Below, one piece after another: positions 1 through 64,000 of a stretch of DNA of 64,000 bases (position 1 is the first letter of the stretch; every line of letters begins with the position of its first letter). The notes beneath the pieces were generated by a model. It was not told where the DNA came from. It made no database searches and saw only the letters and a list, made by a program, of their open reading frames with translations. The DNA is taken from positions 1 through 64,000 of IMG/VR virus record IMGVR_UViG_3300026484_000095, one strand, 5' to 3'. The translations under genes and the position numbers were made by a program. The stretch comes from a virus.

Positions 1-2
1 GA

Positions 3-323
3 GGTATGAAAAGCTCACCTAGTATGATGTATGCTGTTAATTGTTTAGAAGGAGTAGCAGAGAAAATCCCTAGTGTGATACATATAGACGGTACTTGTAG
101 AATACAAACCGTTAATAAAGAGCAAAATGAACATTATTATAATCTGATTAAAGAATTTAAAGAGCGAACTGGTGTTCCTTTGCTTTTCAATACATCTTTT
201 AATTTAGGAGGTGAACCTCTGGCTGAGACCTTAGAGGATGCTTTTAAAGTGTTAGCTAATTCAGATATTAATTATTTATACTTACCTGAACATAACATCA
301 TTATTCATAAGTTAAAGGAATAA
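3..323 (+). CDS. Carbamoyltransferase, C-terminal end (partial)
   Basis: The frame is open to the left edge, so only about the last 107 codons are present. The visible part matches the C-terminal domain of the NodU/CmcH/TobZ O-carbamoyltransferases: SSPSMM, then IPSVIHIDGTCRIQTV, then the family-typical NTSFNLGGEP. Family members of about 550-600 residues move a carbamoyl group from carbamoyl phosphate, via a carbamoyl-adenylate, to a hydroxyl of a sugar or similar acceptor. In a phage the acceptor could be a modified base or a surface glycan; nothing here decides it. A remnant of an epimerase gene follows directly, suggesting a former sugar-modification cluster. Confidence 0.85.
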   Translation, partial: GMKSSPSMMYAVNCLEGVAEKIPSVIHIDGTCRIQTVNKEQNEHYYNLIKEFKERTGVPLLFNTSFNLGGEPLAETLEDAFKVLANSDINYLYLPEHNIIIHKLKE

Positions 324-326
324 ATA

Positions 327-417
327 ATGAAAGTTTTGATAACTGGTGCAGGGGAAGGGCTTCATAGGAAGTTCTTCCTTAGCAGAAGTTTTAATTAGTG
401 TATTGAGAATATGTTAA
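327..417 (+). pseudogene. Remnant of an NAD-dependent sugar epimerase N-terminus
   Basis: The ATG at 327 starts MKVLITGAG, the classic start of the Rossmann fold in NAD-dependent epimerase/dehydratases. The frame then runs into TAG at 396. Shifting frame near 355 restores GGFIGSSSLAEVLIS, the expected continuation of this family (GxxGxxG motif and first helix), which ends at TAA 415. Only about 30 of roughly 300 residues are left. What is seen is the motif in two frames; that it is a decayed gene is inference, but the match is hard to explain otherwise. Confidence 0.7.
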
Positions 418-436
418 ACTTTTAATATAGGTTTTA

Positions 437-473
437 CATAGTGGCTCTTAAAAAAAAAAGAGGAGCCACTATG
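437..473 (+). promoter_or_regulatory. Inverted repeat overlapping RBS and start codon of the 471 gene
   Basis: CATAGTGGCTC (437-447) is the exact reverse complement of GAGCCACTATG (463-473). The 3' arm contains the ATG at 471, and the AGAGGAG Shine-Dalgarno sequence lies in the 15-base loop and arm edge. In RNA this 11-bp stem would hide the start. Several other late genes here show the same design with unrelated arm sequences. Confidence 0.6.
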
Positions 474-545
474 TTACAATTTACTACCCCCTTAAATGAT
501 GATATTCATTCCCAATTCCACGAACCATTTGATTATAAGGCTTAA
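471..545 (+). CDS. Very small protein, 24 aa, unknown
   Basis: ATG at 471 has an AGAGGAG ribosome binding site 7-12 bases upstream. The frame closes at TAA 543-545, two bases before the ATG of the next gene at 548, so the two are probably co-translated. The peptide (MLQFTTPLNDDIHSQF...) has no recognised motif. Support is the RBS, the tight packing and the start-codon hairpin. Confidence 0.45.
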   Translation: MLQFTTPLNDDIHSQFHEPFDYKA

Positions 546-547
546 TA

Positions 548-748
548 ATGGTATTAAAAGATTATAATTTGGTAACTTATTTAAAGCTGAACGGATTTAA
601 TTATGTAAAAAAGGATATAAAAGGTTTTCATTATGAGCTTAAAGGCCGTGAGAAGCTTTACAAGGCTTTATATTCAAATTATAAAAAGGTTTTTAAACCC
701 TTTGTAGATGAAGTTAAGAATTTAAAGAGAACCTACCTTTATTCTTAA
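548..748 (+). CDS. Small hypothetical protein, 66 aa
   Basis: Basic, soluble 66-residue protein with the pattern YLKLNGF...GFHYELKGRE...YSNYKKVFKPFVDEVKNLK. This loosely recalls the small phage family DUF5659 (hydrophobic start, aromatic middle, final LK(x)LL), but I would not assign it on that alone. Starts right after the 24-aa gene and ends before the leader of the 816 gene. Confidence 0.6.
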   Translation: MVLKDYNLVTYLKLNGFNYVKKDIKGFHYELKGREKLYKALYSNYKKVFKPFVDEVKNLKRTYLYS

Positions 749-815
749 AACATACTCCCCTTTCAGAGTATAAATGAATTTAAAAATAAAGTAAATAACG
801 AAAAAGGAGTAGGTT
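749..815 (+). promoter_or_regulatory. Leader of the 816 gene: small hairpin plus possible anti-SD pairing
   Basis: ATACTC (752-757) pairs perfectly with GAGTAT (766-771) as a small hairpin after the 548 gene. The same 5' strand, AACATACTCC (749-758), can pair at 9 of 10 positions with GGAGTAGGTT (806-815), which is the SD directly before the ATG at 816. The two pairings exclude each other. TATAAAT at about 769-775 could be a -10 box. This is the weakest of the start-hiding repeats because the loop is long. Confidence 0.35.
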
Positions 816-1673
816 ATGGCTTATGATTTATCAAGTCAGCATATTACGCTTACAGCACAAGATATGACACACGGTATCAAATCTGCTGTGGTTAATGCTC
901 AAACAAGAATTGAGGAATTAAAGACAGGTCAAGACAATCTTAATGACGCTGTTGAAACAGCTCTTAATAATGTTGATGTAAGACTTAATGCTTTGCTAGG
1001 TGGGGAAACAGTCCTTAGTGCTGATGTTTCTAAAGATGGAACAACTATCACAGTTGATGGACCTTCAATAGTTACAAAAGATGCTAAATTGGAGATTGGG
1101 GATAGTGATACAGTATATACTGTTGTTTCAAAAGATGAAAACAATGTTATTACACTTGACCCTGCTATTGATGCCGATTATGCACAAGGCACAGTAGTTA
1201 ATGTTCACTCTGCCGCTGATGTTACAGCTATTCAAGAGCAAATGAATGTACTTGCTGAGATATTCTCAAAAGAGGGGACAGCAAATGATGTATTCGACGC
1301 TCTCGTAATTCTAGCTAATGCTTGGAACGAAGCAGGTGATATGATTTCTGTTAAAGAAGTAGAGTTCACTGCTGAGAATGGCGAAGCTTCTGTCGATTTA
1401 TCAGCTTTCAATTTTCAAGACACTTCTTACAAATTGATTGGTTCAGTTGATGGTAAAGGTGCAATGGCTTCAAGAACTGGTTTTATCAAAGTTAGTAAGT
1501 CAGAAGCAAAGATAGTAGCTTATGATACTAGATACTTTGTGGAAGACGAGGTTAAATATAATGCAAGTGTAGATGGAGCTAGTTTCATTGTAACTATTGG
1601 TGTTACATATCCTAGACCTCGTCTATCATTTAGCATTACTGATGAAGAAAATAACACAACTTCAGTAGAGTAA
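816..1673 (+). CDS. Probable virion/tail-fibre protein, 285 aa
   Basis: Start at 816 follows AAAAAGGAGTAGGTT. The N-terminal third is alpha-helical with spaced hydrophobics (ARIEELKTGQDNLNDAVE type), followed by a beta-rich section with Val/Asp/Thr-rich strands, a helix near residues 140-175, then another beta domain. No Cys and a Ser/Thr/Val-rich make-up are typical of fibre proteins. First of a run of co-oriented structural-looking genes. The virion role is inference from composition and place. Confidence 0.55.
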   Translation: MAYDLSSQHITLTAQDMTHGIKSAVVNAQTRIEELKTGQDNLNDAVETALNNVDVRLNALLGGETVLSADVSKDGTTITVDGPSIVTKDAKLEIGDSDTVYTVVSKDENNVITLDPAIDADYAQGTVVNVHSAADVTAIQEQMNVLAEIFSKEGTANDVFDALVILANAWNEAGDMISVKEVEFTAENGEASVDLSAFNFQDTSYKLIGSVDGKGAMASRTGFIKVSKSEAKIVAYDTRYFVEDEVKYNASVDGASFIVTIGVTYPRPRLSFSITDEENNTTSVE

Positions 1674-1690
1674 AAAGGTAAGAGTTAGAT

Positions 1691-2065
1691 ATGTTACGAG
1701 ATGAGTAAGTACTAGAACACATAGCATATAGCATAAGAAGATTTGTAGATAGTAGAGATAAACCTATTTATAGTCAGTTTCATATTGTTAATATCTTTTT
1801 AATTGCATTTATGTTTGTGTTTCTTTTACTGTTCATCTTGGTTCTATATTGAATGTATAGCTATACGGGACAGTCCGAAACTGAACATAAGAAAGTGGTA
1901 GCCCCTATAAAAGCACCCAACACTTGTAATAATGATAGCCATATACAAAAAGGTATAGACATTTCTACTTTTAGGTTTCTTTATTCAGAGAAAAAAGGTC
2001 GAAAGACTTGTATGTATTATTCTTTAATAGGTAATACAGAACAGTATTACACTGTGTGTAAATAA
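1691..2065 (+). pseudogene. Single-pass membrane protein gene interrupted by two in-frame stops
   Basis: One reading frame runs from ATG 1691 (RBS AAAAAGGTAAGAG) to TAA 2063-2065, about 124 residues, but is interrupted by TAA at 1706-1708 and TGA at 1850-1852. Between the stops it encodes a basic segment and a strong membrane helix (VNIFLIAFMFVFLLLFILVLY). After the TGA, ATG 1853 continues in the same frame with a 70-residue tail containing three Cys. Either a decayed gene, or a short remnant followed by a separate 70-aa gene starting at 1853. Read-through is unlikely since TGA is a normal stop elsewhere here. Confidence 0.5.
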
Positions 2066-2088
2066 AAATAAAAATTAAAGGAAAAGTT

Positions 2089-3390
2089 ATGGCAGATAAT
2101 GTTACAACTGGAAAGTTAGAGGTTAAGTTAGGTGAGTTAGCTGAGGGTATGGCGATAAGCACTAAGAAATTTGTTGAAGCAGGTTTCGTAGATAAAGCTA
2201 CTTATATGGCAAACAATCAAGCTATCATCAAAAGACTTGAAGCAGTCGACTCTATTGCAGATGATGATGTAGAGAGTTTAGCTGAGAAAATTATTGAAAT
2301 TCGTAAAATGATTGGTGAAGCAGGTGACGATTTAGTTAAATCTTTATTTAATAGACTTGCAGAAATCAAAGCTTCTGTAACTGCTGTTGATTCAGATTTA
2401 CAAGCTCACAAAACAGCAACTGCTGACAGTTTCATTGCTCTTCTAAGTGCAACAAAAGCTAACACAAATGCTATCACAAGCCTATCCGAAACTGTTTCTA
2501 AAAACAAACAAGATATGGAAACTGCTGTTGCAGGTGTTCAAGAAGATGTAAATACATTGGCAAAAGAGACTGCACAATCGGCTGAAGACTTGGCAAAAGC
2601 TGTTTCTGATGAAACTGCAAGAGCAAAAGCACAAGAAGCTCAAAACCGCAAAATTTCTGATGAAGCTATTGCAACTGCAAAAGAGGAAGTTCTTACAGCT
2701 ACTGCTGAAGGTCTAGCTCCTATTTCTGAAAAAACTGACTTGAATGAAAGAGCTATTCAAATACTGAATGGTGATAAAACTGTTGAAAATTCAGTTGATT
2801 TCAAAGTTGAACAAGCTAAAATCAGACTACAAAATGAAATCAAAGCTGTAAGCGACAAACAAGTTAAAGACGTTACTGCTAACATACAAGAGCAAATTGA
2901 TTCAATCACTGGTGGTGAAGAGGGTTCTCTTAAAGACCTTATCGAGAAAGCAAATGTAAATGAAGTAAGCACAAAGGCAAATCAAACTGCTATCTCTGAA
3001 ATGCAAACTGCAATGGCTGAAACAAACAAGAATGTTGAAGCAAATGCTACTGAAACAGCAAAAGTTGCTACTGATGTTCAAAAAGTAGGTGCTTCTGTTA
3101 CTGAAATGCAAAATCAAATCAATGATGTTACATTGAAAAATGGAGGCCTACAAAAAGGTCTTATGACTAGAACATCTGAGTTGGAAAAAGCTGTTGAACT
3201 TGAAGCCCAAAAAAGAGTTGCAGAGTTGGAAAAAACTGTTGAAGATTTGAAAGCATATTCTGACAGTAAAGACTTGAGAGCTAGTTCTATAAGTGTTTGT
3301 GTAATCCTAAGTAAATTTGATAGTATCTTGGGTGTAGCAAGTGACTGTGGTGGAACAACAACTAATTCAGGTGATGGTGAGTCACTGTAA
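2089..3390 (+). CDS. Long coiled-coil virion protein, probable tail fibre, 433 aa
   Basis: RBS AAAGGAAAAG precedes ATG 2089. From about residue 30 to 390 the protein is nearly all heptad-like helix rich in Ala, Glu, Lys, Thr and Asn (TETAKVATDVQKVGASVTEM style), with no Cys until the last 40 residues, where two Cys and a glycine/serine tail occur. This is the make-up of trimeric phage fibre shafts. A hairpin at 3409-3434 ends the unit. Function is inferred from composition. Confidence 0.6.
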   Translation: MADNVTTGKLEVKLGELAEGMAISTKKFVEAGFVDKATYMANNQAIIKRLEAVDSIADDDVESLAEKIIEIRKMIGEAGDDLVKSLFNRLAEIKASVTAVDSDLQAHKTATADSFIALLSATKANTNAITSLSETVSKNKQDMETAVAGVQEDVNTLAKETAQSAEDLAKAVSDETARAKAQEAQNRKISDEAIATAKEEVLTATAEGLAPISEKTDLNERAIQILNGDKTVENSVDFKVEQAKIRLQNEIKAVSDKQVKDVTANIQEQIDSITGGEEGSLKDLIEKANVNEVSTKANQTAISEMQTAMAETNKNVEANATETAKVATDVQKVGASVTEMQNQINDVTLKNGGLQKGLMTRTSELEKAVELEAQKRVAELEKTVEDLKAYSDSKDLRASSISVCVILSKFDSILGVASDCGGTTTNSGDGESL

Positions 3391-3408
3391 TCTGATTTAA
3401 TTTTTCGT

Positions 3409-3434
3409 GGGTAGGTAGTTTTTTCTACCTACTC
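3409..3434 (+). terminator. Hairpin with T6 loop after the coiled-coil gene
   Basis: GGGTAGGTAG (3409-3418) pairs with CTACCTACTC (3425-3434) over ten positions including one G-U, with a loop of six T. There is no T run after the stem, so it may be a weak terminator or an mRNA 3'-end stabiliser. Confidence 0.5.
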
Positions 3435-3479
3435 TAAAATTAAATAAAGTGAAGTAAGAGAAGTAAAAAGGTTATAAAT

Positions 3480-4490
3480 ATGAAAATTAAAAAGTGTCTT
3501 AATGTTGAGTATGACTTAACAAGTGATGAGTTTAAAGTTCAAAAGCAAGATGAAGTAAGTGCAAAATTCCAAGCTAAATACCCTGATTATTTAGTTAAAG
3601 TTATGACTTTCTGTGTAGCTGATAAAAATCTAGTTATCCATACCACAGAAAATAACAAATCTTTTATTGGTGCTAGTGATAAGATGTTAGCTCATAGACC
3701 TATCAAAGAGCAGTCTTTCTTGAATATGGACGATGAAATGTTAAAAACTTATGAAATTAACATAACAAAAGATTCTCCAATTTCAGATTACGAAACAGCT
3801 TTAGATACAGCACAAGATGTAGCAGACAATCTATTTGAGCAAGATGATACTAAAATCCCTGTCGTAACTGTAATTGACTACAAGTGGGGTAATTCCCCAA
3901 AAGTTCTAAGTTCTAGTCTATTTACTGAGTTAGATGAAAATGGAGATACTGTAAGTCTAATAGGTCAGTCTGATAGTGCTATTGAGGTTATTGCAATGCC
4001 TACTGCAAAAATTAAAATGCTGAATAATGGTGCAGAGTTCACTGGTAAAGCCTTAGAGACTGATATTTATATAGATGAGATTAAATCTCTAAGCTTTGAG
4101 GTAAAAGGTTTTTCACACGACGATAACAAAGCTAATCTATTATTTGGTGTTCTTAGAAGAGAGGGAAAGAGCTGGAATAACTTCGCATTAAAATATGATA
4201 TAATAAACTCTAGATTCGGTATATCTGTAAATGGTATTTCTTACTCTAATAAGGGTTTCTCTATCCCCAACTTCCCATACGAAGAGCTTAATGGTGATGT
4301 TTATCGCAAAGTAACTGTTAAAGTGTCGGATAAAGTAGAGATTTATATTGACGATACAAAAGTTCTCGGAGTTAAAAAATCAAAAGCTTTCCCACACGAT
4401 AAATTGGTATTCTTTGGAGCAACAAAAAATGGTGTATTAGACCCTCTATATAATTGTTCAGGAACTATAAGAAACATAGTAGTTAAGTAG
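3480..4490 (+). CDS. Probable tail/adhesin protein with lectin-like C-terminal domain, 336 aa
   Basis: ATG at 3480 follows an AAAAAGG site. Residues about 175-336 alternate beta-strand patterns with SFEVKGF, NNFALKYDI, FGISVNG, VTVKVSDKVEIYIDD and IRNIVVK, the order expected for a LamG/concanavalin-like sandwich. Such domains in phages bind carbohydrates on host cells. The N-terminal half is unlike anything I recognise. Placed between a fibre-like gene and small structural genes. Confidence 0.5.
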   Translation: MKIKKCLNVEYDLTSDEFKVQKQDEVSAKFQAKYPDYLVKVMTFCVADKNLVIHTTENNKSFIGASDKMLAHRPIKEQSFLNMDDEMLKTYEINITKDSPISDYETALDTAQDVADNLFEQDDTKIPVVTVIDYKWGNSPKVLSSSLFTELDENGDTVSLIGQSDSAIEVIAMPTAKIKMLNNGAEFTGKALETDIYIDEIKSLSFEVKGFSHDDNKANLLFGVLRREGKSWNNFALKYDIINSRFGISVNGISYSNKGFSIPNFPYEELNGDVYRKVTVKVSDKVEIYIDDTKVLGVKKSKAFPHDKLVFFGATKNGVLDPLYNCSGTIRNIVVK

Positions 4491-4508
4491 GTTTTATCCT
4501 GCTTAACT
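4481..4508 (+). terminator. Hairpin overlapping the stop of the 3480 gene
   Basis: AGTTAAGTAGG (4481-4491) pairs with CCTGCTTAACT (4498-4508), one G-U pair, six-base loop. The TAG stop lies inside the 5' arm. It is followed by an A tract rather than a T tract, so attenuation or mRNA protection are alternatives to termination. Confidence 0.5.
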
Positions 4509-4529
4509 AAAAAAATGAAAGGTGTAGAA

Positions 4530-4877
4530 ATGGTAACTATTCAAGGATATTATGAGAGAAGAAATGTTATAGAGACGAAATTAGAAATAAATAATTTTTT
4601 CAATAAGTCATTATTTGCTGTATTTAATAAGCCCACTTTTGTGTTTATAAGTCAAGAGCATTATGATTATCTAAACCCTAAGCTAGATGAGGATTGCTCA
4701 TTTATAGGGGGAGCAGATGATACTAGAACAGTTGATGATTTATTGAAAGAACCTATATTATATGCTATATCTACTGGCGATTTACAAGCTGATATTATTG
4801 CAGTAGTATCTACTATTGAAGCTTATACAAAACAATCAATGAACTATTTAGTTATAACTAAAATTGAAGAGGAGTAA
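4530..4877 (+). CDS. Hypothetical protein, 115 aa, structural region
   Basis: An ATG at 4515 is in frame, but the one at 4530 sits 8 bases behind AAAGGTG and is the better start. Soluble, mixed alpha/beta. The ending ...MNYLVITKIEEE is followed after 3 bases by the next gene, so the two are translationally linked. No family recognised. Confidence 0.6.
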   Translation: MVTIQGYYERRNVIETKLEINNFFNKSLFAVFNKPTFVFISQEHYDYLNPKLDEDCSFIGGADDTRTVDDLLKEPILYAISTGDLQADIIAVVSTIEAYTKQSMNYLVITKIEEE

Positions 4878-4880
4878 ATT

Positions 4881-5396
4881 ATGGCAGATACAAAAAGGAT
4901 AGATTTATTCCTTAGACCTGATTCAACAGCTACTAAACAACAAGCCATAGATTATGCTTTCAAGAGGGCAAACGAGAGGGATAATGATGGTTCTAACTAT
5001 GTAGATGGTGTTCAACAAAAGGCTCACTATTATGATGTTACAGATAGTAGAACTGGTGCTAAGTATATGGTCTTTGGTGAAGATGCTCAGAAGATTTTGA
5101 GATTACCTAAGCTGTTAGATATTTTAAATAAATCAGAGTTCTTAAAAGGATTTACTAAGGATTATATCATTAATAGTAAAGATGGTGTTTATACAGTTGA
5201 ATTAGACAATGACGATGATTATAATGTAATTCTTACAGTAGAAGATAATAATAGAGCTGACGCCCATATAGAGAATGAGAAACAAGGCTCTTTTGATATA
5301 GCTTTGTATGATAAAGACGCTTTCGTAGAAGATGAGGAGCGATTAGACTGTTCTGAGAACCCTATTAAAGTAAATGCTGTTATTGTTTATAAGTAA
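4881..5396 (+). CDS. Hypothetical acidic protein, 171 aa, structural region
   Basis: RBS GAGGAG overlaps the end of the previous gene. The protein is acidic and Asp/Asn-rich (VELDNDDDYNVILTVEDNN), with a helical N-terminus and beta-rich C-terminus. Probable small virion protein by location only. Confidence 0.6.
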   Translation: MADTKRIDLFLRPDSTATKQQAIDYAFKRANERDNDGSNYVDGVQQKAHYYDVTDSRTGAKYMVFGEDAQKILRLPKLLDILNKSEFLKGFTKDYIINSKDGVYTVELDNDDDYNVILTVEDNNRADAHIENEKQGSFDIALYDKDAFVEDEERLDCSENPIKVNAVIVYK

Positions 5397-5404
5397 CTTG
5401 TTTT

Positions 5405-5445
5405 ATATATCTTTCTTATATAATTTTTTTAAAGGAAAGATATAT
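5405..5445 (+). promoter_or_regulatory. Perfect 11-bp inverted repeat over the RBS and start of the 5444 gene
   Basis: ATATATCTTTC (5405-5415) and GAAAGATATAT (5435-5445) are exact reverse complements separated by 19 bases. The 3' arm overlaps the SD (AAAGGAAAG) and the first two bases of the ATG at 5444. TATATAAT lies in the loop and could be a -10 box; in that case a transcript starting there would lack the 5' arm. Confidence 0.6.
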
Positions 5446-5908
5446 GCCATTAACTATAAAAGAAAGAGTAGAGCAAGTTGAAGAGTGCTGTAACACAACT
5501 AAGGATAATATCTTACCTATCCTCCAAGCATTAAAAGATGATATACTTCCTAATCTAAATGTCGGTAACAAAGGTGAGTATAAACTCAATAAAGGTTGGA
5601 ATTTTGTTGCTATCAATGTAAGAGGGGTAAAAGTAGCAGATTATTTTGTGAAAAGACTGAATGATAAATATAATACAAGTGATAGGGAACTAATAGATGT
5701 ATGTAATGCTTTCATAGGTCATAGTCAGGATTATGTAGATTATGTGCCGGGAAAAACTACTAATACAATGGTAGGTAATTTCCCATTAGTGATAGAAGAT
5801 GATGACCATTTTGAAATACAACCTTTCTTTGTATTCATAAATGATTACTCAGATATAGCTGATGAAATTATTTATACTTGGGATTCGGCTGATGGTAATA
5901 AGGGGTAA
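5444..5908 (+). CDS. Hypothetical protein, 154 aa, structural region
   Basis: Helical N-terminus (IKERVEQVEECCNTTKDNILPILQ type, with adjacent Cys) that could oligomerise, then a beta-rich part with WNFVAINVRGVKVADYF and FEIQPFFVFINDY. Fibre or baseplate attachment is possible but unproven. Four bases separate it from the next gene. Confidence 0.55.
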   Translation: MPLTIKERVEQVEECCNTTKDNILPILQALKDDILPNLNVGNKGEYKLNKGWNFVAINVRGVKVADYFVKRLNDKYNTSDRELIDVCNAFIGHSQDYVDYVPGKTTNTMVGNFPLVIEDDDHFEIQPFFVFINDYSDIADEIIYTWDSADGNKG

Positions 5909-5911
5909 TCT

Positions 5912-7312
5912 ATGGCTTTAAATATCACAGTAATTGGTAACTCTTATTATAATGATGAGAAAGTAGATTGTTATTATCAAGTTCATTATTACCCTGCTAT
6001 GGTCTCCTCTCCTATATATGCAACAGAAGACCAAACATTTAGTTTCAATATAGGGGGAGCTGACCATCTAGGTAAAGATGGTGAATTTAAAAAAGACCAT
6101 ATCTGTTTAGTAAATCTTTGGTTAGGTGAATCTGATAAGAGTGAGATGACTAGCCAAACAGTATTGAGAATAAAGCACGATGGGGAGTCCCACTTATATG
6201 ATAGTGATATAAATCTTAAAAACATATTTGATACACAAGTTTCTTTGGAGCTGAACGAGGTTTATGAGTTAGGTGATAAAGTTGAACCTATAGTTAATAT
6301 AAACAGCACCTTTCAATGGTTATACAATGAAATCTATTTATATCAAAGACCTTCTTGGTATGGGTTTATTTTAAATCCAAACACTGGCACAGATGCTATG
6401 AGTATAAACTTCGATTATGAGTTAGGTTTAACATCTGACTATTTCTATATATACAAAGATATAGGGGTTAAAGAAGTTCTTTTAAAAGTTATTGATGGTA
6501 TGAATAGAGAATACTTAGATAGTAAATCTCTTGAAGTGAAGCATAAACAACCTATCATAGATATATCTTACTCCCCAAAAGCTCCTGATATAGATGACGA
6601 TATTGAAGTTAGTGTTAGTATTACATCTCAAACATCTTACTCTTATAATCTTTACATAGATGATTATTTGGTTTCAAATCACTCTAAATCTATTTCAACT
6701 AATATAGGAAAATTGCAGTTGGATAGTTATAGTATAAAAGTTGAGCTTACTTACAATGATGGCTTCCAAACAAAATTAGTAACTTCTACTCTCCCTATAT
6801 TTATGAGGAATATGCCACCTGAGGTATCAATAATAGAGGTAGAGAAAAATCCACCTATTTTAAGTTTAGGTTCAGATATAGTTAATAGAGATGACGATAT
6901 TGCTAGTATAGATTGGTATATCTATAAATTAGTAAAAGACAAAAGCTCAAATATAGTAACTAAGGTTCGTTTGGATAAAGTAAGCTCAAAAGATTTATAT
7001 TACAACTTTAATGAGTATGGCGATATTATTATAGAATTGGAGGTTATAGATATACACGGAGCTATTGGTAAGGCTATCTATAATTTACACATTGACTGTG
7101 CTTCTGTGGGTGCGGTATTCGTTCAGGATGTAGAATTTATACAAGAGGGAGTTATAGTACAAGACTTTTCTCAAAAGATTATAGTAAATAATTATGACTT
7201 TTCTGCTGAGTTAGTAGTCCCCAAGTTCAGAGGAGCGACAGTTTATAAGGAAGTATTTAAAGAGGTTATAAAAGATAGTGCATTTAATGTCTATAAAGTA
7301 GAGGAGATATAA
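5912..7312 (+). CDS. Beta-rich structural protein with PKD/Ig-like domains, 466 aa
   Basis: The protein has no long helices. It shows repeated strand patterns typical of PKD/immunoglobulin-like domains, for example PIIDISYSPKAPDIDDDIEV near residues 210-230, followed by VELTYNDGF, and later PEVSIIEVEKNPPILSLGS with DIHGAIGKA. Such domains decorate phage tails and capsids and bind surface glycans. Three bases from the next gene. Confidence 0.55.
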   Translation: MALNITVIGNSYYNDEKVDCYYQVHYYPAMVSSPIYATEDQTFSFNIGGADHLGKDGEFKKDHICLVNLWLGESDKSEMTSQTVLRIKHDGESHLYDSDINLKNIFDTQVSLELNEVYELGDKVEPIVNINSTFQWLYNEIYLYQRPSWYGFILNPNTGTDAMSINFDYELGLTSDYFYIYKDIGVKEVLLKVIDGMNREYLDSKSLEVKHKQPIIDISYSPKAPDIDDDIEVSVSITSQTSYSYNLYIDDYLVSNHSKSISTNIGKLQLDSYSIKVELTYNDGFQTKLVTSTLPIFMRNMPPEVSIIEVEKNPPILSLGSDIVNRDDDIASIDWYIYKLVKDKSSNIVTKVRLDKVSSKDLYYNFNEYGDIIIELEVIDIHGAIGKAIYNLHIDCASVGAVFVQDVEFIQEGVIVQDFSQKIIVNNYDFSAELVVPKFRGATVYKEVFKEVIKDSAFNVYKVEEI

Positions 7313-7314
7313 CT

Positions 7315-7686
7315 ATGGCAGAAGTAATAAAAGTTACACAAGGTAATAGCACAGATATATACTTATACAGTTCAGATGATATTGGTATATTAGACCCTAA
7401 TGAATGGTCTGCTACATTTACAATCGGTAATCCAAAGGAAGAAGACTTATCTAAACAAGTTCTATTAAACGGTAATTTAGGGTTTAGTGAAGAGGGTGTA
7501 AAAAACCTACCTGCTAATTCGTTCTTAGTTTGGCAATTAAGCCCAACTGCAACAGCTAGACTTCCAATAGGCAAATATACAATGGTAATTGAGGCAGAAA
7601 GAACTGTAAATAATGAAGTTGTCTTTAAGAAAGAGATATTTATATATCAGGTAATAGTTTCAGCTAAGACCTTCGCAATAGCATAG
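7315..7686 (+). CDS. Hypothetical tail-associated protein, 123 aa
   Basis: RBS GAGGAGATATAAC precedes ATG 7315. Beta-rich with WSATFTIGNP, LPIGKYTMVIEAE and a C-terminal strand KEIFIYQVIVSAKTFAI. The pattern resembles small beta-sandwich baseplate or fibre-anchor proteins. No definite family. Confidence 0.55.
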   Translation: MAEVIKVTQGNSTDIYLYSSDDIGILDPNEWSATFTIGNPKEEDLSKQVLLNGNLGFSEEGVKNLPANSFLVWQLSPTATARLPIGKYTMVIEAERTVNNEVVFKKEIFIYQVIVSAKTFAIA

Positions 7687-7750
7687 GTAAAGAATTGAGA
7701 TAGATATACTTATATATAAATGGTATCAAATTTTAGAAAGGAAAACTGAT

Positions 7751-8158
7751 ATGATAGATAAGAAATTCACAAGAAGTGGAGGTCATACAAGAATGGACTT
7801 CCAAATAGATAAAATTCGTGCTAATATGGGTACGGTTATATCTTTTCGTGATACACAAAACAGAAATGCTATTGCGATAGCTACTGCTCTAACATTAGAG
7901 TATCAAGATAGATATAACCGTTCTATTGAGCTGAAAGCTATCAAAACTGATATGATTCCTATGGGTAAGAATAAAGGCTCTATTCTAACTCAAATAGGTT
8001 TTCAAGATGTTTATAACAATGAGCTTGATAAACAAAATGCAAAACACTTCGTTCAGATGTATAACAACGGTGATTTGGGTTGGATAGAGGATTTTATACT
8101 AAATAATTTCCCTAGTGTCGATATAAGTTCAATAAAAGTTCTTAACCAAAAGGTTTAA
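7751..8158 (+). CDS. Hypothetical protein, 135 aa, structural region
   Basis: RBS AGAAAGGAAAAC 10 bases before ATG 7751, in a 64-base leader containing TATATATAAAT. Basic N-terminus (KKFTRSGGHTRMDFQIDKIRANMG). No known domain. It heads a run of three genes spaced by 1-2 bases (7751, 8161, 8375). Confidence 0.6.
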   Translation: MIDKKFTRSGGHTRMDFQIDKIRANMGTVISFRDTQNRNAIAIATALTLEYQDRYNRSIELKAIKTDMIPMGKNKGSILTQIGFQDVYNNELDKQNAKHFVQMYNNGDLGWIEDFILNNFPSVDISSIKVLNQKV

Positions 8159-8160
8159 TT

Positions 8161-8373
8161 ATGAAAATTATAGCAGGTAGATTGGATTTTGAAGCAATGA
8201 CTTCGAGATTGAAATTCTATACAAAAAGAGAAGGTGACTATATAGAGTTTAAAGTCTATATAGATACAAAGGCTATAATTTCTAATAAAATTAAGATAGC
8301 GACATTTAAGAAATTATATAAAAAGCTATCTAAGGTTATAGAAGAGCTAGAGAGTAATAATACGGAGGTTTAA
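8161..8373 (+). CDS. Small hypothetical protein, 70 aa
   Basis: Lys-rich 70-residue protein, mostly beta then helix (KKLYKKLSKVIEELES). Two bases after the 7751 gene and one base before the 8375 gene, so one operon. No family recognised. Confidence 0.55.
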   Translation: MKIIAGRLDFEAMTSRLKFYTKREGDYIEFKVYIDTKAIISNKIKIATFKKLYKKLSKVIEELESNNTEV

Positions 8374-8374
8374 A

Positions 8375-8890
8375 ATGGCTGAATTAAGTAGGGAAAAAGA
8401 AATCATTGGTATTATACAAAAACAATTAAATAATACTTCAAGATTTGAATCAGCAAACACAATGATACCTAATCCTGATAGTCCTGAAATGCAACAAGCT
8501 ATTGAAGACGCTGTTGATGATATAAATCTGAAAACTCATTTATCTAATTACACATTAGAGGCATACTGGAATAAAGGTAATCCTTATAGAAGATTACTCC
8601 GATTAGCAACAGAGATTAACATCTATAAATTGCTAATCAAAGATTGGGTAGCTAATGGAATGGACGTCGACTTAGGCGATTTAAGTCTGCCATCAAAGTT
8701 GGGGGATTATCAAAGTTTATTATCTGACTTAAAAATTGAGTTTGATGAAATAATTGAGTCCGTTAAGAAAGGCAAACCTCGTTCTAGTATGTCCTCTTTT
8801 TCTACAAAGCCTACTTCTTTAAATGGTCGTAGTAGTGCTTATCTACAAGCTTTAAGAAATCAATTAGAGAAGAACAGAACTGTATATTAG
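8375..8890 (+). CDS. Hypothetical helical protein, 171 aa
   Basis: RBS ACGGAGG before ATG 8375. Mostly helical with an acidic stretch (EMQQAIEDAVDDINLK) and a long hydrophobic helix around EINIYKLLIKDWVANG. The Ser-rich linker near residues 135-150 suggests two domains. Could be a head-tail or tail accessory protein by location only. Its stop lies in a hairpin. Confidence 0.55.
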   Translation: MAELSREKEIIGIIQKQLNNTSRFESANTMIPNPDSPEMQQAIEDAVDDINLKTHLSNYTLEAYWNKGNPYRRLLRLATEINIYKLLIKDWVANGMDVDLGDLSLPSKLGDYQSLLSDLKIEFDEIIESVKKGKPRSSMSSFSTKPTSLNGRSSAYLQALRNQLEKNRTVY

Positions 8891-8896
8891 TTCTGT
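8874..8896 (+). terminator. Hairpin overlapping stop of the 8375 gene
   Basis: ACAGAACT (8874-8881) pairs perfectly with AGTTCTGT (8889-8896), seven-base loop. The TAG stop lies in the structure. The strong SD of the next gene (AAGGAGG) follows 7 bases later, with a CCTTAAGG palindrome over it. Confidence 0.5.
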
Positions 8897-8916
8897 ATCC
8901 CTTAAGGAGGTAAAAA

Positions 8917-9666
8917 GTGTTTAAAATTAGTGCAAACATTGATACGGTTTTAGTAGATGAATTGGAAACATTTATTATGAATGAATCTAAACTTCAAAAA
9001 TACTATGACTCAGTTACAAAAGACTTGTCAAAGAAGTTGAAGAACGGCAAGTTCGATAAAAATAAGGCTACTAAAGGTCTTATGGTTTTTGTTAATGAGG
9101 GAGCTAAGTTATATCAGGCTAAGTTTGGTAATAAAGATATTGACTGGCAAAAGGCTTTTCCAATGGCTGATAGGAAGGCAACTGCTGAGAGTATATTAGA
9201 CTCTTGGTTAATGGAAGAGAATTTAGGAGTGAAAGGGTTTGATATGACGAGTGTAGCTTGTGGGGAAGATAACGGTATGAAAGTAGAGGGGTGTCCTATG
9301 CAGGATAAAGCAGATTTGATGAGTCAAGCTAATGACTTGGGCTTAACAATGATTATAGCGAGTGAGATTTCGGAGAAGACTGGTAGTCTTATTTCTAAGT
9401 TCGGTAAATTGAAATATGATGAAACTAAACAAGCTGTAGAGAGTGGTAAGTATGAGGGAGACGAACTAGATTTCCTTAAAAAGAAATTAGCAGGTATGGA
9501 TAATATGAAAAACGGCAGTCTTAAAGCTAAATCAATGGAAACTGATAGTAGTGAAGTAGAGGAAAAAGTATCTGATGTTATTCCTGAGGTTACATCTTTT
9601 GCAGATAAAAAATCCACAAATGATTTAGTGGAAGATGAAGTACCTAAGGTTATTATTTTTCAATAA
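8917..9666 (+). CDS. Hypothetical protein, 249 aa, GTG start
   Basis: GTG start at 8917, chosen because AAGGAGG lies 6 bases upstream and no ATG fits. The N-terminal half is helical and Lys-rich (YYDSVTKDLSKKLKNGKFD, then FVNEGAKLYQAKFG), the middle has one Cys pair (ACGEDNG, EGCPMQD), and the C-terminus is acidic and probably disordered. No family recognised. Last of the structural-looking run. Confidence 0.6.
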   Translation: MFKISANIDTVLVDELETFIMNESKLQKYYDSVTKDLSKKLKNGKFDKNKATKGLMVFVNEGAKLYQAKFGNKDIDWQKAFPMADRKATAESILDSWLMEENLGVKGFDMTSVACGEDNGMKVEGCPMQDKADLMSQANDLGLTMIIASEISEKTGSLISKFGKLKYDETKQAVESGKYEGDELDFLKKKLAGMDNMKNGSLKAKSMETDSSEVEEKVSDVIPEVTSFADKKSTNDLVEDEVPKVIIFQ

Positions 9667-9724
9667 CGGCTTCATAACAGATTTTATACAAAATTTAATT
9701 ATATAATCTTATCATAGAGGTTTT

Positions 9725-9762
9725 TATAGCTATCCTTTAAATTTTAAAGAAAGGTAGCTATA
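9725..9762 (+). promoter_or_regulatory. Inverted repeat covering the SD of the 9763 gene
   Basis: TATAGCTA (9725-9732) pairs with TAGCTATA (9755-9762), then after a one-base bulge CCTTT (9734-9738) pairs with AAAGG (9750-9754), which is the SD. The ATG at 9763 directly follows the 3' arm. TATAAT about 25 bases upstream (near 9702) could be the promoter -10, so the transcript would contain both arms. Confidence 0.6.
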
Positions 9763-10275
9763 ATGACTGATATGATAGATAAACAAATAGCAACTCTTGA
9801 TAAATTAAAGATGGATATTATATCTATCATTGAAGACTCAGGGAATGCTAAGGAACTTACAGATAGATTTATGTCTTTATCAAGAACAGTAGATGAAGAT
9901 GATTATGAGATTATTCAGACTCTAATTCTTATGCAAGATATATCTAACACTAATCACAAAAACTTCAAAAATGTAGCCATACAAACTCTAACAATCTTGA
10001 TAGATTCCAAGATTAGTAGTTATCGTGATATTAAATTATTGAACGAAAGAATTACAGTATTAGAAAAAGCACAAGGCACACAAGTAAAGATACCTATGTT
10101 AGGTAAAATATCTACTAAGGATTTAATGTACTTTATAATCGCTATGTTCATTCTTATATTTACAGCTTACTCTCTCAATCCACAAGCTACAGAAAGAACT
10201 GCTAAGTTCGTAGGTGGCAAGGTTACAAAGAAATTGAAAGAAGAACTAGATATAAGTATAAAGGATAACCAATGA
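9763..10275 (+). CDS. Single-pass membrane protein with coiled coil, 170 aa
   Basis: Soluble helical N-terminal part (about 120 residues, ending in a short coiled coil NERITVLEKAQG), one membrane helix at about 124-142 (LMYFIIAMFILIFTAYSL) and a short basic C-terminal tail. Its TGA overlaps the ATG of the response-regulator gene (ATGA at 10272), so it belongs to the signalling operon. Function unknown; it could tether or connect the signalling proteins to the inner membrane. Confidence 0.7.
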   Translation: MTDMIDKQIATLDKLKMDIISIIEDSGNAKELTDRFMSLSRTVDEDDYEIIQTLILMQDISNTNHKNFKNVAIQTLTILIDSKISSYRDIKLLNERITVLEKAQGTQVKIPMLGKISTKDLMYFIIAMFILIFTAYSLNPQATERTAKFVGGKVTKKLKEELDISIKDNQ

Positions 10276-11093
10276 GTATTTTAGAAAGAATAAAAAATTT
10301 CCTTAAACTAACGGATAGAAATTCTAGAGAGAAAGAAAAATGCAAGTTTAACTCTGAGTGTGGGAATAAAAATTCTTCAAATTATGACCCTGATAAATGT
10401 CACTCTAATTTATCATCTTATAAAGATATATTAGATAGCATTAAAACAAAACCTAAGGAAGCTGATAAAGAGGAGCAACTAGTTCCCGATTTAGACCATA
10501 TAGAGCAAAGGGTCGATTGGTCTAAAAAGATTGTATTGATAATGGACGATGAGCCTTTAATCAATTATTTCATACAAGATGATTTAAGATACTTTGAATC
10601 AATAGCTAAGAAGATAGCAAAAGGTATTAATCTTAACTCATCTGATAAAACATTGTTGGCTTTAGCTGATGCTAATGAAGTTGGAGAAACATTGAGAAAT
10701 TTCACTGTTAATGATTACAGTATAATTTCGGTTACTGGTGATTACGCCGCTTTTTCTATACAAAGGTATATAGAGAAGATTAAAAGAGTAGACTATGCTG
10801 TTTTAGATATCTCTATCGGTGGCACTTTGGTTGTAAATGGTTCAAGAAAAAGATTAAGTGGTATTGATATTGCTATTACACTTAAAGAGAAAGTGAACCA
10901 CAAAGTCAATCTATTGATGTATACTGGGAATGATTTAGGTAAATATAGTCCTGAATCAATACAGTTTGAAGAGAATATCAAAGATGACTTGTTCTTGTAT
11001 TTAGTTAATAAGGACTCCCCTCTTAATGTTCGTAGAGTTAAGCTATTGCTATTTTTGATGAATAGACCTTTCTCTATGATTAATTATAATTAG
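10272..11093 (+). CDS. Response regulator-like protein with receiver domain, 273 aa
   Basis: Residues about 86-265 form a CheY-type receiver with all key residues: acidic pocket MDDEP (D92, D93, E94), phospho-acceptor D179 in YAVLDIS, T218 in LLMYTGND and K247 in NKDSP. There is an insertion of about 45 residues before D179 and an N-terminal linker with four Cys (residues 24-43). No DNA-binding output domain is present, so signalling must be by protein contact. It sits directly before the histidine kinase gene and is its likely partner. Receiver domains on phage genomes are rare. Confidence 0.8.
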   Translation: MSILERIKNFLKLTDRNSREKEKCKFNSECGNKNSSNYDPDKCHSNLSSYKDILDSIKTKPKEADKEEQLVPDLDHIEQRVDWSKKIVLIMDDEPLINYFIQDDLRYFESIAKKIAKGINLNSSDKTLLALADANEVGETLRNFTVNDYSIISVTGDYAAFSIQRYIEKIKRVDYAVLDISIGGTLVVNGSRKRLSGIDIAITLKEKVNHKVNLLMYTGNDLGKYSPESIQFEENIKDDLFLYLVNKDSPLNVRRVKLLLFLMNRPFSMINYN

Positions 11094-11105
11094 AGGAGTT
11101 TTGTT

Positions 11106-12506
11106 ATGCTTGAAGCTTTTTACTACGGGATGAAGAATAGACTACAAGGTCTGTTCTCCTCTATTTATTATGTTCAGAAAGAAGTTCTTACTTATCAAAA
11201 CAAAAAATTAATTATGAAAGTTATATCTGCAATAGCTATTATAGTACTCTTATCCAATCTTATATATTCTATATACTCTACAAATTCCCTTGTAGAAAAC
11301 AATAAACAGAACTTAATGGTTTCTATCAATGAGTTAATAACTTATGATGGTGAAGTGGATTTGACTTACATAGCAAATTTGTCTAAGGCTGATTTTATCA
11401 TTATTGAAAAGGGGGACACAACCTATAACATTTATCATAGAGAGGGTCAGTTACTGAAAAAATATAGAGATTCAGATAAGAATGATTATTACACTCCATT
11501 ATATACAGCAAACTATAAAGATTGGTATATATCTAACAATTTTAATTTGGTTATAAAGTTAACTAATTCTGATTTACAATATCATTCCAAATATAATGTA
11601 TTGTTGTTAAGCGGTTCTATACCATCTATCGTTATTTACAATTTCTTTTATACATTTTTATTAACTGTATTTTTCATTTTTCTTAGTTTAACTGCTATTG
11701 TATATGTAGCAAGTAAAGTTAGGATTTCAGAGCTGATAGCCACGGCAAGTAATGAAGCTATGCTACAAGTTAAGAATAGCCAAAAGTTCGTAGAGAGTAT
11801 GCACCACGAAGTAAAAACTCCCCTAGCTGTGTTAAATTCTACATTTAATAAAATGGAAGTATTAATAAATGACCTATGGGAGAACACTGAAAATTATGAT
11901 TATATCAAAGAGAGATTAGGGGAGGATAAGCAAATTATCGAGGATTTGACGGTAGCTGTGTCGTTCAATTTTGAGCTAATCTATAACATACTAGATAAAC
12001 AAAAGAATAATAGAGCTATAAGATTTTCTAACGGTAATTACAATCTATTTGACTTATTACAACACTCCTGTGAAAATTTGAGATGGGATACTAAAATAAA
12101 GTATTCGTATGATATAGACAATCGTTTTAAGCTGTTATCTAACAAAACCTTAGCTAATGAGGATTTTGTTAATATCTTTATTAATCATATTAAGAACTCA
12201 TTAGAAGCTAATGCAAATATGATTAAAATACACTTACAAGGTGTAAAAGATGATAAAGCTATTATTTTGTTAGCTGATAACGGTTCAGGAATACCTGATA
12301 GTGTAAAAGATATGATTTATCTTCCTAGCTTTTCAACCAAAAAACAATTAAAAGATAGCGATAATCAAGGTGTAGGAATGTACTTATGCCATTCTTTGTT
12401 AGAAGAAGCTAAAGGGTCTGAATCTGTTAAGTATAGCGATAGTCAAGGAACTGTATTTGAGATTATTCTCCCTATAACTGATTATATAGAAAAGGAGAAG
12501 CAATGA
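11106..12506 (+). CDS. Membrane sensor histidine kinase, 466 aa
   Basis: RBS GAGGAG before ATG 11106. Membrane helices at about 35-57 and 171-203 flank a periplasmic sensor region of about 110 residues. The H-box SMHHEVKTPL places the phospho-histidine at H234. The HATPase domain shows the N-box NHIKNSLEAN (N364), G1 box DNGSGIP (391-397), F-box FSTKK and G2 box GVGMYLC (422-428). All catalytic elements appear intact, so an active kinase is likely. Its TGA overlaps the ATG of the next gene at 12503. Expected to phosphorylate D179 of the 10272 protein; the stimulus is unknown. Confidence 0.9.
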   Translation: MLEAFYYGMKNRLQGLFSSIYYVQKEVLTYQNKKLIMKVISAIAIIVLLSNLIYSIYSTNSLVENNKQNLMVSINELITYDGEVDLTYIANLSKADFIIIEKGDTTYNIYHREGQLLKKYRDSDKNDYYTPLYTANYKDWYISNNFNLVIKLTNSDLQYHSKYNVLLLSGSIPSIVIYNFFYTFLLTVFFIFLSLTAIVYVASKVRISELIATASNEAMLQVKNSQKFVESMHHEVKTPLAVLNSTFNKMEVLINDLWENTENYDYIKERLGEDKQIIEDLTVAVSFNFELIYNILDKQKNNRAIRFSNGNYNLFDLLQHSCENLRWDTKIKYSYDIDNRFKLLSNKTLANEDFVNIFINHIKNSLEANANMIKIHLQGVKDDKAIILLADNGSGIPDSVKDMIYLPSFSTKKQLKDSDNQGVGMYLCHSLLEEAKGSESVKYSDSQGTVFEIILPITDYIEKEKQ

Positions 12507-12766
12507 AATACATACTTATAATGCTAGGCTTGTTATCAACTATCAATGCAGATTGTTTATTGGTGTTTAGGAAATATCCTAACATTGAGTTAGAAACTAA
12601 ATCTCATAAATCTTGGGTAAGAGTTTTAAACAATCCAAATAGATTGAAATACTATGGTTTATCAATAGATAAAAACAAGGGCGATATTATCATAATGATA
12701 AAATGCTTAAAAAATAAAAGAATAAACTTACAATTAGGAGAGGGACACAATGAAAGTGATTTTTAG
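12503..12766 (+). CDS. Small exported protein, 87 aa
   Basis: MKYILIMLGLLSTINA looks like a signal peptide with cleavage before DCLL. The mature part (about 70 residues, two Cys, basic) would be periplasmic and could be the ligand or accessory of the kinase sensor loop; that is inference from gene order. Overlaps the kinase gene by 4 bases and the outer-membrane protein gene by 17. Confidence 0.65.
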   Translation: MKYILIMLGLLSTINADCLLVFRKYPNIELETKSHKSWVRVLNNPNRLKYYGLSIDKNKGDIIIMIKCLKNKRINLQLGEGHNESDF

Positions 12767-13841
12767 TATAATGTTAATATGTATAACAACTTTATCAGCA
12801 AGGGATTTAGTAGCTGTTGATTTAGATGTAGCTAATTATTATTATACTTCAAAAGATGATAGTTACAACATACAAGACTATAAGGCACAAGTTACCTATG
12901 CAGAGGTATTTAAAAACAATTATAAAGTGGTTTCACAAGTGGAGGTATTAGCAAGGAGGAATGCTCACCTTAATCACGAAACATTCGATGGGAACTATAT
13001 TTATTTCAAAGCTCTTTATTTAGAGTATCTAATCAATAAGAACTATTCTTTTTATATTGGGAAAGTTCCTTATCTATATGATGAGCTAGATATATATAAC
13101 TATGGTGGTTCTAGTTCATCTAAAACAACTCTTGGAGAGGGCTTATTTTTAATTTCAGGTAATATACGAAATACAGTTGGTATTTCTTTTCATAAAGATA
13201 GGGCGAAGATAAACTTTGGTTATATAGCAAAGCTTGATAACTTCTTGGATGGTGCTTCTCCTTATCAAGATTTTAATATGCAATCTACATTTGATAAAGC
13301 AGATGGTCTAACTTTATATATTAAATGTAACCCTATTGAGAAGCATATATTTACCTATGACTCTTATTTAGTTAAAGCTCGTTTGAGTGATAAGAACACT
13401 GATATTTTAGCTTATAATGGGGCAATACAGTATTTATATGATGATACTGATTATTCAGGTTATAAGTTTATCAATGAGGTAGCTTACAGTTATAAGAACT
13501 CAGATAGTGATACACATACAACAACTAATGGTTATGCTTATAGAACAGCTATAATGAAACAGATTGACTATTTATATGAAACAGTCGTAGGTTTTGAGTA
13601 TATTAAGACTTCCAAAGATTTTGTATCTATAAAAACATCAGTAGTGAATAACCGTAACAATATGGTTTTCGGAGGTTCTAATTATAATATGTTCTCGACT
13701 TTCTCTTTTAGCAAAGATATATCTATGTCTTTTTGTTTTAGCTATCAGAGAGTAAATTATGTTAGACCTAGCTTAGAACAAGTTGTACCTTCAAATTTTT
13801 CAATTAAAACAATTCACACATCTATATCTTACCATTTCTAA
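12750..13841 (+). CDS. Outer-membrane beta-barrel protein, 363 aa
   Basis: SD TTAGGAGAGGG precedes ATG 12750. Signal peptide MKVIFSIMLICITTLSA, then amphipathic strands throughout, rich in Tyr and Asn, ending in ISYHF, the terminal-Phe signature that targets barrels to the BAM machinery. Strand count looks like a 14-18-stranded porin-type barrel of Campylobacterota or gamma-proteobacterial style. It closes the signalling operon. Roles such as blocking receptors against superinfection or altering uptake are possible but not shown. Confidence 0.8.
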   Translation: MKVIFSIMLICITTLSARDLVAVDLDVANYYYTSKDDSYNIQDYKAQVTYAEVFKNNYKVVSQVEVLARRNAHLNHETFDGNYIYFKALYLEYLINKNYSFYIGKVPYLYDELDIYNYGGSSSSKTTLGEGLFLISGNIRNTVGISFHKDRAKINFGYIAKLDNFLDGASPYQDFNMQSTFDKADGLTLYIKCNPIEKHIFTYDSYLVKARLSDKNTDILAYNGAIQYLYDDTDYSGYKFINEVAYSYKNSDSDTHTTTNGYAYRTAIMKQIDYLYETVVGFEYIKTSKDFVSIKTSVVNNRNNMVFGGSNYNMFSTFSFSKDISMSFCFSYQRVNYVRPSLEQVVPSNFSIKTIHTSISYHF

Positions 13842-13851
13842 AACAAGTATT

Positions 13852-13889
13852 AACCTCCTATAATCGTTACAAAATTTTTATGGGAGGTT
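13852..13889 (+). promoter_or_regulatory. 12-bp inverted repeat covering the SD of the holin-like gene
   Basis: AACCTCCTATAA (13852-13863) pairs with TTATGGGAGGTT (13878-13889), 11 Watson-Crick and one G-U pair, 14-base loop. The 3' arm is the GGGAGG ribosome binding site of the ATG at 13894. Hiding the RBS of the first lysis gene would delay lysis protein synthesis. The 5' arm also holds TATAAT, so a promoter there is an alternative reading. Confidence 0.65.
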
Positions 13890-13893
13890 CGTA

Positions 13894-14208
13894 ATGGACG
13901 AAAAACAAATAGAAGAGAAAATACATCAGGCTACGGATTGGTGGGCAGAGCATAATCTTGGAACAAGAGTTAGTTTAATAACTTTCACATTGTTATTGAT
14001 AGTGGTTATCCTTTACCCAATGTTAGCTCCTGCCAAAGAAATCGTAGTCAAAGGTGTTCCACACTTAGTAGTTAAAGATATTCCTCACTATGATAAAATC
14101 GTAGGTATTGTATCTGATTTAGCTTTTTGGTCGTTTGCAGTTGTAACAGTAGGGGCGAACACTTTATTAAAGTTAGCAGACGCTTGGATAAAAGTGAAAG
14201 GTAAGTAA
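13894..14208 (+). CDS. Holin-like membrane protein, 104 aa
   Basis: Two membrane helices (about 26-44, VSLITFTLLLIVVILYPML, and about 70-90, IVSDLAFWSFAVVTVGANTL), a charged N-terminus and a basic C-terminal tail. Size, topology and position directly before spanins and endolysin fit a class II-type holin, which forms inner-membrane holes to release the endolysin. TAATG overlap with the next gene. Confidence 0.65.
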   Translation: MDEKQIEEKIHQATDWWAEHNLGTRVSLITFTLLLIVVILYPMLAPAKEIVVKGVPHLVVKDIPHYDKIVGIVSDLAFWSFAVVTVGANTLLKLADAWIKVKGK

Positions 14209-14537
14209 TGGTTATATTTAACAGTATTAAAACTGTCGGTACTATATTAGTTAGCTTCTTAGCTTTATTCGGTTTTTGGAAATACAAAAACAAAGAAGAA
14301 GAAGTAACTGAACTTAAATCTTATGCAGAGCAAAAAGATAAAGAGGTTCAAGCTATGAAGCAAACTGTCGAAGTTCAAGAGAGAGTGTACCAACAAGAAG
14401 TATCAAATTTTGAGATGGAAAAAGAGGTTCAGAGTGAGTCTGCAAAGACTGGTAAAGAGAACATAAAGAGAAAGAATGAAATGCACTTAACAGTAGATAA
14501 TGCTGTAGAGGGTGAAGAGTTCGACTTAAAGGCTTAA
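14208..14537 (+). CDS. Inner-membrane spanin (i-spanin), 109 aa
   Basis: N-terminal membrane anchor (about residues 8-25) followed by a long Glu/Gln/Lys-rich coiled coil (YAEQKDKEVQAMKQTVEVQE) in the periplasm. This is the i-spanin plan. It precedes a lipoprotein gene, its o-spanin partner, by two bases. Together they span the periplasm and fuse the two membranes in the last lysis step. Confidence 0.7.
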   Translation: MVIFNSIKTVGTILVSFLALFGFWKYKNKEEEVTELKSYAEQKDKEVQAMKQTVEVQERVYQQEVSNFEMEKEVQSESAKTGKENIKRKNEMHLTVDNAVEGEEFDLKA

Positions 14538-14539
14538 AA

Positions 14540-14839
14540 ATGAAGTTTATACAATTATCTATCATAGGTCTATCTTCTTTGTTACTGGGTGGTTGTATAT
14601 CAACAGAGTATAAAACAATCGAAGTGCCAAAGTATATTGAGAGACCTATGCCTGAGTTAAAAGTTTATGAGGTTAATAGTTCTTACACATTTACTAGGCT
14701 TAAAAAAGAGAACGGTTATATTAAGGTTCCTATTAAGCAATTCAAAGAGTATGTAGGAATTAAAATGGACTTGGAAGCGAGTTTAGAGAAAGCTAATAAT
14801 CAAGTTCGTATTTACAACAAAAAACGAACAAAAAAATAA
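14540..14839 (+). CDS. Outer-membrane spanin lipoprotein (o-spanin), 99 aa
   Basis: Lipobox LLGGC with lipidated C19 after MKFIQLSIIGLSS. The mature part is Pro-rich near its start (VPKYIERPMPELKVYE) and ends in a charged helix. It pairs with the upstream i-spanin as a separate-gene spanin set. Confidence 0.75.
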   Translation: MKFIQLSIIGLSSLLLGGCISTEYKTIEVPKYIERPMPELKVYEVNSSYTFTRLKKENGYIKVPIKQFKEYVGIKMDLEASLEKANNQVRIYNKKRTKK

Positions 14840-14851
14840 CGGAGAAATGAA

Positions 14852-15316
14852 ATGTTTGATTATGGAACACGAAGTCAAGATAGATTGGAAACTTGTCATA
14901 AAGATATACAGCTAATCTTTAATGAAGCGATTAAATTCTATGATATATCTATCTTAGAGGGTATTCGCTCAGATGAAACTCAGCTAGAGTATTATGAGAC
15001 GGGTAGAAGTCAGTTAGATGGTAAGATTAAGAAGTCTAAACATCAAGGTAAAGTAGACGAAGATGGTAACATAGTTTCTTATGCTATTGACTGTATGCCT
15101 TACAAGAAAGGCACTAATGCCTTTAGTGGTAAAGAGGAAGATAAATATCGTTTCTACTTCTTAGCAGGTTTGATTTATAGTATAACTGAAAGGCTGTATA
15201 ATAAGGGTAAAATAACCCACAAAATACGATGGGGCGGTGATTGGGCTATGGATATGGTTTATCACCCTGATAGAGAGTTCACTGATTTACCACATTTTGA
15301 GTTAGTTGAAGCATAA
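14852..15316 (+). CDS. Endolysin, M15-type L-alanyl-D-glutamate peptidase, 154 aa
   Basis: Matches the T5-type phage endolysin pattern: RSQDRLETCHKDIQ at the N-terminus, SKHQ (H64), SYAIDCMPY (D80), IRWGGDW (126-131) and DLPHFEL (H148). H64, D80 and H148 are the expected zinc ligands. The family cleaves the peptide stem of peptidoglycan between L-Ala and D-Glu. No signal peptide, so it needs the holin for access. Length is close to the T5 enzyme. Confidence 0.9.
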   Translation: MFDYGTRSQDRLETCHKDIQLIFNEAIKFYDISILEGIRSDETQLEYYETGRSQLDGKIKKSKHQGKVDEDGNIVSYAIDCMPYKKGTNAFSGKEEDKYRFYFLAGLIYSITERLYNKGKITHKIRWGGDWAMDMVYHPDREFTDLPHFELVEA

Positions 15317-15319
15317 TAG

Positions 15320-15531
15320 ATGGTGGATTTTCTGATACTAGCTTTAATACTACTAGTTATTATATTTTTCATAATTTTAGCTTTTATAACAAAAGGAGCT
15401 AAAACTTGTGGAAATTGTGGAGCTTCAATGTATTCACCTTTAATAGGTGGGAAGAAGCGAGATGGCTTTACAGATTACACATTTATAAATGTGTAAATTG
15501 TTCTGAAATAGTGGAAGAAATTTGTAAATAA
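15320..15531 (+). pseudogene. Membrane-anchored zinc-ribbon protein, split by a -1 frameshift
   Basis: ATG 15320 opens a frame with a membrane helix (LILALILLVIIFFIILAFI) and a first zinc knuckle CGNCG, closing at TAA 15494-15496 (58 aa). In the -1 frame the sequence continues with YKCVNCSEIVEEICK to TAA 15529-15531, giving the second CxxC expected of a complete ribbon. The frames meet near 15455-15470. No obvious slippery heptamer is seen there, so a one-base indel is more likely than programmed frameshifting. Confidence 0.5.
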
Positions 15532-15542
15532 GGTTGTATCGT

Positions 15543-15735
15543 TTATAATGTGTTAAGGGTGTTTAAGATAATGAACTGCACTAAGTTATCTCTGACAAGC
15601 CAACCCCTTAACATTGATACCATATGATTTTTATCTACATTTTTCCCTTGTTAATTTTATCTCAAAAAGATTCAAAGTGACCTTAGTTGGCTAGGTCTTT
15701 TGTCATTCTCTATTACCCTACACCAACTAAGGTAG
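15543..15735 (+). ncRNA. Possible structured non-coding RNA
   Basis: No ORF of note lies in 15532-15797. TATAAT at 15544-15549 could be a -10 box. Downstream, GTTAAGGG (15552-15559) pairs with CCCTTAAC (15605-15612), enclosing GATAA/TTATC, and CCTTAGTTGG (15681-15690) pairs perfectly with CCAACTAAGG (15723-15732). The region could be a small RNA, an untranslated leader for the KTSC gene or paired terminators. Confidence 0.35.
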
Positions 15736-15755
15736 TAGTTAAAGTGTCCTTATCG

Positions 15756-15798
15756 TAACCCTTTATATCTTGCTATCCCAAAAGCAAGGAGAGGGTTA
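15756..15798 (+). promoter_or_regulatory. Two-part inverted repeat covering the RBS of the KTSC gene
   Basis: TAACCCT (15756-15762) pairs with AGGGTTA (15792-15798) and CTTGC (15769-15773) with GCAAG (15784-15788), separated by a 6/3 internal loop. The SD AAGGAGAG lies inside and the final A is the first base of ATG 15798. Confidence 0.55.
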
Positions 15799-16133
15799 TG
15801 TTACAAACAATCGCAACTGAAAAAGTAGATAGTTCTACAATCGCCGAAGTTGGTTATAATGCAACTTCAAAAATCTTAAAAGTAAAGTTCAAAAATGGTT
15901 CTAGTTATCTGTATATAGGTGTGAGTAAAGACTTATATCAACAGTTACAGAAAGCAACTTCAATCGGTTCTACATTTCATCAAAGAGTTAAAACAGATAA
16001 AAGACTTATAGCTGTAAAAGAAGATGACTTAGATATGACAAAAGTATTTCAAGTTATTAAAGCTATGAAAGAAGATGATAGTAACTGTAAAAATCTAAGA
16101 GCTATGTTGATTGAGCACTCAGGGGTTATCTAG
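15798..16133 (+). CDS. KTSC-domain protein, 111 aa
   Basis: Residues about 8-70 match the KTSC domain: VDSSTIAEVGYNATSKILKV, then FKNGSSYLYIGV, then LQKATSIGSTFHQRVKTD (the conserved K/T/S region). The C-terminal 40 residues are helical. The biochemical role of KTSC domains is not established; they are often fused to or near nucleic-acid enzymes. Confidence 0.75.
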   Translation: MLQTIATEKVDSSTIAEVGYNATSKILKVKFKNGSSYLYIGVSKDLYQQLQKATSIGSTFHQRVKTDKRLIAVKEDDLDMTKVFQVIKAMKEDDSNCKNLRAMLIEHSGVI

Positions 16134-16205
16134 GTAAGGTTAAAAGGTTATCGTGCAACCTGCTATATGGTTGTGTTGAAAACAAAAAAGCAAGGAGAAA
16201 GCAAA

Positions 16206-16529
16206 ATGAGTAAAGTAATGGAAATCCAAAACGAACAAGAGTTCGATAAGTTTGTAGAAGAAAATGGAACTGTCCTGATTGATTTCTGGGCACCGTGGTG
16301 TGGACCGTGTAGAATAATTGCACCAGTTATCGATGAGTTGGCAAGTGAAGAGGAAACAAACGGCTTTAAAGTTGTTAAAGTAAATACAGATGAGCAACCT
16401 GATTTGGCTCAAAGATTGGGTGTCCGTTCAATCCCAACTCTTATGGTGTATAAAAATGGTGAAATGGTAACAAGTGAAGCAGGTGCAAAAAGCAAAGACG
16501 CTATCAAACAGATGGTAGCTAATTGTTAG
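16206..16529 (+). CDS. Thioredoxin, 107 aa
   Basis: ATG at 16206 is preferred over an upstream in-frame start at 16167 because AAGGAGA lies 8 bases before it and the protein then starts like a normal thioredoxin. Active site WCGPC (C32, C35), and the cis-proline loop SIPT is present. Thioredoxins reduce disulfides; in phages they can serve ribonucleotide reductase or as polymerase partners. A second, more divergent copy lies at 49668. Confidence 0.92.
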   Translation: MSKVMEIQNEQEFDKFVEENGTVLIDFWAPWCGPCRIIAPVIDELASEEETNGFKVVKVNTDEQPDLAQRLGVRSIPTLMVYKNGEMVTSEAGAKSKDAIKQMVANC

Positions 16530-16561
16530 CAGATGGCTACTAAGCAACATCTAGCTTAAAC

Positions 16562-16611
16562 AAGAGGTCAAACTAAGCTCTCTATTTTTTGAGTTTTGGT
16601 AATGACCTCTT
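16562..16611 (+). terminator. Stem-loop after thioredoxin
   Basis: AAGAGGTCA (16562-16570) pairs perfectly with TGACCTCTT (16603-16611); 32-base loop including a T6 run; TTATAG follows. Likely transcription end between the lysis/thioredoxin unit and the replication genes. Confidence 0.5.
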
Positions 16612-16644
16612 TATAGTTTATAAAAAGGTTAAAAGGTTAATAAG

Positions 16645-18018
16645 ATGGAAACAAAATTCTTTAACATTGATACAACAATACCTACATTTGAGAGTGATGG
16701 TATTTTTATAGACTCTAAAGAGGTTACACCTTTACAAGCAGTTCTTATATTGTATAATGCTACAAAAGATAAAAAACAGTTCCAAGAGGTTCATATACCG
16801 TGGGAATTAGAAGAGTTTGCAGTATTTACTTATGAAGCTAATGGGTTCAGTAAAGATTTAATAACAGTTGATTTAGAGTTAATCCCTACTCATTTAGAGT
16901 ATAAAGATGTAGTCCTTACAATGTTCACTGGTGGTAAAGATAGTTTTAGCTCTTTTGTTAAATACTCCCATTTAGCAGAAAAAGATGTAAATGTATTTAT
17001 AAAAGGTTTAAATCCTCTATACCCTAATGAGTATAAAAATGCTTTAATGTTAGCTGATGAACTAGGAATAAGTTTAGATATTATAGAAGTAAAGTTGCCA
17101 AAGGTTGTCAATCAACCTGAAAGTCCTGTCAAAAATGCTTTAACTTATGTCTTAGCAATAGAACATTTAGGGTATATACCTGATTATTTCAGCTTTGGGC
17201 ATACAACTGGTTATTATGTGGACAATCATAATGAGATTGTAGAAGAGGACGGTAATAAAGAGGTCTATGATGATTTAGTTGATACATATTTAGAGACTGG
17301 AGAGTTCAGACAAATTGCAGGGGTTCAAGCTAGTTTAGTATCAGGAGATACTTTGGAAGCCTCTTATATGTTTGATTTCTTTTTTAGTCTAGCTTATGGA
17401 GATAAGGTAGATACTCAGGGAACAAAAGATGAAATAGAAGCTTACAGATGGCAAGAGAGTTACGGGTTAGGTCAAAAAAGCTCCTCTTGTATGAGTTCAA
17501 TAGCTTATAAGAAACCTCATAAGAATAGGCTCAATGCTAAATATAGTATAGAAATCCAAGGGAAAAATCTAATAGCAGGGACTGTATATCTCAAAAATAG
17601 GGCTGTATCTATATTTGATTTTAGAAACCTAGCTAGAGATGTATCATTTGAAGTATTTGATAAAGACGATAATAAGTTAGGCGATTACAATATAAACGAT
17701 ATTCCTCTATCTGCTATTGATAAAAAAGATTGGTTTGGAGAGTACGAATGTGGAGTTTGTTGGAAAGACACGGAAAGATATATAGTATACTCCAATCATT
17801 TTGGCTATCAGTATGCAGATGGTTTTATACTCAATGCCAAAGAGAGTATATATCGCTTTTATGCTAAGTATAAAGATGAAAATATGAACTCTAATGATGA
17901 TAAGTATTATATCCAAGAGGTGCTACAATTAAGAAAAAGTGAAGTACCTAAGAAGTATCTATCTCAAAAGAGCAAGATGGGGGTACCTCAATCTGTATTA
18001 GATAAGTTCCTTAAATAG
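16645..18018 (+). CDS. PP-loop ATP pyrophosphatase superfamily protein, 457 aa
   Basis: The PP-loop FTGGKDS (94-100) matches the SGGxDS nucleotide motif of the N-type ATP pyrophosphatases (QueC, TilS, PAPS-reductase and Dnd/Dpd relatives), which adenylate a substrate. The C-terminal half has possible zinc ligands (C282; C369 and C372 in ECGVCW). QueC is about 230 residues, so this is about twice as long, with an added N-terminal part and a middle insertion. Candidate roles are tRNA or DNA base modification; the substrate cannot be read from the sequence. Confidence 0.7.
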   Translation: METKFFNIDTTIPTFESDGIFIDSKEVTPLQAVLILYNATKDKKQFQEVHIPWELEEFAVFTYEANGFSKDLITVDLELIPTHLEYKDVVLTMFTGGKDSFSSFVKYSHLAEKDVNVFIKGLNPLYPNEYKNALMLADELGISLDIIEVKLPKVVNQPESPVKNALTYVLAIEHLGYIPDYFSFGHTTGYYVDNHNEIVEEDGNKEVYDDLVDTYLETGEFRQIAGVQASLVSGDTLEASYMFDFFFSLAYGDKVDTQGTKDEIEAYRWQESYGLGQKSSSCMSSIAYKKPHKNRLNAKYSIEIQGKNLIAGTVYLKNRAVSIFDFRNLARDVSFEVFDKDDNKLGDYNINDIPLSAIDKKDWFGEYECGVCWKDTERYIVYSNHFGYQYADGFILNAKESIYRFYAKYKDENMNSNDDKYYIQEVLQLRKSEVPKKYLSQKSKMGVPQSVLDKFLK

Positions 18019-18036
18019 TTTAAAGGGTGTATAAGT

Positions 18037-19869
18037 ATGCAAAGAAAGAAGAGAACTAGAAAGAGAATTAATTTTGTTGAAAAGGTTAAGAATAACCCAA
18101 GTTCATATATGAATGGAAAATATCCTTTGAGGGACTTCCAAACAGAAGCAGTAGCTTTTTTGATACAGACTTGGAGAAGTATCTTAGCTCTTCCAACTGG
18201 TTTAGGTAAAAGCTACTCCTCTTTATCTGCTTATACATATCTAAAAGATAGAATACCTGAATTAAAGCTATTGTATATATCAGAAAAAAGTATTTTACCT
18301 CAAACAGCTTATGAAGATTTACCTAAGTTCTTTGATGATTTATCAGTAAGCTTGATATATGAGAACTCTATAAAGCAAAGAGAGAAAATATACAACGAGT
18401 TCATTAAGTTCAACAATGATGTATTGTTTATGAATTATCACACTCTTAAAAATGATATAGGTATTGTAGAAGACTTATTTAGAATGTATAAGTTCCTTAT
18501 TATCTTTGATGAAGCAGACAATATATCAGGTAATAGCCAAATGAGTGCTACTGCAGGTTTTATTAGTAAACTAGCATATAGAGTATGGGCTTTAACCGCA
18601 AGTCCAAGTAGGAGTAATTTAGAGCATATCTATAATATATTTACTAATATAGGTAATAAGCAAATATCCGTAACGGAGTTCAGAACACAACACTGTATTA
18701 TCGAAAACAAGCAATTTGGTAATCTCTCAATCAATGGTAAAAAGGTAGGCAATCTATTTGGACAACCTATGCAAATCGGAACAGCATTTATGGGTTCATT
18801 TAGAAAATTAATATATGAAGCTAAGTATTATAATAGAATGGAGATAAAACAGAACTTACAAAAAGGTAAGCTATCTTTGTTTGATAAACAGAAGATGACT
18901 TTTAAATTAATAGTTCCAAGTAACTTCATAGGTAGAGATTATTTTATTGTAGTATTATACAATGATAAAAAGAAAAAGAAAAAACAACTAAATATCCAGT
19001 TCAGCTGTTTCCCTAACACCTCTGTCGTTGGTTATAAGAATATAAGTAAGTTTGTAGAGAAAACAAAGAACTCTATGTTCGTAAGAAGTAAAAAGCAAGT
19101 AGCAAAAGATATCCCACCTTTTACAGTTCATAAGCTGTATTTAAAAGAAGATAAGACGACCTTTAATAAAATTAGTAGCTATTATTATGAAGTTGATGTA
19201 ACTTCTTCTGCTAAAATTAATATCGCTTTAAGTATGCCACAGTTGTTAGAGCTTGATAATGATATAGAGATAGATTACTATTATGCTAATGAGAAAATCA
19301 AGGAAGCAAAAAGAATTATAGTTAAGAGCCACTTCGAGGGTGAGAAAGTAATTATATACACTCCTTACAGAACAGTTATAGAGCGATTTATAGAGATATT
19401 ATTAAAAGATAAAATCATTAAAAAAGGTAGCTATGCTATTGTTACGGGAGCCGTTAAAGGGGCTGAAAAAACAAAAGCAAAAGAGAGCTTTGTTAATGAC
19501 CCCAGATGTAATGTTATGTTCATCACTGATGCAGGGCTTAAAGGTTTAAATCTACAAGTGGCAAACAACTTAATATTATTAAATATGCCTAAAACTGGTT
19601 CAGATTTAATACAGTTAGCAGGTCGTATATCGAGGATAGGAACTACCTTTTCATTTCTTAATATTTATATATTAATGCAAGAAGCTACTAATGATGTCGA
19701 TATGTATAAGCTTATATTTGGTCAGATTGGTTTTATTTATATGCTTAACCCTGATTTAGTTGATGCAGGATTATATCAACCTGAGCTTGACAGAATTGAT
19801 GAGAAAAAAGCAGATATATTCATAGCACGAAGTCTTAGTAATAGAAAAGCAAAATATCTAAAAGGTTAG
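18037..19869 (+). CDS. SF2 helicase, SNF2-like, 610 aa
   Basis: Motif I LPTGLGKS (52-59), motif II DEAD (158-161), motif III TASPS (188-192). In the C-terminal RecA-like lobe are IIYTPYRTVIERF, VMFITDAGLKGLNLQ (motif V) and QLAGRISRIG (motif VI). QxxGRxxRxG and the GLNLQ element point to the Snf2/Rad54-type group. A basic, non-conserved insertion of about 150 residues separates the lobes. Likely a DNA translocase in replication, recombination or transcription; T4 UvsW is a comparable phage enzyme. Confidence 0.85.
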   Translation: MQRKKRTRKRINFVEKVKNNPSSYMNGKYPLRDFQTEAVAFLIQTWRSILALPTGLGKSYSSLSAYTYLKDRIPELKLLYISEKSILPQTAYEDLPKFFDDLSVSLIYENSIKQREKIYNEFIKFNNDVLFMNYHTLKNDIGIVEDLFRMYKFLIIFDEADNISGNSQMSATAGFISKLAYRVWALTASPSRSNLEHIYNIFTNIGNKQISVTEFRTQHCIIENKQFGNLSINGKKVGNLFGQPMQIGTAFMGSFRKLIYEAKYYNRMEIKQNLQKGKLSLFDKQKMTFKLIVPSNFIGRDYFIVVLYNDKKKKKKQLNIQFSCFPNTSVVGYKNISKFVEKTKNSMFVRSKKQVAKDIPPFTVHKLYLKEDKTTFNKISSYYYEVDVTSSAKINIALSMPQLLELDNDIEIDYYYANEKIKEAKRIIVKSHFEGEKVIIYTPYRTVIERFIEILLKDKIIKKGSYAIVTGAVKGAEKTKAKESFVNDPRCNVMFITDAGLKGLNLQVANNLILLNMPKTGSDLIQLAGRISRIGTTFSFLNIYILMQEATNDVDMYKLIFGQIGFIYMLNPDLVDAGLYQPELDRIDEKKADIFIARSLSNRKAKYLKG

Positions 19870-19923
19870 AAATCTCTCTAGGACTGCAGTATATAGTGTA
19901 TTAAATATAGGAAAGGTATAAAT

Positions 19924-20223
19924 ATGGAGATATATTCTGTTAAGTTTTACTTAGATGGTAAAAGATATGATTTGAGAGAAACAAAAAGACCTGGCACTGT
20001 AGCTAAAATACAAGTTATTGATGAAAACGAATCTATTAAAGAGCAAAGACTTGTAAGTATAGCCCAATATGAGCCTAATACAAATTTCAAGGAAAACACT
20101 TCTATGATAATGTCTATATCTGATTTTCACGAAAGTAACTATCAATCAATGAGGACTCTAAAAGATTTATCTAATTTCTTAGATAGACATTTTTATAAAA
20201 ATTTCAATTATATAGAAAGTTAA
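19924..20223 (+). CDS. Hypothetical protein, 99 aa
   Basis: RBS AGGAAAGG precedes ATG 19924; the 54-base gap before it contains TATATAG and TAAATAT boxes that could be a promoter. Beta-rich N-terminus (YSVKFYLDGKRYDLRE), helical C-terminus. Three bases from the J-domain gene. No family recognised. Confidence 0.6.
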   Translation: MEIYSVKFYLDGKRYDLRETKRPGTVAKIQVIDENESIKEQRLVSIAQYEPNTNFKENTSMIMSISDFHESNYQSMRTLKDLSNFLDRHFYKNFNYIES

Positions 20224-20226
20224 ATA

Positions 20227-21129
20227 ATGGCTGGAGGAGACCTAAAGAAAGAGGATAAAACTGTATATGATAATCGTAAGTCTTTTAGCTTTGTGCGACA
20301 GCATTTACAAAAAGCTTATAATAAGCTTTTATATCGTTTATTTGGTTTATATAGGGGAAAGGTCATCTTATGTAGAGAACTCGTTCCTATGGTATCTCTA
20401 AATGATTTATATGAGAGTTTAGAAGCTGAAAAAATATCCCAAAAGTTAAAAGAGAAGCAAGAGGAGTTTGATAAACTAGAAGCAAGAAACAATGAGTTAG
20501 TATTTGAACTAGAAAGTTTCCAAAAAGTGATAGATAGAGAGACTTATGATTTGATGTTAAAAATTATAGAGTTACAGAGAAAGCTAAATCCTGAGATGGA
20601 CTTGAATGACTTAAAAGAGCATTTTGAGAGAGTTGAATCAGGTAACTCTAAAATAGATAAACCAAAAAAGAAAACAAAGAATACAGATAAGAAGTTAAAA
20701 AAATTGTATAGATACTTAGCCAATATCTATCACCCTGATAAAGCTCCAAAAGGTAAAGAGGAAGAATACTCCGAAATATTTAAACAGATTACTGCTTTTC
20801 GAGATAGTGGTGATTATAAAGGACTTAAATTATATGCTGGGAAAGTTAAAAAGTCCATCTTCAAAGGAAAACCAAATATCAAAGCTTTAAGTAAGATGTT
20901 AAAGGATATTACTGAGAGAGTAAATATCTTATATGATAATATCTCTAATATAAAGAACTCTGATTTGTATATGGATTATTTGAGCTATCAAAAGAGACCT
21001 GATATGTTAATAAAGGAGAAGAGAGATAGTCTTAGAATGACTATCCATTCTTTACAAAGAGAGTTAGAGATGAGAGATAGTCTTATATACGGTCGAAGAA
21101 AAACATCAAGGACTATGTATGGATTATAA
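20227..21129 (+). CDS. J-domain (DnaJ-like) protein, 300 aa
   Basis: Residues about 154-200 form a J domain: KKLYRYLANIYHPDKAP with the HPD triad at 169-171, followed by a helix with FKQITAFRDSGDYKGL. HPD is the part that stimulates Hsp70 ATPase. It is flanked by coiled coils (about 62-130 and 260-290), and no zinc or substrate domain is present. It lies just upstream of the helicase-loader-like and DnaB-like genes, so recruiting host DnaK for replisome assembly (as lambda P/DnaJ) is a reasonable inference. Confidence 0.75.
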   Translation: MAGGDLKKEDKTVYDNRKSFSFVRQHLQKAYNKLLYRLFGLYRGKVILCRELVPMVSLNDLYESLEAEKISQKLKEKQEEFDKLEARNNELVFELESFQKVIDRETYDLMLKIIELQRKLNPEMDLNDLKEHFERVESGNSKIDKPKKKTKNTDKKLKKLYRYLANIYHPDKAPKGKEEEYSEIFKQITAFRDSGDYKGLKLYAGKVKKSIFKGKPNIKALSKMLKDITERVNILYDNISNIKNSDLYMDYLSYQKRPDMLIKEKRDSLRMTIHSLQRELEMRDSLIYGRRKTSRTMYGL

Positions 21130-21187
21130 AGGGCTATATGTTCCAAACAAATTAGAGTACCAATTCAATGGTAGTGAAAAAGTCTAA
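21119..21187 (+). CDS. Possible 22-aa ORF
   Basis: ATG 21119 overlaps the last codons of the J-domain gene and encodes MDYKGLYVPNKLEYQFNGSE plus two residues before TAA. No clear RBS. Listed because it is the only frame in the gap before 21225. Confidence 0.2.
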   Translation: MDYKGLYVPNKLEYQFNGSEKV

Positions 21188-21224
21188 CAACTAAAAGTAT
21201 ATATCTTTAACAAGGAGAGATAAA

Positions 21225-21836
21225 ATGCCAAAGAAACGAGTTCCAAATAAAATTCCAAAAGAAACGGAGGAAGTGGATTCTAATCGCTATGAGTGTAACA
21301 TTTGTCAAGATAGAAAAGTCGTTTATAAAGAGGATAATTCTTATAGAACTTGTAAGTGTGTGATAGAGAAGAGAGTTAAGGAGTTCCTAGACCTTCCCTA
21401 TTTTAACAATGTCAAGGTGAATAAGAAACTAGATGTTTCCAAGCTAGATAAAAACTTACTGATGTATAGAGGTGTCAAGTATGCTAATTATATAAGTAGG
21501 GTTAAGTCTTTCTTATTCAAATACTTCTTACAGGTCGATAATCAAATTGATTATGTCGTGATGACTGGTTCAGATTATATAGGTTATTATGTAGTGGGAG
21601 AACACGAATGGGTTACAGAATTGGATTATCTATTTTTGACCTTAGGGAAAGATAATTATAATACAGCAATGCAAACTGTGATAGCTACATTGATAAATGA
21701 TAGAATAAACAGAAGCAAGAAGACTTGGGTGTTTCTTTATGATGATGTTTCAAAATCTAAGCTAGTAGACCTATATGGCAATGATTTTTACAAGCAAGTG
21801 GTAGAGGGAACTGATTTCTCTAAAGTATCAAAATAA
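21225..21836 (+). CDS. Helicase-loader-like zinc-finger protein, 203 aa
   Basis: N-terminal zinc knuckle C24xxC27 ... C43xC45 (CNICQDRKVVYKED...TCKC), the pattern found at the N-terminus of DnaC/DnaI-type loaders and related phage proteins. The rest (VKSFLFKYFLQ, IDYVVMTGSDYIGYYV) looks like an AAA+ remnant, but I see no Walker A GKS/T, so it may not bind ATP. Twelve bases before the DnaB-like helicase gene, which supports a loader role. Confidence 0.55.
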   Translation: MPKKRVPNKIPKETEEVDSNRYECNICQDRKVVYKEDNSYRTCKCVIEKRVKEFLDLPYFNNVKVNKKLDVSKLDKNLLMYRGVKYANYISRVKSFLFKYFLQVDNQIDYVVMTGSDYIGYYVVGEHEWVTELDYLFLTLGKDNYNTAMQTVIATLINDRINRSKKTWVFLYDDVSKSKLVDLYGNDFYKQVVEGTDFSKVSK

Positions 21837-21848
21837 AGGGGTTCATAT

Positions 21849-23261
21849 ATGTATGTAAAACAGATATTAAAAACAATACTCTATAAAAGAGTTACAACTG
21901 TATTCGAGAAAATTGAGGGTAGAGAAGCTATTATTTTCTCAACTGAGGAATCTTTGGGGTTCTATCAATTTCTGGAGAAATACTACAGAAGATATGATAC
22001 AATCCCTAGTCGTAAGTATTGTAAAGACTTTTTCGGTATGGAAAAAGATAGCCCTGCAAAAGATGGCTACTTACAAATTCTTAAAAAATCGGTGTTAGTA
22101 GTTCCTGATATTGAAGCAACTGTTGATTTACAGCTAAGAACAAAGCTGAAAGACACAACTGAGGATTTGATAAATACAGTTAAAACAGATATAAAGTTAG
22201 GTAACCCTAGTGAGCTTCCTGATATAGTGGAAAGGTTACAAGAGGACTTAGTTTATGTTAGTGAAAATTTAACTGATAGACAAAATATAGAGGGTATCTT
22301 ACACGAGAAAGCTAATGCCAAAGAGAAGTATCTAGCTAAGTATAATAAGAGAAATACTGGCGAGGGTTATTATATCGCTAAGACTGGTATTCCACATATT
22401 GATAATACAATCGGTGGTATTCACTCAGTTGATTTTATATCATTGATAGGTTATACAAAGCAGTTTAAATCTACTCTTTGTAGGCAAATAGGCTATAATG
22501 TAACTACACAAGTAAAGAATGTTATGTTCATCACTTTGGAGATGAATTATGATGATATAGAAAATCATTTTTATACATTGCACGCAAACAATCAAGCAAG
22601 GTTTGGTTATGACAATCCTAAGATAGTAAATAAGGCTGTTAAGGAAGCTACACTATCCTCAAAAGATTTAGAGTTCTTTACAAAAGCAGTAGAAGATTAT
22701 ACTTCAGCAGATGATTTAGGGTCTGTTTATATCAAGCAACCTAGTGGTATCTATACTTTCGATATGTTAAAGTCAGATGTTAATAAGGTGCATAAGAATA
22801 TAATGCCTATTGACCTTCTAATCATAGATGGTGTAGTATTGATGTACCCTCATCTTAAAAGTAGAAAGTCAAGAGAAGAGATGAATACTTTTATAGCTGA
22901 TTTGAGAAATTTCGGTTTAACATTTGAAAATGGTAAAGGCTTACCTATCATTGCTCCATTCCAAACAAACAGAGCAGGTTACGATAATATGTTATCTAAT
23001 AAAAACAATCTATATGACCTAACAGCTATATCTGAATATAATGAAATTGAAAGAAGTTCGACGCACGTAATTTCCACAGCTCAAACAAGAGATATGAGAG
23101 ATGCAGGAGAGCTTCAAATACAGCACTTAGCAACAAGAGAGAGTGAACAATTTGAACCTAAGAAGATAGCAATAGATGCCTCTACGGGTGTATTCATTGA
23201 AACAAAAGCAGAGTTTAGCGAAGAGGATACTATGGAGCTGATTGATGAGATAGAAATTTAA
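21849..23261 (+). CDS. Replicative DNA helicase, DnaB-like, 470 aa
   Basis: An N-terminal helical domain of about 150 residues, then a RecA-type ATPase core: Walker A GYTKQFKST (201-209), VMFITLEMNYDDI (H1a-type Glu), Walker B IDLLIIDGVVLM, and PFQTNRAG as the Q/sensor element. The DnaB/gp41 family unwinds DNA 5'-3' at the fork as a hexameric ring. Walker A lacks the usual second glycine next to Lys (QFKST instead of GxGKT/S), as in some phage gp41-type helicases. Confidence 0.8.
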   Translation: MYVKQILKTILYKRVTTVFEKIEGREAIIFSTEESLGFYQFLEKYYRRYDTIPSRKYCKDFFGMEKDSPAKDGYLQILKKSVLVVPDIEATVDLQLRTKLKDTTEDLINTVKTDIKLGNPSELPDIVERLQEDLVYVSENLTDRQNIEGILHEKANAKEKYLAKYNKRNTGEGYYIAKTGIPHIDNTIGGIHSVDFISLIGYTKQFKSTLCRQIGYNVTTQVKNVMFITLEMNYDDIENHFYTLHANNQARFGYDNPKIVNKAVKEATLSSKDLEFFTKAVEDYTSADDLGSVYIKQPSGIYTFDMLKSDVNKVHKNIMPIDLLIIDGVVLMYPHLKSRKSREEMNTFIADLRNFGLTFENGKGLPIIAPFQTNRAGYDNMLSNKNNLYDLTAISEYNEIERSSTHVISTAQTRDMRDAGELQIQHLATRESEQFEPKKIAIDASTGVFIETKAEFSEEDTMELIDEIEI

Positions 23262-23276
23262 TGAGGGGAGGGTATA

Positions 23277-23447
23277 ATGTCAAAGAAACAACTAAGTCCA
23301 AAAAGTCAAAAGTTATTAGATAAAATAATGGTTGACTTTAAAAAGGATGCACCTACTATAGCTAATGTAGTGATGAATATTAAAAAGTTAAGTACACCTG
23401 AAGGTCAAAAAGAGCTGAAAGATATCCTATCAAAAAAGGGGTTATAA
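23277..23447 (+). CDS. Small hypothetical protein, 56 aa
   Basis: ATG 23277 follows GGGGAGGG. Lys-rich helical 56-residue peptide (MSKKQLSPKSQKLLDKIMVD...). Its TAA overlaps the methylase ATG (TAATG). Packing and a strong RBS support it; no family recognised. Confidence 0.6.
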   Translation: MSKKQLSPKSQKLLDKIMVDFKKDAPTIANVVMNIKKLSTPEGQKELKDILSKKGL

Positions 23448-24214
23448 TGAGAAGAAAGAGAGTTATAAACAAGGTATATAAAGGAGACTGTTTAGAAATC
23501 CTGCCTACATTAAAAACAAAGTTCGATTTAATTGTAACAGATTTACCTTATGGAGTAACTCGGAATAGTATAGATATAGTTATACCTTTTAAAAAGATGT
23601 GGGAGAATATCTTACCTTTAAGAAAGAGTGCAGAGACTCCAATCGTTTTGTTTGGTCAAGGTTTGTTCGCTTACAAACTTGCTTTAAGTAATGAGAAGAT
23701 GTTTAAGTATGAGATAATTTGGGATAAACAACTTACATCAGGTTTTTTAAATGCTAAGAAAATGCCATTAAGACAACACGAGAACATCTTAGTATTCTAT
23801 GAGAAAACACCCAAGTATAATCCACAATATACAAAAGGCAGACCTTTACATTCTAAGGGAACATTGTATAAAGATAAAGAGCATACAAATAGAAACTATG
23901 GTGATTTTAAAATGACTGATGATGATAGAGCAGGTTCAACAGATAAATATCCAACTTCAATATTGTCTATACAGAAGCCACACCCATCAACAGCTATCCA
24001 CCCAACTGAAAAGCCCGTAGAGTTAATGAAGTGGTTAGTATCTACCTTTACAGATAAAGGCGATAATGTTTTAGATTTTACAGCAGGGAGTGGAACAACT
24101 GGTGTAGCTTGTAGAGAGATAGAGAGAAACTATGTCTTAATAGAAAAGAACGAAGATAATTATAATCTCATTGAAGATAGGCTATCTCATAAAGTCGCAC
24201 TGGATTTATTCTAA
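23447..24214 (+). CDS. DNA methyltransferase, DPPY-type amino-methylase, 255 aa
   Basis: Motif IV is TDLPYG (31-36), a DLPY variant of DPPY. Then come the target region and, at the C-terminus, HPTEKPVELM and motif I LDFTAGSGTTG. The IV-before-I order is the beta class of adenine-N6/cytosine-N4 methylases. No restriction enzyme is nearby, so it is an orphan that probably protects phage DNA or controls expression. Confidence 0.88.
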   Translation: MRRKRVINKVYKGDCLEILPTLKTKFDLIVTDLPYGVTRNSIDIVIPFKKMWENILPLRKSAETPIVLFGQGLFAYKLALSNEKMFKYEIIWDKQLTSGFLNAKKMPLRQHENILVFYEKTPKYNPQYTKGRPLHSKGTLYKDKEHTNRNYGDFKMTDDDRAGSTDKYPTSILSIQKPHPSTAIHPTEKPVELMKWLVSTFTDKGDNVLDFTAGSGTTGVACREIERNYVLIEKNEDNYNLIEDRLSHKVALDLF

Positions 24215-24225
24215 AAGGACTAAGT

Positions 24226-24594
24226 ATGATATATACTAGCAATTTCAGTAAAGCTATGCTAATGCTAAAAGCTTCGAGACTGAATAAGTTTAAGATTAAA
24301 CAATTAGTAGGTATAGTTAGGATAACCCCTAAGCTATCCACTGATAAGATTATATTTGAAACTCTTATAGCTCCTGATAAAAAGTTACTGAAAGGTTATA
24401 AAGCAAGAGAGATAACAGAAGAGCAATATACGGAAGCATATATCAAGAAGTTAGAGAGCATTGGGGCAGATACTATATCATCATTGTATAATAACAAGGT
24501 ATTACTATGTTATTGTAAATCAAATGGATTTTGCCATAGACACATACTGAGAGATTGGTTAGCTAGTAAAGGTATTGAATCCATTGAAATATAG
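24226..24594 (+). CDS. DUF488-like protein, 122 aa
   Basis: Starts MIYTSNFSKA and contains LLCYCKSNGFCHRHILRDWL near the C-terminus, the CYC...CHR element of DUF488/DUF4326-type proteins. Function of these families is unknown. The 31594 gene has a related CSC...HC element. Confidence 0.6.
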   Translation: MIYTSNFSKAMLMLKASRLNKFKIKQLVGIVRITPKLSTDKIIFETLIAPDKKLLKGYKAREITEEQYTEAYIKKLESIGADTISSLYNNKVLLCYCKSNGFCHRHILRDWLASKGIESIEI

Positions 24595-24602
24595 GAGCTG
24601 AA

Positions 24603-24866
24603 ATGAAACAACCTAGGAATGTCTTATCTGTTACTTTTAAGAAAAAATGTTTAATCATAGTAACAGATAAAATTACTTATTTAGTTAGTGATGGTTTATT
24701 AACCACTCACAAATCGTTTGATAGTGCTAATTATTGTTTAGAAAATAATGAGTTCAACAAATATCCTACTCACAAAGGTTTTGTAGCTAAGGTGGAGCTA
24801 CAACCTCTTTTTCCACAATTAACAAATTACACTATCTCTAAAATTAAGAGCTTAATTTCCTTTTAA
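24603..24866 (+). CDS. Small hypothetical protein, 87 aa
   Basis: RBS AGGAGC before ATG 24603. Basic, mixed alpha/beta, no motif. Its last codons overlap the first conserved early promoter. Confidence 0.55.
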   Translation: MKQPRNVLSVTFKKKCLIIVTDKITYLVSDGLLTTHKSFDSANYCLENNEFNKYPTHKGFVAKVELQPLFPQLTNYTISKIKSLISF

Positions 24867-24917
24867 GGGATTTTTAAGCCTCTTTTCGCTATCATTCTTT
24901 ATCTAAAATAAAAAGGT
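24861..24917 (+). promoter_or_regulatory. Conserved phage promoter plus leader, copy 1
   Basis: TTTTAAGGGATTTTTAAGCC, then -10 TATCAT at 24890-24895, then TCTTTATCTAAA and AATAAAAAGGT before the ATG at 24924. First of fourteen related copies. The TTTAAG box and T-rich spacer resemble Campylobacter jejuni sigma-70 promoters. Confidence 0.75.
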
Positions 24918-24923
24918 AGAGCA

Positions 24924-25298
24924 ATGAGTAATATCCCAACTTCAAATACATTAAGTGAGTTAAAAGCATTAAAAATACAACTTAAAGAGTGTAGAATTTT
25001 TGCTGAGTGTCAAGACTTAAAACACAAAATAAACAGTATTGAAGAACCTCTCTTCAATGGTAATTCTTTTTATGTAGAGAGTGTATCTAACGATGATGCT
25101 GAAAATTATGTCTTAAAAGATAAAAGCAAATATACTTCTATTGATAAAGAAGAGCTATTGAAACAAAGGCTATCAGAATACCGTAACAATTCTAATCTAA
25201 GTCATAAATGGAAGACTAGAATGACAAGAGTAGTTGAGTATAAGCTGAAAAATATAAACTCTGATGGCTTCTATTGTCAAGGCTTTGTATTATGTTAA
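24924..25298 (+). CDS. Hypothetical protein, 124 aa
   Basis: First gene behind the copy-1 promoter. Helical, highly charged (LKALKIQLKECRIFAECQDL), four Cys overall. No family recognised; accessory early gene by context. Confidence 0.6.
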   Translation: MSNIPTSNTLSELKALKIQLKECRIFAECQDLKHKINSIEEPLFNGNSFYVESVSNDDAENYVLKDKSKYTSIDKEELLKQRLSEYRNNSNLSHKWKTRMTRVVEYKLKNINSDGFYCQGFVLC

Positions 25299-25330
25299 AA
25301 CAAACAAACCGAGATTTAGTGGGGTGTATA

Positions 25331-25597
25331 ATGTCATTTAAAAAGAAAAGCAAAGAAGTTGAGAAAGCGACTGGTATAAATAATCATACACAAGCATATA
25401 TACTTATATGTCAAGCTATCGGTCTTAAAGATTTAGAAAGGAGACTTGAAGATATAAAAAAGAAACAAGTTGAAATAGGTCACTTGTCTAATGAGCTTTA
25501 TGGTGAGCGAACTAAAATCTATTATGAGATGAACGAGAGAGGTCGCAACATCTTAGGTGCAGAGGAGTATGATAAATACTTTTATAGTAAAACATAA
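25331..25597 (+). CDS. Small helical protein, 88 aa
   Basis: ATG 25331 chosen because GGGGTG lies 6 bases upstream; another in-frame ATG at 25292 would add 13 residues. Contains a charged helix (LERRLEDIKKKQVEIGHLSN) that may form a coiled coil. Function unknown. Confidence 0.55.
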   Translation: MSFKKKSKEVEKATGINNHTQAYILICQAIGLKDLERRLEDIKKKQVEIGHLSNELYGERTKIYYEMNERGRNILGAEEYDKYFYSKT

Positions 25598-25606
25598 GGA
25601 GCTATT

Positions 25607-25813
25607 ATGTATATTGTATTTGACGATAACACTGAGAAAGTAGTTAAAGGGTTTGAGGACTTAGAAGAAGCTGAGAAGTTTTTTAATGAGTATCAGAGGG
25701 GCGATGGCGATACATACTTAGATGTATATGATGATATAGATTATCAAGAGTGGAAAGATAAAGGGAGTGAATACTTAGAGTATGCCCCTGACACATCATT
25801 AGAAAATAGTTAA
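25607..25813 (+). CDS. Small acidic protein, 68 aa
   Basis: RBS AAGGAGC before ATG 25607. Very acidic (net charge strongly negative), starts MYIVFDDNTEKVVKGF. DNA-mimic or inhibitor roles are common for such early phage proteins, but nothing here proves one. Confidence 0.55.
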   Translation: MYIVFDDNTEKVVKGFEDLEEAEKFFNEYQRGDGDTYLDVYDDIDYQEWKDKGSEYLEYAPDTSLENS

Positions 25814-25831
25814 AGGTTTAAAGGTAACATT

Positions 25832-26554
25832 ATGAAAATTTTAGGATTAGATATTGAAACAACTGGGTTAAGTGCTAGTAATAGCGATTTGTTGGAAGTA
25901 GGGCTAGTATTGTATGATACAGACGAACATTCTAAGTTAAGCTATAAAGAGTTGAATAAAAGAGTACCTAAGGTTCGTATTCTCGTACATAGACCTACAA
26001 AGTATTTACAAGGTAATTTAGTAGCTTTTGGAATGCACCAAAAGAATGGCTTATTAGATTTGCATAAGAAGTTAGATACTGATGGTGGTTATATAGAGGT
26101 GTATGAAGATTTAGAGAGTAGAGCAAAATGGAACGAAACTTTTATAATCTGTAAGCCTGATGAACTTATACATAAGATATGCTTCGCTTTATTTGAACAC
26201 GGTTGGATAGATAGAGATGATTATGCTCGTAATAAAGTAAAAAATGCCTTAACGGTTGCAGGTAAAAATGTAGCAGGTTTCGACCTCCCTTATCTAAGAG
26301 AGTATATCTCTAACTTTAGTAAGTCTATTAAAATCAGACATAGAGTATTCGACCCTACACCTTTCTTCTTTGATTTAACATCTGATAGACTTCCCGACCT
26401 GCAACAATGTATAGATTTTGCAGTTAAAGTGGACGATACATTCCCCGCTAACACTGTTAAACATACAGCAGTTGATGATGCAATGGATATAATCAACCTT
26501 ATCCATTTAGTTATAAATAAAGGGCAAGATATTTTCTATTTAAGGAAAAATTAA
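25832..26554 (+). CDS. DnaQ-like 3'-5' exonuclease (DEDD superfamily), 240 aa
   Basis: ExoI DIETTG (7-12), ExoII GKNVAGFDLPYL and ExoIII HTAVDDA (DEDDh type) are all intact. The family removes 3'-terminal nucleotides from DNA or RNA (proofreading, RNase T or oligoribonuclease roles). The polymerase fragment at 42451 has its own exonuclease domain, so this one is likely for repair, RNA or host nucleic acid. Confidence 0.85.
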   Translation: MKILGLDIETTGLSASNSDLLEVGLVLYDTDEHSKLSYKELNKRVPKVRILVHRPTKYLQGNLVAFGMHQKNGLLDLHKKLDTDGGYIEVYEDLESRAKWNETFIICKPDELIHKICFALFEHGWIDRDDYARNKVKNALTVAGKNVAGFDLPYLREYISNFSKSIKIRHRVFDPTPFFFDLTSDRLPDLQQCIDFAVKVDDTFPANTVKHTAVDDAMDIINLIHLVINKGQDIFYLRKN

Positions 26555-26597
26555 GTTAGTTTTAGTTATCATTTCTTATCTAAAAAATAAAAAGGTT
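26539..26597 (+). promoter_or_regulatory. Conserved promoter plus leader, copy 2
   Basis: TTTAAGG at 26539-26545 inside the end of the exonuclease gene, then TTAAG, -10 TATCAT at 26567-26572, TTCTTATCTAAAAAATAAAA and AGGTT before ATG 26603. Confidence 0.75.
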
Positions 26598-26602
26598 AAG
26601 AA

Positions 26603-27166
26603 ATGAGTAGAGAAAATCAAACTAAGGTAAGTTTCAATAGTAATAGAAATTATCTATCTTATGAGATAAGCGAGGACGATGTTTGTGTAGCTACAAGTGG
26701 CTTCGGTATAAGTGGAGATGAGCTGAGAGAGTTCCTTAAAGATGAACCTCTTGCTTTGGATATTGTGTTAAATTCAGATAGTAGAGATATGAGAAGTATT
26801 CCTACTCCTATCTTCAATAAATTAAAAAGCGATTGGTTCAATGCTAGACATACAACTTACAGAAATTTCTTATTCAATAAGGAAGATATTGAGACTGAGA
26901 GAGGTAGAGAAATCGCTTGGACTCTAATCGAAGCTTATATGAATGACCAAGCTGTTTGTATCATAAGTAAAGAGGGTTGGGAGATGTACCCAAGTGATGA
27001 GTTAGGTATGTGTAGCACAGATGGATTAACTCGCATTGTTAGGATAGGTTCTACAACTAGTTCAGCAGGTAGCTCTCTTATTGAGCTTGAAACAATCAAC
27101 TCTGATGGTGGTAGTTTAGTATCTCTAAAAGGTATAAAAGAGGTTATCACATTAAGAGGTATATAA
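26603..27166 (+). CDS. Hypothetical protein, 187 aa
   Basis: Single gene behind promoter copy 2. Mixed alpha/beta with acidic N-terminal half, EDDVCVATSGFGISGDELRE and a Gly/Ser-rich loop TTSSAGSS near residue 152. No family recognised. Confidence 0.6.
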   Translation: MSRENQTKVSFNSNRNYLSYEISEDDVCVATSGFGISGDELREFLKDEPLALDIVLNSDSRDMRSIPTPIFNKLKSDWFNARHTTYRNFLFNKEDIETERGREIAWTLIEAYMNDQAVCIISKEGWEMYPSDELGMCSTDGLTRIVRIGSTTSSAGSSLIELETINSDGGSLVSLKGIKEVITLRGI

Positions 27167-27268
27167 GGCATTTACGAGGGCTATATGGCTCTCTTTCTGC
27201 TAAAAAGGTATAAAAGTATATCTAAGTAATAAAAGCCTTTAAAAAGCAAATATAGGGTTATCTTTTAG

Positions 27269-27326
27269 TTAAGGAAATTTTAAGCTATAATTCGTTATCA
27301 TTCTTTATCTAAAAAATAAAAAGGTT
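27269..27326 (+). promoter_or_regulatory. Conserved promoter plus leader, copy 3
   Basis: TTAAGGAAATTTTAAGC, -10 TATCAT at 27296-27301, TCTTTATCTAAAAAATAAAA and AGGTT before ATG 27332. The 100 bases upstream (27167-27268) hold no gene. Confidence 0.75.
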
Positions 27327-27331
27327 CAAAA

Positions 27332-27520
27332 ATGGCAAATGGTAAAAATATCTATCAAGTGCACGGTTATAATAATCGTAAAGAGTATCTTAAAGGTCTA
27401 GCAGAAGACTTTGGAGTTGATTTGGTTGTCGTACTTGAATTGGCGGGTGTATTAGGTGCAAGTGAAGATTTCGACGGTCTTGTTTCTGCTTTAGAAGATT
27501 ATCAGTTTTTAGAGGGTTAA
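27332..27520 (+). CDS. Small hypothetical protein, 62 aa
   Basis: Starts MANGKNIYQVHGYNNRKEYL; acidic helical remainder. Two bases from the next gene. No family recognised. Confidence 0.55.
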   Translation: MANGKNIYQVHGYNNRKEYLKGLAEDFGVDLVVVLELAGVLGASEDFDGLVSALEDYQFLEG

Positions 27521-27521
27521 G

Positions 27522-27725
27522 ATGTATTTATACGGTTCAAAAAGATGGTTCGATATTGGGTGTCAGCCAGACGGTGCAGTTAAGGTTATTGAGTCAGATG
27601 GCACTAAAAAGCAAAGTCATAGAACTTTGCTTGTGTATGATAGAAAATTGAGTGATGAAGAGATTTACAAATATGAACTCAAATTTGTAAGAGAAATAAC
27701 TGATGAGGAGTTAAAATGTCTATAA
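27522..27725 (+). CDS. Small hypothetical protein, 67 aa
   Basis: Start follows AGAGGGTTAAG. Beta-rich, WFDIGCQPDGAVKVIE then a charged C-terminus. Overlaps the next gene by 10 bases. Confidence 0.5.
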   Translation: MYLYGSKRWFDIGCQPDGAVKVIESDGTKKQSHRTLLVYDRKLSDEEIYKYELKFVREITDEELKCL

Positions 27726-28048
27726 GAGCTATAAAATATGACCCTAGAACCAAAGAGTTTAGTGAGGTAACAATTAATGGTCTTGATGACTATTATAAAC
27801 ATTTAGAGTGTAGAATATTCGATATAGTTCGACTATCAGAAGATATTGATGTCTATGTAGACGATGAGGGCTTATTCAATAGTGGAAGCCCTGTAACAGA
27901 ACTTATCGGATTTGGTAGAGAGATAATGTTAGCAGGTGTTTTACTGTTCACTGGTGGTGGGGATGATATGGGGGATACTATGAGTTTTAAGGGTTCTATT
28001 GAGGATATACAAAAGATAGTCAAGGAAACAAACTTAGTGGTAAAATAA
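27716..28048 (+). CDS. Hypothetical protein, 110 aa
   Basis: RBS GAGGAG before ATG 27716, inside the previous gene. Acidic; glycine-rich loop TGGGDDMGDT near residue 85. No family recognised. Confidence 0.55.
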   Translation: MSIRAIKYDPRTKEFSEVTINGLDDYYKHLECRIFDIVRLSEDIDVYVDDEGLFNSGSPVTELIGFGREIMLAGVLLFTGGGDDMGDTMSFKGSIEDIQKIVKETNLVVK

Positions 28049-28082
28049 TCCCACTGATAAAAGTCCTAGCTTATGATTTTCT

Positions 28083-28142
28083 CTTTAGGGAATTTCTAAG
28101 CTGTATTTAGCTATCATTTTATATCAAATTAATAAAAAGGTT
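28083..28142 (+). promoter_or_regulatory. Conserved promoter plus leader, copy 4
   Basis: CTTTAGGGAATTTCTAAGC, -10 TATCAT at 28112-28117, TATATCAAATTAATAAAA and AGGTT before ATG 28148. Confidence 0.75.
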
Positions 28143-28147
28143 TAAAG

Positions 28148-28657
28148 ATGAAAATCATAGCAGGAGTAAGTCAATACTCAAAAGGTTCAAATAAAGAGTT
28201 AGCAGAGAAATTTGTAGCAAATGTAGAAAGCTACTTCAAAAAAGAGTTCCCTAACGGTTGGTTCAATGGTGGTCTAAGAAATGGGTTAGGTGCAGACCAT
28301 ATAGTATTCTCTTTTGGTATGAATAAAGAGGTAAAGGTTACTCCACATAATGACCCTATGTATCATTCAGTTATCATACAATGGGGAGACGGGTTCGGTA
28401 ATCAAAGCAAAACATTGGAACAAGGGGCCGAACTTACATTAAGTGCTAATGGTGGTATTCATACAAACCCTGCTGAGGGTTCATTTATGGCAATGGATAG
28501 AGTTAAAACAAAACTTACAAATGTTAAAAAAGGTGGAAGCTTAGATAAGTTCGACAAGAAGTTCAAAACCTTTATGCCTAAGTTGAGAAAGCTATTTGAT
28601 GAGCATAAACACAATCTCTACAGAGTAGAAGATATAAACCCTAAATATCTAAAATAA
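28148..28657 (+). CDS. Hypothetical protein, 169 aa
   Basis: Soluble protein with GLRNGLGADHIVFSFGMN and a basic C-terminal helix region (FDKKFKTFMPKLRKLFDEHK). No catalytic motif found. Followed after 11 bases by the 28669 gene. Confidence 0.6.
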   Translation: MKIIAGVSQYSKGSNKELAEKFVANVESYFKKEFPNGWFNGGLRNGLGADHIVFSFGMNKEVKVTPHNDPMYHSVIIQWGDGFGNQSKTLEQGAELTLSANGGIHTNPAEGSFMAMDRVKTKLTNVKKGGSLDKFDKKFKTFMPKLRKLFDEHKHNLYRVEDINPKYLK

Positions 28658-28668
28658 GGGGTCTAACT

Positions 28669-29124
28669 ATGTTCAATGCAATGCAAGATTTCCATAAGGA
28701 GTTAAAGAACCATAGAGGTCTGTTTCGTGTAAAAAGAAATGAGCAAGACGAATTAGTATATCAAGGCTGTATGTTAATTGAAGAATACCCACAGTATTCC
28801 TACATAGCTTCCATCACCTATCGCTTCTTAGGTTTAGCAGGTAAGGTTAATGCTGAACGATATGACCCTGATACAGTTATCCCTCTGTTCTTAGAAGAAC
28901 CTGATAAGTTCCATTTTATTGAGAAAGTGTTTAAGATAAACCAAGTAACAGATAATGATACTTATTTAGTTGCTAAGGCTACTGTCAAAGTTGAGTTAGA
29001 TAAGGATATGAAGAGAGCTTTATATGACCTTAATACAGTTATAGAAGCTAAAGCTCCATTTACTTCCATAGAGATGCAAAACAGAGTAACACTGATGGCT
29101 GTTAGTATGTTTAATCTAAAATAA
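28669..29124 (+). CDS. Hypothetical protein, 151 aa
   Basis: RBS AAGGGG before ATG 28669. Mixed alpha/beta, with acidic and aromatic stretches (QYSYIASITYRFLGLAGKV). Same transcription unit as 28148. No family recognised. Confidence 0.55.
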   Translation: MFNAMQDFHKELKNHRGLFRVKRNEQDELVYQGCMLIEEYPQYSYIASITYRFLGLAGKVNAERYDPDTVIPLFLEEPDKFHFIEKVFKINQVTDNDTYLVAKATVKVELDKDMKRALYDLNTVIEAKAPFTSIEMQNRVTLMAVSMFNLK

Positions 29125-29203
29125 GAGATTTGTATATAACGGAGGTTGGTTATAAGTTCCGTTAGTGCTATAAAGTTCTTATAGTGATAAAGGCTTCCTA
29201 TAT

Positions 29204-29250
29204 CGCTTATATGAGCTTTTATCTCTTTTTTAAGGGTAAAGTATAGGTAA
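29204..29250 (+). repeat. Intergenic repeat element, copy 1
   Basis: CGCTTATATGAGCTTTTATC, T run, TAAGGGTAAAGTATAGG. Near-copies occur at 33505-33540, 34843-34885 and, weaker, 48486-48525, each 40-110 bases upstream of a conserved promoter. Could end the previous transcript or bind a regulator. Confidence 0.55.
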
Positions 29251-29292
29251 AGGGCTAAAAGGTCTTAAAGAAAAAATATGAGGGTATTTTTT

Positions 29293-29352
29293 CTTTAAGG
29301 TATTTTTAAGCATTATTTAGTTATCATTTCGTTAATTCAAAAATAAAAAGGT
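29293..29352 (+). promoter_or_regulatory. Conserved promoter plus leader, copy 5
   Basis: CTTTAAGGTATTTTTAAGC, -10 TATCAT at 29322-29327, then TTCGTTAATTCAAAAATAAA and AAGGT before ATG 29360. Confidence 0.75.
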
Positions 29353-29359
29353 GCAAAAA

Positions 29360-29521
29360 ATGGATAGAGAGCAAATGATAACTAAATACAAAAAGCTTCT
29401 GAATGATGCTTTAGTTAATTGGGATAGTGCAAAAGAAAATGGCAACACTGAATGTGCTGAGTATTGGAGTGGCTGTATAACTGCTTATAGAAAAATTGTA
29501 AATGATTTAGAAGAGGAGTAA
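29360..29521 (+). CDS. Small helical protein, 53 aa
   Basis: ATG 29360 lies directly behind the promoter-5 leader. Charged 53-residue protein (MDREQMITKYKKLLNDALVN...) ending VNDLEEE, whose GAGGAG codons form the RBS of the helicase gene at 29526. Unknown function. Confidence 0.65.
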   Translation: MDREQMITKYKKLLNDALVNWDSAKENGNTECAEYWSGCITAYRKIVNDLEEE

Positions 29522-29525
29522 GACT

Positions 29526-31451
29526 ATGAGTATTCAGTTAGATAAATATCAAAGTAAAGTAGTTGCAGAACCTTTAACAGATAATAAGTGTATTACAGTT
29601 AGAGCGGGTGCAGGGAGTGGGAAGTCAACTACAATGGTAGCTAAAGCTCAAACAATGATTGGGGACGGTTCTAATCCATCTTCAATAGTTATCACAACTT
29701 TTAGTGCAAAATCGGCTTTGGATTTAAAACATAAGTATAAGAAAATGTTTCCAAACCAATTAAAAATTCCACATATCTCAACTCTACATTCTCTTGGTAT
29801 TACAATCTTAAAAGACTTCTTAGGTGTAGAATATCAGTTAATGAGTGAAGCACAAAGTGTAGGACTTATGAAGAGATGTATTCAAGATTTAGGATTTATA
29901 GATGACGGTTGGTTTGATGAGAAAGATTTGTTCCCATTCGCAAAAACTGTCCTCGATTATATCTCTATGTATAAAGAGCAAAATCTAGGTTACATTGATA
30001 TACTAGATGACATAGAGTTCAATATCTTCAAGTATGCAGATAAGAGTAGTAATTACTTTAATAGAAAAGAGTTTAAAGAGATAGCTAAGTATTATGACGA
30101 GCTGAAACAAGAAAAAGGCTTATATGACTTCGTGGATTTGATTTATGAAGCATATTATCAGTTGAAAGAGGACGAAGATGTCTTAGCATTAGTTAAAGAT
30201 ATGTATGGCAAACTTATCGTAGATGAAGCACAAGATGTTAATCAACTTCAATGGGATTTTATGATGTTGATATTTGCTCATAGACAAATGGTAGTAGTTG
30301 GTGACCCTATGCAAAACATCTATAATTTTAGATATTCAGTACCAGATAATTTTTCAGTTGATTATCTATCTAAGTTCTTTGACGAGGTAGTTCCTTTGGA
30401 TTTAGCATACAATTATAGAAGCACCAAAGAGATTGTAAAAGTTGGAAATATCCTTAGAAAGATAGGTGGAGATACTTTGGAGCTTGAAGCATTTAATGGT
30501 TCTAAACCTGCCTCTGTTCAATTTACAGAAGTGTATGACAATGTTCAAGAGGGAACAAAGGTTGCAGAACTGATTAAGGATTTAATCGAGCTTGGTTATG
30601 AATACAAGGACATAGCAGTAGTAGTAAGAACTAATAGTGTAATCAGAGATGTTGTTCAACCTGCTCTTATAAAAGATAATATCCCATATAAGATGAATAA
30701 TTATACAGCAGGGACTAAGTTAATGGATAGAGTTTCAAGTGATGTATACTTCAATGCTTTAAGTGTTATCTATGATACAGAAGACTGGTTCGCTTTTGTT
30801 GATTTAATGAGATTGCTATTAGCTGACGAGCCATTTGTGAATAGTTTAGCAGAGCAGTTATCAAAGACCAAAGATATTGATAGTCTTAAATTTACAGATA
30901 GCTATGAGAAAAAATTATATGACAGAGCAGTTAATATCTATTATGAGTTAGTAGAGATGAACGAGACTCTTGATGGTTATGATAAAGCAGGGGATATGTT
31001 AGCTAACCTATTCTTTCTGTTAAAAACAGAAGCAGAGGGCAAGGTGGACATAGTAAAAGATTTAGCAGTCGTATATAAAACAATCTTAAACTTTTGGTAT
31101 GCTTTAAAAGAAGAGTTTAAGAAACTATCTGTTCAGAAAACATTAGAAGCTATGATATTAAGAGCAAGAGACTATGATAAAGATGTCGAGACTGATTCAG
31201 TTAAGATAGGTAGTATTCATAGCTTTAAAGGACTTGAACATAAGGTATCTATTGTATGTGGCTTTACATCATTCAGACCTAAAAAAGATATTCATAATGA
31301 TTTGACTAATATGGTCTATGTGCAACTATCAAGAGCGATTGATAAGCTTATCATTGTTAATAGTTTCAACTATGTAAGTGATAAGTTCAAAGTAACAAGT
31401 GGTTATACACTTGATGATATAGCAAGTTTAAAGGTGCGATATAAGGCTTAA
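29526..31451 (+). CDS. UvrD/PcrA-like SF1A helicase, first copy, 641 aa
   Basis: Motif I AGAGSGKST (27-35), Ia TTFSAKSA, II IVDEAQD, III VVVGDPMQNIYNFRYS, IV YNYRST, V IHSFKGLEH and VI VYVQLSRAIDK. All are present in order, so an active ATP-driven 3'-5' helicase is expected. Slightly shorter than host UvrD (about 720). A paralogue of the same layout lies at 45730. Confidence 0.9.
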   Translation: MSIQLDKYQSKVVAEPLTDNKCITVRAGAGSGKSTTMVAKAQTMIGDGSNPSSIVITTFSAKSALDLKHKYKKMFPNQLKIPHISTLHSLGITILKDFLGVEYQLMSEAQSVGLMKRCIQDLGFIDDGWFDEKDLFPFAKTVLDYISMYKEQNLGYIDILDDIEFNIFKYADKSSNYFNRKEFKEIAKYYDELKQEKGLYDFVDLIYEAYYQLKEDEDVLALVKDMYGKLIVDEAQDVNQLQWDFMMLIFAHRQMVVVGDPMQNIYNFRYSVPDNFSVDYLSKFFDEVVPLDLAYNYRSTKEIVKVGNILRKIGGDTLELEAFNGSKPASVQFTEVYDNVQEGTKVAELIKDLIELGYEYKDIAVVVRTNSVIRDVVQPALIKDNIPYKMNNYTAGTKLMDRVSSDVYFNALSVIYDTEDWFAFVDLMRLLLADEPFVNSLAEQLSKTKDIDSLKFTDSYEKKLYDRAVNIYYELVEMNETLDGYDKAGDMLANLFFLLKTEAEGKVDIVKDLAVVYKTILNFWYALKEEFKKLSVQKTLEAMILRARDYDKDVETDSVKIGSIHSFKGLEHKVSIVCGFTSFRPKKDIHNDLTNMVYVQLSRAIDKLIIVNSFNYVSDKFKVTSGYTLDDIASLKVRYKA

Positions 31452-31470
31452 AAGGGTTTAATAAGGGTTT

Positions 31471-31496
31471 GGGCTTAGTCAAAGTGATTTAAGCCC
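31471..31496 (+). terminator. Hairpin after first UvrD-like gene
   Basis: GGGCTTA (31471-31477) pairs perfectly with TAAGCCC (31490-31496), 12-base loop, no T tract. Likely 3'-end structure of the helicase transcript. Confidence 0.45.
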
Positions 31497-31542
31497 ATAT
31501 AAGCGAGATACGGAGCAATACAGTCGAAACACTCAAAGCTTT

Positions 31543-31588
31543 GTTAAAGTATCTTTTAGCTATAATAAATTTTCAAAAATAAAAAGGA
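31543..31588 (+). promoter_or_regulatory. Conserved promoter, copy 6 (variant with TATAAT)
   Basis: GTTAAAGTATCTTTTAGC, -10 TATAAT at 31561-31566, AAATTTTCAAAAATAAAAAG leader. The TTTAAG boxes are degenerate and the -10 is canonical, unlike most copies. Confidence 0.6.
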
Positions 31589-31593
31589 TTGAA

Positions 31594-32010
31594 ATGTATT
31601 TTGTATCAAAGACGGTAAAAGAACAGTTAGGCACTTATAAAGGTGCAGATAAGAAAGAGTATTCAAATGAGATACCCGAAGCTATGGAGCTTATCACCTT
31701 TGATATAAAGCTAAGAAAAGAAGCTAAGTTTCACACAGACCTCAGAGCACCTAGTGAAGCTGTTAAGCAGTTCAAGGAGGGAGAAATATCTCTAAGCACT
31801 TATAAAGAAAAGTTCTTTAGAAATTTAGAAGCCATGCAACCTCACATCATTGCTAACATATTGAGAGGTAAGGTTATACTTTGTAGCTGTGGTGGGAAAC
31901 ACGATAAGCATTGTAGTTCAGTACTTATCAAGGAGTTCATTGCCAAGAAGAACCATAAATTAGTTCCGATAACTAAAAAAACATTCGATAGGAAATTAAT
32001 TTCGCTTTAA
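31594..32010 (+). CDS. Hypothetical protein with C-terminal Cys/His cluster, 138 aa
   Basis: Near the C-terminus VILCSCGGKHDKHCSSVL resembles the CxC...CH element of DUF4326/DUF488-like proteins (compare the 24226 gene). N-terminal two thirds highly charged. Function unknown. Confidence 0.55.
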   Translation: MYFVSKTVKEQLGTYKGADKKEYSNEIPEAMELITFDIKLRKEAKFHTDLRAPSEAVKQFKEGEISLSTYKEKFFRNLEAMQPHIIANILRGKVILCSCGGKHDKHCSSVLIKEFIAKKNHKLVPITKKTFDRKLISL

Positions 32011-32064
32011 GGGAAAATTAAGCGATATAATGTTATCATTCTCTATCTTAAAAAATAAAAGGTT
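32006..32064 (+). promoter_or_regulatory. Conserved promoter plus leader, copy 7
   Basis: CTTTAAGGGAAAATTAAGC, -10 TATCAT at 32034-32039, TCTCTATCTTAAAAAATAAA and AGGTT before ATG 32070. Confidence 0.75.
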
Positions 32065-32069
32065 TGAAG

Positions 32070-32249
32070 ATGGAAGAAGATATAATCCTATTAGAGGATG
32101 GACGAGAGGTTTCAGTTAGTTATAGAAAGTTCAAAAAAGGTGGACTTTATGTAACAATTATATTCCCTGATGGTTCAGTTAAAGAGGACTTGGTATCTTC
32201 ATTCGATACATTAGAGAACCTTTTAAACAAAGGATTTTATGATGCTTGA
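32070..32249 (+). CDS. Small hypothetical protein, 59 aa
   Basis: ATG 32070 is the first ATG behind the promoter-7 leader; a TTG at 32064 is in frame but unlikely. MEEDIILLEDGREVSVSYRK, then GGLYVTIIFPDG: a small beta protein. Overlaps the next small gene. Confidence 0.55.
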   Translation: MEEDIILLEDGREVSVSYRKFKKGGLYVTIIFPDGSVKEDLVSSFDTLENLLNKGFYDA

Positions 32250-32361
32250 TTTAGAGATATACGAAGAGAGCTATGAACTGTTAATGGCTTATAATAGAGG
32301 TGAGTTTGAAGAACAAACTCCAGATGAAAATAATAATAATGAGGAGAAAACAAATGACTAA
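32242..32361 (+). CDS. Very small acidic protein, 39 aa
   Basis: Two adjacent ATGs at 32239 and 32242; the second is spaced better from AAAGGA. Acidic, Glu/Asn-rich peptide (MLDLEIYEESYELLMAYNRG...). Stop overlaps the start of the 32354 gene. Confidence 0.45.
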   Translation: MLDLEIYEESYELLMAYNRGEFEEQTPDENNNNEEKTND

Positions 32362-32734
32362 TGAAATTATAACAAGAGCTATAAATGACGAGGCAAGTGT
32401 AGAAGAGATTGAAAACATAGTTCAATTCTTTCAAGATAAACTAGAAGAGAAAAAAAGTGCCAAAGTAGTGGTGGAAAAGCTACCTCTTGGTATGAGTGCA
32501 ATGACAAGCTGGTTAAGTCCAAGATTGAGACCTGCTGTAAGTGTGCAAGACCTTATTGATTCTCTAAACATCATTAAGGATAAATCTCTTATAGTATCGT
32601 GGGAGCTAAGAAGTGACGATAGCTCTGATTGGGGAGAGATTGAGACTATAAAAGAAGTTATTGTTCGAGATAGTGATAACGAAGAGGGCTATGATTGTAA
32701 TCAAGTAGTGCTAAGTTTAAGTAGCAATGTATAA
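32354..32734 (+). CDS. Hypothetical protein, 126 aa
   Basis: ATG 32354 has GAGGAG 8 bases upstream; upstream in-frame starts lack an RBS. Acidic N-terminal helix (SVEEIENIVQFFQDKLEEKK), Pro-containing middle, beta-rich acidic end. No family recognised. Confidence 0.55.
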   Translation: MTNEIITRAINDEASVEEIENIVQFFQDKLEEKKSAKVVVEKLPLGMSAMTSWLSPRLRPAVSVQDLIDSLNIIKDKSLIVSWELRSDDSSDWGEIETIKEVIVRDSDNEEGYDCNQVVLSLSSNV

Positions 32735-32756
32735 GATAACACCTTCGGGTGTTATT
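32735..32756 (+). terminator. UUCG-tetraloop hairpin
   Basis: GATAACACC, TTCG loop, GGTGTTATT: eight Watson-Crick pairs plus one G-U closing an unusually stable UUCG loop, right after the stop of the 32354 gene. TCTAT follows instead of a pure T run. Confidence 0.7.
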
Positions 32757-32760
32757 CTAT

Positions 32761-32843
32761 AAGATTAATTTTTAAGGCTCTTAACCCGAACCTTTTTATT
32801 TTTGATTACCCATTTAGGGTTAAGGGTCTTAAAAATTAATCTT
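32761..32843 (+). repeat. 27-bp inverted repeat with 29-base loop
   Basis: The arms at 32761-32787 and 32817-32843 pair over all 27 positions; the two departures from Watson-Crick are both G-U in RNA. The loop contains TTTTTATTTTTGATTACCCA. The 3' arm touches the -35 area of promoter copy 8. It may be a strong bidirectional terminator, an RNA element or a protein or origin site. Confidence 0.65.
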
Positions 32844-32847
32844 CTCT

Positions 32848-32902
32848 TTAAGGAATTTCCAAGCTAAAATTAGTTATCATTTCTTATCTGAAAATAAAAA
32901 GG
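32848..32902 (+). promoter_or_regulatory. Conserved promoter plus leader, copy 8
   Basis: TTTAAGGAATTTCCAAGC, -10 TATCAT at 32875-32880, TTCTTATCTGAAAATAAAAA and GGA before ATG 32913. Confidence 0.75.
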
Positions 32903-32912
32903 AATTAAAGTT

Positions 32913-33425
32913 ATGAGTATTCAACTTCAAACAATCGCAAAGTTTATCAAAGACGCAAGAGGAGCAGTCTTAGCTGACATAGAAGCTATAAGAGAGTTCG
33001 CTAGTCATAGGGGTTTTACTAATGAAATTCATTTAGACCTTAATCGCAAATTGGAAGAGGTGCTAAATAGCGAGTATAAAATGTACCCTGCTTTTAAATT
33101 GAACAAGGTAAAGTTCAATGAGAAACCCGAAGAAGCTGTCCTAAGACTTATACAAGATACAGATAAAGAAGTAGCAAGAGAGTTGAAATGGCACTTGGAG
33201 CTGTTAAAAGATAACAAAGTAAAAGTTAAACAGTTCTCAACTATCTATATGATTATTAGTTTTATCAATCGTGAGCTAGGTGGAACTATCCCTCTATTCT
33301 CTTCAAGTGATACAGAGAATACAAAAGAACGAGAGTGTATAAAAACATTCGCCAACGGTAAGAAAATCTATCAGCTGAAAGAGGCTGAATACAACCTTCT
33401 AAAATCCCTCATTAAAAAAGCATAA
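32913..33425 (+). CDS. Hypothetical protein, 170 aa
   Basis: Helical basic protein (IAKFIKDARGAVLADIEAIR; later LKWHLELLKDNKVKVKQF). Transcribed alone: promoter copy 8 before it and a strong terminator after it. No family recognised. Confidence 0.6.
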   Translation: MSIQLQTIAKFIKDARGAVLADIEAIREFASHRGFTNEIHLDLNRKLEEVLNSEYKMYPAFKLNKVKFNEKPEEAVLRLIQDTDKEVARELKWHLELLKDNKVKVKQFSTIYMIISFINRELGGTIPLFSSSDTENTKERECIKTFANGKKIYQLKEAEYNLLKSLIKKA

Positions 33426-33444
33426 TCCAAACTTTCCCTCTTCA

Positions 33445-33483
33445 GGCTATATATCAATTTATGGTATATAGCTTTTTTTTTTT
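33445..33483 (+). terminator. Rho-independent terminator
   Basis: GCTATATA (33446-33453) pairs with TATATAGC (33465-33472), then an uninterrupted run of 11 T (33473-33483). The clearest intrinsic terminator in the window. Confidence 0.85.
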
Positions 33484-33504
33484 CTCCAAAATCATCATTT
33501 ACTT

Positions 33505-33540
33505 CGCTTATATGAGCTTTTATATATTATCTAAGGGTTT
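33505..33540 (+). repeat. Intergenic repeat element, copy 2
   Basis: CGCTTATATGAGCTTTTATA, TATTATC, TAAGGGTTT, closely matching the copies at 29204 and 34843. AAGCCCTTATAAGC at 33559-33572 can pair back to it. Confidence 0.55.
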
Positions 33541-33592
33541 ATATCAAATAAGGATAAAAAGCCCTTATAAGCTAAATATAGAGTTATTTTCT

Positions 33593-33652
33593 TTTTAAGG
33601 AAATTTTAATAAAAGTTTAGTTATCATTTCTTATCAAATTAATAAAAAGGTT
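33593..33652 (+). promoter_or_regulatory. Conserved promoter plus leader, copy 9
   Basis: TTTTAAGGAAATTTTAATA, -10 TATCAT at 33622-33627, TTCTTATCAAATTAATAAAA and AGGTT before ATG 33658. Confidence 0.75.
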
Positions 33653-33657
33653 TAAAG

Positions 33658-33831
33658 ATGGCTTCATATAAAACAAAATGTATATACTGTGAAAGCAGGA
33701 ATGTAAGCGAGACGAGAGGAGCAGAAGATGATGTCTATGAAACAATAACAATCCACTGCAATAATTGTGGAGAGAGTTATAAATTGTTATATGATAATAA
33801 CAATGATGGTTATGAAATGGTGGAGGACTAA
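33658..33831 (+). CDS. Small zinc-ribbon protein, 57 aa
   Basis: ATG 33658 follows the promoter-9 leader. Two CxxC knuckles (C8-C11, CIYC; C34-C37, CNNC) 22 residues apart form a minimal zinc ribbon; the acidic tail ends in VED. Such early phage proteins often bind RNA polymerase or nucleic acid, which is inference here. Confidence 0.7.
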   Translation: MASYKTKCIYCESRNVSETRGAEDDVYETITIHCNNCGESYKLLYDNNNDGYEMVED

Positions 33832-33835
33832 TCTG

Positions 33836-34039
33836 ATGCAAATGTATAGAATATATGGAAGAGATAAAGGCTCAAAGCAGAGATTTAAACCTCTTGGTTC
33901 TCAGGGTGGTGACTTATGTTTCGTAGTGAATCTGATATATGCTTTGAATTGGGACGATAAAGATATAGTCGAAGCTAAGTGTAAAGAGTTAAATGATATG
34001 AACGAGACTCTTGAATTTGAAGTAAGAAAGGTAAAATAA
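33836..34039 (+). CDS. Small hypothetical protein, 67 aa
   Basis: ATG 33836 has GGAGG nine bases upstream, in the end of the zinc-ribbon gene. MQMYRIYGRDKGSKQRFKPL, then LIYALNWDDKDIVEAKCKEL. Looks like a small phage DUF with a basic front and acidic helix. Function unknown. Confidence 0.55.
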   Translation: MQMYRIYGRDKGSKQRFKPLGSQGGDLCFVVNLIYALNWDDKDIVEAKCKELNDMNETLEFEVRKVK

Positions 34040-34040
34040 G

Positions 34041-34337
34041 ATGGGTTGTAGAGTAACTACAAAAGGGGTGGAAGCTAGGGCTTCTGCTTACCTTTACAAA
34101 TTAGTTGGTAGAAGATTTACTAAAAAGAGTTTCGTAAAAGAGCTTATGGAGACTTTCCCTCGTATGAATAAGTTTAAGCTACATAAAGAGAAAGAGGGTA
34201 AACTTAAAGACCAAGATGATAGTTTTTTATTCACTTTAAAGAGTCCTGAATTGTTTGTTGATGTAACTATATGGTATCTAAAAACAAATGATAAAAAAAC
34301 TTTCTATATTACTGAGGTGGCTACAAGTTATGAATAA
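34041..34337 (+). CDS. Hypothetical basic protein, 98 aa
   Basis: Basic helical N-terminus (TTKGVEARASAYLYKLVGRR), beta-rich end. One base after the previous gene, overlapping the next by 8. No family recognised. Confidence 0.55.
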   Translation: MGCRVTTKGVEARASAYLYKLVGRRFTKKSFVKELMETFPRMNKFKLHKEKEGKLKDQDDSFLFTLKSPELFVDVTIWYLKTNDKKTFYITEVATSYE

Positions 34338-34563
34338 AGTTATATTTTTTGTGTATAATAACACGGGCTATCGCTGTAACAATCTAAAAGGCTCTATAAC
34401 TTATAATTGTTATGATGAGTCCTATGTAGTTTTAGATAGACTGAAAAGACCAAAGGGTAGGGTGTTCCAAATCAAAGATGAAGAGGAACTTAAAAGTGAG
34501 TTAGGACTTATGTTCCCAAGTTGCACTAGATTATTTTTAACAAGAAAAGAGATAAAGGATTAA
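34330..34563 (+). CDS. Small hypothetical protein, 77 aa
   Basis: ATG 34330 chosen over an upstream in-frame start because GAGGTGG lies before it and it overlaps the previous stop. MNKVIFFVYNNTGYRCNNLK, then basic/acidic remainder. Unknown. Confidence 0.55.
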   Translation: MNKVIFFVYNNTGYRCNNLKGSITYNCYDESYVVLDRLKRPKGRVFQIKDEEELKSELGLMFPSCTRLFLTRKEIKD

Positions 34564-34566
34564 AAG

Positions 34567-34800
34567 ATGGATAGCACGAAAGAAACTGCAAAAGGCTATA
34601 TGATTATTGAAGAAGAGTTCCACGAGAGAATACTTCCTGCACTGTATGGTAGAGAGCATACAGAGATAGAACCACATATCAAAGTTGAAATGTTTTACAA
34701 GTATCTTAAACACTTAGAAGCAGATGGTATCATTAGTACCTATTATGTAACGGTTTATGATATAAATTATCTAAAATCCATTTTTGATATAGGTAAGTAG
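34567..34800 (+). CDS. Small hypothetical protein, 77 aa
   Basis: Follows the 34330 gene by three bases. Helical, acidic, YMIIEEEFHERILPALYGRE. Last gene of the promoter-9 unit. A G-rich hairpin (GGGG/CCCC, 34794-34821) follows the stop. Confidence 0.55.
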   Translation: MDSTKETAKGYMIIEEEFHERILPALYGREHTEIEPHIKVEMFYKYLKHLEADGIISTYYVTVYDINYLKSIFDIGK

Positions 34801-34842
34801 GGGGGGTAATTCCCCACTTATCGTGTTTAGAGGGTATATAAA

Positions 34843-34885
34843 GGCTTATAAGAGCTTTTATCTATTTTCTAAGGGTTTTATATGA
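34843..34885 (+). repeat. Intergenic repeat element, copy 3
   Basis: GGCTTATAAGAGCTTTTATC, TATTTTC, TAAGGGTTTTATATG. Its end forms the 5' arm of the 34877 hairpin. Confidence 0.55.
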
Positions 34886-34909
34886 GTAGAGCTTAAAAGC
34901 TCATATAAA
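34877..34909 (+). terminator. 10-bp palindromic hairpin
   Basis: TTTATATGAG (34877-34886) pairs perfectly with CTCATATAAA (34900-34909), 13-base loop containing AGCTTAAAAGC. Probably ends the upstream transcript; no T run. Confidence 0.5.
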
Positions 34910-34931
34910 CAAAGTATAGGGCTATTTTTCC

Positions 34932-34980
34932 TTTAAGGGATTTTTAAGTATTATTTAGCTATCATTTCTTATCTAAAAAG
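34932..34980 (+). promoter_or_regulatory. Conserved promoter, copy 10
   Basis: TTTAAGGGATTTTTAAGTA, -10 TATCAT at 34960-34965, TTCTTATCTAAAAAGTTAAA. The leader to the ATG at 35059 is about 85 bases, longer than in other copies, and contains a repeated AATTGCTAAGAACTGCTAAG stretch. Confidence 0.75.
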
Positions 34981-35058
34981 TTAAATCAATTTCGTAAATT
35001 GCTAAGAACTGCTAAGTGTTGGTTTCTCTTTAAGGTAAATTATTTCAAAGGAACTGTA

Positions 35059-35499
35059 ATGGCTAAAAAGAAAAATTATGCCTTAGTCGGTAAGACTGAA
35101 GACACAATCTTTTATAAAGAGTATCGAACTCCTACAAAAGATTTCATAATGAGAGGAACAGCTACCATTAGCTTATGGGGTGGTGGCACTGGTTCTATTG
35201 AAATGGATACCGTAGAGTTCCAAGCTGATGAGCTAACCAAAGCTGTTATATATGCTAATCTTAATGATGGACAGTTTGGCTGTGAAGATATAAATAGTGC
35301 AAATGTTACCATAGAGCAAAAGATAGCAGTTAATAGAGTTCATATAGACCCTAAGACACTAACAACAGTCAAGTCGGTTGATGTAGAACAATACGAAGAG
35401 GTTGTTTGCGATTTGTATGTATCTCATAAAGACTTTGATGAAGCTATTGGTCACCCTTGTAGAAGATTAAAAGGTGCTGTTTATAATAGCAGAAGTTAG
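35059..35499 (+). CDS. Hypothetical protein, 146 aa
   Basis: ATG 35059 with AAAGGA upstream; an in-frame upstream start at 34999 lies in the leader and lacks an RBS. Contains a glycine loop (LWGGGTGSIEMD) and strands after it. No family recognised. Confidence 0.6.
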   Translation: MAKKKNYALVGKTEDTIFYKEYRTPTKDFIMRGTATISLWGGGTGSIEMDTVEFQADELTKAVIYANLNDGQFGCEDINSANVTIEQKIAVNRVHIDPKTLTTVKSVDVEQYEEVVCDLYVSHKDFDEAIGHPCRRLKGAVYNSRS

Positions 35500-35596
35500 T
35501 TGAAATATAGTTGATAGTTGGCTCATATCTCTTAAATACGAGCTGATTATCTAAAATAGGTATAAGAGTATCAAGTCAAAGAGAAAAGGGCTTAAA

Positions 35597-35827
35597 ATGG
35601 ATATATCAAATGAGTTATCAATAGAAAGACTAGAAGAGTTGGCTTTCAAAGTCTTACTACAGCTTAATAAAGCATATAGTTTTCAATATAGAGAACAACT
35701 TAATGAAGCAGTCAAGCGAGGTAAGAGTAGTATCACGGTTAATTATCAAGGCACACCTACAATCTTATTCTTTGATAGTAAAGGGCAGGTTATCAATGTA
35801 GTTAAAAACCTAAAGGTTAAGAGATGA
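35597..35827 (+). CDS. Small hypothetical protein, 76 aa
   Basis: Preceded by a 97-base gap with no clear promoter match. Helical N-terminus (ELSIERLEELAFKVLLQL) and a beta hairpin end. Overlaps the next gene by 4 bases (ATGA at 35824). Confidence 0.55.
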   Translation: MDISNELSIERLEELAFKVLLQLNKAYSFQYREQLNEAVKRGKSSITVNYQGTPTILFFDSKGQVINVVKNLKVKR

Positions 35828-36201
35828 ATATAACTATCCAAGAGTTCATAGAACTGGATTGGGATTATTGGGGGAGTAAGTATCAAGAGAATGACTATCT
35901 TGCTGATTTAGAGTTCCAAGATAAGTATAATAAGATACTACGAGCACCTGATTTAGAGTTCGTATGCAGTTGTATAAGCCCAACCTCTGCTTCCTTTTTG
36001 CATAAGGTGTTAGATAATATGGTAGAGATTGAAGCTGACGAACAGACTATAACCTCTCTTAGAATCAAAGGTTGGAGTGAATTGGGTATAACTGGTTATA
36101 GTTCATCTATTCATAAAAGCACAGTAGATGGACGAGAGTATTTGGTATATATCAATAGTGCAATAGAGTATATATACTCTATTAATCAGCTTTTTAGTTA
36201 A
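35824..36201 (+). CDS. Hypothetical protein, 125 aa
   Basis: Trp-rich acidic N-terminus (IQEFIELDWDYWGSKYQEND), one CxC (VCSC) near residue 47. ATGA-coupled to the 35597 gene. No family recognised. Confidence 0.55.
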   Translation: MNITIQEFIELDWDYWGSKYQENDYLADLEFQDKYNKILRAPDLEFVCSCISPTSASFLHKVLDNMVEIEADEQTITSLRIKGWSELGITGYSSSIHKSTVDGREYLVYINSAIEYIYSINQLFS

Positions 36202-36270
36202 GAAATTTTTAAGCGAAAGAGTAGTAAGATTCTTTATCTATTAAGATATAAGAAAATTTATTAAAAGGTG
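36193..36270 (+). promoter_or_regulatory. Conserved promoter, copy 11 (divergent)
   Basis: TTTAGTTAAGAAATTTTTAAGC, then TAAGAT at 36225-36230 as -10 and TCTTTATCTATTAAG leader. Boxes overlap the end of the 35824 gene. Confidence 0.55.
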
Positions 36271-36275
36271 TTAAA

Positions 36276-36467
36276 ATGGTAGATGCAAATAAAGAACTTA
36301 AAATCTATTTGATTATTACAAATAGAAAAACTGAGAAAAGAAAAATCTTGGAAGTAACTGAGTATAGTTATAGAGATTTTGAAAAGACTATTAAATGTTA
36401 TGAGGATACTTGTGATATTATAGTAAAAAGAAGAGCAGGAGATAACTTTGAAATTTCAGAAACATAA
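36276..36467 (+). CDS. Small hypothetical protein, 63 aa
   Basis: Follows AAAAGGTGTT. Basic, beta-alpha-beta pattern (ELKIYLIITNRKTEKRKILE). Overlaps the next gene by 20 bases. Confidence 0.5.
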   Translation: MVDANKELKIYLIITNRKTEKRKILEVTEYSYRDFEKTIKCYEDTCDIIVKRRAGDNFEISET

Positions 36468-36792
36468 AAGAGCTACGGTTATAGGTGCTAAATTCACATT
36501 AGCACCTTATATAACTAAGGAAACCAATTTGGATAAAGATAAGTTAGTAGCTGAAAGGTTATTAAATGCTTTGGCAGACGGTATTATAAAACAGTTGGAC
36601 TGTATATCTAAATCTAATTGTCCTAATGAAACAGATGGAACTGAAAGCTATGAGATAGAAGTTATGGTTGCTAACTTATCTGCTTACAAAGATACAATCG
36701 CTAGGGTTAAGGCAACTCTAAATGAAGCAAATGTTAATCCAAAAGTTACAGACTTAATCTTAAAGCTATTATTGGATTTACCACAAGGGTAG
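36448..36792 (+). CDS. Hypothetical protein, 114 aa, TTG start
   Basis: No ATG lies near the start; TTG at 36448 has AGGAGA 7 bases upstream. Mixed alpha/beta; IKQLDCISKSNCPNETDG holds a Cys pair. No family recognised. Confidence 0.5.
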   Translation: MKFQKHKRATVIGAKFTLAPYITKETNLDKDKLVAERLLNALADGIIKQLDCISKSNCPNETDGTESYEIEVMVANLSAYKDTIARVKATLNEANVNPKVTDLILKLLLDLPQG

Positions 36793-36802
36793 GAGTGAAC
36801 TT

Positions 36803-37006
36803 ATGGAAAAGTATAGAATTAGAGAGGAATACAGACCGATAGATGGAGTTCCTTTTTATATAGCCCAAAGACGAGTTCTAATCTTCTTTTGGACTGATTG
36901 GTTTCAATGTAAAAATGGTTCAAGCCAAACTTATTCTAGCACAGATAAAAGCATAGTAAAGAAGTTCCTACGGGATATTGAAGCTAAGGGGGTGTTAAAA
37001 TGTTAA
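36803..37006 (+). CDS. Small hypothetical protein, 67 aa
   Basis: RBS TAGGAGTG before ATG 36803. Aromatic and basic (RRVLIFFWTDWFQCKNGSS). Overlaps the 37000 gene. Pattern YRPIDGVPFYIAQRR suggests a small beta protein. Unknown. Confidence 0.55.
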   Translation: MEKYRIREEYRPIDGVPFYIAQRRVLIFFWTDWFQCKNGSSQTYSSTDKSIVKKFLRDIEAKGVLKC

Positions 37007-37428
37007 ATGATATAAGAGTGCTTAAATATGAACTCTATCTTAGAGAGCTATTTGAAGAGCTTAAAGAGAAAAAAGTTAAAATAGGTAATCTGCCTTATAT
37101 GAGCAAAGAAAAGCAGAATTTGGTGCATTTACTTGAGTTTAATGGGTATATAGTTAGATATAAAAATGTCTTTATAGTTAAAGATAGAATGTTGCGAATG
37201 GGAGTATTAGAACTAGCAAATAGTTTTGAAGACTATGAGAAGCTTGAAATAGTTGAATCCTTTAAAGCTAAATACTTAGGCAGAGTTATAAAAGGACTTG
37301 TATTAGATGGGAATAGTTACCCTACTATGAGAATCATCAATATAAGTGATGAGTTATTATTTACCTTATACAATCCTATATTAGGAGTAAAAATAAAAAT
37401 GGATTATAAGGAGTTCTTAAATGAGTGA
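37000..37428 (+). CDS. Hypothetical protein, 142 aa
   Basis: RBS AGGGGG before ATG 37000. Helical basic first half (LYLRELFEELKEKKVKIG; KQNLVHLLEFNGYIV) which might be a winged-helix-like fold, and a beta-rich second half. TGA overlaps the 37421 start. Confidence 0.55.
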   Translation: MLNDIRVLKYELYLRELFEELKEKKVKIGNLPYMSKEKQNLVHLLEFNGYIVRYKNVFIVKDRMLRMGVLELANSFEDYEKLEIVESFKAKYLGRVIKGLVLDGNSYPTMRIINISDELLFTLYNPILGVKIKMDYKEFLNE

Positions 37429-37555
37429 TATAACCTTATTCTTGTTATTAGCCACTATATATTTGGTTTATATATCAACTCTTGCTTATATCTACCGAAA
37501 ATCTGAAAAAAAGGCAAATGATGTTCGTGATAGTGAGGATAACTTATGGAAGTAG
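37421..37555 (+). CDS. Small single-pass membrane protein, 44 aa
   Basis: ATG 37421 follows AAGGAG in the end of the previous gene. Hydrophobic helix LFLLLATIYLVYISTLAYIY (residues about 6-26) with a charged C-terminal tail. Overlaps the next membrane-protein gene by 10 bases, which suggests the two act together. Confidence 0.6.
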   Translation: MSDITLFLLLATIYLVYISTLAYIYRKSEKKANDVRDSEDNLWK

Positions 37556-37755
37556 AATATCCTTTTAGAGAAGTTAAGATTATACTATTTTCCACATATC
37601 TATTAACTTCTCTATTAATGTTACTTAGCTTAATGAACTTAGTCTCATTGAGAGTTGTATTAAGTGTATTAGTTAGTGGTTGGTTAATAACAACTATCAT
37701 CTTTATCTTAGATTGTTTAGTATATCTATACAATAAGATAATAAAGCCTAACTAA
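37546..37755 (+). CDS. Two-helix membrane protein, 69 aa
   Basis: Two membrane helices at about 10-29 and 35-61 (VLVSGWLITTIIFILDCLVY), short tails. Together with the 37421 protein it is a small inner-membrane pair inside the early region; superinfection exclusion or host-envelope effects are possible but unproven. Confidence 0.6.
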   Translation: MEVEYPFREVKIILFSTYLLTSLLMLLSLMNLVSLRVVLSVLVSGWLITTIIFILDCLVYLYNKIIKPN

Positions 37756-37766
37756 AAGGTGTAGTT

Positions 37767-38105
37767 ATGAAGTGTAACGGTCGCAATATAGCAAAGGTAG
37801 GTAATTCTATTGTAAAAACAAATGAATATAGATGCACTGAATACTGTCCTAATTGTCCTTTCCTTGATGATGGAAAAGCAATCCAACTTAAAGAGGGTAG
37901 AGTAGATGAAATAAAAGCTATGCTACTAGAAAGTGACCAAAACAGTTTCAGTTGTCATAAGACTGTATATAATCTTGATAACAATATGAAAAGCACCGAA
38001 GAGCAACCCGTTAAGATGTGTTTCGGGGCTTATGAGTTCTTAAAGAAAAAGAAAAGACCTAATCTAATGATGAGGTTAGCAATAGCAATGAGTATAGATA
38101 CCTAG
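37767..38105 (+). CDS. Cysteine-rich protein, 112 aa
   Basis: Cys pattern C23..C27PNC30PF ... FSCH ... VKMCFGAYEFL. CPxCPF near the start, a central FxCHKT and a late C(x)GA are a recurring phage/bacterial small-protein pattern that probably binds zinc or an Fe-S cluster. The 38800 gene has two similar CP clusters. Function unknown. Confidence 0.6.
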   Translation: MKCNGRNIAKVGNSIVKTNEYRCTEYCPNCPFLDDGKAIQLKEGRVDEIKAMLLESDQNSFSCHKTVYNLDNNMKSTEEQPVKMCFGAYEFLKKKKRPNLMMRLAIAMSIDT

Positions 38106-38114
38106 GGAGATAAA

Positions 38115-38510
38115 ATGTATTTAATTGTAAAAATAGATAGAGATACTATGAGAGTGCTGGATAAATGTCCTACTAAGGGAGCTGTAATTAGCCATTTTGA
38201 GAACAACGAGACAAACTCTTGTTCAGATAATAAAAATAAGCTTGTTATAAAAGCGGAAAGTATAGACAACTTTGTTAAGTTTAATTCTGAGCCTAGAACC
38301 AATGATATAGAGTTAAATCTAACTATGTCTAAAATTAGAGATAGGCTATTGCTGAGAAATCTTTATGTAGAGGTAGAAACAAACACTCAGAAAAATGTTT
38401 CAATAGTTAGGGTATATGCTAAGGGTCAGACCTCTTATATAAGAAGAATAGAGCGAGACACTTTAACAGAGTGCTTTGATGAGGTTCAAAGACTATATTT
38501 AAGAGGGTAG
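38115..38510 (+). CDS. Hypothetical protein, 131 aa
   Basis: Basic mixed alpha/beta protein (MYLIVKIDRDTMRVLDKCPT; later LLRNLYVEVETNTQKNVSIV). Three bases before the next gene. No family recognised. Confidence 0.55.
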   Translation: MYLIVKIDRDTMRVLDKCPTKGAVISHFENNETNSCSDNKNKLVIKAESIDNFVKFNSEPRTNDIELNLTMSKIRDRLLLRNLYVEVETNTQKNVSIVRVYAKGQTSYIRRIERDTLTECFDEVQRLYLRG

Positions 38511-38513
38511 ATT

Positions 38514-38813
38514 ATGGGAATGTTTGATTACACTTATTTCAAGTGTCCTAAATGTAAAGAGATTGTAGAAGAGCAGAGCAAGGCAGGTGACTGTTCTTTA
38601 AATAGATATTTCTTTGGAGATATAGCTTATGAACTTCCTATCTTTAAAGATGAGTTCGGAGAGTTAGAAGGGGTAATACCTGTTCCTATTGAGATTGTAG
38701 CAGAAGCAAGTAAATACGGGTTAGAGTGTTCTCATTGTGGGCATAAAACAAAACCCGTTATCACATCAAGTTATATCTTAGTACCTTTTGGAGAAGATGA
38801 TGAGCGATACTAA
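38514..38813 (+). CDS. Zinc-ribbon protein, 99 aa
   Basis: MGMFDYTYFKCPKC opens with CxxC (C11, C14) and CSHC closes the ribbon near residue 83. Small phage proteins starting MGMFD(x) with split ribbons are widespread; their function is unknown. Overlaps the next gene. Confidence 0.65.
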   Translation: MGMFDYTYFKCPKCKEIVEEQSKAGDCSLNRYFFGDIAYELPIFKDEFGELEGVIPVPIEIVAEASKYGLECSHCGHKTKPVITSSYILVPFGEDDERY

Positions 38814-39711
38814 TACAAACAATGAAGCAGAGGTTAGCGAAGTTGAGTTAAGAGACGATATAGAGGATTTAGTGCTTGTTGTAGAACACGAAAGATTTGT
38901 AGAAAGCAGAGGGCAATACTTCTGTGTAGCTAAGAGCTGTAACGGTTGTCCTTATGTGGAGTTCTGTGAAACAGAGGAAGATGAACTGGAAATAAATCTA
39001 ATCCCTGCTACAAGAAGAAGTATAGGAACTGCTGATATAACTGAGGGTGTCTTTGTGGATAGTATTCCAATAGAACAAGTGAAAGGCAACTCCAAGCAAA
39101 ATAATCGTTGGGAAAATGAGACTGGCTATCTATCAAGAAGAGATGTTAAAATCTATAAGAAAATCTTAGAGCTACCTGGGGATTATGAAAGAGGGGAAAT
39201 CCCTTATATACTGTTTGATGAAGATGAAGCTAGTTATTATTGTATTAAACAGACTTGTGATGATTGTCCTTTTGATAAGAATGGCTGTAAGGTAGAACTG
39301 CAATATGCTAAAAATGTAATGAAAGTGGTAGCAACCGATGTTAAATCTCAAGAGCCAAGAGCCTTTACCCTATTATCAAGAGAGCCAAACTGGGTATCAG
39401 TGTTTGTTAATGATGGGTTACGAGAGATAAAGGGTCTATTGAGATATATCGACTTAGTCTTTAAAGAAGAGTTCAGAATAAACATTAAAACAGACCAACA
39501 TTATTTCGCTTACTTAGATAATAGATTTTTCTTTGATAAAACAGTTCTATATGAGTTCAACTATTTATGTGAAGCTCATAGAAGAGGTCATAATGTAACT
39601 AAGGCTCTTAAAAAGCAGATAGAGATATTTAGAAAGGACTATGATAAGTTTCTTGAAGAAGTTAAATCGGGTGAAGTTAAACTAAAAAACATTCCAAAAT
39701 TAACATTATGA
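38800..39711 (+). CDS. Protein with duplicated CxxCP clusters, 303 aa
   Basis: ATG 38800 chosen (GGAG seven bases upstream); ATG 38797 and TTG 38788 are in frame. Two matching clusters, FCVAKSCNGCPYVEFC (about 38-53) and YYCIKQTCDDCPFDKNGC (about 145-162), each with four Cys, suggest two zinc or Fe-S sites from an internal duplication. The C-terminal half is helical and basic. No enzyme motif recognised. Confidence 0.6.
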   Translation: MSDTNTNNEAEVSEVELRDDIEDLVLVVEHERFVESRGQYFCVAKSCNGCPYVEFCETEEDELEINLIPATRRSIGTADITEGVFVDSIPIEQVKGNSKQNNRWENETGYLSRRDVKIYKKILELPGDYERGEIPYILFDEDEASYYCIKQTCDDCPFDKNGCKVELQYAKNVMKVVATDVKSQEPRAFTLLSREPNWVSVFVNDGLREIKGLLRYIDLVFKEEFRINIKTDQHYFAYLDNRFFFDKTVLYEFNYLCEAHRRGHNVTKALKKQIEIFRKDYDKFLEEVKSGEVKLKNIPKLTL

Positions 39712-39718
39712 TTTTAGA

Positions 39719-39779
39719 ATTAAGGTAAAATTAATTAAAATTTAGCTATAATTTCTTATCTTAAATAAATAAAAAGGTT
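39719..39779 (+). promoter_or_regulatory. Conserved promoter plus leader, copy 12 (TATAAT variant)
   Basis: ATTAAGGTAAAATTAATTAA, -10 TATAAT at 39747-39752 instead of TATCAT, TTCTTATCTTAAATAAATAA and AAAAGGTT before ATG 39784. It drives the sigma-like gene. Confidence 0.7.
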
Positions 39780-39783
39780 TAAA

Positions 39784-40881
39784 ATGGAAGTTCAAAAACA
39801 AACTATTTCTAAAAATATAATGGTTATAGCAGATGGTATAAGAGAGTGTCTAGAGCAATCTGACTTGGAGTGTTATTTAGAGGGAGTAAGATTAGACCTC
39901 CCTGCTATCTTATCTAAATTAACAAACAAATATTTATCATTTTATGATGATGAAATTAAGTTTGACCTGCTAATGGAAATGTTTCTAAATGTGTATAAAA
40001 TCAGACTAGAGTGGATAATCGCTAATTATGATGATAATTATAGCTTATACACTTATCTATATACAATTATGAAAAATGAGATTATTGAGTTAAGCAAGAA
40101 GACCTTAAACAAGTTTAAAAAGCAAGTTGATTTAAAACCTACAATGGATAGTGATAATGATATGTCACCTGAGGAGGCTATGAGTAGAGCAGTATTTCAG
40201 TTCCAAAGAAGCAAAGGTGTACCTCGTAGTGCTTCACAAGATGAACTGGATGAGCTTAATAGTCTTATAAGTGATTATGAGCAACTGAAACAGAGGATAT
40301 TGTATGAAGAGCTTGTTGTGGACGATATGCAAAAATCCCTCGACAAGATTGATAAAAAGATAGAGAAGTTTAAAACAGATAAGCTGAAACTAGATGGGTT
40401 TTTCAGAGAGAAATATGTAGATGTATCTGAACTGTCGCAAGATGTTGATGATAAGGCAGAACCTATTGAAGATGATTTCATTATAGAGAGATTAAAGGCT
40501 AAGTTAATAGCTAAAACAACTATGTATCACAACAAGCCACATCACCCGTGGGACTCAGATAGAATAAAAATAGTAGATTTATTGTTAAATAGCTTTAATC
40601 TGACTGAGTGTGCTATATTCTTTGAAGTATCGCCTGTATCAACTAACAAGTGGGTTAAACAGATAAAAGAAGCTTTATTTGAGTTAGCAGACGAGATGGA
40701 GTTTGAAGAGGACGATAACAGCCTAGTAGAGCTTTTAAATCAATGGTTAGATGACCTAGAAGCAGAGGATAGAATAAATAAAGGGCAACCTGATGGGTGT
40801 CCAACAGTAAAAGATAAGGTGGAACTGTATAGACAAATAGTTAAGCTATTTGGTGCAGATTTTATGCAATTTGAAAAATAA
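39784..40881 (+). CDS. Sigma-factor-like protein, 365 aa
   Basis: Residues about 55-108 resemble sigma-70 region 2: an acidic helix DDEIKFDLLMEMFLNVY, then YDDNYSLYTYLYTIMKNEII followed by basic LSKKTLNKFKK (region 2.3/2.4-like). Near 260-305 a helix-turn-helix FNLTECAIFFEVSPVSTNKW could be region 4. A long charged linker with a coiled coil lies between. I see no enzymatic motif. If real, it may direct RNA polymerase to the phage promoters. Assignment is by pattern only. Confidence 0.5.
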   Translation: MEVQKQTISKNIMVIADGIRECLEQSDLECYLEGVRLDLPAILSKLTNKYLSFYDDEIKFDLLMEMFLNVYKIRLEWIIANYDDNYSLYTYLYTIMKNEIIELSKKTLNKFKKQVDLKPTMDSDNDMSPEEAMSRAVFQFQRSKGVPRSASQDELDELNSLISDYEQLKQRILYEELVVDDMQKSLDKIDKKIEKFKTDKLKLDGFFREKYVDVSELSQDVDDKAEPIEDDFIIERLKAKLIAKTTMYHNKPHHPWDSDRIKIVDLLLNSFNLTECAIFFEVSPVSTNKWVKQIKEALFELADEMEFEEDDNSLVELLNQWLDDLEAEDRINKGQPDGCPTVKDKVELYRQIVKLFGADFMQFEK

Positions 40882-40898
40882 AACCTAAGGGAGTTACA

Positions 40899-41396
40899 AT
40901 GTCAGAACCTAGTAAAGCTACCTTAGTAATCAATCACATAAACGAAACAATCCCCATTGAAGATGTCTTAGAGAAAGAGTGCGACATAGAAGTCAAGTCT
41001 TTCCCTACTCAGATATTTTGCCCTTTTCACGACGATATTGAAGAGCCATCTGCAAGGGTGTATGGTGGTAAGAAAGGTATGTACTGCTTCGGGTGTGGTA
41101 GGACTTATCTACCTTTCGATTTCAGAAGATTTCAAAATATGGGGGTAGGTGAAGCTATTAACTATTTCAAAGAGATGTATAATGTAAATATACCTGAAAA
41201 TAGTGATGAGTTGGTAGATGGTTCATATAAATTAAACAAGCAAATAAGCCATCAAATAGGGCTTTTTAGGTCAAAGGGTGGGGAAGTATCTATAAAGGCT
41301 TTAAAGAGCTTAGAGAGGGGTTTACTAAGCTCTTATCGTATGGATAGGGTATCAGGTGGGCTTAAAAAGTTCATCAAAAACAATACAAGCTATTAA
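40899..41396 (+). CDS. Primase-type CHC2 zinc-finger protein, 165 aa
   Basis: RBS AAGGGAG before ATG 40899. CPFHDD (C41, H44), EEPSARVY and YCFGCG (C63, C66) match the DnaG zinc-binding domain that recognises template DNA. No TOPRIM catalytic domain follows within the 165 residues, so this is a stand-alone zinc-binding module. A catalytic partner may be encoded outside the window. Confidence 0.8.
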   Translation: MSEPSKATLVINHINETIPIEDVLEKECDIEVKSFPTQIFCPFHDDIEEPSARVYGGKKGMYCFGCGRTYLPFDFRRFQNMGVGEAINYFKEMYNVNIPENSDELVDGSYKLNKQISHQIGLFRSKGGEVSIKALKSLERGLLSSYRMDRVSGGLKKFIKNNTSY

Positions 41397-41402
41397 TTTT
41401 CT

Positions 41403-41460
41403 CTTTAAGGTAAAGTTAAGCTGTTTTTAGCTATCATTTCGGTATCTTAAAAAGAGAGGT
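41403..41460 (+). promoter_or_regulatory. Conserved promoter plus leader, copy 13
   Basis: CTTTAAGGTAAAGTTAAGC, -10 TATCAT at 41432-41437, TTCGGTATCTTAAAAAGAGA and GGTT before ATG 41466. Confidence 0.75.
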
Positions 41461-41465
41461 TAAAA

Positions 41466-41699
41466 ATGCAAGTAGAAAAATTTTCAATCCATAAAATAGC
41501 AACCAAGAAAGATGAAGAAGCTATAAGCAATATCAGAACCAAGTTGTTCGGTATAGCAGGTGTATTAGATACATTCCTATCCGACGGGAAGCTGGTTATC
41601 CTAAAAAATGGGGATAGACTAGCTGATAAAGAGTTAGTAGGTTATCTAAAAACTAGATTTAATTTAATTGAATACAATTTCGATTGTTACACTTATTAA
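41466..41699 (+). CDS. Small hypothetical protein, 77 aa
   Basis: First gene behind promoter copy 13. Basic, mixed alpha/beta; ILKNGDRLADKELVGYLKTR. No family recognised. Confidence 0.55.
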   Translation: MQVEKFSIHKIATKKDEEAISNIRTKLFGIAGVLDTFLSDGKLVILKNGDRLADKELVGYLKTRFNLIEYNFDCYTY

Positions 41700-41710
41700 G
41701 GTTTAACCTT

Positions 41711-41971
41711 ATGTCTAGTAATTATGATGACCATAAAATAGTAAAAGTGCTTAATCATTTTATTGAGCACGAAGCCAACAAATATAAGAGTATAGGTCGT
41801 ATTTTTATAGAAAATGGTAAAATACACTTAGAAAAAAGAGAGAAAGCACATTGTGGGTATATCCCTACTATGTGTAAAGTTCCTATAAGTTCTTATAAGT
41901 CTATGTATAGACGGTATATTAGAGGAATGAAAAGAGACGATAGATTAACGATAGGGAGTTTAAAATGTTAG
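41711..41971 (+). CDS. Small hypothetical protein, 86 aa
   Basis: ATG 41711 lies 7 bases after AAGGTTT; an upstream in-frame start overlaps the previous gene without an RBS. Basic, with two Cys and YKSMYRRYIRGMKRDDRL at the end. Overlaps the next gene. Confidence 0.5.
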   Translation: MSSNYDDHKIVKVLNHFIEHEANKYKSIGRIFIENGKIHLEKREKAHCGYIPTMCKVPISSYKSMYRRYIRGMKRDDRLTIGSLKC

Positions 41972-42225
41972 AATGTAAAATAGAATTGACTGGTGTAACA
42001 ACAGAAGAACTTATCTATGCTTTAGATGAAGCCAAAAGACTTATAGAAGCAGGGAACATATCAGGAGCAGACTCAAGAGAAGATGAAACTGGTTCTTATT
42101 CATTTGAAGTAGATGGAGAAGAGAGTAACTCAATAGAGTGTAGCTGTAATCATACAAATTACTATGAAGATGGTGAAGTCCAAATTACTTGTAGTGATTG
42201 TCAAGCAACTATAACAGTTTTATAA
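41965..42225 (+). CDS. Small acidic protein with CxC/CxxC motifs, 86 aa
   Basis: Acidic and helical first half (ELIYALDEAKRLIEAGN), then IECSCNHTNYYEDGEVQITC, then SDC: four Cys and one His that could bind one zinc. Unknown. Confidence 0.55.
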   Translation: MLECKIELTGVTTEELIYALDEAKRLIEAGNISGADSREDETGSYSFEVDGEESNSIECSCNHTNYYEDGEVQITCSDCQATITVL

Positions 42226-42236
42226 AGGATAAAATT

Positions 42237-42386
42237 ATGTATATGATAGTAGATGACAAAGGTGTTATTTATAGTGGTTCATTAGAGGAGATGCAAGAGC
42301 AGTTTGCTAAGATGACTTCAAGTAAAAGTGAAGATAGTTGGACTGGGGATTTAAGATTAATCGAGGTCTTAGAAGTATATAGATAA
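42237..42386 (+). CDS. Very small protein, 49 aa
   Basis: ATG 42237 follows AAAGGATAAA. MYMIVDDKGVIYSGSLEEMQ looks like a strand-strand-helix mini-domain. No family recognised. Confidence 0.5.
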   Translation: MYMIVDDKGVIYSGSLEEMQEQFAKMTSSKSEDSWTGDLRLIEVLEVYR

Positions 42387-42450
42387 AAGGGTTATTTTAA
42401 TCCTTTTACTGCTATATATGAGTTTATAAAAAATCAAGGTAGGTTTATAT

Positions 42451-44226
42451 ATGGAAGTAGAGACTTTAAAATCAAAGCAATTAACAGAGTTGTTGCACGA
42501 GGATAGTCTAAATAATGAAGATGTCGTAAATGGTGTAAAGAACTCAAAGGAAGCAATCGAAAAAAGTTTATTTGAGCCTATACCTTATGAGGGTAAATTT
42601 GCACAAGAAGTATTAGTTCAAATACCTGAGTTCAAATGGCTTAAAGGTGTAAAATGCAATCTAGTATATAATGATACAAAAAAGAGTGATAGAGAGTATT
42701 TACGAGGGCTATATGAGAGGTTATATCGCAAAGCTAAGGTAATAAGTGCAAAAGTTGCTATTAAAGAGGAAATGCCTCTTATCGCAATAGATTTAGAAAC
42801 AACTGGGCTTAATACATCTATAAAAATGGTAGGTGGAGAGATACAACGAAACATTGATTTAGTTGGTATCTGTTTAGCAATTAGTAACAAAGACGGTTTC
42901 TATATCCCTATTAAACATACTGAAGAAGATGGTATTCCTAATATGGATTTAAACTCAGCTTTGGATTTTCTACAAGATATTATTGACAACTTCTATCAAA
43001 TATATCACAATGCTTTCTACGATATGGAAGTACTAAGTATTCATCAAATAGAAATGAATACAAATTATGCTGATACTATGCTTATAGCAAATAATCTAGG
43101 TATGAAAGAATGGGACGATGTCTATGGGCTTGGACTCAAATTCCTTAGTGGTTACATTTTAGAAAGAAAAATGCTAGAAATAAATGAACTTATGGGTGCT
43201 AAGGGTATAATCAAGTTCAATAGGTTAGCAAGTAAGGACGCTGTTGTTTATGGATGCTCCGATGCTATGAACACATTTGGATTATTTGAGGAAATGGTAC
43301 TTAAAGCAAGAGATGACGATAATCCTTATAAATATAATTCATTGGCTATGAAGCTAGACACAAAAGTTCTTAATCATTTAAGAGGTATGTTTAGACACGG
43401 CTTCCCATTAGATTATAAAGTAGCAAGAGGTAATTTCTTGACCCTCATAAATAGAATGATTTTGTTTCAAAAGTATTTTTATAGCTATGAAATAACACAA
43501 GGTTACTCTATCGGTTCAGCCGAGCAAGTTAATGTAATGTTCGGAACTGTATTAGCTACAAAGTATTTAGAACGATATGGTATTAGATTATCTGAGAGTA
43601 TGGACTGGAATAACAAAAGAGTTTTAGCTTGTAAGAAAGCTTTATATAATGATTTTGGCTTAGAGATGAAAATAAAGAAACTTAAGGCTAGTTCAAAATT
43701 AACATTTGCTACAAGAAAAGAGGGAACAACTGGGGTTAAGGTTCTTAGTTGGATTTTGTCTAACATTGATAAATGGGATTTTTTGGATGAGAGTTTAAGA
43801 GACGATATTTACTGGATAGCCAATATCGTTGATAAGTACAGAAGTATGGTAACTGAACAAGGTCGTTTAGGTAAGATGATTCGCTATGTTTATAATGATG
43901 ACTTAAACATAAGTCGTTTTGGTATCGCCTTGAACCTTAATGGTGCCGATACTTCGAGGTTCTCTAATAAATCAGGTGTCGGGTCATTTGATAGGTTAGA
44001 AGTTAAAATAACAAAGACTGGGAAAGTAAATACAAAGTATTATGAGGGTGACGGGATTGCAGGTATAAATGCACAAGGTGTTCCTGCTCAACCTTATTAT
44101 ACAATAAAAGCTAAGAGAATGAAAGTCTTACCTGAACAGATGTTGGAATACATCACAGAGAAAGAGTACGATATTAATAATTATTATGAAGAATTATTAA
44201 TAACCAAATTAGTAAAGAAGAAATAA
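42451..44226 (+). CDS. Family-A DNA polymerase, exonuclease and thumb part only, 591 aa
   Basis: Residues about 108-300 form a 3'-5' exonuclease: IAIDLETTGL (D114, E116), IYHNAFYDME and VYGCSDAMNTF. The rest follows polymerase I thumb/fingers order (RGMFRHGFPLD, MVTEQGRLGKMIRY) and reaches the element just before motif A (ADTSRFSN, INAQGVPAQP). The protein then ends in about 45 charged residues; the DYSQIE-type motif A, motif B and the HDE motif C are all absent. The catalytic half is not in this window, so the polymerase is split or truncated. Confidence 0.8.
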   Translation: MEVETLKSKQLTELLHEDSLNNEDVVNGVKNSKEAIEKSLFEPIPYEGKFAQEVLVQIPEFKWLKGVKCNLVYNDTKKSDREYLRGLYERLYRKAKVISAKVAIKEEMPLIAIDLETTGLNTSIKMVGGEIQRNIDLVGICLAISNKDGFYIPIKHTEEDGIPNMDLNSALDFLQDIIDNFYQIYHNAFYDMEVLSIHQIEMNTNYADTMLIANNLGMKEWDDVYGLGLKFLSGYILERKMLEINELMGAKGIIKFNRLASKDAVVYGCSDAMNTFGLFEEMVLKARDDDNPYKYNSLAMKLDTKVLNHLRGMFRHGFPLDYKVARGNFLTLINRMILFQKYFYSYEITQGYSIGSAEQVNVMFGTVLATKYLERYGIRLSESMDWNNKRVLACKKALYNDFGLEMKIKKLKASSKLTFATRKEGTTGVKVLSWILSNIDKWDFLDESLRDDIYWIANIVDKYRSMVTEQGRLGKMIRYVYNDDLNISRFGIALNLNGADTSRFSNKSGVGSFDRLEVKITKTGKVNTKYYEGDGIAGINAQGVPAQPYYTIKAKRMKVLPEQMLEYITEKEYDINNYYEELLITKLVKKK

Positions 44227-44243
44227 GCAAATAGGACTTAGAG

Positions 44244-44819
44244 ATGGGTAGAAGTAAAGTAGATATATTAGCATCTTTATTAGATACGGAAACGAAATTA
44301 CATTGCGATATTGTAACAGAAGTAGCCTTACATTTGGGTAAGACTTTAAGATTACCTGATGAAGAATTATATAATTTAAAGATGGTAACTCATCTACACG
44401 ATATAGGGAAAGTAAAAATCCCTATAAATATAATCAATAAAAGAGGTAAGCTGACAGTTGATGAGTATAAGTTAATTATGCTACATTCAAGTATAGGTGA
44501 TGAGTTATACACTAAATTTACAGGTCATAAAGATAACACTGGTATTATTAGACATCACCACGAAAAGTGGAATGGTGAGGGATACCCTGATAAATTAAGA
44601 GGTATAGAAATACCTTTGTTGGCTCGTATAGTAGCTATTGCAGATGTTTATGAAGCATTGAGAAGTGCAAGACCTTATAAAAACTCTTGGTCGCATAATA
44701 AAACTTCTTCGTATATTTTGACAAATGGTGGGTCAATGTTCGACCCTAATTTAACAGCAGTATATTATAAAGAGAATAAAGCAATAGATAAACTATGGGT
44801 AGGTTTAAGAAATGGATAA
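44244..44819 (+). CDS. HD-GYP phosphodiesterase, 191 aa
   Basis: A complete stand-alone HD-GYP domain: HLHDIGK (H52, D53), H81, HHHEKWNGEGYP (H104-106, GxGYP at 111-115), AIADVYEALRS (D134) and RPYK. These enzymes hydrolyse cyclic dinucleotides (c-di-GMP, and in Vibrio 3'3'-cGAMP). No sensor or membrane domain. It overlaps the GGDEF gene by 8 bases, so both are translated together. It could reset host c-di-GMP or destroy a CBASS signal; the substrate cannot be told from sequence. Confidence 0.88.
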   Translation: MGRSKVDILASLLDTETKLHCDIVTEVALHLGKTLRLPDEELYNLKMVTHLHDIGKVKIPINIINKRGKLTVDEYKLIMLHSSIGDELYTKFTGHKDNTGIIRHHHEKWNGEGYPDKLRGIEIPLLARIVAIADVYEALRSARPYKNSWSHNKTSSYILTNGGSMFDPNLTAVYYKENKAIDKLWVGLRNG

Positions 44820-45282
44820 AAAGATAGAAGTGCTAGAGCAGGAAATTTTAACATTAAGAAGTTTAGTTAATAAATATAGATATGATTATCTAACTGGTTT
44901 AAAACAGCGATTAGATTTTGAGGATGATTTTAGTGAACTATTTTTTAGAAAGGAATCTTTCTCTTTGTTGGTCATTGACTTAAATAATCTTCATACAATT
45001 AATCTAAAGTTTGGTTACATTGAGGGCGATAGATTTATAAAAACTACTGCTTATCAAATATCTTCCAAAATTAAAGGGAGACTGTATAGAATAGGTGGAG
45101 ATGAATTTGCTTTATTAGTAACTGATTCAATAGATGATAATGAGCTAGACAAAATCCCTAACTGCACTTGGGCTTATAAGGAAGTGGATTATTTAAAACA
45201 TTTATCGACTAGTCATATATTCTCTGATGTTGATAAAATCTTGAAAGAGAAGAAAAGCAAACTGAAAGAACAAGTAAGATAG
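44812..45282 (+). CDS. GGDEF-domain protein, probable diguanylate cyclase, 156 aa
   Basis: After a short coiled coil, DYLTGLKQRLDFEDDF is the start of a GGDEF domain; then LLVIDLNNLHTIN (metal D56), FGYIEGDRFI and an intact RIGGDEF (95-99). No RxxD inhibitory site precedes it. Only 57 residues follow GGDEF, so the C-terminal part is shorter than usual (whole domain about 130 instead of 160-170). It may make c-di-GMP or another cyclic dinucleotide, or may just bind GTP. Confidence 0.82.
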   Translation: MDKKIEVLEQEILTLRSLVNKYRYDYLTGLKQRLDFEDDFSELFFRKESFSLLVIDLNNLHTINLKFGYIEGDRFIKTTAYQISSKIKGRLYRIGGDEFALLVTDSIDDNELDKIPNCTWAYKEVDYLKHLSTSHIFSDVDKILKEKKSKLKEQVR

Positions 45283-45284
45283 CT

Positions 45285-45710
45285 ATGACTATACAAGATA
45301 GGAAAGAGTATTTTAAAAAGTATTATGTTGAGAATAAAGACAAGATACGAGAAAAGTCAAGAGCTAGATATGAAGCTAAAAAGCCTTATATAAGAGAGCA
45401 GACAAAGAAGTATAGAACAACTAAGGGCTATAAAAAGAGTAAAGCTCAAAGCACAGCTAAGATACAAGCAGAAAGAGAACTGTCAAGTATTTTAGCAAAA
45501 GAGAGTGGAACATACGGCAAAGGCTACACATACGAAGAGGATAAATCCATCTTGTTGTATAAAGAACAGCTAGGTTGCACTTATAAATATATAGCAGAAG
45601 AAATACTTAAAAGAAGTATTAAAGGCATTGAGTATAGATATAACTATCTTAAAAAGATGAGAGCTAAGTCAAAAAGTAATAATCCTTTTACTGAGATAGT
45701 ATATAAATAA
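45285..45710 (+). CDS. Basic DNA-binding-type protein with Myb-like helix region, 141 aa
   Basis: The N-terminal half is a highly basic helical repeat (EYFKKYYVENKDKIREKSRA; KPYIREQTKKYRTTKG), a pattern seen in front of HNH and similar homing nucleases. The C-terminus, YTYEEDKSILLYKEQLGCTY with IKGIEYRYNYLKK, resembles a Myb/SANT helix-turn-helix. No nuclease residues are apparent. Two bases after the GGDEF gene. Confidence 0.6.
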   Translation: MTIQDRKEYFKKYYVENKDKIREKSRARYEAKKPYIREQTKKYRTTKGYKKSKAQSTAKIQAERELSSILAKESGTYGKGYTYEEDKSILLYKEQLGCTYKYIAEEILKRSIKGIEYRYNYLKKMRAKSKSNNPFTEIVYK

Positions 45711-45729
45711 AATTTGAAGAGGGTTTTCA

Positions 45730-47673
45730 ATGGTAATTAAATTAGACGATTTTCAAAGAAAGGTTTATGTTCAACCTGTTCTGAAAGATACAGCATTGAT
45801 AGTTGAAGCAGTTGCAGGGTCAGGTAAATCAACTACAATGGTATCAAAGGCTTACAGGTTTATAAAAATGGGACTGAAGCCACATAACATCTTATTAACT
45901 ACATTCAGTAATAAGAGTGCTAAGGATTTAAGAACTAAATTCCGAAATACATTTGGCGATAAGGTTCAAGGCACTCCTATGATTACAACTCTCCATAGTT
46001 TCGGTATAGAGATATTAAAAACATTTTTCAAGATAAAGACACCTATCATTCTTACAGAGTGGAAATCTCTAATGGTTATACGAGAGATATGTGATAATAT
46101 GGGTCTATTTGTTAATGAAGATACTGGAATGAAATGGAACAAGAAAGACCAAACAGCTTTTGTAAGACAAGTGTATGATGGACTTGATTATCTTAAAAGT
46201 AATATGATAATCAATGATATAAGAGATATATCAACTGGTAAAGTTCTTATCAATGAGTTCAAGGATAAATCTAACTGGTTCTCCTCTGAACTGTTTGCTC
46301 AAATCGTAGTGCAATATGAAAATGTTAAAAGAGAACGGGGTTTCTATGATTACAATGACCTGATATTCAGAGTATATTATGAGTTACTAAATCATAAGAA
46401 AATTCTAGCTAAGGTTAGAAAAAAGTATAAAGTGGCTATAATTGATGAAGCACAAGACTTAGACGCTTCTCAATGGGCTTTTATCTTATTGCTAAGTATG
46501 GGTCAAAGACTTATAGCAGTTGGAGATAAAATGCAAAACATATATAACTTTCGGTACTCTGTTCCTGCGAATTTTAGCACAACTTTCTTATATAAGTTCT
46601 TTGGTAAAGTCATAGAGCTATCATTGGAGAATAATTATAGAAGCACCAAGAATATCGTAGATATTGGAAACATTGTACGATACATAGGTAAAGATAAATT
46701 GGTTTCTAAATCTTTTAGACCTAAGGTGCAAGGTTCAGTTAAATTCATCACAGTTAAAAACAACCTACAAGAGGGAACAGCTATTGCTGACCAAGTTAAA
46801 AAAGCATTAGAGCAAGGTTATTCATTAGGCGATATAACTATCATCTGTCGTAGTAATATGTATATCAAAACAAATGTAGAACCTGCATTAGTTCGTAATG
46901 ATATTCCTTATATGCTACTATCTAAACAAATCGGTAAGAAGCTAACAGATAAACCTGCTAATCAAATTTATTTCAATATCTTATCATTATTGATTAATCC
47001 CAATGACATTACTTCGCTATCAGATTTAACTGTATATATAAAAGGGTGTGGAGAGAAGTTTGCAGATGAACTTGGTAAGCAGTTGCTAAGAACTGGGGAT
47101 ATTAGAAGTGTCTCCGTGTCAAGTAATAACAAAACTAAATTAGATAATGTAAAAGTTCTTTACAATGAAATCTATAAACTGAGAAATAGTATTAGCAGTA
47201 TTAAGCTAATAACTAAAATGCTTGATGTAATAGGGTATCTTATAAATGTTTATCTTAAACCCGAAATTGTATCTAACAAAGAGAGGGAAACAATCGAGCA
47301 AGTTATATTAAACTGGGTTAATTATTACAAAGGCGAGGGTATAACTGATGTATGGGAAAACATCAATCAAGTTCTATTTGAGATAGACTCATTTGATGCA
47401 GATGATAGCGAAGATAAAGTAAGAGTAGGAACTATACATTCGCAGAAGGGACTAGAGCAACCTATATCAATATGTGCAGGGTTTGTAGGGTATAAGCAAA
47501 GACCTGATGTAGATAATGATAATGTTAATATGTTGTATGTTCAACTATCAAGAGCTATGGATAAATTGGTGGTTATTAACTCAATCGATTATGTTCTAAA
47601 GAGTGGCGACACAGTAAAAGGTGCTATGTTATCACAAATGAAAATTTTATTAAGTATATTAAAGGGGGAGTAA
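45730..47673 (+). CDS. UvrD/PcrA-like SF1A helicase, second copy, 647 aa
   Basis: Same layout as the 29526 protein: motif I AVAGSGKST (27-35), TTFSNKSAKDL, IIDEAQDLD, AVGDKMQNIYNFRYS, ENNYRST, IHSQKGLEQ and LYVQLSRAMDK. The two copies are clearly paralogues of almost equal length but have diverged through most non-motif positions. The broken methylase gene follows with no gap. Confidence 0.9.
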   Translation: MVIKLDDFQRKVYVQPVLKDTALIVEAVAGSGKSTTMVSKAYRFIKMGLKPHNILLTTFSNKSAKDLRTKFRNTFGDKVQGTPMITTLHSFGIEILKTFFKIKTPIILTEWKSLMVIREICDNMGLFVNEDTGMKWNKKDQTAFVRQVYDGLDYLKSNMIINDIRDISTGKVLINEFKDKSNWFSSELFAQIVVQYENVKRERGFYDYNDLIFRVYYELLNHKKILAKVRKKYKVAIIDEAQDLDASQWAFILLLSMGQRLIAVGDKMQNIYNFRYSVPANFSTTFLYKFFGKVIELSLENNYRSTKNIVDIGNIVRYIGKDKLVSKSFRPKVQGSVKFITVKNNLQEGTAIADQVKKALEQGYSLGDITIICRSNMYIKTNVEPALVRNDIPYMLLSKQIGKKLTDKPANQIYFNILSLLINPNDITSLSDLTVYIKGCGEKFADELGKQLLRTGDIRSVSVSSNNKTKLDNVKVLYNEIYKLRNSISSIKLITKMLDVIGYLINVYLKPEIVSNKERETIEQVILNWVNYYKGEGITDVWENINQVLFEIDSFDADDSEDKVRVGTIHSQKGLEQPISICAGFVGYKQRPDVDNDNVNMLYVQLSRAMDKLVVINSIDYVLKSGDTVKGAMLSQMKILLSILKGE

Positions 47674-48413
47674 ATGAGACCTAAAAGAAAAAAGAGAAAG
47701 CTCATTAAACCTAATAACATTTACAATATGGACGCTAGGAAGCTGTTAAGACTTATCCCCAGCAATTCTGTAGATTTAATTGTAACAGACCCTCCTTATC
47801 CCGTTATAAGTGGTGGTAGGAATGGAAAAAACAGTAAAGACCCAAAAGGTGTATTGTTAGCTAATGATGGTAAGATATTCAAACATAATGATATTTCAAT
47901 TCACGAATGGTTACCTGAATGTTATAGAGTATTGAAAGAAGATACACATATCTATATTATGACCAATATGCTTAATTTAGTAGAGTATCTTAATGCAGTA
48001 GAGAAATACGGGTTCAAGATACATAATCTTTTAGTATGAGTTAAGAATAATGCAACTCCTAACAAGTGGTATATGAAAATGTTGAGTATACTATCTTTGC
48101 TAGAAAGGGTAAGGCTAAATATATAAATAACCCTAGCTCTCTAACAGCCCAGAACCATAAGAATAAAGATAGAGGTAGAGTGAATGAATCATATCACCCA
48201 ACAGAAAAGCCTCTAACTTTAATGAGAGAGTATGTAAGTAATTCTGCTAAGACAGGAGATTTAGTTTTAGACCCGTTTATGGGTGGTGGGGCTGTACCCA
48301 TAGTATGTCAAGAGCTTAATATAGATTATATAGCAAATGATATAGATGAAGCTTATTACAAAGTAGTTCAAGACCGTTTAGAATTGGAAAGAACTGATAA
48401 TTGGTTTCAATAG
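47674..48413 (+). pseudogene. DNA methyltransferase, broken by a nonsense codon and a frameshift
   Basis: First frame: motif IV TDPPYPV and an adenine/cytosine-N4 methylase continuation up to LLV, then TGA at 48037-48039 exactly where the family has Trp. In the same frame the match goes on (VKNNATPNKWYMK) to about 48077. From there it continues one frame over (NVEYTIFARKGKAKYINNP, HPTEKPLTLM, motif I LDPFMGGGAV) to TAG 48413, consistent with loss of one A in an A run near 48074-48077. Not functional as one polypeptide unless both defects are bypassed. Confidence 0.85.
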
Positions 48414-48485
48414 ATAGTTAATAAATAGTTAATAAAGTTCTATATATTGTAAAAAGTTCTTATAGTTATAAAGAGCTTCATATTT

Positions 48486-48525
48486 GGCTTATATGGGTTT
48501 AAAATAGTTTATTAAGGGTAAAGTG
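48486..48525 (+). repeat. Intergenic repeat element, copy 4 (weaker)
   Basis: GGCTTATATGGGTTTAAAAT, AGTTTAT, TAAGGGTAAAGTG. It lies in a 349-base gap without genes (48414-48762) and precedes promoter copy 14, as the other copies precede theirs. Confidence 0.4.
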
Positions 48526-48593
48526 TATCTTAGAGAGAAAAAGGCTTAAAAGGGCTTAGAATTAAATTTTAAAATTTATAGTAAAAAATCTCT

Positions 48594-48762
48594 TCTTTAA
48601 GGTATATTTAAGCTATATTTTTATATCATTTTTTATCTAAAAAGTTAAAGAGCTTTTTAGGGTTATTTAAAATCATATTGTTAAGCTTTAATAGTTTATT
48701 TTTATAGCTTCCGAATCTTTATTATAATTTAGTATAAATAAGAAAAAATAAGGATATTAAAA
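48594..48762 (+). promoter_or_regulatory. Promoter region of the 48763 gene (copy 14 plus a second promoter)
   Basis: TCTTTAAGGTATATTTAAGC, then TATCAT at 48624-48629, TTTTTATCTAAAAAGTTAAA. About 90 bases further, TTATAATTTAGTATAAATAAG (48721-48742) holds TATAAT/TATAAA boxes closer to the ATG. The rest of the gap from 48414 has no ORF I would support, only repeated AGTTAATAAATAGTTAATAA. Confidence 0.6.
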
Positions 48763-49572
48763 ATGGAAAATGTAAAATTAACTAAGGGTTCTAAAGTAAA
48801 GTTAGCAGGTAAAGAGTATGAAGTAACTGTTGTTGGTTCAAATCAAGTTACATTAAAAAATGTAAAAGATGGTAAGACTAGAAGAGTTGCTTTTAGTAGT
48901 TCTGCCTATGCTAAGATTGAAGTCCTAGAACTTGTTGAAAGCAAAGAAACAGAAGCAAAAGAAGAGAAGACTTCTAAAAAAGCTCCTAAAAAGAGAGAGG
49001 GTAAGAAACTTCAAGAGAAAGAAGATATTAAACCTCTTAACATTGAAGAGTTTGAGATGGAATCTTGGAAAGAACTTGTAGGGGAAGTGGAAACAGTAGA
49101 AGAAGCACCTCATTTCAAGTTTGAAGCTGAAACATTCACTTCTGCTTGGATATATTCAATCCAAAGAGCAAATAAAGCTCAAAGACTAGAGTATATCTTG
49201 AAAAAGTTAGAGATGGAGGGAGAGGACAGTTTCTTTGGGTTGCTGTTAGCTATCTATAAAGTTAGACAAAATTACAAGTTTAACTTTAACAAGTTTGAGC
49301 AACGAGTTCTTCAAGATAAAGTTCATCAAGGTAAAAGAGCTAAAAAGATAAAAATCGCAGATATTTTAGAGGCAATGAAACCTGCATTACATAAATCTCA
49401 AAATAAAATCACAATGGAGATGTATGACGCTGTTATCAAAACAATACCTGATGATGGTGTTGATGGTAAGCAAAGTTGGATTTTCTATGCAATAGATGGT
49501 CTATGGACTGATGTTGGTTCTCTAAAATTATCTCAACAAGATTTAGCAAATATCAAGATACCTATGTCATAG
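48763..49572 (+). CDS. Hypothetical protein with N-terminal SH3/KOW-like domain, 269 aa
   Basis: Residues 1-55 show LTKGSKVKLAGKEYEVTVVG and a second strand pair ending AKIEVLEL, compatible with a small SH3/KOW barrel. A Lys/Glu-rich linker (about 60-90) follows, then a helical domain (WIYSIQRANKAQRLEYILKK). Its own long promoter region suggests high or regulated expression. Possible nucleic-acid binding; no enzyme motif. Confidence 0.55.
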   Translation: MENVKLTKGSKVKLAGKEYEVTVVGSNQVTLKNVKDGKTRRVAFSSSAYAKIEVLELVESKETEAKEEKTSKKAPKKREGKKLQEKEDIKPLNIEEFEMESWKELVGEVETVEEAPHFKFEAETFTSAWIYSIQRANKAQRLEYILKKLEMEGEDSFFGLLLAIYKVRQNYKFNFNKFEQRVLQDKVHQGKRAKKIKIADILEAMKPALHKSQNKITMEMYDAVIKTIPDDGVDGKQSWIFYAIDGLWTDVGSLKLSQQDLANIKIPMS

Positions 49573-49667
49573 TAGGTGTCTTGACGGTCATTGGTTTTGC
49601 GGTGGGTTCGTTTGCTATAAAAATAAGCTATTAAGCTGAAACAATAAAATAATGTTAAAGGAAAGTT

Positions 49668-50021
49668 ATGACTGAGATTAGTGTAAAAACTGAGCAAGAG
49701 CTTGATGATGTTGTAAAGAGTAATGATTTTACTATGATTCGTTTCTCTGCTCAATGGTGCAACCCTTGTAAGATGTTAAATGAAACTATGGAGCAAAATG
49801 TATTGACTTCTGATGAGATTGACAGTAGCAAGATTGCTTTTGTTAAAATAGATGTAGATACACCAGAGCTTCAAACTTCCGTAGTACCCAAGTTTGATGT
49901 CCGTTCAATTCCTTATGTAGTCTTTGTAGATAAGCAAGGCACGAAGATAGAGGGTCTCAGTTTTGTTGGGTATAGAACTCCCGAAGATATACTAGAAATA
50001 ATTAAGGGTTTATATTCTTAA
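49668..50021 (+). CDS. Thioredoxin-like protein, 117 aa
   Basis: RBS AAAGGAAAG before ATG 49668. Active site QWCNPC (C31, C34) and cis-proline loop RSIPY. A WCNPC active site differs from the WCGPC of the copy at 16206, so redox potential or partner may differ. Stands near the recombination genes; role in ribonucleotide reduction or replication unknown. Confidence 0.85.
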   Translation: MTEISVKTEQELDDVVKSNDFTMIRFSAQWCNPCKMLNETMEQNVLTSDEIDSSKIAFVKIDVDTPELQTSVVPKFDVRSIPYVVFVDKQGTKIEGLSFVGYRTPEDILEIIKGLYS

Positions 50022-50108
50022 TTATCCCTTAGAGAAGCTATTTTTGTTAGAGGTTAAAATTTAATCCCTAACTTCGTATTTGGGTTAATCCTATTAAGGA
50101 GGTAAAAT

Positions 50109-51464
50109 TTGAAAATAATCAAGGTAGGTGCAGAAGTTAATTACTTGGGTCGCAATCATATCATTACAGATGTGACGGAACAAGGAGTTACAATAAAGCG
50201 AGTTGAAGCACTCCCTAATGAGTATTCTATTTATATCCGAAATGGCTCTGAACGATTTTTTAAAATCTTTCAAAAGGAGTTCAATGTAGAGGACATAGAA
50301 GTTACTGATGATGGAGGAACCGATGTTACATTGGTAAAGTCTAATCAACAAGATGAAGATGATGAGGAATACGAAGATGAGTATTTGTCATTGAACGATT
50401 TTATCGTTAATCTTACAAAAGCTCACACTGGTTATGCAAACAAAGAGGGAGTACTCGAATTTCTTGAGTCGGAAATCTTTGATTTTGACGACCCGTATAA
50501 TGAGCTGAAAAGGTTTACTGTATCTTGTTGGCTTAATAGAAGACTGTTGGTTAAATTTCAAACTGACAAAATTCAAGAAAGTTTAGACAAAATTCAAAAC
50601 AGACAGGAGGTTTATTCTAATGAGTTAAGATTATTCATTGAAAGTGCAGTAGGTGATTTAACGGAACCTTCGGCTAAGGAGTTAAAGAGTTTAGCTCAAT
50701 TAATTCCTTTGGAAGACGAAGAGTTAATTGTTAATATCATTAGAGGTTTTGATATACCAACACTATGGTTAAATCAAATGGAAGTTAAAGAGCTGTTAGA
50801 AGAAGCAGACTCTCAATTTTTAAACAATTCAAACAAGGAAAAAATTATGGCAACAATCAAAGGTTTAAGCGACAACACAGTTAAAGAGATGTTAGATTTA
50901 TTTTCAGCAGAAGCAAACGCAAGAGGGCTTGTTGGTGCAGAGGTAGAAGATACTGAGGAAGATGAAGAAGAAGAGCTAGACTTGGAAGCTATGTCTATCA
51001 AAGAGCTAAGAGCTTATTGTAAAGAAGAGGGTATCGACATCAAAGGTCTAAAGACAAAAGATGATATTCTTGATGCAATCTACGGCGAAGATGAAGAGGA
51101 AGCTGATGACGAAGAGGAAGAAGCTGATGAAGATGAAATCGACGAAGAAGAGGCAGAAGATATTGCTGATGAAGAGGCAGAAGATGAAGAATATACTGAG
51201 GAAGAGCTTGAAGAGTATTCTTTGAAAGACCTTAGAGAAATCGCTGATGAAGACTTCGGTATCGAGGGTGTTAAAAAGATGAAAAAACCTGCCCTTATTG
51301 AGGCTATCCTTGAAGCACAAGCAGAAGATGAAGATAACGATATGCCCGATTTTGAATCAATGACTCTAAAAGAGCTTAGAGATTTTGCAAAAGATGAGGG
51401 TATCGACACAAAAGGTCTTAAAAAGCAAGAGCTTATCGACGAGCTTGAAGCATTATATGAGTAA
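50109..51464 (+). CDS. Acidic protein with three HeH/SAP-like repeats, 451 aa, TTG start
   Basis: TTG at 50109 is chosen because AAGGAGG lies 7 bases upstream. After a beta-rich N-terminus and a helical middle, the last 165 residues hold three related helix-extended loop-helix units: MSIKELRAYCKEEGIDIKGL, SLKDLREIADEDFGIEGVKK and MTLKELRDFAKDEGIDTKGL. They are joined by almost pure Asp/Glu linkers. Such HeH/LEM/SAP-type units bind DNA or proteins. The same unit ends RecA at 58250-58335. Confidence 0.65.
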   Translation: MKIIKVGAEVNYLGRNHIITDVTEQGVTIKRVEALPNEYSIYIRNGSERFFKIFQKEFNVEDIEVTDDGGTDVTLVKSNQQDEDDEEYEDEYLSLNDFIVNLTKAHTGYANKEGVLEFLESEIFDFDDPYNELKRFTVSCWLNRRLLVKFQTDKIQESLDKIQNRQEVYSNELRLFIESAVGDLTEPSAKELKSLAQLIPLEDEELIVNIIRGFDIPTLWLNQMEVKELLEEADSQFLNNSNKEKIMATIKGLSDNTVKEMLDLFSAEANARGLVGAEVEDTEEDEEEELDLEAMSIKELRAYCKEEGIDIKGLKTKDDILDAIYGEDEEEADDEEEEADEDEIDEEEAEDIADEEAEDEEYTEEELEEYSLKDLREIADEDFGIEGVKKMKKPALIEAILEAQAEDEDNDMPDFESMTLKELRDFAKDEGIDTKGLKKQELIDELEALYE

Positions 51465-51480
51465 GAAGTTGGTGCAAAGG

Positions 51481-51502
51481 TAAGGGGTTTAATTACCCCT
51501 TA
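51481..51502 (+). terminator. Hairpin after the HeH-repeat gene
   Basis: TAAGGGG (51481-51487) pairs perfectly with CCCCTTA (51496-51502), eight-base loop, followed by TGCTTTTATA. A second pairing CTTTTAT/ATAAAAG lies just downstream. Confidence 0.6.
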
Positions 51503-51583
51503 TGCTTTTATATATGTGTATCTATTATGTATATATGAGAGCATAAAAGTATAGGCATAAAATGATTATAAAGGTGGTTTACG

Positions 51584-52300
51584 GTGGCTAAAATAGATGT
51601 TAATCAATTAAAAGAGTTAAGGGAAGAGTGGAGCGAAATAGCACAAGATACGGCTGAAACATTGGAAACAATAAAGCAAAGAAGCGATAAAATAAAAAAT
51701 GAAGCTAAGAAGCTGATAGAAGATTTTACTAAGAGTAAGTATTCACTATCTAAGGTTACAGATAGAGTTATTAATAAACATACTTCGGCTATTGCAGGAT
51801 TAAAAGATATTCATAATTCATTGCATAAAGCACAAGAACTATCAGAGCATTTTAGAGCTATCTTGTTACCTAATGATGTAGAGTGCTTATCAGATGGTAA
51901 AGCTATTTGGGACGAAAAGTATGCAGAGTTCACTGGCGATATTGATGTTATAGCATTGTTACAAACAAATACAGATAAAGAGCGAGAGCATTATTATATC
52001 TTTAAAGATGGGCTTACTGCTTGGTCTTATATTAGAGCTAATTCGCAACAGATGGAGAGCTATGAAAAGTTCTTAACTAATCAAATCTTTGGCTTTAATA
52101 GGTTAGATAATCTAGTGCAAAAGTTAGAAAATATCAAGGCAAATGAGCTATTTACTGATATGAATGATGATAGCAGAATGAATAAAGATGAAGATGATAA
52201 AATCTTCAATAATGATGATATAGACGAAGATGGTGTAGAAGCTATGCCTAAAAGACGAAAAAGAAAATCTTTAGGTAAAAGATTAAATAAAGTTAAGTAG
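51584..52300 (+). CDS. Hypothetical helical protein, 238 aa, GTG start
   Basis: GTG 51584 follows AAAGGTGG; there is no better ATG nearby. Long charged helices throughout (WSEIAQDTAETLETIKQRSD), an acidic stretch near 195-220 and a basic tail (PKRRKRKSLGKRLNKVK). Seven bases before the Dda-like helicase; could be its partner. No family recognised. Confidence 0.55.
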   Translation: MAKIDVNQLKELREEWSEIAQDTAETLETIKQRSDKIKNEAKKLIEDFTKSKYSLSKVTDRVINKHTSAIAGLKDIHNSLHKAQELSEHFRAILLPNDVECLSDGKAIWDEKYAEFTGDIDVIALLQTNTDKEREHYYIFKDGLTAWSYIRANSQQMESYEKFLTNQIFGFNRLDNLVQKLENIKANELFTDMNDDSRMNKDEDDKIFNNDDIDEDGVEAMPKRRKRKSLGKRLNKVK

Positions 52301-52307
52301 GTCTATT

Positions 52308-53675
52308 ATGTTCACCTTAAATCCTAATATCAAACCTAGTCCTCTAGCTAGTAAAGTTCTTAAAAAGTTGTTAGAGGGTAGAAATGTTTTTCTAACTGGT
52401 GCAGGAGGTATGGGTAAATCACACCTAACAAGGGAATTGATAAGTTTTTTTCCTAACCCATTGGTCTTAGGTTCTACAAATCTTGCCGCAACTATTTTAG
52501 GTGGCTCAACGGTTCATTCAGCATTTTGTCTTTATAATAGTAAAAATATAAGAGAGTTACAAGCTAAAGACCGAGATAGAATCAAAAGAATATCTATGTC
52601 AAAAGGTGTTAATATAAATACAGCAAAACATATTTACTTCTCTAAGATAAAAAAGGTTATACAAGCTACCAATGTAATTTTTATAGACGAAATATCTATG
52701 TTATCAGCAGAAGTATTTGATGCAATGCACTATCGTATTCATTCATTGATGGGGGACGATTATAATATTCCTATGATAGTGATAGGGGATTTTTTCCAAT
52801 TACCACCTGTTAAAAGTTCAATGTGCTATACCTCAAAGAATTGGGATTTCTTTATTATAGAGTTAGCAGAGATGAAAAGGAGTTCTAATAAGTCGTTTAC
52901 GGCAATGCTATCTGATTTAAGAAAGGGTTATTATTCTAAAAGAGTTAAAAATTTTATTGATAATCATTCAGTAGATTATGAAGAACCTCCTCTTGATATG
53001 TTAAGAGTATACCCTAAAAATGATGCTTGTGCTGACCATCATAAATTAGCTTTACATTCATTAAAAGGTAAAACATACAAGTTTAGAGCACGAATTAATA
53101 ATATAGCAAATTTAAGTCCTGATAAGGTTCAAGACTTTATGGAAAAAGGCTGTCCTGCTGAACCTCTTGTTCAATTAAAAGTGGGTGCTAAAATCATCTT
53201 TGTAGTGAATTATCAATCCGACCAAGATGATGGGTATTATAATGGGGAAACTGGGAAAGTATTAGCTATAAATAAAGCCGATAGAACTATATTGGTTCAA
53301 AAAGGTAATGGAAAAAAGATAACCGTAGGAGAGTTCATATTTACTAAGGAGAGGTATGATACTATATCAAGTAATCAGTTGAGATTAGTTAAAGAGTTAG
53401 AGGTAACTCAAATCCCTTTGAAATTGGCTTATGCTATGACTGTTCATAAAACACAAGGTATGAGTATCAAAGAACCCCTTTATGTTAATTGTTCTAAGAT
53501 GTGGAAGAGGAATCAAGGACTTGTCTATGTTGCATTAAGTCGTGTAACATCACCTGACTTAATATATATTTCTGATTTTCAAAAGAAAGTTCATTTGAAC
53601 ATACGAAGAGATATAGCTGAATTTTATAAGGAGGAAAAGAGAAAGGGTAACTTGGTTAGGTATAAAGGTTATTAA
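52308..53675 (+). CDS. SF1B helicase, Dda/Pif1/RecD-like, 455 aa
   Basis: Motif I TGAGGMGKSH (30-39), Ia LGSTNLAATILGGSTVHS, II FIDEISML, III VIGDFFQLPPV, and at the end AYAMTVHKTQGMS (motif V) and VYVALSRV (motif VI), with an SH3-like insert between. Length equals T4 Dda (439). The group moves 5'-3' and in T4 aids replication restart and recombination with the ssDNA-binding protein and UvsX. Here the neighbours are a possible ssDNA-binding protein, endonuclease VII and RecA. Confidence 0.88.
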   Translation: MFTLNPNIKPSPLASKVLKKLLEGRNVFLTGAGGMGKSHLTRELISFFPNPLVLGSTNLAATILGGSTVHSAFCLYNSKNIRELQAKDRDRIKRISMSKGVNINTAKHIYFSKIKKVIQATNVIFIDEISMLSAEVFDAMHYRIHSLMGDDYNIPMIVIGDFFQLPPVKSSMCYTSKNWDFFIIELAEMKRSSNKSFTAMLSDLRKGYYSKRVKNFIDNHSVDYEEPPLDMLRVYPKNDACADHHKLALHSLKGKTYKFRARINNIANLSPDKVQDFMEKGCPAEPLVQLKVGAKIIFVVNYQSDQDDGYYNGETGKVLAINKADRTILVQKGNGKKITVGEFIFTKERYDTISSNQLRLVKELEVTQIPLKLAYAMTVHKTQGMSIKEPLYVNCSKMWKRNQGLVYVALSRVTSPDLIYISDFQKKVHLNIRRDIAEFYKEEKRKGNLVRYKGY

Positions 53676-53738
53676 GTTAAAAAGTGGTATACTGTGAGAG
53701 TATATTAAGTATTCTAAAATTAAATCAAAGGAAAAGTT

Positions 53739-54620
53739 ATGGCAACTACAAGAAGAAGAGCCTCAAGTAAAAGTGCAGAGAGTAAAGCTCCAACTAAAAG
53801 AGTTAAAAAGACAGCAAACAAAAAGGAAGCTCCAACTAAATCAAGAAGAGCCTCTAAGGTTGAAGATACAGAAGATGAAGATGATTACGAGAGTATCAGA
53901 GATGCAAAACCTGAGGGAGAGAAAGCTGAAACATTTAAGCTAGATGACAAAAAGCAGAAAAAGAGAATCGGCTTCCCACTGGTAACAAAAGCAGGTACTG
54001 TAGGTATGGTCAAAGTGCATTATTTCAAAGCTAAGTTTAACACAACATTGGCAGATGGTAAATGGCACGCATTTCAAGCTCCAACAGACCCTGATTTATT
54101 GCAGATGTGTAAAGACCACCCAAATCTCGATGAGAAAACAGAGAGAGCTACTATCGTTATCGTTTATGATACAGATAGTAAAGGCAAGGTTTATGGCAAA
54201 GGTGACGATATAGGTTATGAGCTTCTAGCTATGAAAATCAACAATCCAAAACTTATCGAGCTACAAGATATTGATGAAGATGATGATTTAACTCAGGTAG
54301 ATGTGATGGTTAGATTGGACGCTTCAAAAGATGTCAAGTTCCAAGATATGAGATTTAAAACAGCAGGTGACGCCCTTTGGCTTAATGATATGGATTCAGA
54401 GGAAATCCAAGAGGAGGCTAAGGCTCTAACTAAGAAGCTAAAAGATGTTATAGCTTTTAAATATGATGATGAAAAAATCGAGGCTCTTATCGGTGATGGT
54501 GATGTAGATGACGATGATTATGACGATGATTATGATGATGATTATGATGACGATGAGATAGAAGATGATGAAGAGGAGGAAGAGAAACCTGCTCCAAAGA
54601 GAAGAGCTAGAAGAAGATAA
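53739..54620 (+). CDS. Possible single-stranded DNA-binding protein, 293 aa
   Basis: Basic disordered N-terminus (about 1-40), a central beta-rich core about 80-215 (GMVKVHYFKAKFNTTLADGK; ATIVIVYDTDSKGK), then an extremely acidic tail with four DDDY-type tandem units and a last basic patch PKRRARRR. Core plus acidic tail is the plan of phage SSBs such as gp32 and gp2.5, and the gene lies between Dda-like helicase and endonuclease VII. I cannot confirm an OB fold. Confidence 0.5.
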   Translation: MATTRRRASSKSAESKAPTKRVKKTANKKEAPTKSRRASKVEDTEDEDDYESIRDAKPEGEKAETFKLDDKKQKKRIGFPLVTKAGTVGMVKVHYFKAKFNTTLADGKWHAFQAPTDPDLLQMCKDHPNLDEKTERATIVIVYDTDSKGKVYGKGDDIGYELLAMKINNPKLIELQDIDEDDDLTQVDVMVRLDASKDVKFQDMRFKTAGDALWLNDMDSEEIQEEAKALTKKLKDVIAFKYDDEKIEALIGDGDVDDDDYDDDYDDDYDDDEIEDDEEEEEKPAPKRRARRR

Positions 54621-54628
54621 ACTCTTAA

Positions 54629-54658
54629 AGTGCTAATAGTTAAAACTCTATTAGCACT
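54629..54658 (+). terminator. 11-bp terminator hairpin
   Basis: AGTGCTAATAG (54629-54639) pairs perfectly with CTATTAGCACT (54648-54658), eight-base loop, followed by CTTCCTATTTCT. Ends the transcript of the acidic-tail gene. Confidence 0.75.
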
Positions 54659-54665
54659 CTTCCTA

Positions 54666-54705
54666 TTTCTCATAATATATAAATAAAGAGGTATATTATG
54701 AGAAA
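54666..54705 (+). promoter_or_regulatory. Perfect 14-bp inverted repeat over the endonuclease VII start codon
   Basis: TTTCTCATAATATA (54666-54679) is the exact reverse complement of TATATTATGAGAAA (54692-54705). The 3' arm contains ATG 54698; the loop holds the SD (AAAGAGG). The longest perfect start-hiding repeat in the window, placed directly after a terminator. Confidence 0.7.
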
Positions 54706-55297
54706 TGCGAAGAGAAGAAGACGGAAAAAGAAAGTATCTTTAATTCAGTTAGAACATAGAGATATAACTGAGTTCAGAGAAATAGTCCACGATAGTCAAG
54801 ATAGGATTTGTCCTATATGTAATCTTGAAATAGATTATAAAGATACAACATTAGACCATCAGCACCCATTAAACAAAAGTGAGCCTATTGGTCATAATGG
54901 CTCAGGACTCGTGAGAGGAACTATATGTCGTATCTGTAATTCAGCAGAGGGTAAGATTTGGAACAACTTTAAGAGGTCAGGTCTTATGAATAAGCAGATG
55001 GATAAGAACCATATAAAAGCTAGAGCTAAATGGTTGCGAAACCTAGCAGATTATTATGAGAGTGGAGTAATCAAGAATGAAGATGGCGAAGCATTTGTGC
55101 ACCCAACAGAGAAACCTCCTATGGCTACAATGGGTAAGCAGTTATTTAACAAACTGAACAAATTGTATAAAGCTAAGTATCCTAACAGAAAGCCTTTGGA
55201 AGTGCCTAAGAGTATTGGTAAAAGAGGTAAGAATAAAGGTAAATGGAAGATAACTGCAAAGTGGGAAGCTCTTTTAGATGAGTTTCAATTAAGTTAA
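54698..55297 (+). CDS. Recombination endonuclease VII-like, 199 aa
   Basis: CPIC (C38, C41), LDHQHP (D53-P57), then TICRICN (C77, C80, N81) reproduce the zinc-His-Me layout of T4 endonuclease VII (gp49). That enzyme resolves Holliday junctions and branched DNA before packaging. The N-terminus is very basic (KRRRRKKK); the C-terminal 70 residues are basic and helical. Length near gp49 (157) plus an extension. Confidence 0.85.
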   Translation: MRNAKRRRRKKKVSLIQLEHRDITEFREIVHDSQDRICPICNLEIDYKDTTLDHQHPLNKSEPIGHNGSGLVRGTICRICNSAEGKIWNNFKRSGLMNKQMDKNHIKARAKWLRNLADYYESGVIKNEDGEAFVHPTEKPPMATMGKQLFNKLNKLYKAKYPNRKPLEVPKSIGKRGKNKGKWKITAKWEALLDEFQLS

Positions 55298-55344
55298 TAA
55301 GTAAGTGCCACACTGCTGTATATAGGGTATATAAGGAGCATAAA

Positions 55345-55716
55345 ATGAATTTAGGTAAATCACATTTAACACACTATAAAAAGATAAAGTTGAATAAGGA
55401 TATTTCATTGAGATATTTCTTTACCTTTGAGGATAGACTTAACCTGAATGGTAAGTGGGTTATTAAATCCCACAGCACAAAAGAGTACGGTATTATAGAT
55501 GAGAGAACTGCAAGACTTATTGCCACAGCTCATAACAAGACCTTAGATGATTATAAAGAGATTATGGGTCGCTATGTAGCTAATATGTCAGGGACTGGTT
55601 CTGTATATAGAAAAGTGATTATATCTAACAATGAGAAAAAAGATAAAGCTAAGTTTACTTATGAACCTAATGTAAAGGTTACAGAGATTGATAAATCACA
55701 AAAAACAAAGGAGTAA
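55345..55716 (+). CDS. Hypothetical protein, 123 aa
   Basis: RBS AAGGAGC before ATG 55345. Starts MNLGKSHLTHYKKIKLNKDI and is followed after two bases by the recA N-part, so probably co-expressed with it. Basic, mixed alpha/beta, no known domain. Confidence 0.6.
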   Translation: MNLGKSHLTHYKKIKLNKDISLRYFFTFEDRLNLNGKWVIKSHSTKEYGIIDERTARLIATAHNKTLDDYKEIMGRYVANMSGTGSVYRKVIISNNEKKDKAKFTYEPNVKVTEIDKSQKTKE

Positions 55717-55718
55717 AA

Positions 55719-56000
55719 ATGGCATTTGATGAAAAGACCTTAAAGGCACTTAGCTCAAAGTATGCAAAAAAGAATGAAGATTTTATCTATAACCCTAACA
55801 GAGTTTTAGAGGGGGCTTCAACTGGTTCAGTTATTGCTGATACAGTTATAGGGCAAGAGGGTATGCTTTTAAAAGGCAGAATGACAGAGGTGTTTGGACC
55901 TGAGAGTTGTGTTACAGCAGATACAATGGTTGAGGTTAGAATTGATGGTGTGGAAAGACTTATCCCTATTATAGAATTACAAGGCTTATTAAATGGGTAA
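55719..56000 (+). CDS. recA: RecA N-terminal extein plus split-intein N part, 93 aa
   Basis: Residues 1-63 are RecA up to FGPES, the first half of the Walker A motif GPESSGKTT. C64 starts the intein N part, CVTADTMVEV... (block A), which is only about 30 residues and ends with this ORF. The matching C part begins in the 56838 gene. The cut falls inside the ATP-binding loop, so no RecA activity is possible before trans-splicing. Short N parts of this type are known from atypically split inteins (AceL-TerL, VidaL). Confidence 0.9.
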   Translation: MAFDEKTLKALSSKYAKKNEDFIYNPNRVLEGASTGSVIADTVIGQEGMLLKGRMTEVFGPESCVTADTMVEVRIDGVERLIPIIELQGLLNG

Positions 56001-56841
56001 AAGACTTTCGGATTTAGATATTATAGACGAGTGTAGAAGCTTAGGTCTTAAAGATATAGTTATCTATAGAGAGGAGTATAAGCCTCCGAGAGTGAGTTAT
56101 ATATGTACTTGTGGAGCTAAAGTCCAAAACAAAAATTGGTATAAAATAAAACACGAAAATCAATTTTTGTGTAAGGCTTGTTCTGACGACATAAGAAGTC
56201 AGGCTCAAATTAAATACTCTAAAAAAGTGATAAAAGGTAGGTTAAGTGAAGTTTCTAATGATAAACCCATAAAGATAAATGAGGGTATAAAGTCTGTTAG
56301 CGAGATACATTGTGAGTCTTGCAGTACTGTATACTATATTAGAAATGAGGAAATCTTTGCTTCTTACTTTAAAGGTCATCCTGATTGTTCTTATAAGCTG
56401 AAAATTAAATCTAAAGGAGAGTACTTCATAAAGGAATTATTGGATTCTTATAATATTAATTACTTACACAATAAATCTTTTAAGTCTTTAGGAATAGATA
56501 GTTTATTGAGATTTGATTTTTACCTACCTAATTTCAATTTAATAATTGAGTTTGATGGTATTCAACACTTCTCAAAAAAAGAATTAAAGAGGGTCGGTTA
56601 TAACATAAATTCTAGTAAATTTACAAGTAGAAAAGATTTATTCAAAGACCAAAGGCTAAGGGATTTCACTAAAAATCATCTTTGTTTAGATAATGATATT
56701 AATATACTTAGAATCCCTGCTTGGCATTTAGGTAAATTAAAAGAGATTCTACTTCCTATATTCACAAGAGAAGATGTAATTGAGGGCTTATATTACACTG
56801 ATGATAGTTTCTATAAAAAAGGTTCAAGGAGATTAATATGA
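55993..56841 (+). CDS. Free-standing EDxHD/Vsr-like homing endonuclease between the recA halves, 282 aa
   Basis: Overlaps the end of the recA N gene by 8 bases and the start of the recA C gene by 4. N-terminal zinc-type Cys pairs (C38/C40, C60/C63 and C107/C110). Catalytic-type core: GEYFIKELL (E143), LRFDFYLPNFNLIIEFDG (D175, E186, D188), then QHF (H192) and KDQRLRD (D219). This agrees with the Vsr-related EDxHD nucleases found in fractured intein genes. It should cut an uninterrupted recA allele and so spread the insertion. Confidence 0.8.
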   Translation: MGKRLSDLDIIDECRSLGLKDIVIYREEYKPPRVSYICTCGAKVQNKNWYKIKHENQFLCKACSDDIRSQAQIKYSKKVIKGRLSEVSNDKPIKINEGIKSVSEIHCESCSTVYYIRNEEIFASYFKGHPDCSYKLKIKSKGEYFIKELLDSYNINYLHNKSFKSLGIDSLLRFDFYLPNFNLIIEFDGIQHFSKKELKRVGYNINSSKFTSRKDLFKDQRLRDFTKNHLCLDNDINILRIPAWHLGKLKEILLPIFTREDVIEGLYYTDDSFYKKGSRRLI

Positions 56842-58340
56842 AGATAGAAATAAACACACCTGATGGGTGGCAAGAGGTAAGAAACTTCCAAGATAAAGGA
56901 TTTCAACATAGTATAAGAGTGGGTTTCTTCCGACCTGATAATCGTGAGATTATTTATGTTACCTGCTCTATTATGCACAGATTCCTATTATCAACTGGAG
57001 AGTGGATAGAGGCTGATTTACTCACAGAAGGTCATTTTATCCAATCTAAATGGGGTAATCTAAAATTTATGGCAAGAACAGATATGGGAGAACAACCTGT
57101 ATATGACATAGAGGTAAAGCACCCTAATCATAGATATTATACAAATGGTATTGTTTCTCACAATTCGGGAAAAACAACAATATGTTATCAGTCGATAGCA
57201 AGTGCACTGCAAAAGGGTTGGGTCGGTTGTATGTTCGATAATGAGCAGACTTTTGATAGTGATTATGCTCGTGCTTTAGGTGTAGAGATAGGAGAGAATT
57301 TTCAAGTGTTCCAACCTGATGATGCCGAAGAAGCAGAAGCTATATTCAATGAACTAGTCGGTATTGGTAAAGATGGTAAAACAAAAACACCTCTTCTCCC
57401 TGATATGGATTTTATAATTATTGATAGTATCACAGCTTGGGCACCTCGTAAATTGATGGCTATTGAAAATTCAACTGGTGAAGGTCAAACAAAAGGATTG
57501 CACGCCGCTTATTGGACTAATTTCAGTCGTAAGTTACAGATAGCTATTAAAAAGAGAAAGATTGCTTGTCTATGCACTAATCAGGTTCGTAACAAGTTGC
57601 AGATGGGTGGCTCGTTTCAAGCACAAGCTATGAAAGACACTGGTATCGGTGCAGGTTTCAGTCAAGATGCAGGGTGGACTACAACTGGTGGTAATGCTCT
57701 TAGATTTTATATGTCTGTGAGAACTCTAATGTATCAAGCTAAGAAGCTGAAAGAGACGAGAGTTATTAGAGGTGTAGAAACAGATGTAGACGAAGCACAT
57801 TGGGTGGAGTTCAAAAATGTTAAAAACAAAGTATCAGCACCTTTTAGAAAAGCTAGATTGGTTCTTAGATATGGTGTAGGAACTGATGATATTCCTCCTA
57901 TGATGGAGTATCTTAAATTGAATGGTATCATAACAAATGCAGGTGCTAACTTGATGTATAAGTCAAGTGACGGTAGTTGTGATGTTAAAGAGTTCGGAGC
58001 TAAGAAGTTCGATAAGGCTATGAAAGACCCTACTGTTGTTAAAGATATGAGAAAACAATATATAGCATTGAAAAGAGAAGAAGACCCTTATGCAGATGAA
58101 GATGAGGACATAGCAGTATTCTCTGACGATGAAGATGGAGTGGAGTTCGACGAAGAAGAGGTTGATTTTGATGAAGTAGAAACTGATAATGAAATCGAAG
58201 ATGAGGAAGAGGACAGTGGCTCTATAAAAGATTGGTCGTTAGCTGATTTAAAACAACTTGCAAAAGATGAAAAAATCAAAATCGTTGGTAAAGTAACTAA
58301 AGAGAAGTTGCTTAAAAAATTGTTAAAAATATATGATTAG
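56838..58340 (+). CDS. recA: Split-intein C part plus RecA C-terminal extein, 500 aa
   Basis: ATG 56838 has AAGGAG 8 bases upstream. Residues 1-109 are the intein C part (block B CSIMH, block F VYDIEVKHPNHRYY, block G NGIVSHN). Residue 110 (Ser) is the +1 extein residue and restores SGKTT. The RecA core follows: IIIDSITAW, LCTNQVR and GGNALRFYMSVR. The C-terminus is very acidic and ends in an HeH/SAP-like unit (SLADLKQLAKDEKIKIVG). Spliced product would be 63 + 391 = 454 residues. Confidence 0.92.
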   Translation: MKIEINTPDGWQEVRNFQDKGFQHSIRVGFFRPDNREIIYVTCSIMHRFLLSTGEWIEADLLTEGHFIQSKWGNLKFMARTDMGEQPVYDIEVKHPNHRYYTNGIVSHNSGKTTICYQSIASALQKGWVGCMFDNEQTFDSDYARALGVEIGENFQVFQPDDAEEAEAIFNELVGIGKDGKTKTPLLPDMDFIIIDSITAWAPRKLMAIENSTGEGQTKGLHAAYWTNFSRKLQIAIKKRKIACLCTNQVRNKLQMGGSFQAQAMKDTGIGAGFSQDAGWTTTGGNALRFYMSVRTLMYQAKKLKETRVIRGVETDVDEAHWVEFKNVKNKVSAPFRKARLVLRYGVGTDDIPPMMEYLKLNGIITNAGANLMYKSSDGSCDVKEFGAKKFDKAMKDPTVVKDMRKQYIALKREEDPYADEDEDIAVFSDDEDGVEFDEEEVDFDEVETDNEIEDEEEDSGSIKDWSLADLKQLAKDEKIKIVGKVTKEKLLKKLLKIYD

Positions 58341-58350
58341 GGGGTATAAA

Positions 58351-58560
58351 ATGAGAAAAGGTTACCATAAGAAAATTGGTTTAGATGGGTTGAAGCACCG
58401 TAAGGATATTATGCGATTGGAGAGCATAATCATACGATTAGGTTATAGTCATAATGATTATCGTATTAACTATTTCAATGAAAAAGCTGAGATGGTTATA
58501 ACTAATCAAGAGCTACATAGAGATTTTAAAACAATTCGTAGAACATCTTACGGAGAGTAA
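58351..58560 (+). CDS. Small hypothetical protein, 69 aa
   Basis: ATG 58351 with GGGGG upstream; an in-frame ATG at 58333 overlaps recA. Basic (RKGYHKKIGLDGLKHRKDIM) and helical. One base before the next gene. Unknown. Confidence 0.55.
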   Translation: MRKGYHKKIGLDGLKHRKDIMRLESIIIRLGYSHNDYRINYFNEKAEMVITNQELHRDFKTIRRTSYGE

Positions 58561-58561
58561 G

Positions 58562-59014
58562 ATGTCTTTATTTAGCTATGATGAAGTAAAGCAAAAGGAA
58601 GCTATTGAATCCTTTTATAATGCTATTACGGCGGTCTTTAAACAAGCAATCATAGTTCCGAAATACAGAGAGGGTTTGTATGTTATACCCCTCTCAAAAA
58701 ACAAATATGAAATCCCTGAAATAGATACTGTTGAGTTAATGAATGGGAACTATGATGAGTATATATCTCTTTTTATGGAGTTCAACTCTCCTATAAATAT
58801 AAGTAATATATCTTATATCAACTCCCTATCTGATAATATATTAAATGATTCTAATTATCTACTAATTAAACAGCAAGTAGAAGCTAAGGTTGATGTTTTG
58901 GTAAGAGCTATCAGTTCCTCTTTTAAAGCAACTGCTACCGCCTCTATTATTGATATAATAGATAATGGCGAGATTCTTTGGCAATTAGAATTAACTATAA
59001 GGGTGGGAAGATGA
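58562..59014 (+). CDS. Hypothetical protein, 150 aa
   Basis: RBS ACGGAGAG before ATG 58562. Helical with many hydrophobic residues in the second half, no clear membrane helix. TGA overlaps the methylase ATG (ATGA at 59011). No family recognised. Confidence 0.55.
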   Translation: MSLFSYDEVKQKEAIESFYNAITAVFKQAIIVPKYREGLYVIPLSKNKYEIPEIDTVELMNGNYDEYISLFMEFNSPINISNISYINSLSDNILNDSNYLLIKQQVEAKVDVLVRAISSSFKATATASIIDIIDNGEILWQLELTIRVGR

Positions 59015-59742
59015 GTACAGTAAGGAAAAGACGAAAAAAGCTACAAATAACAAAAAATAATGTATATAATGGCGATTCTTTAAAGCTAGTAAAGTATATA
59101 AAGGATAATTCTATAGATTTAATTATAACAGACCCTCCTTATGAGCTTGATATAAAGGACGGTGTCAAAGAGTGTTCTATACATTCCATACAAAAGCATA
59201 ATGACAAAGAGTTTTTAGCAATGTGTAGTGGGTTTGACATAGATGTCTACCTTAAGGAATGGAGTCGTGTCCTTAAAAAGATTAATATGTTTATATTTTG
59301 CAGTAGTCAGCAAATATCCTCACTTATGAAATGGGGCGAAGATAGAAATTATCTTGTTACCCTATTAACTTGGTGGAAATACAATTCTGTCCCTTTCTCC
59401 AATGGTGTTTATAGACCTGATACAGAATACATAGTTCATATTAGAGAGCGAGGGGCAACCTTTCAAGGTAGTGCTAAAATCAAATCTAAAGTATTCAGAA
59501 TCCCAACTGAAGTATCTAGGTTTAATCACCCAACTGAGAAGCCTATATTCTTTTATAAGAGATTCTTAGAGCTTTGTTCTAATGAGGGGGATTTAGTTTT
59601 AGACCCCTTTGGGGGTAGTGGCACATTAGCATCTGCTTGTATTGATATGGGTCGTGATTATATTCTGTTTGAGAAAAACAAGAAGCACTTTGAAACAATA
59701 AAAGAACGAATAGAGTTATGTAGTTCTACTTGGGAGTATTAG
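59011..59742 (+). CDS. DNA methyltransferase, DPPY type, 243 aa
   Basis: ATG 59011 is used because it overlaps the previous stop; an upstream start at 58978 lies inside that gene. Motif IV TDPPY (40-44), FNHPTEKPIFFYKRF and motif I LDPFGGSGTLASA give the beta-class order. Intact, unlike the 47674 gene, to which it shares the basic N-terminus (RKRRKKLQITKNNVYN) and general design. Orphan methylase. Confidence 0.88.
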   Translation: MSTVRKRRKKLQITKNNVYNGDSLKLVKYIKDNSIDLIITDPPYELDIKDGVKECSIHSIQKHNDKEFLAMCSGFDIDVYLKEWSRVLKKINMFIFCSSQQISSLMKWGEDRNYLVTLLTWWKYNSVPFSNGVYRPDTEYIVHIRERGATFQGSAKIKSKVFRIPTEVSRFNHPTEKPIFFYKRFLELCSNEGDLVLDPFGGSGTLASACIDMGRDYILFEKNKKHFETIKERIELCSSTWEY

Positions 59743-59743
59743 A

Positions 59744-60949
59744 ATGTATACTTTAAGAGCTAAGAATTTCCAAAGATATAAAAATGTTCAGATGGGTATA
59801 GATAATTTTACTGTTTTGGAAGGACCTTCATCATTGGGCAAATCAGCTATTGTTAGAGCTATTGAAGTAGCAACTAAAAATAGTTGGTCGGCTAGTTATG
59901 TAACACAAGGTCAGAAATCTACTTCTATTCAATTAACATCAGATGACTTCGATATTCAAGTAGCTAAGGGTAACAAGAACTCTTTTATCATTAAAACAGA
60001 TAAAGGTTTAAAAGAATACTCTAAGGCAGGTAAAGATGTTCCATCTGAAATTTTAGACTTAGGCTTCTCTCCTTTGGTAACTGGTTCAGATAATAAAATT
60101 GATTTAATGCTTTCAGGTCAATATGACCCTCTGTTTATGGTTAGCTATTCAGATATGTTGAATACCAACATATTAAATAGTGTTTTTGGTATATCAAAAC
60201 TGGAAAAAGCTAATAGCTTAGTTATTAAAGATATTAGTGTAGCAAAGAAAGAACTTCAAAGAAATGTCAAGGATATTGAATATAAGAACAAAGAGCTTAA
60301 CCGTAACAAAGAGTTACAAGAGCAGTTTTTAGTTATCAAAGATAAATACAGTAATGCAGAAGATATAGGGAGCTATCACGGGCTTAAAAATGATTATATC
60401 AAGGTAAAAGGTAGTCTAAGTGATTTAAAGAGCTTACAAGCTAATTATGATAAGTTACGAGAGCTAAGAGATAGTATTCATCTTATTAGTGATTTTATAG
60501 ATGTATGCAGAGATATTGATAATTTGAAACCTAAATTAGATAAAGCAACTAATAAAGTTAAAGCTATTGAAATTTTAGATGGTTTATACTCCATCTTAGA
60601 TTACAATGATGTAGACCTAGATATTATCAGAGTAGGTATGGATTTAGATAGTTTAAAAAGTAAAACTGCACATTATAAACAGTCTGATGATTTACTACAA
60701 GATATATATCTTGTTAGCGATTTTGTAGCTATAAATGAAGATATATATAAGATGACCACAAGCATATCGTTGAAAAAGGCAACTCTTGATTTAGCATTAT
60801 TACAAGATTATCTATTGAAATCAGATTTATTAAAAGTAAAAAGAAATGCTATAACTGGCATATATGGTAGTGTTAAGCAGATAGAGAGTGAAATATCCAA
60901 TATAGGATACTGTCCTTGCTGTAATCAAAAAATAGGAGTTCATAAATGA
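59744..60949 (+). CDS. Rad50/SbcC-like ATPase, N-terminal half with terminal zinc hook, 401 aa
   Basis: The N-terminus LRAKNFQRYKN plus P-loop GPSSLGKSA (27-35) is the Rad50/SbcC/RecF head. A coiled coil occupies about 155-380, and the protein ends with GYCPCCNQKIG, the CxxC zinc hook (C390, C393). The second coil and the C-terminal head with signature motif and Walker B are missing. T4 gp46 and SbcC carry both halves, so this is either a half-molecule family or half of a split gene. ATGA overlap with the next gene. Confidence 0.75.
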   Translation: MYTLRAKNFQRYKNVQMGIDNFTVLEGPSSLGKSAIVRAIEVATKNSWSASYVTQGQKSTSIQLTSDDFDIQVAKGNKNSFIIKTDKGLKEYSKAGKDVPSEILDLGFSPLVTGSDNKIDLMLSGQYDPLFMVSYSDMLNTNILNSVFGISKLEKANSLVIKDISVAKKELQRNVKDIEYKNKELNRNKELQEQFLVIKDKYSNAEDIGSYHGLKNDYIKVKGSLSDLKSLQANYDKLRELRDSIHLISDFIDVCRDIDNLKPKLDKATNKVKAIEILDGLYSILDYNDVDLDIIRVGMDLDSLKSKTAHYKQSDDLLQDIYLVSDFVAINEDIYKMTTSISLKKATLDLALLQDYLLKSDLLKVKRNAITGIYGSVKQIESEISNIGYCPCCNQKIGVHK

Positions 60950-61440
60950 GTGAGAATACTAAGGTCGCTATTGAAGAAGTGAAAAAGCTACTTAGAAAGC
61001 AAGAGAAAATTCAAAAATGGCTGAAAAAGAATGGTAAACCTAAAAATCAAAACATTCAACATAAGATAGCTTTTGCTTATGCTGTTTTAGATTTTCTATA
61101 CCATAATGAGTGCAGAACACACAAAGCATTGCTACCTAACAGTATGTTCTTTAAAGACGGAAGTGTCGTAGCAAAAGGTATTGAAGATGTACTAAATAGA
61201 GATGTTCAATCTTTCGTGAAAAAGGTTAGAAGTGTAGCATTTAGAAACCCTGCACATTGGTTTCTTTTTAGAGTAGCACCTTCAAGAAGAGGTCAAGTTC
61301 TAGGGTTGGAGTCAAAGTATGAAACCATCTCTAAGTTAGTAGGGAGACTATCTAAATCGGAGCTAGAGGATTTAGAAGACCTGATTCAAAATCGTTATGC
61401 AGTAGAGCTAACAGAAGAGGAGAAAAACTGTGAGAGTTGA
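60946..61440 (+). CDS. Hypothetical basic protein, 164 aa
   Basis: ATGA overlap with the Rad50-like gene. Basic and helical: IEEVKKLLRKQEKIQKWLKK, then LNRDVQSFVKKVRSVAFRNP. Could be a DNA-binding partner of its neighbour. Overlaps the next gene by 11 bases. No family recognised. Confidence 0.55.
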   Translation: MSENTKVAIEEVKKLLRKQEKIQKWLKKNGKPKNQNIQHKIAFAYAVLDFLYHNECRTHKALLPNSMFFKDGSVVAKGIEDVLNRDVQSFVKKVRSVAFRNPAHWFLFRVAPSRRGQVLGLESKYETISKLVGRLSKSELEDLEDLIQNRYAVELTEEEKNCES

Positions 61441-62491
61441 TATTTATAAAGATGGTATAGGTTATGTGACTGATGAGGTGTCTGAAATCCCAACTTATCT
61501 AGCAAATGCTAGTGAGGGAAATAGACAAAAGTTTGTTACAGACCTCGCCGCAGTAAGTCGTGGTAAGAGTTCAAGTAACAACCCTGCTCTGAGATACAAG
61601 AAGCTATTGAAAGAAGCCGCACCTAAGTTCAAAGGGCTAGATGGTTACAAAATTGCTATGGAGTGTATTAACGATAAAGTTTCAATGGGTAAAAGCCCAA
61701 GTAGACCTTTGGAGTTCTTACCTATCATAGTCCATATATTCCTTGATGCAGGTGCAGTAACTATGTGGAAAACTAATTATAGTGATTCAGATGACCCTAT
61801 CTTTGAGTTCAAAGATTTAGCAGAATTTAACAATAGCTTAGGTAATCACTCTTATTTAGAGAAAATCCCTGATGAAGATAACTTATATAGATGTTATACA
61901 AATATGAGAGCTATGTTAAATGCAGGTGTTCCTTATGATAGTGTACCTTATGCGAGAGAGAGCGATTTACCTTTTTATAAAGAGTTCAAAGCACTTAAAG
62001 CAAGAGTTCCTATGTTTGCATTTAATCATCTAATCACTCATACAGCATTATCAAAAGAAGCTCAAAGTGATAGAGTAACTAAAGATGGTGAGTATTGGTT
62101 ACCTTCTGATTTAAGAAAAAGAGCCTATGAATATAATGATGTAGAGGATACCTCTTATAGAGAAGTCTATACTGAATGGACTGAAGTATCAGCTAGTATT
62201 TTATCTTTTGAAGATAGAAATAAATTAGTTAGTAAATTACTGAGTTTATCTCAAAATGTAGTACAAGCTTATTTGAAAGCTCTTGGTTATGAGCAAGAGA
62301 TATACCAAAGAGCTATGTTGGAGTTCAGATATAAAGAAGTTGTTATGACTGGTTGGTATAACAATCCAAAAACATTTAGACACTTTATGATTGAAAGAGA
62401 AGCATATCCTACTTTACACGAGAGTTGGGTGCAAAATGAAACAAGATTGTTAGCAAACGGTGTTAGAGAAGTGTTAGAGGTTTCTTTTTAA
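61430..62491 (+). CDS. Divergent ThyX-like (flavin-dependent thymidylate synthase-like) protein, 353 aa, GTG start
   Basis: GTG 61430 follows GAGGAG. Residues 193-215, VPMFAFNHLITHTALSKEAQ then SDR, recall the ThyX signature RHRxxSxNExSxR with several substitutions, and YWLPSD follows as in ThyX. The end (EFRYKEVVMTGWYNNPKTF, HFMIEREAYPTLHESW) parallels the ThyX C-terminal helix region. Longer than cellular ThyX (about 220-250). Given the changes in the signature, activity is uncertain. Assignment from pattern alone. Confidence 0.5.
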   Translation: MRVDIYKDGIGYVTDEVSEIPTYLANASEGNRQKFVTDLAAVSRGKSSSNNPALRYKKLLKEAAPKFKGLDGYKIAMECINDKVSMGKSPSRPLEFLPIIVHIFLDAGAVTMWKTNYSDSDDPIFEFKDLAEFNNSLGNHSYLEKIPDEDNLYRCYTNMRAMLNAGVPYDSVPYARESDLPFYKEFKALKARVPMFAFNHLITHTALSKEAQSDRVTKDGEYWLPSDLRKRAYEYNDVEDTSYREVYTEWTEVSASILSFEDRNKLVSKLLSLSQNVVQAYLKALGYEQEIYQRAMLEFRYKEVVMTGWYNNPKTFRHFMIEREAYPTLHESWVQNETRLLANGVREVLEVSF

Positions 62492-62512
62492 AACATATTG
62501 AGGTGTGTTAAT

Positions 62513-62701
62513 ATGAATGAGAAACTGTATAAGGATTATGTGAGGGTGTGTATAGAGAAAAATCTAACATACCCTCCTCTACAGGACTGGTTAAAAAGAA
62601 TGGAGCATAAAGAGGTTAAAAAAGTGCGATATAAATCTGTTGAGACTTCTTTAGAGCAAGAGTTAGATGTAGCAAGGGAGTTACATAACTTATATAGATG
62701 A
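62513..62701 (+). CDS. Small hypothetical protein, 62 aa
   Basis: ATG 62513 is nearer the GAGGTG site than the in-frame start at 62498. Charged and helical (NEKLYKDYVRVCIEKNLTYP). Its beginning, LYKDYVRVCIEKNLTYPPLQ with DWLKR, parallels the first residues of the next gene (LHKLWLDYLRICEEKGFTPT), suggesting a partial duplication. Confidence 0.6.
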   Translation: MNEKLYKDYVRVCIEKNLTYPPLQDWLKRMEHKEVKKVRYKSVETSLEQELDVARELHNLYR

Positions 62702-62711
62702 GGATTTTGAT

Positions 62712-64000
62712 ATGGAAGATAAGTTACACAAACTGTGGTTAGATTATTTAAGAATTTGTGAGGAAAAAGGTTTCACTCCCACTCCTGAACAAGAGTGGAA
62801 AGAGAGTAACAGACATAGCTTAAAAGGTGTCAAGGTTGCTAAAACAAATAAAGATGATTTGCTAGAAGAACCATTAGAAGATATAGAACAAGATGAGCCT
62901 TTAGTTATTTCTGAGTCTAAACCTACTGGTAGTAGAGTAGATTTATACATAGCTAAAGTAAATGAAATACCTGAGCATAAGTTGATGGAAGTTGCTAAGT
63001 ATCTTAATGTTACTGTTCAGTATTTTAGAGATAATGCTATATCTATCTTTGGAACTAATTCTAGTATAAGAAATGCTATCATTAAGGCTTATCACTCTTG
63101 TGATAATATCTTTTGTGCTAAAAACATCAATGAGAGAATACAGCTAAGATTGAGTAACCAACATTTAAAAGCTGATAAGGTAGTAGAGCATAAACCTGAA
63201 CAGCGAGAAGTAGAGGTTAGAGAAGATAGTAAACCGTTACCAAAAGAAGATGTTAAAAGAGAGGTCAAAGCTGATATTGTAGATGAGTATTACTCTATAC
63301 AAGAAGCTATAGATAAGCTACAAATTCAGAGAGCTACTTTATTGTTATATATCCGAAGAGAAGATATAAAAGGTTCTGTTAAGGACGATAAAGTTCTTAA
63401 AGCTGATATTGACAAACGATATAATGATTTAGTAGCCAAAGGTAAGCTAGGTAAATTAGGTCGTAAGAAATTTACTAAACAATCTTCTGATAGTGTTCCA
63501 ACTAAAAAAACAAAAGAGCAGATAGAAGAGCCAAAAAAAGTAGAGGTTAGAGAAGAACCAACAGTGCAGAGAACTATTTTAGATAGTGAAACAGTAGAAC
63601 TGGTTTATAAGTCTGTTCCTTTTTCAGTAGCACTTAAAGTGTTAGGTGTAACAATGTTCACCTTAGTAGCTCAAATTGAAAAAGGTATAATCAGAGCTGA
63701 CTATGATTTAGGTTTAGTTTCTTATCAAGATATATTGAGTAAAGCCAAATATAATCTAACTAGAAAGAATTGTAAAGTTAATCCTGACTTTCAAAAGATG
63801 CTTGATGGAGCTAGTATATCTCATTTAGAAGATAAAAAATATATAGTTAAAGATGTCCATACTGTTGTTGAGGAAGTCCATACTGAGAAAGTAGTGTATA
63901 AAGATAAGGTCGTAGTTGATAAGAAGTTTACTAAGGCTTATAAAAAGTTAAGTAAGAGAAAACAGAGATATTTCTACCATAAGATAATGGCTGAAGTATT
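62712..64000 (+). CDS. Long protein with repeated HTH-like segments (partial, runs off right edge)
   Basis: ATG 62712 opens a frame of 429 codons that is still open at the window end. Segments EYYSIQEAIDKLQIQRATLL (about 190-210) and LVYKSVPFSVALKVLGVTMF (about 295-315) look like two excisionase/MerR-type helix-turn-helix units joined by Glu/Lys/Val-rich linkers with repeated VEVREE(x) words. A third, VNEIPEHKLMEVAKYLNVTV, lies near 80-100. Probably a DNA-binding or scaffold protein; no enzyme motif seen so far. Confidence 0.7.
   Translation, partial: MEDKLHKLWLDYLRICEEKGFTPTPEQEWKESNRHSLKGVKVAKTNKDDLLEEPLEDIEQDEPLVISESKPTGSRVDLYIAKVNEIPEHKLMEVAKYLNVTVQYFRDNAISIFGTNSSIRNAIIKAYHSCDNIFCAKNINERIQLRLSNQHLKADKVVEHKPEQREVEVREDSKPLPKEDVKREVKADIVDEYYSIQEAIDKLQIQRATLLLYIRREDIKGSVKDDKVLKADIDKRYNDLVAKGKLGKLGRKKFTKQSSDSVPTKKTKEQIEEPKKVEVREEPTVQRTILDSETVELVYKSVPFSVALKVLGVTMFTLVAQIEKGIIRADYDLGLVSYQDILSKAKYNLTRKNCKVNPDFQKMLDGASISHLEDKKYIVKDVHTVVEEVHTEKVVYKDKVVVDKKFTKAYKKLSKRKQRYFYHKIMAEV

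Follow-up and report, generated by a model that had tools for sequence, protein, structure and literature searches.

Overlapping HD-GYP and mini-GGDEF genes of a phage: a putative cyclic di-GMP module

In many bacteria, c-di-GMP decides whether cells swim, stick or change their surface. Why would a phage encode, in two overlapping genes, one protein predicted to make this messenger and another predicted to degrade it, and do the two proteins belong together? The question is raised by a locus in a stretch of 64,000 nucleotides of viral DNA (referred to here as the window), which is the start of a viral record of 109,819 bp.

Locus and gene neighbourhood

The two genes (Table 1) lie directly downstream of a split DNA polymerase, so that the pair sits among replication genes, and both the HD-GYP and the GGDEF family are represented by a single copy in the whole record. 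The initial annotation reported that the two frames overlap by 8 nt, and its coordinates were recovered exactly. Its description of the genes as translationally coupled is plausible, but overlaps of 1–30 nt are found at 28 of the 156 gene junctions of this phage, and the overlap is therefore unremarkable as evidence for this particular pair. A small Myb/SANT-like gene begins 2 nt past the GGDEF stop and is probably carried on the same transcript; no functional link between it and the pair is known. The record also harbours a large terminase, an endolysin, UvsX/RecA, a split family-A polymerase and an Rz-like spanin, the last of which is a sign of a Gram-negative host; searches for host clues with the helicase, the terminase and a barrel-like protein (see below) returned remote matches or none.

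HD-GYP and GGDEF proteins are both frequent as bacterial cargo, and among phages nothing close to this HD-GYP was found, the best match reaching 41% identity. These facts would suit host-derived passengers without any role in infection, a reading that is nevertheless extremely improbable given that the G+C contents (31.6% for the HD-GYP gene and 28.9% for the GGDEF gene) and the G+C at third codon positions are close to the phage's own, that both genes are intact inside the replication-gene cluster, and that the GGDEF protein belongs to an old phage-only clade, as described below.

Table 1. Features of the HD-GYP/mini-GGDEF locus (nucleotide positions refer to the window, residue numbers to the phage proteins).
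Feature	Position	Strand	Evidence
Exonuclease (N-terminal) part of split family-A DNA polymerase	42451..44226	+	Pfam DNA_pol_A_exo1 1e-11; PHROG DNA polymerase
HD-GYP ORF, 191 aa	44244-44819	+	Pfam HD_5 4.4e-30
HD-GYP metal ligands (PmGH equivalents)	E16 (E185), H20 (H189), H52/D53 (H221/D222), H81 (H250), H105/H106 (H276/H277), D134 (D305)		
Other HD-GYP residues (PmGH equivalents)	D14 (D183), K56 (K225), G113-Y114-P115 (GYP), I123 (I294)		
HD-GYP guanine contacts (PmGH equivalents)	R143 (R314), K146 (K317)		
Overlap of HD-GYP and GGDEF frames, 8 nt, ATGGATAA	44812..44819	+	Direct sequence reading
Mini-GGDEF ORF, 156 aa, stand-alone, predicted minimal diguanylate cyclase	44812-45282	+	Pfam GGDEF 4.7e-14
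Mini-GGDEF features	Zipper helix 3-23; D56, metal ligand; N64 and D73, guanine readers; YRIGGDEF 92-99; K148		
Small Myb/SANT-like protein, 141 aa	45285..45710	+	Pfam Myb_DNA-bind_6 4e-5, barely over cut-off

The HD-GYP protein

The first gene encodes a full HD-GYP domain, as had been claimed, with a Pfam HD_5 match that spans the full length of the model (positions 5–170 of 170). Individual residues were assigned by a phmmer alignment (2e-26) to PmGH of Persephonella marina (PDB 4mcw), a trinuclear c-di-GMP phosphodiesterase with 32% identity to the phage protein, together with the residue list of PMC4159591. A pocket lacking metal had been named as a finding that would speak against an active enzyme; at the sequence level, all eight metal ligands of PmGH are present. 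The essential D183 and K225 of PmGH are likewise kept, as are both guanine contacts, and the signature motifs read HDIGK (HDxGK) and HHEKWNGEGYP (HHExxxGxGYP). The glutamate corresponding to E185 assigns the protein to the carboxylate class, whose members form a trinuclear centre. A single departure was observed: D308 of PmGH, which that enzyme requires for full activity, is replaced by E137. The phage protein differs further in that it is a single 191-aa domain devoid of the N-terminal sensory domain of PmGH. Its AlphaFold2 (AF2) model is confident (pLDDT 94), and the top PDB match in Foldseek is 4mcw itself (TM 0.83–0.85). With the complete set of ligands, catalytic residues and guanine contacts and a confident PmGH-like fold, the best reading is that of a predicted c-di-GMP phosphodiesterase of the trinuclear class.

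The substrate could, however, be a different one. The initial annotation considered the removal of a CBASS alarm molecule, and in its general form this proposal would make the HD-GYP a counter-defence enzyme against cyclic di- or oligonucleotide alarms (CBASS, type III CRISPR), the GGDEF protein having a separate job. Its function would then be like that of Acb1 or Acb2, in an HD-GYP fold. Some HD-GYPs do cleave 3'3'-cGAMP (PMC8177086), and V-cGAP3 (5z7c) is the top match in a sequence search of the PDB; the fold and pocket of the phage protein are, though, closer to PmGH than to V-cGAP3, with which the fold match has a TM of only 0.70. HD-GYPs of jumbo phages have been predicted to counter nucleotide-based defences (PMC7824862), and the single-domain form is found on numerous viral contigs, with 91 stretches matching the motif; no link to any defence system was found within the 64-kb window. 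The mini-GGDEFs of the other contigs examined occur without the HD-GYP partner, as a separate job would lead one to expect, but c-di-GMP is the obvious substrate for an enzyme co-translated with a predicted synthase of that messenger, and one would hardly expect a phage to synthesise a defence signal that it also destroys. The PmxA glutamine tied to 3'3'-cGAMP selectivity is no general marker (PMC4159591, PMC8177086), and the equivalents of R314 and K317 and the guanine readers of the GGDEF protein are kept, so that there is no pointer to cGAMP. Removal of a CBASS alarm molecule is possible but weaker than cleavage of c-di-GMP, and counter-defence as a whole is rather unlikely. The jumbo-phage enzymes are likewise phage-borne and predicted to hydrolyse nucleotide signals, and differ from the present case in that here the HD-GYP stands beside a protein predicted to synthesise its own substrate messenger, a pairing that the accessible text of PMC7824862 does not mention. 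A further HD-GYP, preceded by a PAS-like region, was seen on a 181-kb phage contig without a GGDEF (L002, 7470–8537), whose endolysin is 51% identical to that of the window phage.

The mini-GGDEF protein and its family

The second protein had been described as a short GGDEF domain with an intact RIGGDEF. The motif and the shortness both stand, the Pfam GGDEF match covering only positions 3–96 of 161, but the AF2 model (pLDDT 93) refines this picture to a complete fold with a complete sheet, in which helix alpha4 is cut to about five residues. The protein departs from a full-length GGDEF domain (~160 positions) in a way common to its whole family, rather than by truncation of one copy, and it has D-x-N-x-L-H where classical cyclases have DxDxFK. 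It retains the RxGGD/EEF A-site, the metal-binding Asp, the guanine-reading Asn and Asp and the C-terminal Lys, the set by which a cyclase would be recognised; the last four positions are those that we take, from profile alignments and established knowledge, to be D327, N335, D344 and K442 of PleD. It lacks the RxxD inhibitory site (I-site) and has no membrane segments. Its best PDB fold neighbours are true diguanylate cyclases (TM up to 0.82), including the coiled-coil cyclases 3i5c and 6ttr. With WspR, DgcB, DgcR and PleD (TM 0.7–0.82) it shares the A-site, the metal and guanine-reading residues, the Lys and the zipper stalk, and it differs from them by the absence of a sensory domain and of the I-site, by L-H in place of F-K, by being some 17 residues shorter and by forming its own clade.

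Three other identities were considered and rejected. A truncated pseudogene is ruled out by the family-wide shortening and the confident model. In Hypr GGDEF proteins, which are 3'3'-cGAMP synthases, a Ser replaces the guanine-reading Asp, and this identity is ruled out because D73 is kept (Asp in 31 of 33 family members, Asn in the other two). The mCpol/Panoptes protein OptS, in which the GGDEF motif is nearly absent and which has an effector partner (PMC12657218), is ruled out by the intact GGDEF and by the lack of a PADLOC match. No dedicated PHROG or NCBIfam model matched the protein, the matches being to longer GGDEF proteins.

Scans of the viral contig collection, two of them pattern scans that enlarged the group, yielded, alongside ordinary GGDEF proteins, 33 intact stand-alone members including the window copy; two pairs are near-copies, and a further copy interrupted by a stop codon (L005) is not counted. 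The members have 147–222 aa (mostly 150–190) and resemble the window protein over their whole length. All were found through the pattern [Y/F]R-x-GGDEF, and YRIGGDEF served to assemble the bacterial sequences for comparison; the count of members is therefore a minimum, and bacterial relatives in which the motif differs may have been missed. Seven residues outside the search pattern are invariant in all 33 (D25, T28, D56, L60, N64, G72 and K148). The conservation of D56, N64, D73 and K148 is informative precisely because none of them belongs to the pattern. The RxxD site is absent from every member, the spacing from GGDEF to the Lys has a median of 48 residues as against 65 in other GGDEFs, and the L-H that replaces F-K is fixed at its first position and present in 28 members at its second (H61), while the G-H of classical cyclases is G-Y. 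In the N-terminal stalk, the a/d positions 5, 8, 12, 15, 19 and 22 are hydrophobic in 62–100% of members, in a zipper register that suggests dimerization through the stalk.

A maximum-likelihood tree was built from 87 domains, 17 of them from the family (alignment A1) and 70 others; the 17 mini-GGDEFs form a clade with 97/97 support on a long stem. Members score 97–190 bits on the family profile; the highest bacterial score, 98.5 bits, came from a 564-aa protein in a set of about 80 loci, and in three bacterial control genomes with 98 GGDEF matches the best score per genome was 64–86 bits. Since one weak member (L335, 96.9 bits) overlaps the bacterial range, the family has no sharp boundary. 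On the present search sets, the sequences are those of a putative virus-only family distributed over more than 30 mostly unrelated viruses, and, judged by residues and model, the mini-GGDEF has the appearance of a diguanylate cyclase reduced to its minimum and free of regulation, for which many phages have been selected. If active, its members would be, to our knowledge, among the smallest natural stand-alone cyclases. The loss of most of alpha4 and the L-H and G-Y substitutions mean that catalysis is possibly altered or absent; the small size and, in the window copy, the lack of membrane segments leave this question open to simple assays.

Degenerate GGDEF domains often turn into receptors, and the shortened domain with its two substitutions could be taken for such a case, a non-enzymatic sensor of GTP or c-di-GMP or a decoy, which might for instance activate the HD-GYP. 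A GGDEF domain that serves as a receptor has, though, usually lost A-site residues or retained the I-site, and the mini-GGDEFs do the opposite, so that the role of decoy or regulator proposed for this protein in the initial annotation fits poorly with an invariant catalytic site and appears very unlikely.

Two observations on variants may be added. Two members (L009, 7950–8618; L010, 7959–8627) are extended at the C terminus by about 45 residues, in a variant of the family architecture. A GGDEF subgroup found mostly in Clostridia, with the motif D-x-NGLHE-x-NN (L133, L078, L082, L125, L130, L118, L128, L088, L090 and L027), also has L-H for F-K, forms a separate clade in the tree, and may share the altered chemistry of the mini-GGDEFs.

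Cyclases on phages are already known, as are the HD-GYPs of jumbo phages (PMC7824862), and GGDEF proteins have been described in Mu-like viruses of the Cariaco Basin (PMC7785012). Among the annotated phage GGDEFs (Bacillus phage SP-15, phage G gp350 and Bordetella phage CN1), the SP-15 and CN1 proteins are also small. The annotated phage proteins have 17–25% identity to the mini-GGDEF in the fold match, sequence searches of the phage collection did not recover them among its close relatives, and their membership of the family is unsupported. A search of the open-access literature found neither the family nor the pair described, which is weak evidence of absence; what is new is a minimal architecture of known domains, a phage-only clade and an unusual pairing.

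Distribution and possible role of the pair

A large terminase was matched in 12 of 31 mini-GGDEF contigs, the window phage included, with a profile (PHROG 2) that does not span the whole diversity of terminases. In the regions compared, most member contigs have no further gene in common with the window phage, and one contig alone (L017) shares its replication gene set. The carriers being otherwise mostly unrelated, the mini-GGDEF gene has either persisted or moved among different phages. The survey of phages that had been proposed for this locus thus found GGDEF proteins to be widespread, and the pair to be unique among the contigs examined: an HD-GYP was present in none of 34 other mini-GGDEF records (18 GGDEF-bearing records of a first set and 16 of a second), of which 32 have intact family members, one has the copy with the internal stop and one is borderline (L016), and no mini-GGDEF was found beside the single-domain HD-GYPs of other viral contigs in the stretches examined. 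The pair is therefore a local combination of two phage-borne parts; its conservation is unsupported, and a chance neighbourhood is possible. PilZ receptors were found neither in the phage nor in the other contigs examined. One contig (G013), the only one with an EAL domain, has four GGDEFs and may contain bacterial DNA. Candidates for further phages with both domains (MT838977, MT836999 and MT835756) were set aside as unverified faecal scaffolds with multi-domain or fused proteins of bacterial type (45–82 bits). The HD-GYP of Microcystis phage MaAM05 was not accepted as a phage gene either, as its region (MW495066.1, 31664–38086; L393), with trxB, coaD, secE and tRNA-Trp around the gene, resembles a bacterial chromosome.

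Partnership of an HD-GYP and a GGDEF protein has a precedent in Xanthomonas, in which RpfG-GGDEF complexes control pili through a contact that needs the GYP motif, kept here, and not cyclase activity (PMC3749722). RpfG also binds and inhibits the cyclase WspR (PMC9758175), and some ORFs of bacteria and of viral contigs join an HD-GYP to a GGDEF domain (L109, L119, L185 and L197). The phage pair might accordingly act mainly as a physical complex that steers pili or other host machinery, with catalysis secondary. This is distinctly unlikely: the invariance of catalytic residues in a family otherwise without HD-GYPs argues for catalysis independent of a partner, and the DxD motif of the contact (PMC3749722) is probably D-x-N in the mini-GGDEF, going by its most likely position, the placement of the motif being approximate. 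RpfG differs from the phage HD-GYP in carrying a receiver domain and belonging to a quorum-sensing pathway; the phage pair consists of two single-domain proteins with a putative contact.

To the reading in which the two genes form a c-di-GMP module, with a mini-GGDEF cyclase and an HD-GYP phosphodiesterase that reset host c-di-GMP, we would give about an even chance. Opposite activities on c-di-GMP, the central claim made for this locus, agree with the residues, predicted folds and conservation (HD-GYP ligands complete, GGDEF site kept in all 33 members). The mini-GGDEF would dimerize by its N-terminal zipper helix and convert GTP to c-di-GMP free of a sensory domain or product-inhibition site, and raising c-di-GMP during infection would be the conserved job of this widespread phage-specific protein. 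The HD-GYP, translated just before it, would use a trinuclear metal centre to cleave c-di-GMP towards GMP and could serve in the window phage as a brake, a timer or a direct binding partner of the cyclase. Both activities on one transcript might produce a pulse of c-di-GMP or hold it at a set level, or let the two proteins control each other in a complex, and the likely benefit would lie in steering the motility, surface or biofilm programme of the host and thereby the cell-surface receptors available to further phages. At least one coliphage, N4, depends on c-di-GMP for its receptor, and the sensitivity of E. coli to it is set by c-di-GMP in this way (PMC8669472). A broader and more doubtful proposal is that an old phage-only lineage of minimal cyclases floods cells with c-di-GMP in many mostly unrelated phages, and that the HD-GYP was added in one lineage as a set-and-reset switch for the sessile/motile decision or for surface receptors. 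If these apparently unregulated cyclases are indeed a conserved family of phages, the c-di-GMP switch would be one that phages operate for themselves.

Other features of the phage were observed along with the pair. A membrane-type sensor histidine kinase (11106–12506; HATPase 2.7e-12) is preceded by an ORF (10272–11093) that looks receiver-like by eye (IVLIMDDEP) and gave no convincing Pfam, NCBIfam or PHROG match; the two are possibly a phage-borne two-component system. The family-A polymerase lies in distant pieces, its motif B and motif C parts being at the other end of the record (107147–107899 and 107901–108458; L037) beside a homing endonuclease; motif A was not found by a simple pattern. 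UvsX/RecA is split at Walker A into two ORFs with a homing endonuclease ORF between them (55719–56000, 55993–56841 and 56838–58340), and the apparent intein halves (CVTADT... and ...VSHNSGKTT) suggest a split intein in a gene that has been fractured. A 363-aa protein (12750–13841) with an apparent signal peptide, a terminal Phe, the look of an outer-membrane barrel and no family matches is a possible surface or superinfection protein. Two thioredoxin-like proteins (16167–16529 and 49668–50021) are encoded on the same phage.
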